Origin: Gammaproteobacteria bacterium
GTDB taxonomy: Bacteria; Pseudomonadota; Gammaproteobacteria; Pseudomonadales; Cellvibrionaceae
DNA: 39,578 nucleotides
NCBI GenBank assembly: GCA_025362015.1
Contig: JANYIO010000289.1
Location: 1-39,578 of the forward strand
Direction of reading: 5' to 3'
Of this stretch, positions 1-39,578 are shown one piece after another; the stretch's first letter is position 1, and every line of letters starts with the position of its first letter. A program made the position numbers and the translations under genes. The notes under the pieces are model-generated. The model had not been told where the DNA came from. It saw only the letters and a program-made list of their open reading frames with translations, and made no database searches.

Positions 1-3000
1 GATACAGTATTGGATATGGTCGCCCAAGTTTGCCAACCACCGGTTGCCGGGATAGCTACTTGACCGAGTTGAACGCTACCTGCATTTAAATCGAGCGAGA
101 GTGTAGCACCGCTCACACTGGCGACGCGGTACTCCACTTTGTAGTTCCCGCTGCTTGGAAACGTAATATTGGCATAAGCCATCCAGTCATTTGCATCAAT
201 CCATCCAACATTTTGTCCTCCACCTGAATCAGCTGTTGCTTCCAATTGCACACCACTCATTGATGTGTAACTTTCTGCTTCAATTAATTTTGTAAATGGT
301 GCGACCGTACCAACCCATCCTGCATCAACTGACCAGCGACTGTCATTGTCATAACCTGCACCGGTACTCCATGCCTCGCCGCCACGGCCATCTGCAATCC
401 AGACTTCTCCATTGAAATGACGCAGGAAGCGGCTGGGATAACTTAGCGCAGCAAATCGTACGCCACCACTCGCGCTGGATTGCGCACAAAAAGTCGCATC
501 TTGACGGAAGGCATCTGTATTGTCAGAAGCATCTCGACGCACACGTGAATAAGCATGACGCAAATATTGTCCGGGAAAATTATTGGACTCAAACGAATAA
601 CAGCTTGCATCGGCAAGGCCCGCAACAATGCGCCAGGTTGCATCTTGTTTTAGTACATCGTCGCTGCTACTGCTGACAACTTCTGTGTAAGCAAGGTTTT
701 GCAAATGGCGAACATAGCGATTGTCGAAACCGGGTGTTAATGCACGTAGAGAATACCAATCACCCAATGGAATTAACACGCTGCTGCGCCACCAACCCGT
801 TGCTGGTGCCCAAGATGCATCTGCACGATAACCTGCGTTGTCTTCAAGTGCGTTGAGTCGCACTTCAGAATTTGCGTGACGAATGTAATAGTCTGGATAG
901 TTTTTTGATTCAAGCGATACACCACCGCCGCCATCTAATGCAGCGCGTGGACAGAAAGTAGAATCTTGACGGAAGCCTTCGCTGTTATCATTGCTATCAA
1001 TACGCAAACGATATGCAGAGTGACGCAAAAATTTCCCGGTTTGATTCACTGATTCAAACGATAAACAATTGGCATCCGCTAAACCAGCAACCACTTTCCA
1101 CGAAGCGTCTTTCTTTAAAATTTCTGAGCTGTTGTTATCGACAACTTCGGTGTAACCGAGACTTTCCGAATGGCGAATAAAACGGTTGGTGAAGCCAGGC
1201 GTAACTGTGCGCAATGAATAAGATGTGCCGAGACGGAAGAAGGGAATTGCATCGACCAACGCGCGGTTAGCCGTTTTAATTCGCGCGAAATCCATTTTTT
1301 TAATTTGACGGTCGTAAGTCACGAAACCGTTTAATTCGTCTTCAACATCTGAGATTTCAGTGTAGACAGCGCCGCTCAAACCTTTGGTAATTGCCAGTTC
1401 GCGCAAATTATTAACTTGATCAATGTAAGCGTTGGCAAGTGTGTTTGAATCAGGGTAAAGCAAATAACAACAGGTTGAAGCTGCGTTCCACATGTGGCCA
1501 TCAACACGTAAACCATTTCCGCCATATTCACCGAGCATTGCAGGGCGATTAGCTTGATAATCCGGTGCGATTGGGCCCGGATAATCGTGTGTATCAATTA
1601 TATCGCCGTAACCAGAATCACCTGGTGCCCAGTTGATGCCGGAGTGAGTATTGATGAGGCGGCTAGAGTCCCAACTTTTAAAAGTTGTCGCCATGCGTTG
1701 CATATCAAAATCGCCCCATGACTCATTAAAAATTACCCAGCTAATAACAGAAGGTGACGAGCGATGCTCATCAACAATTTCACGATCAGCTGCTTCAACG
1801 CGTGCGCGCACATCGGCATTTGATTCTGCATCCCACGCGTGCGGCATATCCTGCCATACGAGCAAACCGAGTTTGTCGGCCCAATAAAACCAGCGTTGTG
1901 GTTCAACTTTAATATGCTTGCGAACCATATTAAAACCGAGATCTTTAATGGCTTGTAAATCGTAAACTAAAGCTGCATCAGTTGGTGCCGTATATAAACC
2001 ATCTGGCCAAAAACCTTGATCGAGTGGACCGAATTGAAAAACATATTTTCCATTTATCAGTGGGCGCGGTACGCCACCAATGGTGCCAATCGAAACAGAG
2101 CGCATACCAAAATAACTACCAACTTCATCGACAATCGTTGTGCCACTGCGCAAGCGAATTTTTAAGTCGTAAAGGAATGGATCATCAGGCGACCACAAAT
2201 GTGCATTCGCAACGGGGATAGTAAATTCTGTATTTGCGCTGCCAGTCCCACTCGATATTGGTGCGCTGCCAGTCCCACTCGATATTGGTGTGCTGCCTGA
2301 CGATGCGATTGCCTCAACGGTTTGCCCATTTAAACCTTCGGCACGCACGATAATTTTTAAGCGTCCATTCGCAACATCCGGTGTCATATCAAGACGAGTG
2401 ATACGCGCGCTTGGTGCAGGCTCCAACCAAACTGTTTGCCAAATACCTGATGTCGGTGTGTAAAAAATTCCACCGGGATTTAGCGTTTGTTTGCCGAGCA
2501 TATTGCTGCCATCGGTAGGATCAAATGCACCGACAACTAAATCATTACTGCCGCTACGTAAAAAATTAGTGATATCAAAACTAAATGCATCGTAACCACC
2601 AACATGCTGACCAACTTGCTGGCCATTCACATACACAGTTGCTTTGCGATCAACAGCACCGAAATTCAAAATCACGCGTTTACCATTCCAATTTGCAGGA
2701 ACAGTGAAAGTGCGTTTGTACCAGGAGTTGCGATCGTTCATACGCTGCACGCCGGACAAATAAGATTCAACCGGGTAGGGCACTAAAATTTGTTCGGGGT
2801 TTGTTGGAAACCCTGGTGCCGTTGCTGGTGGTGCATCCGCATTGGGTGCCGCACTCCCGCCGTTATAACTCCATTTACCGTTAAGGTTTACCCAATCCGG
2901 GCGCGTCATTTGCGGACGCGGATATTCAGGCAAGGGTGTAGCGGCTTGCAATGCCGCGTTCGTCCACGGCGTTGTCATTCGCGCGGTAGCCGCATAGGAT

Positions 3001-3059
3001 GTGTTGATCAGTAATAAGGGCGTTAAAAATGCTATCGCCCACAGTGTATTTTTATTCAT
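1..3059 (-). CDS. GH2 glycoside hydrolase with two AbfB modules and CBM6 (3' end outside window)
   Basis: About 1,019 residues are visible; the C-terminus runs off the window. The start is the ATG at 3059, preceded by GGAG seven bases upstream. Residues 1 to about 23 form a signal peptide (ending NTSYA). A GH2 sugar-binding, immunoglobulin-like and TIM-barrel set follows. The predicted acid/base is E446 in FNESWGD and the nucleophile is E511 in MLGEYGGNG, as in beta-galactosidases and beta-glucuronidases. Two AbfB (CBM42-like) beta-trefoils follow at about 606-753 and 761-906 (SLRxxTPGFxNRxxRH and WxxVAGLAD recur in both). A CBM6-like module starts near 920 (LIEAESY, NVGWIDANDWM). AbfB modules bind arabinose side chains, which suggests a plant-polysaccharide target rather than an alpha-glucan, so this gene may belong to a neighbouring system. 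A 9-residue segment is tandemly duplicated near residue 260. The substrate cannot be fixed from sequence. Confidence 0.88.
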   Translation of the reverse strand, partial: MNKNTLWAIAFLTPLLLINTSYAATARMTTPWTNAALQAATPLPEYPRPQMTRPDWVNLNGKWSYNGGSAAPNADAPPATAPGFPTNPEQILVPYPVESYLSGVQRMNDRNSWYKRTFTVPANWNGKRVILNFGAVDRKATVYVNGQQVGQHVGGYDAFSFDITNFLRSGSNDLVVGAFDPTDGSNMLGKQTLNPGGIFYTPTSGIWQTVWLEPAPSARITRLDMTPDVANGRLKIIVRAEGLNGQTVEAIASSGSTPISSGTGSAPISSGTGSANTEFTIPVANAHLWSPDDPFLYDLKIRLRSGTTIVDEVGSYFGMRSVSIGTIGGVPRPLINGKYVFQFGPLDQGFWPDGLYTAPTDAALVYDLQAIKDLGFNMVRKHIKVEPQRWFYWADKLGLLVWQDMPHAWDAESNADVRARVEAADREIVDEHRSSPSVISWVIFNESWGDFDMQRMATTFKSWDSSRLINTHSGINWAPGDSGYGDIIDTHDYPGPIAPDYQANRPAMLGEYGGNGLRVDGHMWNAASTCCYLLYPDSNTLANAYIDQVNNLRELAITKGLSGAVYTEISDVEDELNGFVTYDRQIKKMDFARIKTANRALVDAIPFFRLGTSYSLRTVTPGFTNRFIRHSESLGYTEVVDNNSSEILKKDASWKVVAGLADANCLSFESVNQTGKFLRHSAYRLRIDSNDNSEGFRQDSTFCPRAALDGGGGVSLESKNYPDYYIRHANSEVRLNALEDNAGYRADASWAPATGWWRSSVLIPLGDWYSLRALTPGFDNRYVRHLQNLAYTEVVSSSSDDVLKQDATWRIVAGLADASCYSFESNNFPGQYLRHAYSRVRRDASDNTDAFRQDATFCAQSSASGGVRFAALSYPSRFLRHFNGEVWIADGRGGEAWSTGAGYDNDSRWSVDAGWVGTVAPFTKLIEAESYTSMSGVQLEATADSGGGQNVGWIDANDWMAYANITFPSSGNYKVEYRVASVSGATLSLDLNAGSVQLGQVAIPATGGWQTWATISNTV
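2239..2292. repeat. 27-bp tandem duplication inside the GH2 gene
   Basis: Two essentially identical 27-bp units occur back to back and are in frame. They encode the repeated peptide PISSGTGSA, a Ser/Gly/Thr-rich insertion in the region between the GH2 sandwich domains. This looks like a recent slippage event; boundaries are approximate. Confidence 0.75.
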
Positions 3060-3788
3060 TATTATCTCCGGGTTATTATTATGTATGTTATGTAAAAATT
3101 TATGGTGGAGAAAAAACGTTAACCAATAATCCCTATAACTGTTTTTCCCACAAAATAATTAGGTGTTAGTAATGGCGCGGCCAAACTTATACGAATAGAT
3201 CAAGTTTTAATAATACCAATTTCAAATATCTAACGAGTGTCATCCATTCTGTATGCCATTAAAAAAAGTGGCACTGTTTGTATGTAGTCAGATTGTTTAA
3301 AAAAACGCGCAACAGGAGGTGCAAAATGCAATTTATTGCGACAGTCTGGGTGTGGTAACTCAAGACGAAACCATTGAATGGGGGATTAAGATTTCATCTT
3401 TAACCTGCGATGTGCGTGCTATTTGCTAGCAAGTTCACATAGAAAATTTGAAACCTACTACATTTATTTATTTTTTGGTGTTAATCGAACGACGCGATTA
3501 ATACTTCCCCCTAAGATTGGCCCCATATTCTGTACGACCATAGCTCGCGGCTGCAATCCATAAAAAAAATAACTTGCCGCTGAGTCTATTGGTCTATGGC
3601 TTTAAGGGCTGAATTCTAGGAATACGGTGCTTAAATCGTCTTAGTGTTTCCAGACTAATTTTTCGCAGAATATAAATCGATTTCAAACGCTACAAAATTA
3701 TCCGCATAAGCTTGTGGATGCAGTTTTTTTCAGCGTACATTTTCTCTAAACCTTTATATCAATAACTATCTCTTTAGGAGTTAAATTT
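3060..3788. other. Divergent intergenic region, GH2 / malectin protein
   Basis: This is 729 bp of AT-rich DNA between divergent genes, so it must hold both promoters. It has no copy of the 14-bp TGAATACGTATGCA-type operator found elsewhere in the window. One small inverted repeat, TTAATCG/CGATTAA (3481-3487 and 3495-3501), could be a protein site but is unsupported. No convincing ORF or RNA gene was seen. Confidence 0.5.
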
Positions 3789-5231
3789 ATGTATTTAAAA
3801 AAATTATTTACGGTAGCTGCTCTAGCTCTTTCAGTGGCAGCTAGCTGTGTCAGCGCTGGAACGTTTATTTATACTGGCGCGAGTCAACGAGTTTACAACA
3901 TAAACGCTGGTGGCGGTGCGGTAGGCAGTTGGGACGCTGACCGATTCTTTACTGGCGGCGGTACATCTACAACCTCGGCGGCTATTGGTGGCGCAAGTGG
4001 TGATTACTTGAGCATGTATCAATCGCAACATCTTGGCAATACAACCTATCGCTTCGCTGTACCCAATGGTGATTATATTGTTGTCTTATATTTTGCGGAA
4101 ACCTATTTCAAGGCTCCATTGAAGCGCGTTTTTGATGTGAACATTCAAGGTATTAATGTACTTAACCAATTTGATATTTTCAGTTTTTCCGGTAGCAACA
4201 GCGGCAACGAACAATACTTCCGCGTGAAAAGTGTGACCAATGGTGAAATTAAAATTGAATTTACAAATGCAACGCATGACCAGCCGAGCATTTCAGGGAT
4301 AGCTATTTATACCAGTATTAATGCCGCACCTATTCCCAGCATTATACAAGCGGAAAACTATCGTCGCGGCGACGAGGGTGTTGCCTACCACGACACAAGT
4401 TTAGGGAATAACGGCAATATTTATCGCAAAGATAATGTTGATTTAGAGCCAACCACCGATATTGGTGGTGGCTTGGATGTTGGCTGGATAACGTCGGGTG
4501 AATGGTTGGCATACCCAATTTCCGTTACAAAACTGGATAAATATAAATTTACTTTTCGTGTTGCCTCTGGGGTTAGTGGCACCAAGGCATTTCATTTAGA
4601 CGTTGATGGAGTTAATGTAACTGGGCCTATTACTTTTACCACAAATCAGGGCTGGCAAAATTTTACCGATATCGTTTTTGATGGTGTTTTACTGACTACG
4701 CAAAATAAAGAAATTCGTTTAGTGGTTGATCAAGGTGGATTTAATCTTAATTATTTTAAAGTGGATTTCAGCGCGCAAGAATTGCTCATCAAGGAAATAC
4801 GTTTTCCTGATGCAGCATTCGCAAATTGTGTGAATAATACTGCATCCGCATCTGGCCTAATTCACACCAGCGATGTGACTGAATTAAATTGTTACGGCAT
4901 GGGTATTAGAACCATAGAAGGGATAGATGCATTTGCAAATTTAGCCAAGGTGGTACTCGGCGGAAATCATTTGGTGATTGCCGATTTCAAAGCAAATCCA
5001 AAACTAACCTGGATAACAATGGAACACAACCTGACAATTTCATTTGTTGACGTGACCACCGCGAAAAATTTAACCACAATGGATCTTTTCGGCAACAATT
5101 TACAAACTATTAATCTGGATAACAATCCCCTACTAAGTTGGTTCAGTATTGCTGGAAATCCATTAACGCCAGAAGCTAAAGCTTATATTCGTAGTCTGCC
5201 ACAAATTAAAGATTTGCAAATAGATCCATAA
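3789..5231 (+). CDS. Secreted malectin-CBM6-LRR protein, non-catalytic
   Basis: 480 residues, ATG start with TTTAGGAG about 8 bases upstream. Residues 1-23 are a signal peptide (AASCVSAG). Residues of about 24-176 look like a malectin/CBM57 domain (YNINAGGG, YFAETYF, KRVFDVNIQG, ISGIAIY). Residues of about 185-325 are a CBM6-type module (IIQAENY, YRKDNVDLE, DVGWITSGEWLAYP). Residues of about 328-480 carry irregular leucine-rich repeats (LTTMDLFGNNLQTINLDNNPLL). No catalytic domain is present. It probably binds glycans at the surface or in the medium, like scaffold or sensing proteins, but its ligand is unknown. It is monocistronic, with its own terminator and no shared operator. The family assignment of the first two modules is fairly sure; the LRR part is moderate. 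Confidence 0.85.
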   Translation: MYLKKLFTVAALALSVAASCVSAGTFIYTGASQRVYNINAGGGAVGSWDADRFFTGGGTSTTSAAIGGASGDYLSMYQSQHLGNTTYRFAVPNGDYIVVLYFAETYFKAPLKRVFDVNIQGINVLNQFDIFSFSGSNSGNEQYFRVKSVTNGEIKIEFTNATHDQPSISGIAIYTSINAAPIPSIIQAENYRRGDEGVAYHDTSLGNNGNIYRKDNVDLEPTTDIGGGLDVGWITSGEWLAYPISVTKLDKYKFTFRVASGVSGTKAFHLDVDGVNVTGPITFTTNQGWQNFTDIVFDGVLLTTQNKEIRLVVDQGGFNLNYFKVDFSAQELLIKEIRFPDAAFANCVNNTASASGLIHTSDVTELNCYGMGIRTIEGIDAFANLAKVVLGGNHLVIADFKANPKLTWITMEHNLTISFVDVTTAKNLTTMDLFGNNLQTINLDNNPLLSWFSIAGNPLTPEAKAYIRSLPQIKDLQIDP

Positions 5232-5275
5232 AAACGGATGACAAATTTTAGTTGAATTGACGAAGTGTAGTGAAT

Positions 5276-5313
5276 AAAAAATCCCCTGCGCTAAGAAGCA
5301 AAAGGGGATTTTT
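5276..5313 (+). terminator. Rho-independent terminator of the malectin-CBM6-LRR gene
   Basis: Stem AATCCCCT / AGGGGATT, flanked by A5 and T5 tracts, 45 bp after the stop codon. The loop is about 15 nt. Confidence 0.75.
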
Positions 5314-5348
5314 AGTATGAAAAATTTGAAATATAGTATTTTTCAGTT

Positions 5349-5379
5349 AAAAAACCCACACTCTTTGAGCGTGGGTTTT
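5349..5379 (-). terminator. Terminator of the GH87 gene (bidirectional)
   Basis: A perfect 9-bp stem AAAACCCAC / GTGGGTTTT (5351-5359, 5371-5379) followed on the minus strand by a T-run. It lies 28 bp beyond the stop of the GH87 gene at 5407 and could also act on the plus strand. Confidence 0.8.
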
Positions 5380-5406
5380 GTCAGGTATATTAATGCACTT
5401 TTTTAA

Positions 5407-8028
5407 TTACCAACCGCTGTTTCCCGAACCGCGCACAATGGTGTAAGTGCTATTGCTTAAGCCACCAGATGCCGCTCCAGTTACAGTGACATTGCTAAAA
5501 TTACCAGTGCCGGTAACGCCATCAAAGAGTAAACCGTAAGTACCTGCGCCGTTAACCTGAACATTGTTCATGGTAAATGGTGAGATATTTTGGTTGTAAC
5601 TGAATTTGATGCCCTCATAGGTGCTGCTATTAATAACTAATGTGTCTACGATAACTTGTGAATTGATGCCACTATTTTCTGCATAAATCCATAAGCCGCC
5701 GAAGCTGGTGTTCCAGTTTGGTTCCCAGCCACCAGTGCGATTTAAGGTATTGCGTCTTACTTCCGTAGTGCCAGCGAAAGCAGTGCCGCCGAAGCGATTG
5801 CTGATGTTAATGCCGGCAGATGCGGTTACGGTATCTGAGCCAATACAATCAAAGATTTTATTGTCTTGTCCGCCATAAATTGCAAAGGTATTCGCGAGTG
5901 CAGGAAATTGCGCCGTATCAAATCTAAAACTGTTATTAACATTTGCGGAGCCGTTAGACCACATGGCCATTGCGTCATCGCCGGTGTTGCGAATAATCAT
6001 ATTGCTTACTTGAGAATTTTTCACGCCACCAGAAAGATTTACACCATCCGCCCAGGTGTCGCGAATACGGCTGTTCACAATAAATAAACCATCTGTTCCT
6101 GATGATAACCAGAAGCCCACTTTCATGTGTTCAACCCATACGTTTTGAACCAGTGAACCTGTGCCGAAGTTACCTTCAAATGCAGCAGCGTCGCCACCAT
6201 CGTTACGTACAAATGAATCGCTCACGACAGACATGTCTGCAATTGTAGTATTGCCGCCAGTAACAAAGAATCCACCTTGGCCATTTGAACCTTGCAAGGT
6301 GGTATACCACATACCCGCACCGCGAATTTGCATGCTGCTGATATTATTTAATTTGCTGTTCAAATTAAATGTGCCTGCAGGAATCCATACACCCACACCC
6401 ATTGTTTTTGCATAATTAATGGTGTTGTTGATTGCTACAGTATCGTCAACACCATCATTTGCTACTGCACCGCCGTAAGTGACAACAGAAACAAAATTCG
6501 CAGGCATTGTGTAAGCGCTTTCAATTTGTTCTAAATTAATAAAATCGATTTTGTAATAGGCTGCCGTATCGCCAGAATCTTTTTGTAATTTAACGGTGGC
6601 GCCAGCTGGAATATTCAAACCGGCGAAATGGCTTTCATCATAAAAATGGTGGCCATTGCCATTGCCTGGGTTGTCGTTAAACGGATAACCGCCATACACC
6701 CACTCGAAATGCGAAGTTAAATTTAATGTTTGCACTTTGCTTCCATTCACATACAAACTTAAGGTGCCGCTTGCGCCACCGCCTGAGCCTGAATCGGGCA
6801 TGTTGTAGCGCACGACTAAGGTGTTGGCTGCTTTTGCTGTTGTCCATTGTACGTATTGACCAGTCGCACTCAAGTTAACAAATTTTCTACCAGAAGATTC
6901 TGATTCAACCGTTAAATAAGTTGTGCTTGGGCCTGAAACTTGACCATTGGTTGAACCAACTTCTGCTTCGTATTCTTGGTAAGCCAAAGTTGCGCCACGT
7001 GTAGCGAGTGGTGATGCATTTGCAACAGAAATTAGATCAACCGTTACACCGCCAGTATTGCCAGAATCATATTGATAGCTAATGGTGTTGAAGCCTGCGC
7101 GCAATGCCAGTTGTTCGGATTGATTTGCCCAGGTTGTATTACTGCCGGTTGGTTGCAATGTCGTGGTTTTTGCAAGCAAACCATTTACATAAATATTTAA
7201 TGTTTTTGCAGAACCTGAACCATTGCCGTAACTTAAATTCACCGCGAAAGTTCCCGCAGAATTTACGTTGGTGGAGAAAATAACGCGTGCACCTACGCTG
7301 TTAAAATTTTCTAACCAGAGGCTGGCTTTAGTAACGCCACCAGAGTAGAAATTATCTTCAGCTTGATAGGTTGCTGCTGCGCCAGTTGATGAGCTGCTTG
7401 AACTTGCGGCAATAGAGCTTGTAGGAGTCGAGCTCGCAGGCTTTGAACTTGCGGCTACAGAGCTAGCCGGGGTTGAGCTTGCGGCAATGGAGCTCGCAGG
7501 CTTCGAACTAGCAGCAATAGAGCTAGCTGGTGTAGATGAGGCTCCGCCACTAACCACAGCTTCCAAATGCCATTGCGTACTCCACCAGTTTTTATCAATG
7601 GTGCCTGATTGTGCAAAACCCGTTTGATTTTCAACATGAATATATTGCGCTGATTGCCAGCGATTTCTAATCCACACGTAATTAGCATCGATGGTTTCGA
7701 GTGTCCAATCTGCGCTCCACCAGCTGGCATCACCACCAGCGGCTTGCACTGTGCCTGTTAAATTTTCAATGTGCATGAAATCGTTGGTGGCAAGATTTTT
7801 AAAACTTTTAAATCCGCCCGCTACATCAACCATCAACCATTGGCAATTAGTGCCAGTAGCAGCTGCCTGGTAAGCAACGTTTGCGCCTGTATCGCACAAA
7901 TAATTATTTTTCCAGCGATCTATAATGCGATAACTTGTGGTTTGTGCGAATGCACTGCTTGCTAGTAGTTGCAGCGCAATTAGGCTTGCACCTAAACATA
8001 CGCTTTGCTTTTTGGATAGGATTTTCAT
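5407..8028 (-). CDS. Secreted GH87 mycodextranase / alpha-1,3-glucanase, multimodular
   Basis: 873 residues from the ATG at 8028, which has GAGAGAG about 6 bases upstream; a TTG five codons earlier overlaps that site and is less likely. The signal peptide is 1-28 (ASSAFA). Residues 30-160 hold a trefoil/fascin-like repeat (MHIENLTG, YIHVENQTG, each followed by WWSxxWxLE). A Ser/Ala/Pro linker spans about 162-220. Two carbohydrate-binding beta-sandwiches follow (YQAEDNFYSGG at about 223-340; YQEYEAE at about 350-500). A C-terminal parallel beta-helix begins near 510. Three aspartates, D661 (DTWADG) and D684/D685 (NTGDDA), match the spacing of the catalytic Asp triad reported for the GH87 enzyme Agl-FH1 (1045, 1068, 1069, from memory). 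The product likely cuts alpha-1,3 bonds in alpha-1,3-glucan or nigeran outside the cell. It is a paralogue of the next gene upstream. Confidence 0.85.
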   Translation of the reverse strand: MKILSKKQSVCLGASLIALQLLASSAFAQTTSYRIIDRWKNNYLCDTGANVAYQAAATGTNCQWLMVDVAGGFKSFKNLATNDFMHIENLTGTVQAAGGDASWWSADWTLETIDANYVWIRNRWQSAQYIHVENQTGFAQSGTIDKNWWSTQWHLEAVVSGGASSTPASSIAASSKPASSIAASSTPASSVAASSKPASSTPTSSIAASSSSSSTGAAATYQAEDNFYSGGVTKASLWLENFNSVGARVIFSTNVNSAGTFAVNLSYGNGSGSAKTLNIYVNGLLAKTTTLQPTGSNTTWANQSEQLALRAGFNTISYQYDSGNTGGVTVDLISVANASPLATRGATLAYQEYEAEVGSTNGQVSGPSTTYLTVESESSGRKFVNLSATGQYVQWTTAKAANTLVVRYNMPDSGSGGGASGTLSLYVNGSKVQTLNLTSHFEWVYGGYPFNDNPGNGNGHHFYDESHFAGLNIPAGATVKLQKDSGDTAAYYKIDFINLEQIESAYTMPANFVSVVTYGGAVANDGVDDTVAINNTINYAKTMGVGVWIPAGTFNLNSKLNNISSMQIRGAGMWYTTLQGSNGQGGFFVTGGNTTIADMSVVSDSFVRNDGGDAAAFEGNFGTGSLVQNVWVEHMKVGFWLSSGTDGLFIVNSRIRDTWADGVNLSGGVKNSQVSNMIIRNTGDDAMAMWSNGSANVNNSFRFDTAQFPALANTFAIYGGQDNKIFDCIGSDTVTASAGINISNRFGGTAFAGTTEVRRNTLNRTGGWEPNWNTSFGGLWIYAENSGINSQVIVDTLVINSSTYEGIKFSYNQNISPFTMNNVQVNGAGTYGLLFDGVTGTGNFSNVTVTGAASGGLSNSTYTIVRGSGNSGW

Positions 8029-8096
8029 AGTAGACTCTCTCAATATTAATTATTAATTATTGTTAACCGCAGAAATTACACGGTGTAAAACTCATT

Positions 8097-8132
8097 AAAA
8101 ACCAGCGCGTGATCTTTGCATCGTCACGCGCT
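8097..8132 (-). terminator. Hairpin terminator between the two GH87 genes
   Basis: A perfect 9-bp stem AGCGCGTGA / TCACGCGCT (8104-8112, 8124-8132). On the minus strand it is followed by GGTTTTT. It sits in the 123-bp gap, so the downstream GH87 gene needs readthrough or its own promoter. Confidence 0.7.
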
Positions 8133-8151
8133 CTTGTTCGGCATGCATCCA

Positions 8152-10344
8152 TTACCAGCCGCTATTGCCTTCCCCTTTTGTAATTGAAAAATTTGCGGAA
8201 GCATTGAGGCCACCGGATATTGCGTCCGTAACCGTTACATTCGAAAAATTACCAGCACCAGAAATACTGCCAACATTGATGCCGTAAGCACCCGCGCCAT
8301 TGATGTGAATATTATTTAATGTGATAGCAGAAAAGCTTCTGCTATAGCTCATTAAAATGCCATCGTAAGTACTATTGTTTAGCGTTATGTCGTCGAGCAC
8401 AATAGGAATGTTTACCGCGATACTGTCTGAAAAAATCCACACTGCACCAAAGGTTGTATTCCAGCCAGGATCAAAACCGCCAGTGCGATTCAACGTATTG
8501 CGTTTAACTTCAACAGTGCCGGCAAACGGTGTTGGGCTAAAGCGGGCGCTGATGGCAATCCCAGCGGAGGACACAACGGTATCTGAACCAATATTGTCGA
8601 GGATTTTATTGTCTTGGCCGCCGTAGATTGCGAAGGCATTTGCGAGCATCGGCAATTGGGCACTATTGAAGGAAAATCTATTATTAATATTTGGCACACC
8701 GTTTGACCAGGTTGGATCTGACCACATGGCTAACGAATCGTCGCCGGTGTTGCGAATATTAAATTGACTGATGGTAGAATTTTTTACACCACCCGCAAAA
8801 TTTAGTCCGTCGGCCCAAGTGTCGCGAATACGACCATCAACAATAAACAAACCGTCGGTGTTTACACCTAACCAAAAGCCAACTTTCATGTGCTCTATCC
8901 ACACATTTTGGATGAGCGAACCTGAGCCAAAGTTGCCTTCAAACGCAGGGCTATCCGCAGCGTCGTTGCGTACTATTGAGTCGCTGGATATCGAGAGATC
9001 CGCAATAGTTACATTGCTGCCGGCACCTAAAAATCCACCTTTTCCATTCGCGCCCTGAAGACTCGTATACCAAATGCCTGCGCCGCGTACTTCTACATTG
9101 CTAACACTAATGCGAGTGTTATTAATAAATTTTCCTGCAGGAATCCATACACCCTTATTGTTTGCTTTTGCAAACGTAATCGCGTTATTGATTGCTTGAG
9201 TGTCGTCATTGTTATCGTCAGCAACTGCGCCATAGTTTGTAATCGATACAAAATTTTCTGGCATGGTGTATGCGCTATTAATTTTCTCCAAATCTATCAA
9301 ATCGATTTTGTAATAGGCAGCAGTATCACCGGCATCTTTTTGTAAGCGCACTGTAGAACCTGCGGGAATAGTTAAACCAGAAAAATGACTTTCATCAAAA
9401 AAGTGATGGCCTTTTGTGTTGGCTGGATTATCGTTGTAAGGATAATCGCCATAAACCCATGCATAGCGTGAACTTAAATCGAGATTTTTTACTTTAGCGC
9501 CGTCAACATACAGGCTGAGTGTTGCATTGACGCCTCCGCCTTGAGCAGCATCGGGCATATTGTAACGTACAACGAGAGCGTTAGCGTCTTTTGGCGCAAC
9601 CCATTCTACATAGTCTCCGGTCACGCTCAGGTTAACAAATTTTCTCCCCGACGATTCTGCTGCGACGGTTAAGTAAGTTCGATCTGCAGTCGATGTCTGG
9701 CCAGTAGCAACACCATCTTCTGCTTCGAGTTCCTGGTAAGGAAGCGTTGCACCTCGAGTTGCTAACGCAACTCCGCCTTCGACTAAAATAGAATCTATAT
9801 TTACACCGCCGCTATTGTCTGCATCAAATTGATAGGAAATCGTATTAATGCCGGTGCGTAATACTAAGTGTTCTGTTTGCGTTGCCCAGGATGTATTGCC
9901 ACCGGTCGCCGCTAGATTTGTGGTTAATGCAAACAGGCCATTAACATAAATATTTAAGGTTTTTGTTGCATCGGTTGCGTTGGAAAATTGTAAATTTACG
10001 GCATAAGATCCGGTCGCTTCAGTGCTTATCGTAAAAATGGCGCGAGCACCTTGCGCGACAAAATTTTGTAAATAGGTGCCTGCATTAATAACTCCCCCAG
10101 AGAAGAAATTTTCTTCTGCCTGGTAGGTTATTGGTGGCCCGGAAATAGCTGTAACACTGGATGCAACCGCACTGCTTATAGCGGTAGAACTAGGTAAGCT
10201 TAATGCGCTGGATGAGTTTGCTACAGAAGATGCAGCAATACTGGCCGGTGTAGGGGTTGTGCTTGTAGAGCCACCGCCACCACCGCATGCGCTTAAGGTT
10301 AAAAGAGAAATGGAAGTTATAAAGGGTATAAGTAGTTTTTTCAT
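8152..10344 (-). CDS. Lipoprotein GH87 mycodextranase / alpha-1,3-glucanase
   Basis: 730 residues; ATG at 10344 with GAGAG shortly upstream. The N-terminus ends in a lipobox, LTLSAC with Cys20, then GGGGG. The +2 residue is Gly rather than Asp, so outer-membrane sorting is expected. A Ser/Ala linker is followed by the same two binding sandwiches as in the downstream paralogue (YQAEENFFSGG, YQELEAED) and the beta-helix domain. The putative catalytic Asp set is present at D512 (DTWADG) and D535/D536 (NTGDDS), with identical spacing. It lacks the N-terminal trefoil-like module. The likely role is a surface-anchored enzyme releasing oligosaccharides next to the TBDR, which is divergently transcribed. 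Three operator-like palindromes lie 183-235 bp upstream. Confidence 0.85.
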   Translation of the reverse strand: MKKLLIPFITSISLLTLSACGGGGGSTSTTPTPASIAASSVANSSSALSLPSSTAISSAVASSVTAISGPPITYQAEENFFSGGVINAGTYLQNFVAQGARAIFTISTEATGSYAVNLQFSNATDATKTLNIYVNGLFALTTNLAATGGNTSWATQTEHLVLRTGINTISYQFDADNSGGVNIDSILVEGGVALATRGATLPYQELEAEDGVATGQTSTADRTYLTVAAESSGRKFVNLSVTGDYVEWVAPKDANALVVRYNMPDAAQGGGVNATLSLYVDGAKVKNLDLSSRYAWVYGDYPYNDNPANTKGHHFFDESHFSGLTIPAGSTVRLQKDAGDTAAYYKIDLIDLEKINSAYTMPENFVSITNYGAVADDNNDDTQAINNAITFAKANNKGVWIPAGKFINNTRISVSNVEVRGAGIWYTSLQGANGKGGFLGAGSNVTIADLSISSDSIVRNDAADSPAFEGNFGSGSLIQNVWIEHMKVGFWLGVNTDGLFIVDGRIRDTWADGLNFAGGVKNSTISQFNIRNTGDDSLAMWSDPTWSNGVPNINNRFSFNSAQLPMLANAFAIYGGQDNKILDNIGSDTVVSSAGIAISARFSPTPFAGTVEVKRNTLNRTGGFDPGWNTTFGAVWIFSDSIAVNIPIVLDDITLNNSTYDGILMSYSRSFSAITLNNIHINGAGAYGINVGSISGAGNFSNVTVTDAISGGLNASANFSITKGEGNSGW

Positions 10345-10526
10345 CTTACTCTCTAGCGTAAAGATACATTATGAAATTATTTTTTATGGTAAATGACAAA
10401 AAATAACCGCTATTTTTATAGTTTTTTATTGTACTGATTACGGCGAGCAGCTATTTTTTTAGCGTGCTCAACGAATATACATTCTAGTGACGCCTGAATA
10501 CTTACGTCTATGGCCATAAAGTGTTA

Positions 10527-10540
10527 TGAATTCGTATTCA
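10527..10540. promoter_or_regulatory. Operator-like palindrome A
   Basis: TGAATTCGTATTCA. First of three sites with a TTCGTA centre, start-to-start spacing 20 and 19 bp, upstream of the lipoprotein GH87 gene. The form with central CG and flanking inverted arms is typical of LacI-family operators; the binding protein is inferred. Confidence 0.6.
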
Positions 10541-10546
10541 ATGGTT

Positions 10547-10560
10547 TGCATTCGTATGCA
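10547..10560. promoter_or_regulatory. Operator-like palindrome B
   Basis: TGCATTCGTATGCA, 20 bp from site A and 19 bp from site C, so all three would lie on roughly the same face of the helix. Confidence 0.65.
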
Positions 10561-10565
10561 TTGAA

Positions 10566-10579
10566 TGAATTCGTATGCA
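10566..10579. promoter_or_regulatory. Operator-like palindrome C
   Basis: TGAATTCGTATGCA. Third member of the GH87-proximal cluster, with the same TTCGTA centre as A and B. Confidence 0.6.
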
Positions 10580-10784
10580 GAGGAGAGTGAATTGCGAGAA
10601 AAGGATTGATTTTTTAGTCATCAATGGTAAAAGCTGAAATTGCGATCTGAATCCGTTATAAAAAATATTTAATAATGTGCGGCGAAATAGCTTTATTTCT
10701 AGCGTATGAGTATAAGTAATCCCTGCGAATCCCATGAATATTGCCGCTCAACGTTAAACAAAATACAGTCAGATAATATTTTTT

Positions 10785-10798
10785 TGCATACGTATGCG
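10785..10798. promoter_or_regulatory. Operator-like palindrome D
   Basis: TGCATACGTATGCG, near-perfect palindrome with the common TACGTA centre, 19 bp upstream of site E. Confidence 0.7.
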
Positions 10799-10803
10799 GT
10801 CTT

Positions 10804-10817
10804 TGAATACGTATGCA
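10804..10817. promoter_or_regulatory. Operator-like palindrome E (TBDR1)
   Basis: TGAATACGTATGCA. It lies in a 25-bp stretch (10802-10826) identical to the TBDR2 upstream region. A -10-like TATTGT follows three bases later. It is 159 nt from the TBDR start, against 160 nt for the TBDR2 copy. Confidence 0.75.
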
Positions 10818-10850
10818 CGCTATTGTGAGAGTGTCTTCTTCGGACTTATG

Positions 10851-10877
10851 ATCATTTCGAGGACAGAAATAATCTGT
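10851..10877 (+). promoter_or_regulatory. Conserved leader hairpin upstream of TBDR1
   Basis: ATCATTTCGAGGACAGAA (10851-10868) is identical in the TBDR2 leader (31395-31412, minus strand). Here it continues into a small hairpin ACAGA-AATAA-TCTGT; the TBDR2 copy keeps the stem and changes the loop to AGCAA. A cis-acting RNA or a protein site is possible; duplication alone is the alternative. Confidence 0.45.
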
Positions 10878-10962
10878 TCAACGAGCTGCAAACAATGCGA
10901 TGTAGATAGTTGCATAGAATTTGTAGCTAACAATAAAAGCAAATCTCCACCAGAGAGTAATC

Positions 10963-13686
10963 ATGAAAAAACATAAATTTAATCACATGCTAGCTGTAGT
11001 TTCGACAATGGCGTTGGTTGCAGGCTCACAGACAGTGTATGCCCAGCAAGCGACTGACAAAGCTGTTACTTCAGATAAAGTAGAAGAAATTATCATTACT
11101 GGTTTTAAAGCAAGTTTGCAAAAAGCCGCAGAGATGAAGAAAGAGTCCACCTCAATTGTTGAAGTGGTAACTTCAGAAGATATTGGCAAGTTGCCAGATA
11201 AAAGTATTGCCGAAGCATTAATGCGTTTACCTGGTTTGGCAACACAACGAATTAATGGTCGCCCACAAGTAATCAGTATTCGTGGTATGGATCCAGATTA
11301 CTCCAACACTTTAATGAATGGCCGTCAACAAGCGTCAACTGGTGTTAATCGCGCAGTACAATATGATCAATATCCAGCAGAATTTACCAACGCAGCAGTA
11401 GTTTACAAAACACCTGACGCAACCGTGCTGGGTCAAGGTGTTGCAGGTACTATTGATATGCGTACCGTGCGCCCTTTAGCTTTTGGCAAACAAGCCATAG
11501 TAGCTAACGTACGTTATGAACAAAACTCGGAAGCGGCATTAAATTCAGCAGCGACAAATAAGGGTACTAAAGATACCCTGAGTTATATCGATCAATTTAA
11601 TGATAATACTATCGGTGTAGCAATTGGTCTTTCACATACTGATAGCCCAACTCAAACTAAAAAATTCGAAGCATGGGGTTTTGCCTCAGTTGATGGCAAT
11701 GCTGTTATTGGCGGTGTTAAGCCTTTTGTGCAAAGCGATCTGGTCAAGCGTGACTCAGTTATTGGTACGCTTGAATATGCACCAAGCGAAACTTTTTCTA
11801 CTTCGCTCGATGTGTTTTATTCAAAATTTAAAGAAGATAATTTGTTTAATGGTGTAGAAATTCCGTTGCAATGGAACGGTGGTACACAGTTACAGCAGGG
11901 CTACAAAGTAACCGATGGCGTGGTAACGGAAGGTACTTATACTGGAACTGCGGGCATTGTTCGTAACGATGCTACCTATACCAAATCTGATCTTTATGCT
12001 GTTGCGTGGAATACCAAATTTGCAATAGGCGACGCATGGTCTGGCGATGTGGATATCAGCACGTCAAGCGCAGAGAGCAAGGCGTTAGGTTTAGAAAACT
12101 ATTCGGGTTATATGAATACGCCAGACACCTTGTCGTTCGTTACAGATTCTCACGGCACTCGCTTCACAGCCCATCAACTTGATTACAGCGATGCCTCAAA
12201 AATCACCATTACCAATCCACAAGGTTGGGGCAATGCTGGTCTTGACCCAAATGAAGGTGGTCAAAAATCTTTTGCTTCTCATCCGCATATTACGGATGAT
12301 TTAACGCAAATTCGCCTCAGTGCAAGCCATGAGCTGGATTGGGGTTTTATCAGCAAAGTTCAGCTGGGTATTAACCACGACGAGAGAAGCAAGTTTTCAA
12401 CCGTTGCGCCAGAGGTTTTATATGCATTCGCTGACCACAGTGTGTCGGGTGCTTTGCCGGCTAAGACCTACACCACAGACTTCAGTTATATGGGTTTGGG
12501 CAACGTATTGAGCTATAGCCCATTAGCCATTATTAATGACTCAAGAATGCGTTCTGTTGAAGATGTAAAACCTAGTGTTGCGTCTAGAACATGGACGGTA
12601 GATGAAAGTGTAAACACTGCTTTTATTAAATTTGATATAAAAAGCGAAGTGGGTTCTATACCGCTGACGGGAAATATCGGTTTGCAGTTAGTGAGTTCTG
12701 ACCAAAGTTCAGATGGCACCTCATCAACCGGTAACTATGGTACCTTTCAAGCAGTAGCTCAGCACGGCGAAGCGAGTTTCAACAACGTTTTACCGAGCCT
12801 TAACTTGAGTTTCGCTGTAACAGAAAAAGATTTCCTAAAAGTAGGAATGGCAAGAACATTAACTCGCCCACGTATGGACCAAATGCAAGCAAGCTCATCC
12901 TACGAATTAAAAGTAACGTCACTTCATGCAAATGAGTCTGCGACTTTGGAAAATTCACCGTGGAAGGCAAGTGGCGGCAATACCCAGCTAAAACCTTGGG
13001 TTGCCGACAGCATCGATTTGTCAGTTGAACATTATCTGGACGATAACATTGGCTATTTCTCTATTGCGACTTTTTACAAATACTTAAATTCTTATGTATT
13101 CAATAACAAAACTGTTATGGATTTTAGTGATTTTCCGGCAGATCCTAGTCAACCTACACCTACCTTCTATCAAGGTTGGAATACGGTGCCGACTAACGGC
13201 ACTGGTGGTTACATCCGCGGTACTGAATTTAGTCTTTCTTTAACGGGTGAAGTTATTAGTGAATCCTTGCGCGATTTTGGTGTGGTATTCAATGCTAGTC
13301 GCACCACCAGTAACATCGAGCCACTCAATACCATACCACATACCCTGCCAGGGTTGTCTGATAAAGTTCAAGGTGTACAGTTTTATTATGAGGCGCACGG
13401 ATTCTCTGCGCGCATCAGTGAAAATTATCGAAGTAGTTTTAATGGTGAGACTCAGGGTAACCTCGGTGGCCGGAGCTTGCGTTATTTTGATGGTACGAGA
13501 TTGTTGGACGCGCAAATTGGTTACACCTTTGAATCTGGTGCGTTGGATGGCTTAGGTATTACGCTGCAGGGTTATAATTTGAATAGCGAACCTAGTGTAA
13601 CGCGAGTAGGCGGCAAAGCTTTGCAAGTTGTTGACTATCAAACTTACGGCAGAAGTTATGCACTTAACCTAAATTATAAGTTTTAA
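10963..13686 (+). CDS. TonB-dependent receptor, alpha-glucan oligosaccharide uptake (TBDR1)
   Basis: 907 residues; ATG with GAGAGTAA upstream. The signal peptide is 1-28 (SQTVYAQQ). A TonB-box-like stretch VEEIIITGF lies near 41-49, followed by the plug (SIAEALMRLPGLATQRINGRPQVISIRGMD split across two conserved blocks) and an outer-membrane beta-barrel ending in an aromatic residue (NYKF). The style matches the large Caulobacter/Xanthomonas-type TBDR family that imports oligosaccharides. The signal peptide is almost identical to that of TBDR2, while the rest has diverged. Co-location with GH97, GH87 and GH13 genes and shared operators suggest malto- or nigero-oligosaccharides as ligand; this is inference. 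It is the first gene of the halogenase-cupin-GH97 series. Confidence 0.92.
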   Translation: MKKHKFNHMLAVVSTMALVAGSQTVYAQQATDKAVTSDKVEEIIITGFKASLQKAAEMKKESTSIVEVVTSEDIGKLPDKSIAEALMRLPGLATQRINGRPQVISIRGMDPDYSNTLMNGRQQASTGVNRAVQYDQYPAEFTNAAVVYKTPDATVLGQGVAGTIDMRTVRPLAFGKQAIVANVRYEQNSEAALNSAATNKGTKDTLSYIDQFNDNTIGVAIGLSHTDSPTQTKKFEAWGFASVDGNAVIGGVKPFVQSDLVKRDSVIGTLEYAPSETFSTSLDVFYSKFKEDNLFNGVEIPLQWNGGTQLQQGYKVTDGVVTEGTYTGTAGIVRNDATYTKSDLYAVAWNTKFAIGDAWSGDVDISTSSAESKALGLENYSGYMNTPDTLSFVTDSHGTRFTAHQLDYSDASKITITNPQGWGNAGLDPNEGGQKSFASHPHITDDLTQIRLSASHELDWGFISKVQLGINHDERSKFSTVAPEVLYAFADHSVSGALPAKTYTTDFSYMGLGNVLSYSPLAIINDSRMRSVEDVKPSVASRTWTVDESVNTAFIKFDIKSEVGSIPLTGNIGLQLVSSDQSSDGTSSTGNYGTFQAVAQHGEASFNNVLPSLNLSFAVTEKDFLKVGMARTLTRPRMDQMQASSSYELKVTSLHANESATLENSPWKASGGNTQLKPWVADSIDLSVEHYLDDNIGYFSIATFYKYLNSYVFNNKTVMDFSDFPADPSQPTPTFYQGWNTVPTNGTGGYIRGTEFSLSLTGEVISESLRDFGVVFNASRTTSNIEPLNTIPHTLPGLSDKVQGVQFYYEAHGFSARISENYRSSFNGETQGNLGGRSLRYFDGTRLLDAQIGYTFESGALDGLGITLQGYNLNSEPSVTRVGGKALQVVDYQTYGRSYALNLNYKF

Positions 13687-13709
13687 TTTATAGTTAAGCT
13701 GTAACCTTA

Positions 13710-13746
13710 AAGCCCCTGTGGACTAAACTCTTCAGGGGCTTTTTTG
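13710..13746 (+). terminator. Terminator/attenuator after TBDR1
   Basis: Perfect stem AAGCCCCTG / CAGGGGCTT (13710-13718, 13733-13741) followed by T6. It lies inside the 92-bp TBDR-halogenase gap, so it may set a high TBDR to low halogenase expression ratio. The TBDR2 locus has a hairpin in the same place. Confidence 0.8.
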
Positions 13747-13778
13747 TTTAAAATTGTCAATGGTGTGATAGTGAATTT

Positions 13779-15302
13779 ATGAACAATAAAAATAACCAAC
13801 TGCAGCGAATTCAAAAAATCGTGATTGTCGGTGGTGGCACTGCAGGTTGGATGGCTGCGGCAATGCTAGCGCGCGCAATGGGACAGTTAGTAAAAATTCA
13901 ATTAATTGAATCGGATGATATTGGCACTATCGGTGTGGGTGAAGCCACAATTCCGCAAATAAAATTGTTCAATAATGCATTGGGTTTGGAAGAGAATGAT
14001 TTCTTACGCAACACGCAAGGCACTCTAAAGCTTGGTATTCAATTTAATAATTGGGCGCGCCAGGGCGATTCTTATATGCACGCGTTTGGCGGCATCGGTA
14101 TTGATGCTGGCATGCTCGATTTTTATCAGTATTGGCTTAAAAGTTTGCACGCAGGGAACACCTCTTCGTTATGGGATTATTCGCTCAATGCTGCGGCTGC
14201 AAAAAACAATCGCTTTGAAAAAATGGAAGTAGTGGGCGATACCCGATTACCCGGCATTCGCTATGCGTATCATTTTGATGCGTCCCTTTTTGCTAAATAC
14301 TTGCGAAGCTATTGCGAAAAATTATCAGTCACTCGAACGGAAGGAAAAATAATTGACGTTAAATTGCGTGAGCATGATGGGTTTATTGAGTCGGTGGCTT
14401 TAGAAAATGGTGAAATAATAGGTGGCGATCTATTTATCGATTGTTCTGGTTTTCGAGGCTTATTGATCGAAGGTGCATTAAAAACGGGTTATGACGATTG
14501 GAGCCATTGGTTGCCGTGCGATAGTGCTGTAGCGGTGCCTTGCGCTTCGGCAGCGCCACTTTTACCTTACACCAAAGCCACTGCTCATGGCGCAGGCTGG
14601 CAATGGCGTATTCCCTTGCAGTATCGCACTGGCAATGGCCATGTTTATAGCAGTCGCTTTATGAGCGTGGATGAAGCTACTGCAATTTTACTAAAAAATC
14701 TTGATGGTGAGCCACTCGCTGATTCTCGCCCTATAAAATTTACCACAGGTATGCGTAAAAAGTTCTGGAACAAAAATTGTGTTGCCTTAGGTTTAGCGAG
14801 CGGATTTATGGAGCCCCTGGAATCCACCAGTATTCATTTGGTGCAGTTTGCGCTCGGTAAATTAATTGATATGTTTCCGCGTCAAAATTTTACGCAAATT
14901 GATATTGATGAATACAATCGTCAATTAAAAACAGAAACTGAATACATTCGCGATTTTTTAATTTTGCACTATCACGCCACCGAGCGCACTGATACGCCTT
15001 TTTGGAATTACTGCCGCACTATGTCTGTGCCGGAAAGTGTCACACGAAAAATGCAATTATTTAAAGCCAGTGGTCGCATTTATCGTGAAGCCAATGAATT
15101 GTTTACAGAGGTAGGTTGGTTGCAAGTTATGCTCGGTCAGCGTATTGCGCCAGAAGCTTATCATTCTCTTGCTGACGCTTTAACGCCCGAGCAATTAAAC
15201 GAATATTTAAGTAATGTAAAAACTATTGTTAATAAAGCTGCGGGTATGCTGCCTCAACATAGCGAATATATTTTAAAAAATTGCGCAGCAAAAAATTTAT
15301 AA
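13779..15302 (+). CDS. Flavin-dependent tryptophan-halogenase family protein 1
   Basis: 507 residues. It carries the FAD-binding IVIVGGGTAGWMAA at 14-27, GVGEATIP at 52-59, the WxWxIP halogenase signature (GWQWRIP), and MEPLESTS, which contains the Glu equivalent to PrnA E346. K84 in GTLKLGIQF aligns with the catalytic Lys79 of PrnA, so the active-site set looks intact. True substrates are unknown. Relatives next to TBDRs, such as BrvH and the Xanthomonas enzymes, halogenate indole in vitro, and their natural role is unresolved. It needs FADH2 from a reductase not seen here. It is followed 56 bp later by a paralogue. A role in modifying a glycan, peptide or the receptor itself would be speculation. 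Confidence 0.88.
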   Translation: MNNKNNQLQRIQKIVIVGGGTAGWMAAAMLARAMGQLVKIQLIESDDIGTIGVGEATIPQIKLFNNALGLEENDFLRNTQGTLKLGIQFNNWARQGDSYMHAFGGIGIDAGMLDFYQYWLKSLHAGNTSSLWDYSLNAAAAKNNRFEKMEVVGDTRLPGIRYAYHFDASLFAKYLRSYCEKLSVTRTEGKIIDVKLREHDGFIESVALENGEIIGGDLFIDCSGFRGLLIEGALKTGYDDWSHWLPCDSAVAVPCASAAPLLPYTKATAHGAGWQWRIPLQYRTGNGHVYSSRFMSVDEATAILLKNLDGEPLADSRPIKFTTGMRKKFWNKNCVALGLASGFMEPLESTSIHLVQFALGKLIDMFPRQNFTQIDIDEYNRQLKTETEYIRDFLILHYHATERTDTPFWNYCRTMSVPESVTRKMQLFKASGRIYREANELFTEVGWLQVMLGQRIAPEAYHSLADALTPEQLNEYLSNVKTIVNKAAGMLPQHSEYILKNCAAKNL

Positions 15303-15358
15303 CGTAGCGAAAAATTTATAAATAGTGCAACAACACGGGTGCTTGAGTGGTGAATCTT

Positions 15359-16876
15359 ATGCAAGAAAATAATAATGCTATTCGTAAAATTGTCATTGTG
15401 GGTGGTGGGTCTTCAGGTTGGATGTCTGCCGCTGCGCTCGCGAATGCACTGCAAGGTGGTTGCGCTATTACGTTAATCGAATCAGATGAAATAGGCACTA
15501 TTGGCGTGGGTGAAGCCACTATTCCGGGGATTAAATTATTTAATCAACAGCTAGGTATAGATGAAAGTGAATTTTTAAAATATACCCAGGGAACTTTTAA
15601 ATTGGGTATTGAATTTATTAACTGGGGAAAGCAGGGGCATAGTTACTTTCATCCATTCGGTGTGTTTGCTGCCGATTTTGATCAGGTGCCTTTGTACCAA
15701 TATTGGTTGCGCGCTCGGCACCAAGGCGATACAAGCAATTTGTATGATTATTCATTAGCATGGTGCGCCGCAAAAAATGGCAAAATGGTGCCGCCTTCTC
15801 GCGACCCTCGCCTTGTGCAATCTACGGTTGATTATGCCTATCATTTTGATGCGGGCATGTATGCAAAATATTTGCGTGATTATTCAGAGACGCGTGGTGT
15901 TACGCGTGTTGAAGGGAAAGTGATTGATGTTAGATTAAATAAAAATAATGGCTTTATAGAATCATTACAACTTGCCAATGGATTGATAATAGAAGCCGAT
16001 TTATTTATCGATTGCTCGGGCTTTCGCGGGTTGTTAATTGAAGATGCCTTAAAAACGGGTTACGAAAATTGGAGCCATTGGTTGCCTTGTAATAGCGCCA
16101 TCGCCGCACCTTGTGAAAGGTCCAGTGAATTTACACCTTATACAAAATCAATTGCACACAGTGCTGGTTGGCAATGGCGTATTCCATTGCAGCACCGCAC
16201 GGGTAATGGTCATGTTTATTGCAATGAATATATGAGTGATGTGCAAGCAGAAGATATTTTAGTCAATAATCTAAATGGAAAAATACTTGCCGACCCGCGT
16301 CAATTGCGATTCACCACTGGGCACCGGAAAAAGTTTTGGAATAAAAATTGTGTTGCAATTGGGTTGGCAGCAGGGTTTATGGAGCCACTTGAGTCCACCA
16401 GTTTACATTTGGTACAAACAGCAATTACACGTTTAATTGCATTATTCCCTGATTGCGATTTTCAGCCTTTAGCGGCACAGGAATACAATCGCATTACCTT
16501 GGGTGAATATGAAGGTATTCGTGATTTCCTAATCTTGCATTACAAGGCAAGCGAGCGAAATGATAGTGATTTTTGGCGTTATTGTTCAGCAATGAAAATT
16601 CCCTCCACATTGCAATATAAAATAGATCACTTCAAAAGCTATGGGCGCTTGGTATCAACGAAAACAGAGTTATTTGTTAATCCTAGTTGGTTGGCAGTAT
16701 TTATTGGGCAGCTTGTTATTCCAGAGCGCTATCCTCCATTAGTGGATCAGCGCACGCAGATCGATGCAACATCAAGGCTTGCCAATTTACGCAACATTAT
16801 TGATCAGACTGTTTGTAGCTTACCCACTCATCAGGAGTATCTAAATCATTTAGGTGCAACTCAAATTTCTTCGTAA
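15359..16876 (+). CDS. Flavin-dependent tryptophan-halogenase family protein 2
   Basis: 505 residues from the ATG at 15359, which makes the N-terminus align with its paralogue; GTG codons at 15347 and 15350 are alternative starts. It has VGGGSSGWMSAA (FAD), GVGEATIP, K81 in GTFKLGIEF (PrnA Lys79 equivalent), GWQWRIP and MEPLESTS. All key positions are therefore kept. It is a clear tandem paralogue of the preceding gene, diverged enough to suggest a distinct substrate or partner. Its stop TAA is followed at once by the ribosome binding site of the cupin gene, which implies translational coupling. Confidence 0.87.
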   Translation: MQENNNAIRKIVIVGGGSSGWMSAAALANALQGGCAITLIESDEIGTIGVGEATIPGIKLFNQQLGIDESEFLKYTQGTFKLGIEFINWGKQGHSYFHPFGVFAADFDQVPLYQYWLRARHQGDTSNLYDYSLAWCAAKNGKMVPPSRDPRLVQSTVDYAYHFDAGMYAKYLRDYSETRGVTRVEGKVIDVRLNKNNGFIESLQLANGLIIEADLFIDCSGFRGLLIEDALKTGYENWSHWLPCNSAIAAPCERSSEFTPYTKSIAHSAGWQWRIPLQHRTGNGHVYCNEYMSDVQAEDILVNNLNGKILADPRQLRFTTGHRKKFWNKNCVAIGLAAGFMEPLESTSLHLVQTAITRLIALFPDCDFQPLAAQEYNRITLGEYEGIRDFLILHYKASERNDSDFWRYCSAMKIPSTLQYKIDHFKSYGRLVSTKTELFVNPSWLAVFIGQLVIPERYPPLVDQRTQIDATSRLANLRNIIDQTVCSLPTHQEYLNHLGATQISS

Positions 16877-16887
16877 TGGAGTTAATT

Positions 16888-17910
16888 ATGTGGAGTGCTC
16901 TTACACCCACTCGTGTTTTTGAAAAAGTTGATTGCGATATTTTCAATAAGGAAATTGTTGCAGCAAATCAGCCGGCCATTATTAAAGGATTAGTGGCCGA
17001 TTGGCCGCTTGTTGCCTTGGCTAATCAGTCGCCAGCAAAGTTGTGTGAGCACTTCGAGCAAGCTGCTCAGCAAGAGCTGATAGAAACCTGGTGGGGATCG
17101 CCGGAAATGAAAGGTAGGTTTTTTTATAACGATGATATAAAAACCCACAACTTTGAGAAAAAAAGGATCACGATTTCCGAATTGTTGAATTGCCTATTAG
17201 CGACAGTGGGAGTGCAAGCTGCGCCACATATTTTCGCGGGCTGTGTTGATATAGCCAAATACATGCCAGGAGTGCTTGAACACATTAGTGCCCCTATACT
17301 CAGTCATGTTGATTATAAAATAGCAAATTTATGGATTGGCAATCGTACACGAACAGCTGCGCATTGGGATATGCCACAAAATTTAGCCTGTGTGGTTTCC
17401 GGCCGAAGGCGCTTCATTACGTTTCCTATTACACAATTAAAAAATCTTTATTTCGGGCCCATTAATAATACGCTCGCCGGGCAAGCAACTAGCTTGGTTG
17501 ATTTTTATAATCCTGATTTTGAGCGCTTTCCGTTATTTAAAGAAGCTTTGCAATATGCCGAGGTAGCTGAGCTAGAAGCAGGCGATGCGCTCTACATGCC
17601 GAGCATGCGCATTCATCATGTTGAATCGCTGGATAATTTTGGTGCAATGATTAATTTTTGGTGGCGAGCGAAAGATGATTTTTTACCAACACCCTCATTC
17701 ACTTTATGCCATGCCTTGTTAACTTTGCGGGAATTGCCTATTGCCGAAAGAAAAGCATGGCGTGAGGTTTTCGATCATTACATATTTGATTACGAGGTGA
17801 ACGACATTGCGCATATTCCAGAATCGGCGCGCGGAATTTTGGGAAAGTTAACCCCCGAAGTTCAGCAACAGATCAGCGCGATGGTTTTAAAGTCATTGAG
17901 CGTTCAATAG
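16888..17910 (+). CDS. Cupin-like (JmjC/cupin_8) domain protein
   Basis: 340 residues from the ATG at 16888, which has GGAG six to seven bases upstream. An ATG at 16876 overlaps the previous stop but would leave that site inside the gene. A double-stranded beta-helix fold is indicated by H159-x-D161 (AHWDMPQNL), the GRRRFITFP strand, and His 243/244 (MRIHHVESL), a Fe(II) His-Asp-His arrangement as in 2-oxoglutarate dioxygenases of the JmjC/FIH type. It may hydroxylate a protein or small molecule. Cupin_8 genes repeatedly occur beside TBDRs and halogenase-like genes in Caulobacterales, Xanthomonadales and Alteromonadales, with unknown function. The gene is tightly linked to halogenase 2 and lies 93 bp before the GH97 gene. 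Confidence 0.82.
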   Translation: MWSALTPTRVFEKVDCDIFNKEIVAANQPAIIKGLVADWPLVALANQSPAKLCEHFEQAAQQELIETWWGSPEMKGRFFYNDDIKTHNFEKKRITISELLNCLLATVGVQAAPHIFAGCVDIAKYMPGVLEHISAPILSHVDYKIANLWIGNRTRTAAHWDMPQNLACVVSGRRRFITFPITQLKNLYFGPINNTLAGQATSLVDFYNPDFERFPLFKEALQYAEVAELEAGDALYMPSMRIHHVESLDNFGAMINFWWRAKDDFLPTPSFTLCHALLTLRELPIAERKAWREVFDHYIFDYEVNDIAHIPESARGILGKLTPEVQQQISAMVLKSLSVQ

Positions 17911-18003
17911 CAGATTTCCAGAAGTCCCCTAATGTTTTAAATAGCCGTATCCACTAGAGTGCGGCATACAATAAATTTCACATTAAAAAATAGAGAGTAA
18001 GTC

Positions 18004-20076
18004 ATGAAATTTTCAGTATTAAACGTCGTCGCAGAATTATTTTTATTTTTGCTTTTTTTTTCAAGTGTAAATGTTTTCGCAGAAACAAAATCAATAACGT
18101 CACCTGATGGTAATGTATTCGTTGATGTTAGCGATGAGGGCGGCGTGCCTGCTTACTCTGTGCAATATCGCGGTCAACCCATTATTAAAAAATCTAGCTT
18201 AGGCTTGGAATTTAAAGAGCTTGAAGGTTTTGTTCGCCATTTACACATTGTTAAGGCAGGCATTACTAGCAGCAATACCACTTGGGTGCAGCCTTGGGGT
18301 GAACGTAAAAATGTGCGCGATAACCATAAGGAATTAGTGGTTGAATTTTCACAAATGCAAAAACCTTTTCAATATTTTAATTTGCACGTTAAAGTATTTG
18401 ACGATGGTGTAGGGTTTCGTTATGAAGTGCCAAAGCAAGACGGTTTAGGCACTGTTGATATCGTCGATGAAAAAACTGAATTTGTGATTGCGAATAGTGA
18501 TACTACAACCGCTTATTGGATTCCTGGTCGCGCTCCTACAATTGACGAATATTTGTATAACACTACTCCTTTAGCAAGCATGCCGCGTGCGCAAACACCT
18601 ATGACAATGAAGTTGGCGTCTGGTGTGCATCTGTCTATTCATGAAGCGGCACTAGTGGATTACGCGGCCATGACTCTGGAGCAAAAACATCCCGGGCAAT
18701 TAAAAGCTGATTTAACTCCCTGGTACGACGGCATTCGTGTTAAAACTCAAACACCTTTTGTTACACCCTGGCGTTCAATTCAAATTGCACCCAACGCAGT
18801 CGGCTTATTAAATTCCAATTTAATTTTAAATTTAAATGAGCCGAATAAATTAGGTGATGTGAGTTGGGTAAAGCCGGGAAAATATATTGGTATTTGGTGG
18901 GCGATGCATTTGAATGCGTTAACCTGGCATTCCGGTGAGCAACATGGAGCCACAACCGAGCGCACCAAATCCTATATGGATTTTGCAGAAAAATATGGTT
19001 TTTCCGGTGTGCTGGTTGAAGGTTGGAATCAAGGGTGGGATGTGGATTGGGTAGCGGACGGTTCGTCTTTCAGTTTTACAAAATCTTACGTGGATTTTAA
19101 TTTGGCAGAAGTCACCGCTTATGGAAAAGCAAAAAAAGTAAAACTAATTGGTCATCATGAAACTGGTTGCTCGGTTACCAATTATAAAAACCAAATGGCA
19201 GATGCATTTGATTTGTACCAAAAAATGGGCGTCGAACAAGTTAAAACGGGTTACGTTACTGATCACGATAAATGTTCGCGCATTGATGATAATGGTGTTG
19301 TGCGTAATGAGTGGCATGACGGCCAATTTATGGTGAATGAATATCTTCGCTCGGTTACTGAAGCAGCCAAACGTCATATCAGCATTGACACCCATGAGCC
19401 AATTAAAGACACGGGTTTGCGTCGTACCTACCCTAATTGGATTTCTCGTGAAGGCGCACGCGGTCAAGAATACAACGCGCCCTGGTCGCCAGTTTCCAAT
19501 CCGCCTGAGCACACGGTGATGCTCGCCTTTACTCGCATGCTGAGCGGCCCTATGGATTACACCCCTGGGATTTTTAATATGGCGCCCTCAGGTTTGAATG
19601 CAGAACGCCGCGTTAAAAATACTCTCGCTAAAGAATTGGCTTTGTACGTTGTGCTTTATAGTCCAGTGCAAATGGCTGCAGATTTGCCGGAAAATTATTT
19701 GGCAAAAGATGGCAAAACAATTCGTCCTGGCTTCCAATTTATTATGGATATGACAACCGATTGGGAGGAAAGTAAAGCGCTTGCTGGTGAGGTGGGCGAT
19801 TACGTTGCCTACGCGCGAAAAAAACGCAATAGTAACGACTGGTTTCTGGGTGCGATTACCGACGAAAATGCACGAAAACTTTCCCTTAAGTTAGATTTCC
19901 TGGATGCTAACAAAAGCTATACCGCAGAAATTTACCGCGACGGTGCTCAAGTGGATTGGAAAACCCATCCCTATGACCTTATTGTTGAAAAGAAAACGGT
20001 GAAGCGTACCGATACGCTGGATGTATCGCTAGCGGCTAGTGGTGGGGTAGCTATTCGTTTTGCCGTGAAAAAATAA
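18004..20076 (+). CDS. GH97 alpha-glucosidase, SusB-like
   Basis: 690 residues; start preceded by AGAGAGTAAG. The signal peptide is about 1-27 (SVNVFAET), giving a periplasmic enzyme with no lipobox. The N-terminal beta-sandwich (residues 28-300) leads to a TIM barrel (GFSGVLVEGWNQGWD) and a C-terminal sandwich. E386 in GHHETG, E465 in THEPIKD and E489 in GQEYN correspond to the Glu set of inverting SusB (439, 508, 532); the 24-residue spacing of the last two is the same. The retaining GH97 subgroup has an Asp nucleophile and lacks these. It likely converts imported malto- or nigero-oligosaccharides to glucose. Ca2+ dependence is expected from the family. Confidence 0.9.
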   Translation: MKFSVLNVVAELFLFLLFFSSVNVFAETKSITSPDGNVFVDVSDEGGVPAYSVQYRGQPIIKKSSLGLEFKELEGFVRHLHIVKAGITSSNTTWVQPWGERKNVRDNHKELVVEFSQMQKPFQYFNLHVKVFDDGVGFRYEVPKQDGLGTVDIVDEKTEFVIANSDTTTAYWIPGRAPTIDEYLYNTTPLASMPRAQTPMTMKLASGVHLSIHEAALVDYAAMTLEQKHPGQLKADLTPWYDGIRVKTQTPFVTPWRSIQIAPNAVGLLNSNLILNLNEPNKLGDVSWVKPGKYIGIWWAMHLNALTWHSGEQHGATTERTKSYMDFAEKYGFSGVLVEGWNQGWDVDWVADGSSFSFTKSYVDFNLAEVTAYGKAKKVKLIGHHETGCSVTNYKNQMADAFDLYQKMGVEQVKTGYVTDHDKCSRIDDNGVVRNEWHDGQFMVNEYLRSVTEAAKRHISIDTHEPIKDTGLRRTYPNWISREGARGQEYNAPWSPVSNPPEHTVMLAFTRMLSGPMDYTPGIFNMAPSGLNAERRVKNTLAKELALYVVLYSPVQMAADLPENYLAKDGKTIRPGFQFIMDMTTDWEESKALAGEVGDYVAYARKKRNSNDWFLGAITDENARKLSLKLDFLDANKSYTAEIYRDGAQVDWKTHPYDLIVEKKTVKRTDTLDVSLAASGGVAIRFAVKK

Positions 20077-20210
20077 AACTACTATTAAGTCATTTGTACG
20101 ATACGGCAAGCGCAGTAATCAGGCAAAGGTTTCTTATTGGCACCTCCGAAAATTCAATTGCGTGTAATATCAAAGGATGCGTTGAGAAGCTTTGTCATGC
20201 GGTTGAAACA

Positions 20211-20224
20211 TACATACGTATTCA
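20211..20224. promoter_or_regulatory. Operator-like palindrome F
   Basis: TACATACGTATTCA, the inverse-oriented form of site G, 30 bp start to start from it, in the convergent gap. Confidence 0.65.
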
Positions 20225-20234
20225 GTTTTGTGCG

Positions 20235-20263
20235 TTGGCATGAATACGTATGTAGATGATTGT
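20235..20263 (+). promoter_or_regulatory. Orphan promoter overlapping operator G
   Basis: Operator G is TGAATACGTATGTA at 20241-20254. It is preceded by TTGGCA (20235-20240) and followed, with a 17-bp spacer, by GATTGT (20258-20263), forming a possible -35/-10 pair. Positions 20241-20263 are identical over 23 bp to the region upstream of the pullulanase gene (24706-24728, minus strand), which also sets its direction as plus. The -10 is weak. Confidence 0.55.
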
Positions 20264-20265
20264 GT

Positions 20266-20448
20266 GGTTTAGATGACGCGCTTAAAATCCTTACATCAAA
20301 GTTTTCGCCAGTTTTGAATGTTTTTAGGATGTTGAGAGTAGTTATTCTTAAAGGCTTTAAGGGTTTTGAAAGTTTTGATGTTATGCTTGAGTTTTTCCTC
20401 CTTGTATCCTTGTTATATTTTAAGCGCAGTTTTACTGCGCTTTTTTTT
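20266..20448 (+). ncRNA. Candidate regulated small RNA (or relic transcript)
   Basis: A transcript from promoter G would be about 175-185 nt and end at the perfect terminator at 20422-20448. It contains no credible ORF. CATCAAA (20294-20300) can pair with TTTGATG (20374-20380). A C/U-rich segment with TCCTCCTT (20396-20403) is complementary to a Shine-Dalgarno sequence. The exact 5' end is a guess. The alternative is the leftover 5' region of a gene that was deleted or inverted. Confidence 0.3.
20422..20448 (+). terminator. Perfect rho-independent terminator
   Basis: Stem AAGCGCAGT / ACTGCGCTT (20422-20430, 20434-20442) with a TTT loop and T8 tail. It is 346 nt beyond the GH97 stop, so it may serve that operon, the candidate small RNA, or both. 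Confidence 0.85.
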
Positions 20449-20627
20449 GTGTAAATTTCCGCTTTCTATTTTCCGTGCGCACTGGTTGTATTTTTTAATC
20501 GGCTTTATTCTGCCGGGTACACTACAGTGGGTAGAGGCGACAGCCAGCTTGCGAAAAGGGTGTAGACGACGGTGCAGAAGAGGTGCGAGTTTTTTTGGAG
20601 TAGCCAGGTTGAATCGTAAACGTAAAC

Positions 20628-20659
20628 AATAAAAAAGGCGCAGAGGCACCTTTTTTATT
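20628..20659 (-). terminator. Terminator of the pullulanase gene
   Basis: AATAAAAAAGGCGC / GCACCTTTTTTATT inverted repeat with one C-A mismatch, 22 bp after the minus-strand stop. It can act in both directions. Confidence 0.65.
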
Positions 20660-20680
20660 GTGGATAACATTTTAATAGAG

Positions 20681-23600
20681 TTAAATTGTTCGTGCCCGCA
20701 CTCTACATAAACCCACAATACCTAAACCTATGAGCAGGTCAAACAAACTATTCAATGCGCCACCACTTTTTTTATGTTTTGCCGGTGGAGTGCTGCCTGC
20801 TGATAATGATGGTTGTTTAGTGGCAACAAAAACTGCTGTAGTGCGTGCAGGTACAGTGAATATACCGGTAGCATTATCGACAGTAGATTGTTTAATAATT
20901 GAATCTGTTGAAGTTGCCTGGGTCGTGTGAAGTGCAAAATCAGTACCTTTTAATTCTGTTAATTTAATCGCTTTAGTACTGGTATTGGCGTTGAAAATGA
21001 CGACTATATCTTCTGCGTTGGGGTCAATGTTTGCTGCAGTATCTTTTAAATTCATGACTACAATGCCTGGCATTTGGCTTACGCCCGTGTTGTAAAATTT
21101 CACTACACTGTTAATTTGCTCGGCGGTTTCCAAGCGAAATAATTTTGAACTTTTGCGAATTTTTAACAGCTCAATGGTAGCTTCGCGAGTGCGTGTAATA
21201 TCTCCGGGTGTGGGCATTAATGCTGCATTCGCTAGTCTTGGTTTCATGATGCTCCAAGTGGTTTGATTTTTATCTGCTAATGGCACACCTCTGCCCCAAC
21301 CATTTTGTTGATAGGTAAAATCAAGGATGTTAAACCAATCGCCAGAATCGTAGCTATCACGATCAAACGATTTGGAGCGCAACATATCTTGGCCAGCATG
21401 GAGAAATGGTATGCCTTGCGCTAAGAGCACCAAAGAGTTACCTAGGTTTTGCATGCGAACGCGATCTGCCATGCTCGTATTTATTGGTGCTTTGTATTGG
21501 ATCATGTCAAAAAAAGTTTCACTATCGTGCGCTTCAATATAGTTAATTGTTTCTGACGGGTCTTGCGTGTATCCGGTGCCTTCCACTTCAGAGCCTTTTA
21601 CTATTGCACCTGTGCGGTCGGTAAAACTGAAGTTGGCGAGGGAGCCTGCCAGAACAATTTTTAATTTATCTTCTGCTTTTAGCAAAGCAACTTTGGCGGT
21701 ATCGCCCGCGGTATTTTCAGCGTTAGGTGCGGTATATAAACCCGATACGAAGCTTTGGCTTTTCGATAATTGGCTGCCAGTATCGCAACAACCACCGCCA
21801 CGCACCAAGTCACGAATCCGATCATTAAATGTGCCCACGCCAGTACCGCTCATGTTGCCAATAGACGCTTGCGTGAATCGAGAATCATCAGCCGTTTCAC
21901 CAAAATTCCAACCTTCACCGTAAAAATAAATTTTGCTGCCATCAACACCATTATCGGCAAGGGTGAGGTTTTGTAATTCGGTTTTGATTTTTACAATATT
22001 GTCTTTGGTGTGGTGACCCATAATGTCGTAACGAAATCCATCGACTTTATATTGCGTTGCCCATATTTTCATTGAATCTAACATGAGTTTTTCCATCATG
22101 GTATTTTCACTGGCGGTGTTTGAACAGCATGTGCTGGTTTCAATATCGCCTACTGCATTTAAACGGTGGTAATAAGTGGGCACCACTTTATCTAACACTG
22201 ATGTATCGTTTTGGAAGGCTGCACTGGTGTGGTTGTAAACAACATCCATTACTACACGCAAGCCGGATTTATTTAAACTTGCCACCATCGCACGAAATTC
22301 TTTAATGCGTTTTACGCCTTCTGGATCTGTGGCATAACTACCCTCTGGCACCGTGTAATGAAATGGGTCGTAACACCAGTTAAAGCCATCTTCACGGCGA
22401 ATAGCTTCAACGGCGGCTTGTTGTGATTCGCTGTCGGGTGCATAGAGTGACAAGTTATCAGTTATGGTTTTTTGTTTTGCTTTTACTTCATTGACCGTCG
22501 CACAATCATATGCGGGCAATAAATGTATATGCGTTAAACCAGCAGCAGCCAAGCTTTTTAAATGCTTCATGCCGTTTGAATTGTTTTCGTTAAATGCCAT
22601 AAAAGTACCGCGCTCATTTTCTGGCACAGTGCTATCGGTAATACTAAAATCACGAATATGCAATTCATAAATGACGATATCTTCCGGTGCATTTAATTCA
22701 GGCTTTGTCAGCGTACTCCAGCCATCGGGTTGTAAGTCTGCATCGTTTAAATTAACCAACATGCTGCGTTTGCCGTTGGTTGATAGGCCAATACTGTAAG
22801 GATCTGTCACCCAGTTATGTTCGATGTGACCAGTGTTGCGCGCGAAAACTTCTACTTCGTATAAATAATATTTCCGATTCCAGCTCGCATCACCAACAGC
22901 AGACCATACTCCGGTTGCAGCATCTGCAGCCATATCAACTACTGCGGCTTCGGTCGTGGTGGTTGCATCATTATAAATATGAACTTTTACAGATTTTGCA
23001 GTGGGCGCCCACAGCTTCAGCGTAGGAGCATCACCAGCATAAATAACACCAAGCTCTCCTGAGTACGCAAATAAATCATCGAGCGCGCCCGCAAATTGTA
23101 ATGCAGTGGCCTCCAATAAATTGCCCTTAGGCCCCGTTGCAGATACGGCAATTTGTTGCTTTAAAATAGTTGGTAATTTTGTTGCATCAGCCGGAGAAAC
23201 TTTATACACGGCAAGATTTTTTAAATGACGGTATTTTATTTTTAATGCCTCACTTAAACCATTTGGGTCATAGGTGAGCGAAATAGAATCACCACCTTCA
23301 ATGCCGTCCGGGCTGGAAGTTAAACTCCCGTCCGCTGAGAAATATAATTTTACCGCCGCAGTTGCGGCAAGCGCGCTTGGCAGCACCATTGCAATAGTGT
23401 CGCGGCTTAACCAATAAGCTTTTGCGGTTTTTACATTGCCCGCAATCACTTCATCACCGATATACACTTTGTGGCGAGCGGCGTCGTAAGTAAAAAATAC
23501 TTTTTGATTTTCGGTGGTTACGCTGAATGCAATATTGTTGCCGTTATCGCCATAACTTTCATCCCAGGTTTCATTGAGAGCAACTTTTGCTTCGTAACTG

Positions 23601-24541
23601 CCAACTGGTAAAGCGGTTGTAGAAAATGTGTAAAGGCCGCTGCCATCTATATCTTGTAACCAGGTTTTCATACAATCTGGTTGCCAATCACCTGGGCAGC
23701 CCAGTGCTGCTTGAAAATTACCAACCGCTGTTGCTATAACAGAATTGACATTATCGGCAACCCAATGCGTTTTATGACTGTAATAAAATTTTACATTGCG
23801 TGGGCTGGCTAGGATGAGAGGAATATTAGCGCCGCCAGATTTTGCATTAGCGCCGTAATTTTCTGCCCAGGACGCATTCAATGCTGCTTTGTATTGCCAA
23901 TTTCCAGCGGGTACCATAAAAGTTTGTTGCCAAATTTTGTCGCCATCTTCCAGCGATAATTGCGTTTGAGTACAGGCTATATCCCAATTGTTGCCGCAGC
24001 CTAATATTGTTTGTAAATCGCCAACAATAGTTACTGATGCAGGTTGTGGAATCTCTGGCACTACTACTGGGCCACCTCCGCCCCCACCATCACCTTGTGA
24101 ATTATCGGTCACTAGGTGCGTAACTTCATCGTATTTAAATGTTACGGTTTTATCGGCGGTAAGTGTGAAGCTAGCGTTACTTAAGCTTAATGCGTAGCCA
24201 TAACTTTCAGCCCAGGAATCGTCTAACGCAATTTTATATTCGTATGTTCCTGCAGGAATCAAAAAAGAACCAGACCACTCAGTGCCATTTTTAGTGAGGT
24301 GTGTTATGTCACATGTTGGCTGCCAATTGCCGGAGCACCCTAATATAGATTGCATCGTCCCCGCCGCAGTCACGGACGATGGCGATGCAGTTACATAGGT
24401 GGCCCAGCAGCTCGAAAGTAGCAGCGCACATTGGGCTATTGTTATTTTTATTGTTGAGATTTTTATTGCTGGCCTTTTCATTGCTGGCCTTTTCATTGCC
24501 GAGCTTTTCATTACCGGGCTTTTCATTATCGAGCTTTCCAT
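20681..24541 (-). CDS. Large pullulanase (GH13) with X25-like modules and GlyGly-CTERM tail
   Basis: 1,286 residues from the ATG at 24541; GAGGTG lies 8 bases upstream, so the GTG within it is not the start. The N-terminus is an unusual five-residue Met-Lys repeat before a hydrophobic stretch ending LLLSSC, a possible lipobox. Three X25-like modules follow (LGCSGNW, LGCGNNW, LGCPGDW). Next come a pullulanase N2-like domain, a CBM48 (LKLWAPTAKSVKVHIYN) and a GH13 barrel: DVVYNHT, nucleophile D839 (GFRYDIM), acid/base E876 (YGEGW), D1006 (EAHDSE). The C-terminus is Ser-Gly-Gly, a hydrophobic helix and basic residues (GLCRVRART), as in GlyGly-CTERM/rhombosortase substrates. It cuts alpha-1,6 bonds, probably at the surface after type II secretion. 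Operator H lies upstream. Confidence 0.9.
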   Translation of the reverse strand: MESSIMKSPVMKSSAMKRPAMKRPAIKISTIKITIAQCALLLSSCWATYVTASPSSVTAAGTMQSILGCSGNWQPTCDITHLTKNGTEWSGSFLIPAGTYEYKIALDDSWAESYGYALSLSNASFTLTADKTVTFKYDEVTHLVTDNSQGDGGGGGGPVVVPEIPQPASVTIVGDLQTILGCGNNWDIACTQTQLSLEDGDKIWQQTFMVPAGNWQYKAALNASWAENYGANAKSGGANIPLILASPRNVKFYYSHKTHWVADNVNSVIATAVGNFQAALGCPGDWQPDCMKTWLQDIDGSGLYTFSTTALPVGSYEAKVALNETWDESYGDNGNNIAFSVTTENQKVFFTYDAARHKVYIGDEVIAGNVKTAKAYWLSRDTIAMVLPSALAATAAVKLYFSADGSLTSSPDGIEGGDSISLTYDPNGLSEALKIKYRHLKNLAVYKVSPADATKLPTILKQQIAVSATGPKGNLLEATALQFAGALDDLFAYSGELGVIYAGDAPTLKLWAPTAKSVKVHIYNDATTTTEAAVVDMAADAATGVWSAVGDASWNRKYYLYEVEVFARNTGHIEHNWVTDPYSIGLSTNGKRSMLVNLNDADLQPDGWSTLTKPELNAPEDIVIYELHIRDFSITDSTVPENERGTFMAFNENNSNGMKHLKSLAAAGLTHIHLLPAYDCATVNEVKAKQKTITDNLSLYAPDSESQQAAVEAIRREDGFNWCYDPFHYTVPEGSYATDPEGVKRIKEFRAMVASLNKSGLRVVMDVVYNHTSAAFQNDTSVLDKVVPTYYHRLNAVGDIETSTCCSNTASENTMMEKLMLDSMKIWATQYKVDGFRYDIMGHHTKDNIVKIKTELQNLTLADNGVDGSKIYFYGEGWNFGETADDSRFTQASIGNMSGTGVGTFNDRIRDLVRGGGCCDTGSQLSKSQSFVSGLYTAPNAENTAGDTAKVALLKAEDKLKIVLAGSLANFSFTDRTGAIVKGSEVEGTGYTQDPSETINYIEAHDSETFFDMIQYKAPINTSMADRVRMQNLGNSLVLLAQGIPFLHAGQDMLRSKSFDRDSYDSGDWFNILDFTYQQNGWGRGVPLADKNQTTWSIMKPRLANAALMPTPGDITRTREATIELLKIRKSSKLFRLETAEQINSVVKFYNTGVSQMPGIVVMNLKDTAANIDPNAEDIVVIFNANTSTKAIKLTELKGTDFALHTTQATSTDSIIKQSTVDNATGIFTVPARTTAVFVATKQPSLSAGSTPPAKHKKSGGALNSLFDLLIGLGIVGLCRVRARTI
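24451..24540. repeat. 15-bp tandem repeats in the start region of the pullulanase gene
   Basis: Six 15-bp units from TTGTTGAGATTTTTA through two identical TTGCTGGCCTTTTCA copies to degenerate ones. On the coding strand most units supply an ATG and encode MKRPA/MKSSA-type peptides. The same unit family occurs upstream of the amylase gene at 26828-26917. Confidence 0.8.
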
Positions 24542-24714
24542 TATTGTCACCTCAGGATTTTTTATAAGAAATGTAAAAATAGCGATGCCACTAAAGTGGT
24601 AATCGTAAATAAATAACGAGCATTAAATTTTTTATAAAAAACATTGCGGCAGTGCGCGCCGCATGGTCTTTTGTGGATTGATAATATGCCTGCTTATGTG
24701 TTAGAACAATCATC

Positions 24715-24728
24715 TACATACGTATTCA
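24715..24728. promoter_or_regulatory. Operator-like palindrome H (pullulanase)
   Basis: TACATACGTATTCA, 174 bp upstream of the pullulanase start, with GATTGT three bases downstream on the minus strand. An extremely AT-rich stretch (about 24729-24815) adjoins it, between the amylase stop and this site. Confidence 0.7.
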
Positions 24729-24819
24729 TTTTTCTATTTATTTTTATAAAATAAAAAAAATACATAGAAATACAAATATAAAAATATTTATATTTGCTAT
24801 TAAATTATTATTTATTTAT

Positions 24820-26757
24820 CTAGTTAGTGCTGCGTGGAAGCTCCAAAATAACTGATTGCAGTGGCTTTAATGTCAACGGTACTAAGCCAATGCCATTTGT
24901 AATGCGTAATATATAATGCGATGTTTTATTGTGTGATGTTAGTACGCTGTTGAGTTTATGGTTTCCGTCATTTAGCGCCCAGCGAGTTAATAAATCTGTC
25001 GGCACCTGCAGCGATAGGGAATAGCTGTGCGTTGCAGAAAAATTACTTATCACCAATAGTTTTTGTGCTGTGTGGATATCGTTGGTTGTTTGCCAGCGGG
25101 CAAATGCAAATAGCTTTTCATCGTAACCTTTTGTGTTCGGGCGATTTGCATAATGAATGTCTTGATACGCACCTTGTAGAGCAGGGGCGGTTGCAGAAAA
25201 ATTAAGTAAAGTGCTATAAAAATCGCGTAAGGATTTTTCTTTACGCGTAAGTTTACCACCGTCAAATTTTCCGTTGTTCATCCAGCGCTGGTGATTGGGT
25301 ACGCCCCAGTAATCAAAAATAGTCGTTCGACTGGCCTGTCCGAAACCGGTATCTTCTGAGCCGGGCTCGCCAACTTCCTGCCCAAAATAAATCATTGTAG
25401 GTGAACGGCTTATGGTGGCGGACACTACCATCGCCGGTTTTGCACTTAAGGCGTTGCCGGCAAATGCCGGGCTAGCAATGCGCTGTTCATCATGGTTCTC
25501 TAAAAAATGTAGCATATGCTCTTCAATATCGAGCAACTCTTTTTGGCTGTTAGCGATGGAATCTGTCGAGCCTTTATGCTGAATAATTGCTTTCAGGTTG
25601 TCGTACATGCCTACTTTGTCGTAGAGATAATCCATTTTCCCCAAGTGAATATAATTACGATATTCCGATGGCGTATAAACTTCAGCCATTAAAAATGCAT
25701 CAGGATTTTTAATTTTGATGGAGGAGTTCAGGTAGCTCCAAAATTCTACCGGCACCATTTCCGCCATATCATAACGAAAGCCATCTACACCCATTGTTAG
25801 CCAATATTCGGCAATGGCGCGAAATTTTTTCCAGGTGTCTGGTACATTTTTATCTTGCCAAAACGCGGCATGTTGTTGAAATTCTTTCTCTGCATAATTG
25901 TCGGGCAAGCGCGGAAAATCCAGATTACCATTAGGCTTTACGCCATAATTAATTTTTACTGTTTCGTACCAGTCGTCGGCATTAGGTTGTGATTTTCGTG
26001 AACCATTGCCGGTCCATTTCGCAGGTGTTTCTGCAAATGCGCCATCGCTTAATGGATATTTTTCGCCACCCAAGGGTTTATAACTTTCTGTAGTGCCGAG
26101 CGCTGTAAAATTTGGCACTTTAAAACTTTCACCGACAATGTAATAAAAATTATTGTCACGTTTATATTCTATGGTCGCATCATCGCTCGCACCAAAATCT
26201 TCTTGCCCGGTTGGATTGTTTAGCGAGTGATATTGGCGTGCGACATGGTTAGGTATTATGTCGATAATAACTTTCAGCCCATGTTTGTGCGTGCGTGCGA
26301 TGAGCGCTTTAAATTCTTGTAGGCGTTGCGTTGGATCTATAGCCAAATCTGGATCAACATTATAATAATCCTTTACTGCGTAAGGTGAACCCGCGCGACC
26401 TTTGACGACATCTGGATCATCATTGCTTATGCCATAGTTTGTGTAGTCGCGAATAACGGCGTGATGCAAAACGCCGGTATACCACACATGAGTTGCACCT
26501 AATTGTTTAATGCTCTCTAACGCCTGGTCATTAATGTCATTAAATTTCCCTACGCCATTTTCTTCGAGAGTTCCCCATAAAGTATGAGTGGTTTTCTTGT
26601 TGCCAAAAAGGCGAGTAAATATTTGGTAAATAACCGGCTTACCCACAGTTGTTGATGGGGGGATATTTTTTTGTTCGTCTGCGTAAAGCAATGGGCTAAC
26701 AAACATCAGCAAGGCAATGTAAACCGGGCGAAGGTTACAAAAGTTTACAACATGCAT
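24820..26757 (-). CDS. GH13 alpha-amylase, periplasmic or secreted
   Basis: 645 residues; ATG at 26757 with AAGAGG nine bases upstream. Signal peptide to about residue 26 (SPLLYADE). The catalytic barrel begins near 42 (VIYQIFTRLFG). GH13 motifs: IIDIIPNH, nucleophile D330 in GFRYDMAEM, acid/base E359 in LMAEVYTP, and D423 in ENHDEQR. A C-terminal beta-sandwich follows. No carbohydrate-binding module or lipobox is seen, so it probably works on maltodextrins in the periplasm. The gene precedes the pullulanase on the same strand with a 278-bp gap that contains operator H. No strong operator of its own was found; a degenerate match 146 bp upstream is part of a repeat array. The neighbouring halogenase pseudogene ends 167 bp upstream. 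Confidence 0.9.
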   Translation of the reverse strand: MHVVNFCNLRPVYIALLMFVSPLLYADEQKNIPPSTTVGKPVIYQIFTRLFGNKKTTHTLWGTLEENGVGKFNDINDQALESIKQLGATHVWYTGVLHHAVIRDYTNYGISNDDPDVVKGRAGSPYAVKDYYNVDPDLAIDPTQRLQEFKALIARTHKHGLKVIIDIIPNHVARQYHSLNNPTGQEDFGASDDATIEYKRDNNFYYIVGESFKVPNFTALGTTESYKPLGGEKYPLSDGAFAETPAKWTGNGSRKSQPNADDWYETVKINYGVKPNGNLDFPRLPDNYAEKEFQQHAAFWQDKNVPDTWKKFRAIAEYWLTMGVDGFRYDMAEMVPVEFWSYLNSSIKIKNPDAFLMAEVYTPSEYRNYIHLGKMDYLYDKVGMYDNLKAIIQHKGSTDSIANSQKELLDIEEHMLHFLENHDEQRIASPAFAGNALSAKPAMVVSATISRSPTMIYFGQEVGEPGSEDTGFGQASRTTIFDYWGVPNHQRWMNNGKFDGGKLTRKEKSLRDFYSTLLNFSATAPALQGAYQDIHYANRPNTKGYDEKLFAFARWQTTNDIHTAQKLLVISNFSATHSYSLSLQVPTDLLTRWALNDGNHKLNSVLTSHNKTSHYILRITNGIGLVPLTLKPLQSVILELPRSTN

Positions 26758-26827
26758 ATTGCCGGCCTCTTGGTTTTACTGCATAAATGATTGAGTGCAA
26801 AATAAGTTTATTCATTAAGCTGTTATT

Positions 26828-26917
26828 TAAATGAAGGTTCTATTGTTGAATTCTTTATAGTTGAATCTTCTATTGCTGAATGTTCTGCACCTGCATGTTC
26901 TACATCCGTATGCTCTA
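26828..26917. repeat. 15-bp tandem repeats upstream of the amylase gene
   Basis: Six imperfect 15-bp units: TAAATGAAGGTTCTA, TTGTTGAATTCTTTA, TAGTTGAATCTTCTA, TTGCTGAATGTTCTG, then two more diverged. They are non-coding, lie between the halogenase stop and the amylase start, and match the unit at 24451-24540. Confidence 0.7.
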
Positions 26918-26924
26918 GCAATCG

Positions 26925-28415
26925 CTATGCCCCACAGATCCGCATCAGGTATTCGTCGTGGCTTGGTATTTTTTCAAGTGGGTTTTGTTTAATTTTTTTC
27001 ATGCTATCGAGCATTTCTTTGAGTTGTATTTCTGAGATTGTATTGGCGAGAGGGTGATAATCTTGTGGAACTATGCCTTGACCGATCATCACTTGTAACC
27101 AGGAGGATTCGAGAAATAAATCCTCTTGCTCACGAAATATGTTTCCTGTTTGGCTAAATAAATTAATTTTTTTTGCCAGGCTTTCAGGGATTTTCATGCT
27201 GCGTAAATCTTGCCAAAATGCACTGTCATTACGTTCGTTCACATGATAGTGAAGAATGAGGAAATCGCGGATTTGTTCTATCTCAAGATTGGCTTGCTGG
27301 TTGTATTCCGTAGCATTTGCAGCATTTATTCCTACGTGTGGAAATAGCTTAATGAGCCGCACAATGGCAGATTGAATTAAATGAATGCTGGTCGATTCTA
27401 ATGGCTCAAGAAACCCGCTTGAAAGGCCTATAGCAACAACATTTTTATCCCATTGTTTGTGTCGCCTGCCTGTTTGAAATCGAATAAGATTAGGTTCACC
27501 TATTATTTTGCTTTCCACATTGGCAAGCAACATGGCGGTGGCCTCGTCATCAGAATAATAATTACTGTTGTAAACGAACCCATTGCCATTTCGGTGTTGT
27601 CATGGGATGCGCCACTGCCAACCGGCACTGTGTGCAATGCTGCGAGTATAAGGTAGCGTATTGGTTAAGCGTTCAGAGGGCGCGGCGATGGCGCGATCGC
27701 AGGGCAGCCAATGGCTCCAGTCTTCATAACCTACGCCTAATGCCTTGTGAATTAACAGGCTGCGCTGACCCGAGCAATCTATAAAAAAATCGCCTTCAAT
27801 TATCGCATCATTTTTTAAGTGAAGTTTTTCTACAAAACCAGTTTCAGCATTTAAGCTAACGTGATTAATAAAGCCCTCGGTGCGTTTTACGCCACGTTTT
27901 TCACTGTACTTACGCAAAAAATTTGCATATAGAGACGCATCAAAATGATATGCGTGGGGTATGGCTAACAGAGGGTTTTGTGTTTGTAGTGGCGAATATT
28001 TATTGGCAATAGCACAAAGATAGTTGAGATCGTAATCCCATAAATTGGTTTGATATCCGCTCTGATTAGCTCTGAGCCAAAAATGATGGAACGGACAAAA
28101 TGCAATTGTTTTTCCGGCGGCACCAAACGTATGAAAATATTCGCTGCCAATTTTCTGCCAGTTTTCAAATTTAATAGCCAGCTTTATAGTGGCTTTGGTT
28201 TCGCGTAAAAATTCTGCGTTGTTAACGCCGAGTACATCATTAAAATCGCGAATGGGTGGAATGGTTGCTTCACCAACACCGATCCTGCCAACGTCTTCAG
28301 ATTCTACCAATTCAATTTCAATGACGGATGACAATACTTTTTTTAACAATGCTGCTGTCATCCAGCCTGCCGTTCCACCACCGACAATAACAACTTTTTT
28401 TATTGGCTTATGCAT
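26925..28415 (-). pseudogene. Flavin-dependent halogenase family gene 3, interrupted by in-frame TGA
   Basis: The reading frame has 496 codons before its final TAG. A TGA at 27602-27600 splits it into residues 1-271 and a downstream part; both halves are in the same frame. Residues straight after the stop (QHRNGNGFVYNS) align with QHRTGNGHVYCN of halogenase 2, so the TGA replaces the Leu of the WQWRIPLQ motif. The upstream half has VVIVGGGTAGWM, GVGEATIP and the equivalent of PrnA Lys79 (TIKLAIKF); the downstream half has LEPLESTS. Apart from the stop nothing looks decayed, so this is a recent nonsense mutation, a sequencing error, or a gene read through at low level. It follows TBDR2 as halogenase 1 follows TBDR1. 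Confidence 0.85.
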
Positions 28416-28445
28416 AACAACCTGGCTCTAAAAAACCTATTGGCG

Positions 28446-28478
28446 AAAAACACCCTGTTAGCGAGATCGCTAACAGGG
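28446..28478 (-). terminator. Hairpin between TBDR2 and halogenase 3
   Basis: CCCTGTTAGCGA / TCGCTAACAGGG (28453-28464, 28467-28478), followed on the minus strand by TGTTTTT. It is in the same position as the TBDR1-halogenase hairpin, though unrelated in sequence. Confidence 0.75.
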
Positions 28479-28497
28479 TTATCTACTGACAACTTAT

Positions 28498-31299
28498 TTA
28501 GAATTTGTAATTGAAACCCAATAAGTAATTCGTACCGAAATGTTGATACTTAGTAATTCGACGTGAGTCGCCAGTTTCAGTGCCTACGGTTGGTTCATCC
28601 GTTAAGTTTTGTGCTTGTAACGTAACTGTTAGGCCTTCAAGCGCGTCGATGCCACTCGCACCAAAGTTGTAGCCAACTTGCGCATCTACCAATGTTCCTC
28701 CCAAATCGGTTGTTGGTACTAATGACAAACTCCCGCCGTAGGTTTCGGAGAGATACTTACTGCGTTTGCGCCCCGATACTCGCGCTTCAAAACCACTTTG
28801 CTCAAAATATACTGTTAACTGGTAGGTTTCTTTTGAGAGCCCAGGAACACCTATTTTCTTGCCGTTGTTGTTTACTTCTCCGTCCATAAATGCCGCGCTT
28901 GCTGTTAGGCCAAAACCATCAAGCGAGCTGCTGAGTATGCGGAATGGAATGTTAGCTTGAAGTTCAGTGCCTGCTGCATAACCGGCACCTGCTTCTGCTT
29001 TCGATGAAGTAACGCCTTGCTTGATAAGTGTTTCGTTAGCGGGAAGGCCGTTGTCGTGATAGCCAGGAATAACATAGCTGGAAAAATCAGTGACAACGCG
29101 ATTTTCGAGCACCCAATTCTGTATGTTTTTATAGAAATAACCGGCAGATAAAAAGCCATCTTCTGCAAAGTAATATTCGTAAGATAAATCAAACTGAGTT
29201 GTCTCTGCGGGTTTCAAATGAGTGTTGCCGGACGACGCGCTCCACGCACTGAATTGAGGGTCGGTGCTGATGCGATGCGCCATATCAAAATCGAAGCCGA
29301 TAGTATTATTCGGTTTCATATTATCCATGCGCGCACGCGATTGAGTTTTAGCGGCAGCAAAACGTACGACTTGACTATCAGTCGCTTGAAAATTCATATT
29401 TAAGCTAGGTAAGAGTTTGGTGTATTTGGCTTGATCGCTTACGGGTGTCGCAACGGTATAGCCGCCAATGGCTGTCTGCGTGTTGTAGCCCGTTCCGGAT
29501 TGATCGGTTTGCACAACTTGTAAACCAACATTGCCGGTCAAAATACCGGTTTCAAATTTTGCCATACCAAAAAGGGTGTTTATTTTTTCAGATACTTCAT
29601 AGGTATCGCCCAAGCGATCATTTTGAAATAGGCCGGCATTGGTCACTTTGTAAAAACCGTCTTTGTACATGCCTGCTCCATCATAGGCGATTATTTTGCC
29701 CAGCCCGAGGAAACCTAAATCCGCTGTACCCGTAACATATTTGGTCGGAATGGGCGCATCGCCGCTATCGATAGTGACGCCATCTGCCGCATAATATTCA
29801 GGGGATGTCAGGAAGGCGCCATAATTTGTTTTGGATTTATTGCGGTCAGAAAAATTGATACCAAACTCAAGGCCGGTGACGATTGAAAATTCAACTTCAC
29901 CTTCTGCTTGTAAACGTAACGTTTTCAACTCTTCTGCAAATGAAGGGTTGTTAATAAACCCATCTTGTTCGTCATTTCTGCCATTAAAGGCTGGCGATGC
30001 GCCACCACCCCACGCTTGTGGGCCGGCGAGTTTGATAAGCGCGGGGTTAGAATAATCAGGTGTAATTAGCGTAGGGTGATCGGAAAATATCGCGCCTTTG
30101 GGGGTCATAACAAAAGAGTGTGCGTTGGCATCACCCTGTACTCCACCGGCACGGCCCACGCCCGAATAGCTTTCGATATCCAGCACATCTTTTTTTGATT
30201 TTCCGTAAGCTGCATCGACAACTAACGCCCAGCTATCAGAGACATGATATTTTGTATTCACACCGAAGGTATCCAGCGATGCATCTTTAGTGTCGCCATC
30301 ATTGCGGATAACGCTGCGAAAGCCATCCCATGTGCCGGCTGTTACTAAACCGTTTTCGACAGTGGTTGGAGACCAGTTAGCATTACCCCACTTAGGCCCA
30401 CCTTCTTCAAGGCCGCGAAATACTTTGTTGTCTTTAAATTTAATATGCAACGCATCAACGGTGATATCTAGTTTGTCGTTTGGACGGTATTGGAATACGC
30501 CAGAGTAGGTATCGCGTTTCATTAGCGAAGAGCGAACATTGGAATCTTGACCGCCAATTATTTTTACCGGCTTGCCATCTACCGTTACGTCTGCATAACC
30601 CCAAGCGCGAAATTGTTCCTCTTGGCTGGGCGATTCCATAGTGGCGATTGATAAGGCAAGGCCCAATGTGTCATCGGCAAATTTATCAGCATAGGTAAAT
30701 GCTAAGCGATGGCCATTTTCATCAAAATCGGAGTTGCCAGATTTCAATCCATTTTTTTCTAAGTTACCGTTAAGCGACATTACCGGTGCATGATCAAGTG
30801 GGCGAATGGTTGTTAAATTAACGATGCCCCCTAAGCCCTGATTTATCATGGTGGCATCCGGCGTTTTATAAACCATTGCGCCCGCTATAATTTCTGATGG
30901 GTACAAATCATATTCAACGCCACGGTTATCACCAATACCTAAAATTTCTCTGCCATTCATTGTTGTGGAAACATAGTTTTCGTTAAAGCCGCGAACTGAA
31001 AGCCCGCTGGTGCGGCCATCGCGACGTTCACCTGCTAAGCCTGGTAAGCGCGCTAAAGATTCTGCAATACTGGTGTCCGGTAATTTGCCGATGTCTTCTG
31101 CCATAATAGCTTCAACAATTGAGCTGCTCGCTTTTTTTAATTCTTGCGATTTTTCCAAACTTGCTTTAAAACCAGTAATGACAACTTCTTCTACTGATTG
31201 TGATGGTTCTGATTGTTGTGCGTATACAGTTTGTGAGCCTGCTACCAATGTCATGGTAGAAATTAACGCTAGCATGTGATTAAATTTTTGTTTTTTCAT
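28498..31299 (-). CDS. TonB-dependent receptor, second copy (TBDR2)
   Basis: 933 residues; ATG at 31299 with GGAGAAAG upstream. Signal peptide 1-28, nearly identical to TBDR1 (SQTVYAQQ). A TonB-box-like VEEVVITGF is near 36-44. The plug carries IGKLPDTSIAESLARLPGLA, GLSVRGFN and TTMNGRE, and the barrel ends GFNYKF. It belongs to the same oligosaccharide TBDR family, but the barrel has diverged strongly, which suggests another oligosaccharide length or linkage. One operator (31446-31459) and a leader like that of TBDR1 precede it. Gene order TBDR-hairpin-halogenase mirrors the first locus, which implies an ancient segmental duplication. Confidence 0.92.
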   Translation of the reverse strand: MKKQKFNHMLALISTMTLVAGSQTVYAQQSEPSQSVEEVVITGFKASLEKSQELKKASSSIVEAIMAEDIGKLPDTSIAESLARLPGLAGERRDGRTSGLSVRGFNENYVSTTMNGREILGIGDNRGVEYDLYPSEIIAGAMVYKTPDATMINQGLGGIVNLTTIRPLDHAPVMSLNGNLEKNGLKSGNSDFDENGHRLAFTYADKFADDTLGLALSIATMESPSQEEQFRAWGYADVTVDGKPVKIIGGQDSNVRSSLMKRDTYSGVFQYRPNDKLDITVDALHIKFKDNKVFRGLEEGGPKWGNANWSPTTVENGLVTAGTWDGFRSVIRNDGDTKDASLDTFGVNTKYHVSDSWALVVDAAYGKSKKDVLDIESYSGVGRAGGVQGDANAHSFVMTPKGAIFSDHPTLITPDYSNPALIKLAGPQAWGGGASPAFNGRNDEQDGFINNPSFAEELKTLRLQAEGEVEFSIVTGLEFGINFSDRNKSKTNYGAFLTSPEYYAADGVTIDSGDAPIPTKYVTGTADLGFLGLGKIIAYDGAGMYKDGFYKVTNAGLFQNDRLGDTYEVSEKINTLFGMAKFETGILTGNVGLQVVQTDQSGTGYNTQTAIGGYTVATPVSDQAKYTKLLPSLNMNFQATDSQVVRFAAAKTQSRARMDNMKPNNTIGFDFDMAHRISTDPQFSAWSASSGNTHLKPAETTQFDLSYEYYFAEDGFLSAGYFYKNIQNWVLENRVVTDFSSYVIPGYHDNGLPANETLIKQGVTSSKAEAGAGYAAGTELQANIPFRILSSSLDGFGLTASAAFMDGEVNNNGKKIGVPGLSKETYQLTVYFEQSGFEARVSGRKRSKYLSETYGGSLSLVPTTDLGGTLVDAQVGYNFGASGIDALEGLTVTLQAQNLTDEPTVGTETGDSRRITKYQHFGTNYLLGFNYKF

Positions 31300-31394
31300 G
31301 ATTTACTTTCTCCGATGGAGATTAACCTTTTTATTTATGGCTAACAAATTCTGCAAACTCATTAACGGAATTTGCAGTTCCTGAAACAGATTGC

Positions 31395-31412
31395 TTCTGT
31401 CCTCGAAATGAT
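31395..31412 (-). promoter_or_regulatory. Conserved leader block upstream of TBDR2
   Basis: Identical over 18 bp to 10851-10868 of the TBDR1 leader. It is followed by the hairpin ACAGA-AGCAA-TCTGT, whose stem is kept and whose loop differs. Confidence 0.45.
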
Positions 31413-31445
31413 AGTAAGGCGTGACGATTAACTCCTACAATAGCG

Positions 31446-31459
31446 TGCATACGTATTCA
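31446..31459. promoter_or_regulatory. Operator-like palindrome J (TBDR2)
   Basis: TGCATACGTATTCA, within a 25-bp stretch (31437-31461) identical to that upstream of TBDR1. A -10-like TATTGT follows by three bases on the minus strand. Its far end is 160 nt from the start codon. Confidence 0.75.
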
Positions 31460-31461
31460 AA

Positions 31462-31830
31462 AAAAGCAACTGTATTTAATGGCTGGTTTACACGACAAAA
31501 GTTATTTTAAGTGACAAAAAAAATGCAAAAAAATACAGCAACTAAAAATAGCCGCTGAAATTTTCGTAGAATATTTTTTTAAAAAAATAAAAACATTCAT
31601 TGTCACGATATTATCGCGATGTTGCTTTTCGATTGTGAATTTTTACATAAGAGAGCCGCAAATAACCTGATATGTTTATGCAGAAATTTACGAGGTAGCA
31701 ATCATTTACGAGGGCGCAGTAGTCGGTTGGTAGTTATTGTTATAGCAATGCGCCTAATAAACTCGAGTAACTATAAATTCCGAGAGGTGTTAGCCTGCAT
31801 TAGCGATAGTTAAAAAAAGGTTAAATCATA
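31462..31830. other. Gene-free spacer upstream of TBDR2
   Basis: 369 bp, AT-rich next to the TBDR2 promoter. A short ORF at 31619-31813 has no ribosome binding site or recognisable content. Nothing else was seen. Confidence 0.45.
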
Positions 31831-31839
31831 GGTCTGAAT

Positions 31840-32004
31840 ATAATGGTACTTACTTAAGCCCGTCATCCTCGCGTAGCGGGGATCCAGAGTGGTGGCAAGA
31901 TATTTCAAAAGCATTGGATCCCCGCTTTCGCGAGGATGACGACTCCCTGAAATAAAAAATTTTCACCCAGAATAACGAAAAAATGCTTAAGTAAGTGCCA
32001 TTCG
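31840..32004. mobile_element. MITE-like palindromic element with 9-bp flanking repeat
   Basis: A 165-bp element. The outer inverted repeats are AATGGTACTTACTTAAGC (31842-31859) and GCTTAAGTAAGTGCCATT (31985-32002). An inner pair contains CGTCATCCTCGCG and GGGGATCCA against TGGATCCCC and CGCGAGGATGACG. GGTCTGAAT flanks it on both sides (31831-31839, 32005-32013), as a target-site duplication would. The inner palindrome resembles the dispersed CGTCATxCxCGCG...GGATCC repeats of many proteobacteria. No transposase is encoded, so movement would be in trans. Confidence 0.75.
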
Positions 32005-32064
32005 GGTCTGAATCAGGTTTGCAGTAGGTTTGATGCAAGTGAGAATACAGGTTTAGCGTAAAAC

Positions 32065-32715
32065 TTAATGCAACGTAATACGGATTAACCCATGCGGGGA
32101 TGGCGTGTTACCAATCAGCTTGAATTCCATTCGCAGGGTACGATTTACGGCGGGGGACGTTTTTGCGGGGAATTCGATACGTAAATCATTGGCGGCTTCT
32201 TTAAATAGCTCCACTTGTACAACGATGCCTTCAGTGGGTATGCCAAAGGTAGATTCGGCATCGGGAATGTAACTCCCAAAACCAAACTGATAGCGCCATG
32301 CATTACTGCATAATTTAAAGCGCGCGCCTTCTTCATCGAGGAGCGGTGTATCAATTGGAATGTTGTCCAATACGTACACTTTAGATGTGCTGTCGAAATG
32401 CAGCTGAGTAATACGGCTTAATTCCCAGCCCATCATGGAACTTGGCATATACAAACTGTATGGCAATTCTAAACCGGGGGTGTTGTCAAAAATATCATTT
32501 GTCATTATTGGCGTGGGTGCAAGCTTTAGGTTTAATCCTTTTTCGCAGGCTTGCAAACAGAACAGCATTAGTAAAAATACGGTACATCCTGCCCACCTTA
32601 ACCGCCCTGCCCATTCAAGTTGTGTTAACCGCACGGGTAGCCAGCGATAGAGTCTGGGTGGATAGGACGGTTTAGGTATATAGAGCTTAAGTGATCTGGT
32701 AAGCAGGTTTAACAT
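32065..32715 (-). CDS. Putative lipoprotein of unknown function
   Basis: 216 residues from the ATG at 32715, which has only a weak AAGG upstream. A long basic N-terminus leads to a hydrophobic stretch ending LLMLFCLQACEKG, a good lipobox with Cys at about 57. Such a long pre-region is unusual, so the real start may be an internal GTG near residue 28. The mature part (about 160 residues) is soluble, with no family that I recognise. It is divergent from the two-component pair with a 118-bp shared control region, so it could be a target or accessory of that system. No functional claim is made. Confidence 0.6.
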   Translation of the reverse strand: MLNLLTRSLKLYIPKPSYPPRLYRWLPVRLTQLEWAGRLRWAGCTVFLLMLFCLQACEKGLNLKLAPTPIMTNDIFDNTPGLELPYSLYMPSSMMGWELSRITQLHFDSTSKVYVLDNIPIDTPLLDEEGARFKLCSNAWRYQFGFGSYIPDAESTFGIPTEGIVVQVELFKEAANDLRIEFPAKTSPAVNRTLRMEFKLIGNTPSPHGLIRITLH

Positions 32716-32833
32716 AAAGTACTGCCTTAAGTTGTTATATTATTCATGGCAATGAGGTAATCGTTTATAAAACGTTGAATAATTGCTAGAGTAATATACC
32801 ACTGATAGTGATAATAATAATGAGCCGTGTGCC

Positions 32834-33520
32834 ATGATGAAATGCAGAGCTCTACTCATTGAAGATGATATTCGGCTGGCGTCAGCTATTGTGCAGTATT
32901 TTGAGCTTAACGCGATACTGTGCGACCATTGTTGCGATGGCGACAAAGCCCTTAATCTTATCGCGCAAAATTCGTATGATGTATTAATCACTGACATTAA
33001 TATGCCGCACATGACTGGTGTGGCGTTGTGCGAGCACTTGCGAAAAATTGGCTGCGATACGCCGGTTATTATGATCACCTCACTTTCCGACCTGGACGAT
33101 AAAGTGAAAGGTTTTGATGCAGGAACGGATGATTATTTAGTAAAACCTTTTGCGCTGAAAGAATTATTAATACGTGTTAATGCTTTGTCGAAACGCAAAA
33201 GCAATCAAACGAATAAATTTGCTATCGTAGATCTCGGGTTAGAAATAGATTATTCGCAACACAAGCTCAGCAGAAATAATATTGATATTAGTTTACCAAA
33301 ATCAAGCTGGGCGTTACTGATCGCATTAGTTCACGCGTGGCCAAATCCAGTGAGTAAAAAAGATTTGGAGTTTGCGCTCTGGGGGGATGAAATCCCCGAC
33401 AGTGATGGTTTAAAAGTGCATATCCATCATTTGCGACACCGCTTGGATCGCCCATTTGCACAGCCACTTGTGCATGCCGTGCGCGGGGTAGGGTTTGTGC
33501 TGGCGCTGCATCATGATTAA
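32834..33520 (+). CDS. OmpR-family response regulator
   Basis: 228 residues; ATG ATG start, either possible. Receiver domain 1-118: acidic pocket E10-D11-D12, phospho-acceptor D54 (LITDINMP), T82, and K104 (YLVKPF). C-terminal winged helix about 125-228 (DSDGLKVHIHHLRHRLDRP, VRGVGFVL), typical of OmpR/PhoB DNA-binding domains. The last 8 bases overlap the histidine kinase start, so the two are translationally coupled. Targets are unknown. Candidates are the divergent lipoprotein gene and the GH13 gene downstream of the kinase, which lacks the palindrome found at the other loci. Confidence 0.92.
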   Translation: MMKCRALLIEDDIRLASAIVQYFELNAILCDHCCDGDKALNLIAQNSYDVLITDINMPHMTGVALCEHLRKIGCDTPVIMITSLSDLDDKVKGFDAGTDDYLVKPFALKELLIRVNALSKRKSNQTNKFAIVDLGLEIDYSQHKLSRNNIDISLPKSSWALLIALVHAWPNPVSKKDLEFALWGDEIPDSDGLKVHIHHLRHRLDRPFAQPLVHAVRGVGFVLALHHD

Positions 33521-34814
33521 CGTTCGCGCATCGCAATTTAAACTTGTGCTTATCTTTGCTATTACTTTGGCCGTGGCGTTAGGTGTTTATGTGGTCTGGG
33601 TAATTGTTGAATTTAACAGTGACCATGCGTTCAGTGAAAGCCAGTTTTTATCAAAATACACCGAGCGAGCTATATCGCGTTATCGTGTAAGCTCGGCGAG
33701 CTTTGCTGCGCTGCCAGAGGCTGAGTTAACTACACTGCTTGGTAGTAATCGAATTAATGTGGCATTTAGTTATGCTCAGCTACAGAGCCGATTTCCATTT
33801 GTCCCTGCTGAACGTAAATTTAAACTACATACCGCGAAAGCTATCCTTGTTAATTATCAAGGCTTGTTGCGTACGCCGAACTATTTATTAGTTCTGCCAA
33901 CACCAGTGGCTGCTGGAAAAGTATTTTACAGCTATTTATGGGTTGATGGTCGCACCAAAGATGTTAATTTGAATTTTCGTATTTTAGAAAAAATACAGCC
34001 AGCCATTTTTGTTACCCTGATTAGTATTTTTTTGCTGATAATTGTTGAGCTATTTCATATTAGCAACATGAATACTAATATTAATCATTTTGCCGGTTGG
34101 GCAAGTCAACTTAGTGCTGGCGTGCGCTCGCCACCGATCCCAGAGTTTTCCTCATCAAAATTTAACTACATGGCTTTTACGATTGATAAAAACTTATCCG
34201 GCATTAGCCAAATGCTTGAACAGGAACAGTCATTTGCAAAATTCACTAGCCATGAATTGCGAACTCCTATAGCGGTACTTTCTGCCAATATGGAAGTGTT
34301 GGAATTGATTATGAAGGATCTATCACCGCAGGAACGCAAAGTTTTAAAAAATATGGAGTCTGCTGTTTCTGATATGAAGTATCAAATGGAGGCGCTTTTG
34401 TGGTTGAGTCGCGAGGGTGAGGCCGTGGTTGATTGCGCTACTTGTGTGGTGTCCGAATTTATTACTAAGGCGATTCAGGATAATGCTTATTTGACGGAAG
34501 AAAAAAACATTGTCACGCATTTAGTAGGTAGTGATAATGGTGGCAGCATAAAAACGAATCCGGTTTTTTTACAGATTGTATTAAATAATTTATTGCGTAA
34601 TGCCTATCAAAATACAGAAGAGGGAACTGTTAACATTGAATTAACGCAGAACTCCCTTGTCATTGAAAATATTGCCGCATTCCCCATGCCAAATAAAAAT
34701 TCCAGTGGCTTCGGTATAGGTTTAGTGCTAGTGGATAAATTAGTTCACAAACTCGATATTGATTATCATGTTGAAAAGCTACCAAATGGCCGCCGTGTTC
34801 ACTTGACATTTTAA
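33513..34814 (+). CDS. Sensor histidine kinase
   Basis: 433 residues from the ATG at 33513; a GTG six codons earlier is possible but the ATG gives the classic coupled overlap. TM1 at about 9-30, a periplasmic sensor of about 130 residues with no recognised fold, TM2 at about 165-187 (FVTLISIFLLIIVELF). The dimerisation helix carries H247 in SHELRTP. The ATPase domain has the N-box NNLLRNAY and a G2-like GFGIGL. A clear G1 box (DxGxG) is missing: the place where it is expected reads IENIAAFPMPN. The lid is short. Activity may still be possible, but this departs from the family. Ligand unknown; the setting suggests a sugar or envelope signal. Confidence 0.88.
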   Translation: MINVRASQFKLVLIFAITLAVALGVYVVWVIVEFNSDHAFSESQFLSKYTERAISRYRVSSASFAALPEAELTTLLGSNRINVAFSYAQLQSRFPFVPAERKFKLHTAKAILVNYQGLLRTPNYLLVLPTPVAAGKVFYSYLWVDGRTKDVNLNFRILEKIQPAIFVTLISIFLLIIVELFHISNMNTNINHFAGWASQLSAGVRSPPIPEFSSSKFNYMAFTIDKNLSGISQMLEQEQSFAKFTSHELRTPIAVLSANMEVLELIMKDLSPQERKVLKNMESAVSDMKYQMEALLWLSREGEAVVDCATCVVSEFITKAIQDNAYLTEEKNIVTHLVGSDNGGSIKTNPVFLQIVLNNLLRNAYQNTEEGTVNIELTQNSLVIENIAAFPMPNKNSSGFGIGLVLVDKLVHKLDIDYHVEKLPNGRRVHLTF

Positions 34815-35061
34815 TGCTATCTATACGCCAATCTGCAATTTCACATAATGAATCCTAATTTCGATACTTTAACCTTTTCTTAACTATCGGTCATGCATGC
34901 TAATACGGCTGAAAGTTTATGTTTGCGTTAAGCTCGATAGATGTTCGTAAAAAGCCCAGTATAAGCTAAGTAAAAATCCGGAAAATTTATTGGCTGAAAC
35001 CAACTATCGTTTTAAACCAACTGTCTTTTTAATAATGATAACAAAAGTGAGCACTAATAAA

Positions 35062-38000
35062 ATGCGTTTAACAATATCCCAGCTGGCTTTGTCCAGTACT
35101 TTACTATTGAGCGGTATCGCCAGTGTGGCGCATGCGGATTGGTATTTTCGTGGCACCCCTAATAATTGGGGTGCCACTGCATTAACAGTCGCGACTGCGA
35201 CTACGATGGAAACCTGCCAAGCTTTTGCTGGCGGTGATGCTGGCGGTAACCCACGTTTTAAAATTGATCGATTGGGTACTTGGTCTGAATCTTATCCTGC
35301 GGTTGACTATGAAGTTAGCGCCAACAAGAGCTACAACATTACGTTTTATACCAACACCAAAACTATTTATGCACAAACCGTTAATAATTGCAGCAGTAAA
35401 CTCAGCGAGGTATTTCCATCGTTATATTTTCGTGGAACCGCCAACAATTGGGCTGCAACCCCGATGGTGCTTGTGGCTAACAATACCTGGCAAGTTACGG
35501 TAAAACTTGATGGGCAAGCTAATCAGCGTTTTAAATTTGATGTAAAGGGCGATTGGTCAGAAAATTATGGCGATAACAATAATGACAAATATTTAGATCA
35601 AGCGGGTGCTGACATTTTGCAGGCCGGAGTAGGCAATTACCAAATCACGGTGAACGATGCTACTAAGCTTTTTTCCGTTGTTTGTCTCGATTGTACTAGT
35701 AGCAAGGCGAGTATCGCTAGCAGTAAAGCAAGTGTTGTAAGTAGCAGCCTTGGCAGCAGTAAAATAAGTAGCAGTATTGCAAGTAGCAGTGTTGCAAGTA
35801 CCAGTGTAGCAAGTAGCAGTATTGCAAGTAGTAGCGCCACTACATTCAGCAAAGTTTTTCCTTCCTTAAATTTCCGTGGCACTGCAAATAGTTGGGGATC
35901 AACCCCGATGGTTCTTGTTGGTAATAATACATGGCAAGTTACTGTCAATTTTGATGGGCAGGCCAATCAGCGTTTTAAATTTGATGTTCTTGGTGACTGG
36001 GCGCAGAACTATGGTGACAATAATAATGATTTTGTTGCCGAGCAAGATGGCGCAGATATTTATCAAGCGGGTACGGGCTCTTTTAAAATTACGATCAACG
36101 ACAGCACTAAAATTTACAAGATAGAAATTCCACCCTGTGTTTCTGGCTGCGGCACGGCTGTACCCATGCTAGGTGCAATTTATTCGCCTGCCTCTACTGT
36201 GTTTTCGTTGTGGTCGCCAGATTCCAGCAATGTGAGCGTCAAGGTAAAGGGTGTTGTGTACACAATGAAAAAAGTGGCTACAGATTTTAATGGCTACACC
36301 AATGTATACCAGGCAACGGTTGCAGGTGATTTACGGTTGGCTGAATATAATTTTGTGGTGAATGGTACAGACGTACGTGACCCTTACGCAAAAATGGCTA
36401 AACCGCAAACCAATAGCAGTATCGTAATGGATATGTCGCAGACAACGCTTGCCGGTGGTTGGGCCGCGCGCCCAGCGGAGGTTGCGCGTGAAGATAGCGT
36501 TGTTTATGAGGTGCATGTGCGCGATTTCACCATCGATAGTAGTTCAGGTGTTGATGCAAGCAAGCGCGGTAAATTCATGGGCATGGTACAAGCGGGCACA
36601 ACGTTCAACGGTGTTAAAACCAGCATCGATCATTTGAAAGAGTTAGGCGTTACGCATGTGCAATTGTTGCCGGTATACGATTACCATTCGTGCGATGGTT
36701 TGCCAGACAGCGACCCTTGTTACAACTGGGGTTATGATCCGCGTAATTTTAATGTGCCGGAAGATCGTTATTCGCAAACGCCACAAGATTATGAAAATCG
36801 CGCGCGTGAATTTAAAACCATGGTTAACGAATTTCACAAAGCCGGCATTCGCGTGATTATGGATGTGGTTTACAACCACACTCACTCTATCGACATGTTT
36901 AACCCCATCACCAATAAATATTATACCGCGACAGATTTATCCGGTTGCTGTGGAAATTCTGTGAACGCCGATCAGCCCATGGTGAGCCGGTTTATTCAGG
37001 ATTCTATGGAGTATTGGCTTCAAGAATACGGCATTGATGGTTTCCGTTTTGATTTGATGGGCGTATTTTCTTACGCTGAAGGTGAAAAATGGCAACAGTA
37101 TTTGAATGCTAAATTTGCTGATCGCAATTTGCTAATTTATGGCGAGCCCTGGACGGGTGCGTCAGATCCAGATGAAGCTAAACATATACGTTTTGGAACA
37201 GTTCACAACATGCAACATGTTGGCGTGTTTAACGGAAAATATCGCGATGCGCTGAAAGGCGATAACGATGGCACCGCAAAAGGTTATTTATTTAATACCA
37301 TTGTCGCTAACGACTCTGCCGAAATTACCGATGGCATGCGCGGTTCGCCCTACAATGCAAACGATAGCCGCAATGCCGTTTGGTTTCGTAACTTTGCTGC
37401 AGACCCCGAGCAAACTATTAATTATGTATCCGTGCACGATAATCTTAATTTGTGGGACAAAGTTTATTTAACCTTGTCCAGCAATGTTGTACAGAGTGGC
37501 CATCAAGTGCAAAGTTTAACGCCCCCTGCGGACTTAGCTTACGCCAAGCGCGTGGTTAATTTTGGAATGGGTATTGTGTTAACAAGCCAAGGCATTCCAG
37601 TTTTTAATGCGGGTGATGAATTCTTGCGTAGTAAAACTAACAACGGCCAATCTAACCTTGCATCGGCATGGAACTTTGGTGGTGATGGTGGTGCTGCGAA
37701 TAGTTATTCGTCACCGGATAGTTTTAACGCGATTAAGTGGGGCAATAAAGTGAGCAACGCCGCAACGTTTAAATATTTTAAAGATATGATCGCTTTTCGG
37801 CGTAGCCATGCAGGCCTTCGTATGAATACGAATACTGAAATCGCGCAATATTTAATCTTGGGCAACCCGGCTAATTTTAATGGCGAAGTAATTACTGCCA
37901 ACATTATTAACCCCAAAGATAGCGCCGATATGTTTGTAGTTTATAACAGTGGCGCTAACCGTTTTGTCAACTTGCCAGCGGGCATCTGGACGCAGTCCGC

Positions 38001-38091
38001 AAATTCAGTGGGAGCAGCAAATGTGACGGGACTCAGTGCTACTGCTTTGGTTGAAGGTACCGCAGTGACGGTGTTTACTAAATTACATTAA
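35062..38091 (+). CDS. Type I pullulanase-like GH13 enzyme with starch-binding modules
   Basis: 1,010 residues from the ATG at 35062, which opens a standard signal peptide (MRLTISQ to VAHA). An ATG at 35035 and a TTG at 34990 are alternatives, and none has a strong ribosome binding site. Three repeated alpha-glucan-binding sandwiches follow (FRGTxNNW, RFKFDVxGDW), split by a poly-Ser/Ala/Val linker (35695-35850). Then come a CBM48-like domain and a GH13 barrel with the pullulanase signature YNWGYDP, DVVYNHT, nucleophile D664 (GFRFDLMG), acid/base E695 (YGEPW) and D793 (SVHDN). It should debranch pullulan or amylopectin outside the cell. It has no lipobox or C-terminal anchor, unlike the other pullulanase, and no palindromic operator, so its control may differ. 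Confidence 0.9.
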   Translation: MRLTISQLALSSTLLLSGIASVAHADWYFRGTPNNWGATALTVATATTMETCQAFAGGDAGGNPRFKIDRLGTWSESYPAVDYEVSANKSYNITFYTNTKTIYAQTVNNCSSKLSEVFPSLYFRGTANNWAATPMVLVANNTWQVTVKLDGQANQRFKFDVKGDWSENYGDNNNDKYLDQAGADILQAGVGNYQITVNDATKLFSVVCLDCTSSKASIASSKASVVSSSLGSSKISSSIASSSVASTSVASSSIASSSATTFSKVFPSLNFRGTANSWGSTPMVLVGNNTWQVTVNFDGQANQRFKFDVLGDWAQNYGDNNNDFVAEQDGADIYQAGTGSFKITINDSTKIYKIEIPPCVSGCGTAVPMLGAIYSPASTVFSLWSPDSSNVSVKVKGVVYTMKKVATDFNGYTNVYQATVAGDLRLAEYNFVVNGTDVRDPYAKMAKPQTNSSIVMDMSQTTLAGGWAARPAEVAREDSVVYEVHVRDFTIDSSSGVDASKRGKFMGMVQAGTTFNGVKTSIDHLKELGVTHVQLLPVYDYHSCDGLPDSDPCYNWGYDPRNFNVPEDRYSQTPQDYENRAREFKTMVNEFHKAGIRVIMDVVYNHTHSIDMFNPITNKYYTATDLSGCCGNSVNADQPMVSRFIQDSMEYWLQEYGIDGFRFDLMGVFSYAEGEKWQQYLNAKFADRNLLIYGEPWTGASDPDEAKHIRFGTVHNMQHVGVFNGKYRDALKGDNDGTAKGYLFNTIVANDSAEITDGMRGSPYNANDSRNAVWFRNFAADPEQTINYVSVHDNLNLWDKVYLTLSSNVVQSGHQVQSLTPPADLAYAKRVVNFGMGIVLTSQGIPVFNAGDEFLRSKTNNGQSNLASAWNFGGDGGAANSYSSPDSFNAIKWGNKVSNAATFKYFKDMIAFRRSHAGLRMNTNTEIAQYLILGNPANFNGEVITANIINPKDSADMFVVYNSGANRFVNLPAGIWTQSANSVGAANVTGLSATALVEGTAVTVFTKLH

Positions 38092-38173
38092 TGATTATTG
38101 CGCCGGCAAGCTCATCGACAAATGGTGAGTTTGCTTAAGCGTGTTAAGTGGTTTTATTGTTCGAACTCTCTTT

Positions 38174-38197
38174 GCGCAGCTTGCTGCGCTTTTTTTT
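38174..38197 (+). terminator. Terminator of the second pullulanase gene
   Basis: Stem GCGCAGC / GCTGCGC (38174-38180, 38183-38189), then T8. Confidence 0.85.
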
Positions 38198-38584
38198 GCA
38201 ATATAGTTTTTGTCAAAGTAAGATAGCTCCGTTAAAACAAGATAGCTCCGCTAAAACAAGATAGCCCACTAAAAATGTTGCATTAGCCGCCATTCTTCCA
38301 TATCCCTGGCCTTTGCCGCAAAATACGTCTCGCAAACAGCTCTCGCAAATTAATACCCGTAACATAAATAGTTATCTGACTTTTCTAGCCTGGTGATCTG
38401 AATGTAGCTAGAACCTTAGGGCTTTAATTTCATCATTGCGTCAGATTGTTTTGGTCGCGTGATTTGCGTCGTTGACTTCCCGGTGTCGTTTAGATACAAA
38501 GGCTGCCAAAGGTTTGTTGCATTGTTCTCCGTTCGCAGAGAAAGCAATAATTATAAAAAATTACATGACTTTGGTTGGCAGATT
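38198..38584. other. Intergenic spacer with a 19-bp triple repeat
   Basis: 387 bp before the GMC oxidoreductase. It holds three tandem copies of AGATAGCTCCGYTAAAACA (38221-38239, 38240-38258, and a diverged one at 38259-38276). No gene was seen in the rest. Confidence 0.55.
38221..38276. repeat. Three tandem 19-bp repeats
   Basis: Two copies differ at one base; the third is shorter and degenerate. There are no spacers, so this is not a CRISPR array. Confidence 0.75.
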
Positions 38585-39578
38585 ATGAGCAAACAAGATC
38601 AATTTTTTGAGGCCGTTATTATTGGCAGTGGTTTCGGCGGTGCGATAAGTTGTTGTCGGTTGGCGCAAAAATGGCAAGAAAAAGTCTTACTGCTCGAGCG
38701 CGGTAAACGTTATCCTATGGGTTCGTTCCCGCGCTCGCCACATGCAATGGCAGAAAATTTTTGGAGCCCCCCGAATGATTCGGCGCAGCGGCCTAAAAGT
38801 ATCCGTGATAAATCCATGCGTGGTTTGTTTGATATTCGCAATTTTACGCGGATGGATGCAGTGGTTTCTGCCGGGCTCGGTGGTGGATCACTCATTTACG
38901 CCAATGTTTTGCTTGAGCCTCCCGCGCAGGTTTTCACTCGGGGCTGGCCGCAAGGGGTCAATAAGGCGATGCTTGAACCTTATTATAAAGTTAGTAAGAC
39001 AGTTCTCGGTGCGCGCCCGATCCCAGCTTGGAATAACGATCCACGGCGACAAATTATTCGCACAGAACTATTTCAGCAGTTTTCACAATCGCAAAATCGC
39101 AGCTCAACCCTCGCAGATATAGCAGTATTTTTTGGCAATGATTTTAATAATCCTACTAGTATTGGCATGCAAGAAAAAAATCGTTATGGCGCGTCGCAAA
39201 CCTCATGCACTTACTGCGGAGAATGTAATGTTGGTTGTAATTCTCACGCAAAAAATACGCTTGATCTTAATTACCTTCACGTGGCCGAACAGGTTCATCG
39301 CGCGCAAATAAAAACGGATTGCAACGCAGAGAAAATTGTTCCCTTGAATGCTAATGGCGATGAAGATATTGCTGCGGATGGTGCTCATGGTTACCGCGTA
39401 TATTACAGCCAGCTTGATGCGGATGTTACCTATGTTGATACTCGCCGTGTAGTGGTTTCAGCTGGCACGCTTGGCACTAATGAATTGTTGTTGCGGTGTC
39501 GCGATGTTCACCGTACTTTGCCGCGCATTAGTCCGCGTTTAGGGCAACGTTTCTCCGGTAATGGAGATTTTTTGTCAA
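38585..39578 (+). CDS. GMC-type FAD oxidoreductase, cholesterol-oxidase-like (3' end outside window)
   Basis: 331 residues are visible from the ATG at 38585; ribosome binding is weak and the frame is open to the window end. The N-terminal dinucleotide-binding motif is VIIGSGFGGAISC (about 11-24), with LLLERGKRYPMG after it. SAGLGGGSLIYANV near 100 is typical of the FAD-contacting loop. A Cys cluster CTYCGECNVGCNSHAKNTLD lies near 207-226, as in ChoD-like members; its Cx2Cx2Cx3C spacing might bind metal or an Fe-S centre. The substrate is probably a sterol or other alcohol. It has no evident tie to the alpha-glucan genes, and the 19-bp repeats and a terminator separate it from them. Confidence 0.8.
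   Translation, partial: MSKQDQFFEAVIIGSGFGGAISCCRLAQKWQEKVLLLERGKRYPMGSFPRSPHAMAENFWSPPNDSAQRPKSIRDKSMRGLFDIRNFTRMDAVVSAGLGGGSLIYANVLLEPPAQVFTRGWPQGVNKAMLEPYYKVSKTVLGARPIPAWNNDPRRQIIRTELFQQFSQSQNRSSTLADIAVFFGNDFNNPTSIGMQEKNRYGASQTSCTYCGECNVGCNSHAKNTLDLNYLHVAEQVHRAQIKTDCNAEKIVPLNANGDEDIAADGAHGYRVYYSQLDADVTYVDTRRVVVSAGTLGTNELLLRCRDVHRTLPRISPRLGQRFSGNGDFLS

Follow-up and report, generated by a model that had tools for sequence, protein, structure and literature searches.

A Candidate Small RNA Gene in the Alpha-Glucan Regulon of Cellvibrio

Introduction

Two palindromic operators of an alpha-glucan regulon lie in a gap in which both flanking genes end, and the question raised by this locus is what they control there. 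The gap is part of the window (the whole stretch of DNA analysed, 39,578 nt of contig JANYIO010000289.1). Its upstream neighbour is a GH97 alpha-glucosidase gene (nt 18004–20076, plus strand) with its stop at 20076, and it is closed by a convergent pullulanase gene (nt 20681–24550, minus strand) whose ORF ends at 20681; this arrangement had been correctly noted in a preliminary description of the DNA. As judged from comparison of sequences, the unit in the gap is probably a small RNA gene that has a promoter of its own and belongs to the alpha-glucan (starch/maltodextrin) regulon.

Vibrio (Vsr217) and Escherichia coli (MalH) provide, for maltose, known examples of small RNAs through which sugar use is coupled to the rest of the cell, as described in the accessible parts of the respective papers (PMC8265627, PMC8081044). 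The Cellvibrionaceae are a group noted for their large sets of carbohydrate enzymes, and a search of the open-licence literature returned no paper describing such an RNA in Cellvibrio or Cellvibrionaceae. Cellvibrio japonicus carries a related unit at about nt 871,463–871,580 of CP000934 (plus strand), and as RNA-seq data on starch (GSE206866) and glucose (GSE90955) are public for this species, existing data suffice to test for its regulated transcription. The starch RNA-seq is reported in PMC10714805, in the main text of which the terms 'small RNA' and 'noncoding' are absent.

Operators and Their Regulator

Both palindromes of the preliminary description are present, one as TACATACGTATTCA (nt 20211–20224), an auxiliary operator centred at about −77 from the predicted RNA start, and the other as TGAATACGTATGTA (nt 20241–20254), the promoter-proximal operator, centred at about −47. 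The operator core RNATACGTATNY has six matches in the window compared with 0.28 expected, and none of 100 shuffles reached six. Operator pairs, with variable spacing, occur in 18 of the 21 genomes of the genus. Over the entire genome (4.5 Mb in 328 contigs), only three contigs carry perfect TGNATACGTATNYA sites. These are the window itself, C281 (at its end) and C126, on which the sites separate a GH13-like gene from a transporter gene. The transporter gene is adjoined by a gene for a LacI-family regulator (Pfam PF00356, 55.2 bits, cut-off 27), and from this gene position we infer that the LacI-family protein is the regulator of these operators.

The window operators in the gap are 30 bp apart, and further operators occur at 10.8, 24.7 and 31.4 kb, a distribution that would suit extra operators acting on the neighbouring genes via looping or titration, any RNA being incidental. 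This would leave the conserved −35 and −10 elements, the terminator and the C-rich motif (all described below) unexplained, and we consider it very unlikely.

Three tandem near-operators, in which ATTCGTAT replaces ATACGTAT, are found at nt 10527, 10547 and 10566 (within 10527–10579, 19–20 bp apart). They lie upstream of a TonB-dependent receptor gene, in addition to its operators at 10785 and 10804, and are perhaps sites of a paralogous regulator.

Promoter

A set of 94 operator sites with a TTG 4–6 bp downstream was assembled from loci fetched across the genus. The layout operator-N5-TTGnnn-N17/18-TAnnnT fits 73 of them, including all 11 Cellvibrio units of the kind described here (that of the window and ten in congeners), and the 21 sites that do not fit include several upstream members of operator pairs. 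Within the window the same layout is found at the two TonB-dependent receptor genes, the pullulanase gene and the orphan unit (TTGTGT-17-TAAAAT). In the unit, the −35 element TTGTGT (nt 20260–20265, plus strand) begins 5 bp past the operator and is separated by a 17-bp spacer from the −10 element TAAAAT (nt 20283–20288, plus strand). As the TTG follows the operator by 5 bp in this layout, the operators are located upstream of the −35 element. The promoter had previously been given as TTGGCA-17-GATTGT; these hexamers are indeed present, but their assignment as a sigma-70 promoter is ruled out by the regulon-wide layout, in which the −35 element comes after the operator and which gives TTGTGT/TAAAAT instead. 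The predicted RNA start is about 25 nt later than TTGGCA/GATTGT would imply. When the upstream operator (nt 20211–20224) was read on the minus strand, no TTG was found at the proper distance. Across the family, the pattern GAATACGTATGTA-N5-TTG matches in 38 of 144 genomes, and a reversed control in none.

The pullulanase promoter (nt 24681–24729, minus strand) carries an identical operator. The identity to the unit is one base pair longer than the 23 bp (nt 24706–24728) counted before, as nt 20240–20263 and nt 24706–24729 (minus strand) agree at 24 of 24 bp. Because it spans the 5-bp spacer, which differs in most other units, this identity points to a duplication or inversion in this lineage.

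In another genome of the genus (G004, locus L013, about nt 1502–2250), a regulon promoter precedes an amylase gene that, by eye, is apparently broken.

Predicted RNA and Terminator

The predicted small RNA extends from the promoter to a T-run and is about 154 nt long (nt 20295–20448, plus strand). Its intrinsic terminator (nt 20422–20448, plus strand) was recognised in the preliminary description and consists of the stem AAGCGCAGTTTTACTGCGCTT at nt 20422–20442 followed by the T-run, which ends at 20448. In nt 18000–26800, neither terminator-like hairpins as a class (10 found, 10.3 expected) nor sigma-70-like pairs (17 found, 21.5 expected) exceed chance, and the case is therefore carried by comparative evidence.

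No plausible ORF accompanies the unit, in agreement with the earlier reading: an 88-aa frame with a TTG start (nt 20366–20632) runs through the terminator. A comparison of small frames across the units revealed no common start, length or sequence, with a frequent Arg-Cys-stop end alone recurring, and on these differences we rejected a leader peptide ending in RC-stop.

The fold of the window RNA (−35.4 kcal/mol, z-score −3.0, equalled by 3 of 200 shuffles) comprises a long hairpin at the 5′ end, the terminator and, between them, a C/U-rich stretch with weak structure. The 5′ hairpin domain (nt 20293–20381, plus strand; outer arms 20293–20306 and 20368–20381) is a fold specific to the window. 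The C/U-rich segment, previously noted at nt 20396–20403, contains CCTCCTT (nt 20397–20403, plus strand), which in the RNA is the anti-Shine-Dalgarno motif CCUCCUU; its CUCC is conserved in 13 of the 17 units now known, 11 in Cellvibrio and six in a second genus (g13, see below). The motif CCUCCUU is also present in 77 of 5000 shuffles of the window RNA, and in the minimum free energy fold its CUC is weakly paired with a nearby GAG. Further along is CCUUGUUAU (nt 20408–20416, plus strand), common to the units of G046 and G048, both from the second genus. Fold z-scores ranged from +0.6 to −3.0 for the congener RNAs (that of G016 folded without its full terminator) and from −0.9 to −2.7 for the g13 RNAs, the layout of which is broadly alike and the sequence different. 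A covariation search, as suggested in the preliminary description, gave a minimal result, two small alignments each showing a single compensated pair, located in the terminator in either case. A search of Rfam 15 at the gathering score returned no matches, either for the window or for six loci of relatives.

A long outer stem (nt 20255–20450) that appeared in the first fold was ruled out, as its 5′ arm (nt 20278–20288) overlaps the −10 element; this arm precedes the predicted start, so the stem is absent from the RNA. At the DNA level, nt 20278–20288 in the −10 region and nt 20417–20427 at the left arm of the terminator form a perfect 11-bp inverted repeat.

Related Units in Cellvibrio

Units of the same plan are found in 10 of the 20 other genomes of the genus, one of them that of C. 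japonicus Ueda107 (G002), and stand beside alpha-glucan genes. Past their promoter, at 84–170 nt from the operator, is a GCGCAG-type terminator, and the interval holds no credible gene; in G005 the unit is overlapped by an unrelated frame of 218 codons. The window unit has both the operator-N5-TTG-N17/18-TAnnnT promoter and the GCGCAG-type terminator of this Cellvibrio family (R1). Among the 94 operator sites, 13 have a terminator match within 260 nt, of which 12 belong to the 11 units and the other (G018) is inside an ORF. A pattern search of the genome contigs gave ten matches; three are known units and seven look like coding coincidences. Conservation within the ten congeners is uneven along the unit, with a mean pairwise identity of 0.86 from the operator to the TTG, 0.25 in the middle, 0.70 in the 3′ block and 0.73 in the terminator. 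The sequence TCGCTGTT is invariant in all ten, and the bases ahead of the terminator read TCGTCGCTGTTGATRA in seven and TCGCTGTTAGTTRTTT in the other three (G012, G016 and G020).

The gene order in G007 raises the question of whether the unit is a leader. There it stands directly ahead of the pullulanase ATG and in the same direction, the operator lying about 200 nt from the start codon, and no second operator pair is present. The unit could then have been, ancestrally, the 5′ leader (attenuator) of an alpha-glucan gene, with a terminator that is conditionally read through, the gene having been inverted away in the window; the 24-bp identical copy at the window's pullulanase promoter, the hairpin in the leader of that gene, and the short frame ending in Arg-Cys-stop in many units are in keeping with this. 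In G012, G016 and G020, however, the pullulanase gene lies past the unit's terminator and has a second operator pair of its own. Five g13 units are followed by a convergent gene, elsewhere the next gene is of other families, and neither a start codon nor a peptide is common to the units. A CYTH-domain gene is downstream of the unit in G003 and, by the start of the sequence, likewise in G002, G005 and G008, and a choice-of-anchor B gene occupies this position in G017, with an evident homologue in G010. Since the downstream genes vary by lineage, a leader function leaves their range unexplained, whereas a free RNA explains it, and we regard the leader as unlikely.

From the operator of the second pair to the predicted start of the pullulanase ORF, the distance is 252–445 nt (L086/G016, nt 7103–7534; L087/G020, nt 10897–11182; L088/G012, minus strand).

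Upstream of the units, a terminator was sought within 200 nt before the operator and none was found in 13 of the 17, including the window and all six g13 units, so that in these units transcription of the upstream gene may read through and add a longer transcript. The lack of a terminator between the GH97 stop and the window operators, as in the other units of this group, would also suit an RNA derived from a 3′ UTR, in which the GH97 operon would end at the terminator and the functional species would be a fragment processed from its 3′ end, as for MalH. Against this, the unit has its own regulon promoter, and four units (G003, G005, G008 and G010) do have a terminator ahead of the operator. 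Such an origin is highly improbable as the explanation of the unit, but it is compatible with a small RNA gene that has its own promoter, and both could coexist.

The Window Copy Compared with Its Congeners

A covariance model (R1) was built from the ten Cellvibrio congener units, which it scores, by construction, at 60–72 bits; others reach at most 32.8 bits among the genus matches listed. In the window genome, R1 has its best match at the window unit (28.8 bits, E = 8.8e-5; the next, at nt 38171, has 25.0 bits), the match residing mainly in the terminator and U/C-rich sequence, with the TCGTCGCTG block missing. The UCGCUGUU block, invariant in the ten congeners, is absent from the window copy, which has UCCUUGUU. 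Searching the family with R1 at E 1e-5 gave matches in 12 of 144 genomes, these being the ten congeners, G011 and G130, and under the stricter filters and threshold of this search the window genome was without a match. The G011 match (32.8 bits) was rejected by eye, its locus being without ATACGTAT, and the G130 match (33.7 bits) likewise, as the stretch looks coding. When a 331-bp window query was compared (BLAST) with the 21 genomes, the unit of G016 gave the best non-self match, at its 3′ end (89% over 36 bp, E = 4.7e-6). The alignment of the window RNA with that unit is weak, being equalled by 12 of 500 shuffles, or by 103 of 2000 for the last 28 nt. The window copy is a member by architecture and position, and not by the block of its congeners.

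Units in a Second Genus

The family pattern found 33 regulon-promoter sites outside Cellvibrio. All were inspected, and most precede a gene; only six lead to a terminator without a credible gene between, and all six are in g13, where units occur in six of eight genomes and the GC-rich terminator starts 152–155 nt past the operator start. The units of G042 and G048 are overlapped by unrelated frames (95 and 113 codons), of which the other g13 units are free. The upstream gene is a tryptophan-halogenase gene (by Pfam in G047, by eye in the remaining genomes). As in the window, a convergent ORF follows the unit in five of the six genomes, and in the sixth (G043) the next ORF is co-directional and about 480 nt further on. 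The g13 gap adjoins genes other than those of the window, the convergent gene being of the phage-integrase family (XerC-like) in G044 and G048.

The 3′ segment ahead of the terminator reads CATGACCTCCTTGTTATTTTATGTTTT in the clearest g13 cases and TTCCTCCTTGTATCCTTGTTATATTTTA in the window. A CUCCUU segment before the GC-rich terminator is found in five of the six g13 units and also in the window unit; CCTCCTT is common to the window, G043, G046 and G048, with CTCCTT additionally in G042 and G044, and CCTTGTTAT is common to the window, G046 and G048. Local alignment of the last 60 nt of the window RNA was best with G046 (equalled by 2 of 1000 shuffles) and then G043 (10 of 1000), and with congeners it was equalled by between 43 (G017) and 976 of 1000 shuffles. 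On these sequences, the window copy resembles the g13 form. Over all 17 units, CUCC occurs upstream of the terminator in 13 (the exceptions being G007, G012, G020 and G047) compared with a shuffle mean of 2.9, and none of 1000 shuffles reached 13, a statistic that is not a clean probability because the units are related by descent. The distance from CUCC to the terminator varies from 17 to 81 nt.

A second model (R2), made from the g13 units alone, was run over 316 kb comprising the window and the Cellvibrio loci. The window unit scored 30.0 bits (E = 7e-4) and seven further Cellvibrio units (L142, L141, L087, L140, L086, L082 and L088) 24.4–16.2 bits; no match was found to the units in L127, L132 and L138. 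The top R2 match, above the window unit, is at an ordinary terminator (nt 38130–38196), and six other places that are not units score 11.8–18.5 bits, among or below the weaker units.

The place with the top R2 score, a terminator region behind an amylase gene (nt 38130–38196), has 25.0 bits with R1 and 31.6 bits with R2, about level with the window unit, and is probably an ordinary GCGCAG terminator.

All six g13 RNAs (L366, L367, L359, L369, L370 and L371) carry the motif GGGCA (as UGGGCA or GGGGCA) in their 5′ domain, often in or close to a hairpin loop; it is absent from the window RNA.

These comparisons also bear on how the unit came to its present position. If the starting order was like that of G007, the convergent gap around the unit would result from an inversion that took along the pullulanase gene and its promoter. 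The unit might be a relic, a functionless promoter and terminator left by inversion or gene loss, as the 24-bp identity, including an otherwise variable 5-bp spacer, suggests a recent duplication and the window copy is without the block conserved in congeners. Yet both operators, the −35 and −10 elements and the terminator are intact, the anti-Shine-Dalgarno motif is found in another genus as well, and there are orphan units in 16 other genomes; a relic seems to us distinctly unlikely. An inverted gene, proposed early on as a rival account, may explain the place of the unit, in line with the 24-bp copy, but not its recurrence with a conserved terminator and motif.

Possible Function and Targets

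The preliminary description had proposed a regulated RNA that tunes other transcripts. The regulated RNA unit is well supported by its recurrence in ten congeners and six g13 genomes; the tuning of other transcripts would be its putative role. In the small RNA gene that we favour, a regulator, probably of the LacI family, would act at the two operators, and an RNA of about 154 nt would be made when the alpha-glucan genes are on. In this predicted RNA a 5′ hairpin domain would be followed by UUCCUCCUUGUAUCCUUGUUAUAUUUU, a C/U-rich segment with weak structure, and then by the terminator. Because CCUCCUU matches the 16S rRNA 3′ end, pairing with ribosome-binding sites is the simplest mechanism: the motif would pair with those of target mRNAs, most simply lowering translation, perhaps with Hfq, for which the U-rich terminator alone is suggestive. 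Anti-Shine-Dalgarno pairing is likewise used by RsaE and the C-rich small RNAs of rhizobia. AbcR1 binds ribosome-binding sites through such a segment, according to the accessible part of its description (PMC6234868). Small RNAs of this kind share with the unit a CCUCC-type segment ahead of a terminator, a likeness in working only.

Known systems offer partial parallels, drawn here from the accessible portions of the papers. Vsr217 of Vibrio is a maltose-induced small RNA that acts in trans on fbp and comes from the malK 5′ UTR under MalT, without a predicted terminator (PMC8265627). Compared by description, the unit is like Vsr217 in being a small RNA candidate expressed from a maltose/alpha-glucan regulon promoter and conserved within a genus, and through its RNA other transcripts would be tuned to the use of alpha-glucan, the part that Vsr217 plays for maltose. 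It differs in that it ends at an intrinsic terminator of its own, carries LacI-type palindromes and in most cases has no regulon gene downstream, and its context is GH97 and pullulanase genes with palindromic operators rather than a malK 5′ UTR. MalH of E. coli, a degradation intermediate from the malG 3′ end (PMC8081044), is tied to the maltose regulon; the unit differs from MalH by its own promoter. The MalR regulon of Shewanella places maltodextrin hydrolases (susA and susB in the locus) and TonB-dependent and sugar transporters under LacI-type control (PMC2996990); it is alike, by description, in this control, and the part of that paper available to us mentions no RNA gene.

The putative pairing segment differs by lineage, being UCGUCGCUGUUGAU in most Cellvibrio units, UCGCUGUUAGU in G012, G016 and G020, and CUCCUU/CCUCCUU in g13 and the window species. 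A tentative reading, which we think has perhaps a modest chance of being right, is that the operator-promoter and terminator form a fixed chassis in which the pairing segment is swapped between lineages. If so, the sugar signal would be fixed and the controlled mRNAs rewired, from specific targets to broad Shine-Dalgarno pairing.

Target prediction, also suggested in the preliminary description, did not single out a gene: in duplexes of the C-rich segment with 18 window gene starts, none stood out. The lowest energies were those of Thal2 (−23.3 kcal/mol, beyond the 1% background) and pullulanase (−20.1 kcal/mol, beyond 5%), which for 18 tests is little more than chance. For the congener form, CAACAGCGA, the complement of the UCGCUGUU block, was searched for 2–22 nt before ATG in the 21 genomes. 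In G002 and G003, 64 sites (60 loci) were read, a set that left out four matching G003 sites and the two units themselves; 13 were at plausible starts, with no orthologous pair evident by eye.

RnfB/RsxB and RnfC/RsxC are encoded by neighbouring genes of one operon in other bacteria. The sequence CAACAGCGA occurs just before two starts, one in L283 (G002), which by eye we take to be that of RnfB/RsxB, and one in L332 (G003), presumably that of RnfC/RsxC; Rnf/Rsx is a possible target operon, or this is a coincidence.

Elsewhere in the window, a tryptophan-halogenase-like gene (nt 26925–28415) is split into ORFs at nt 27600–28415 and 26925–27533. Its homologues in the window are 507–509 aa long, and the gene looks interrupted.
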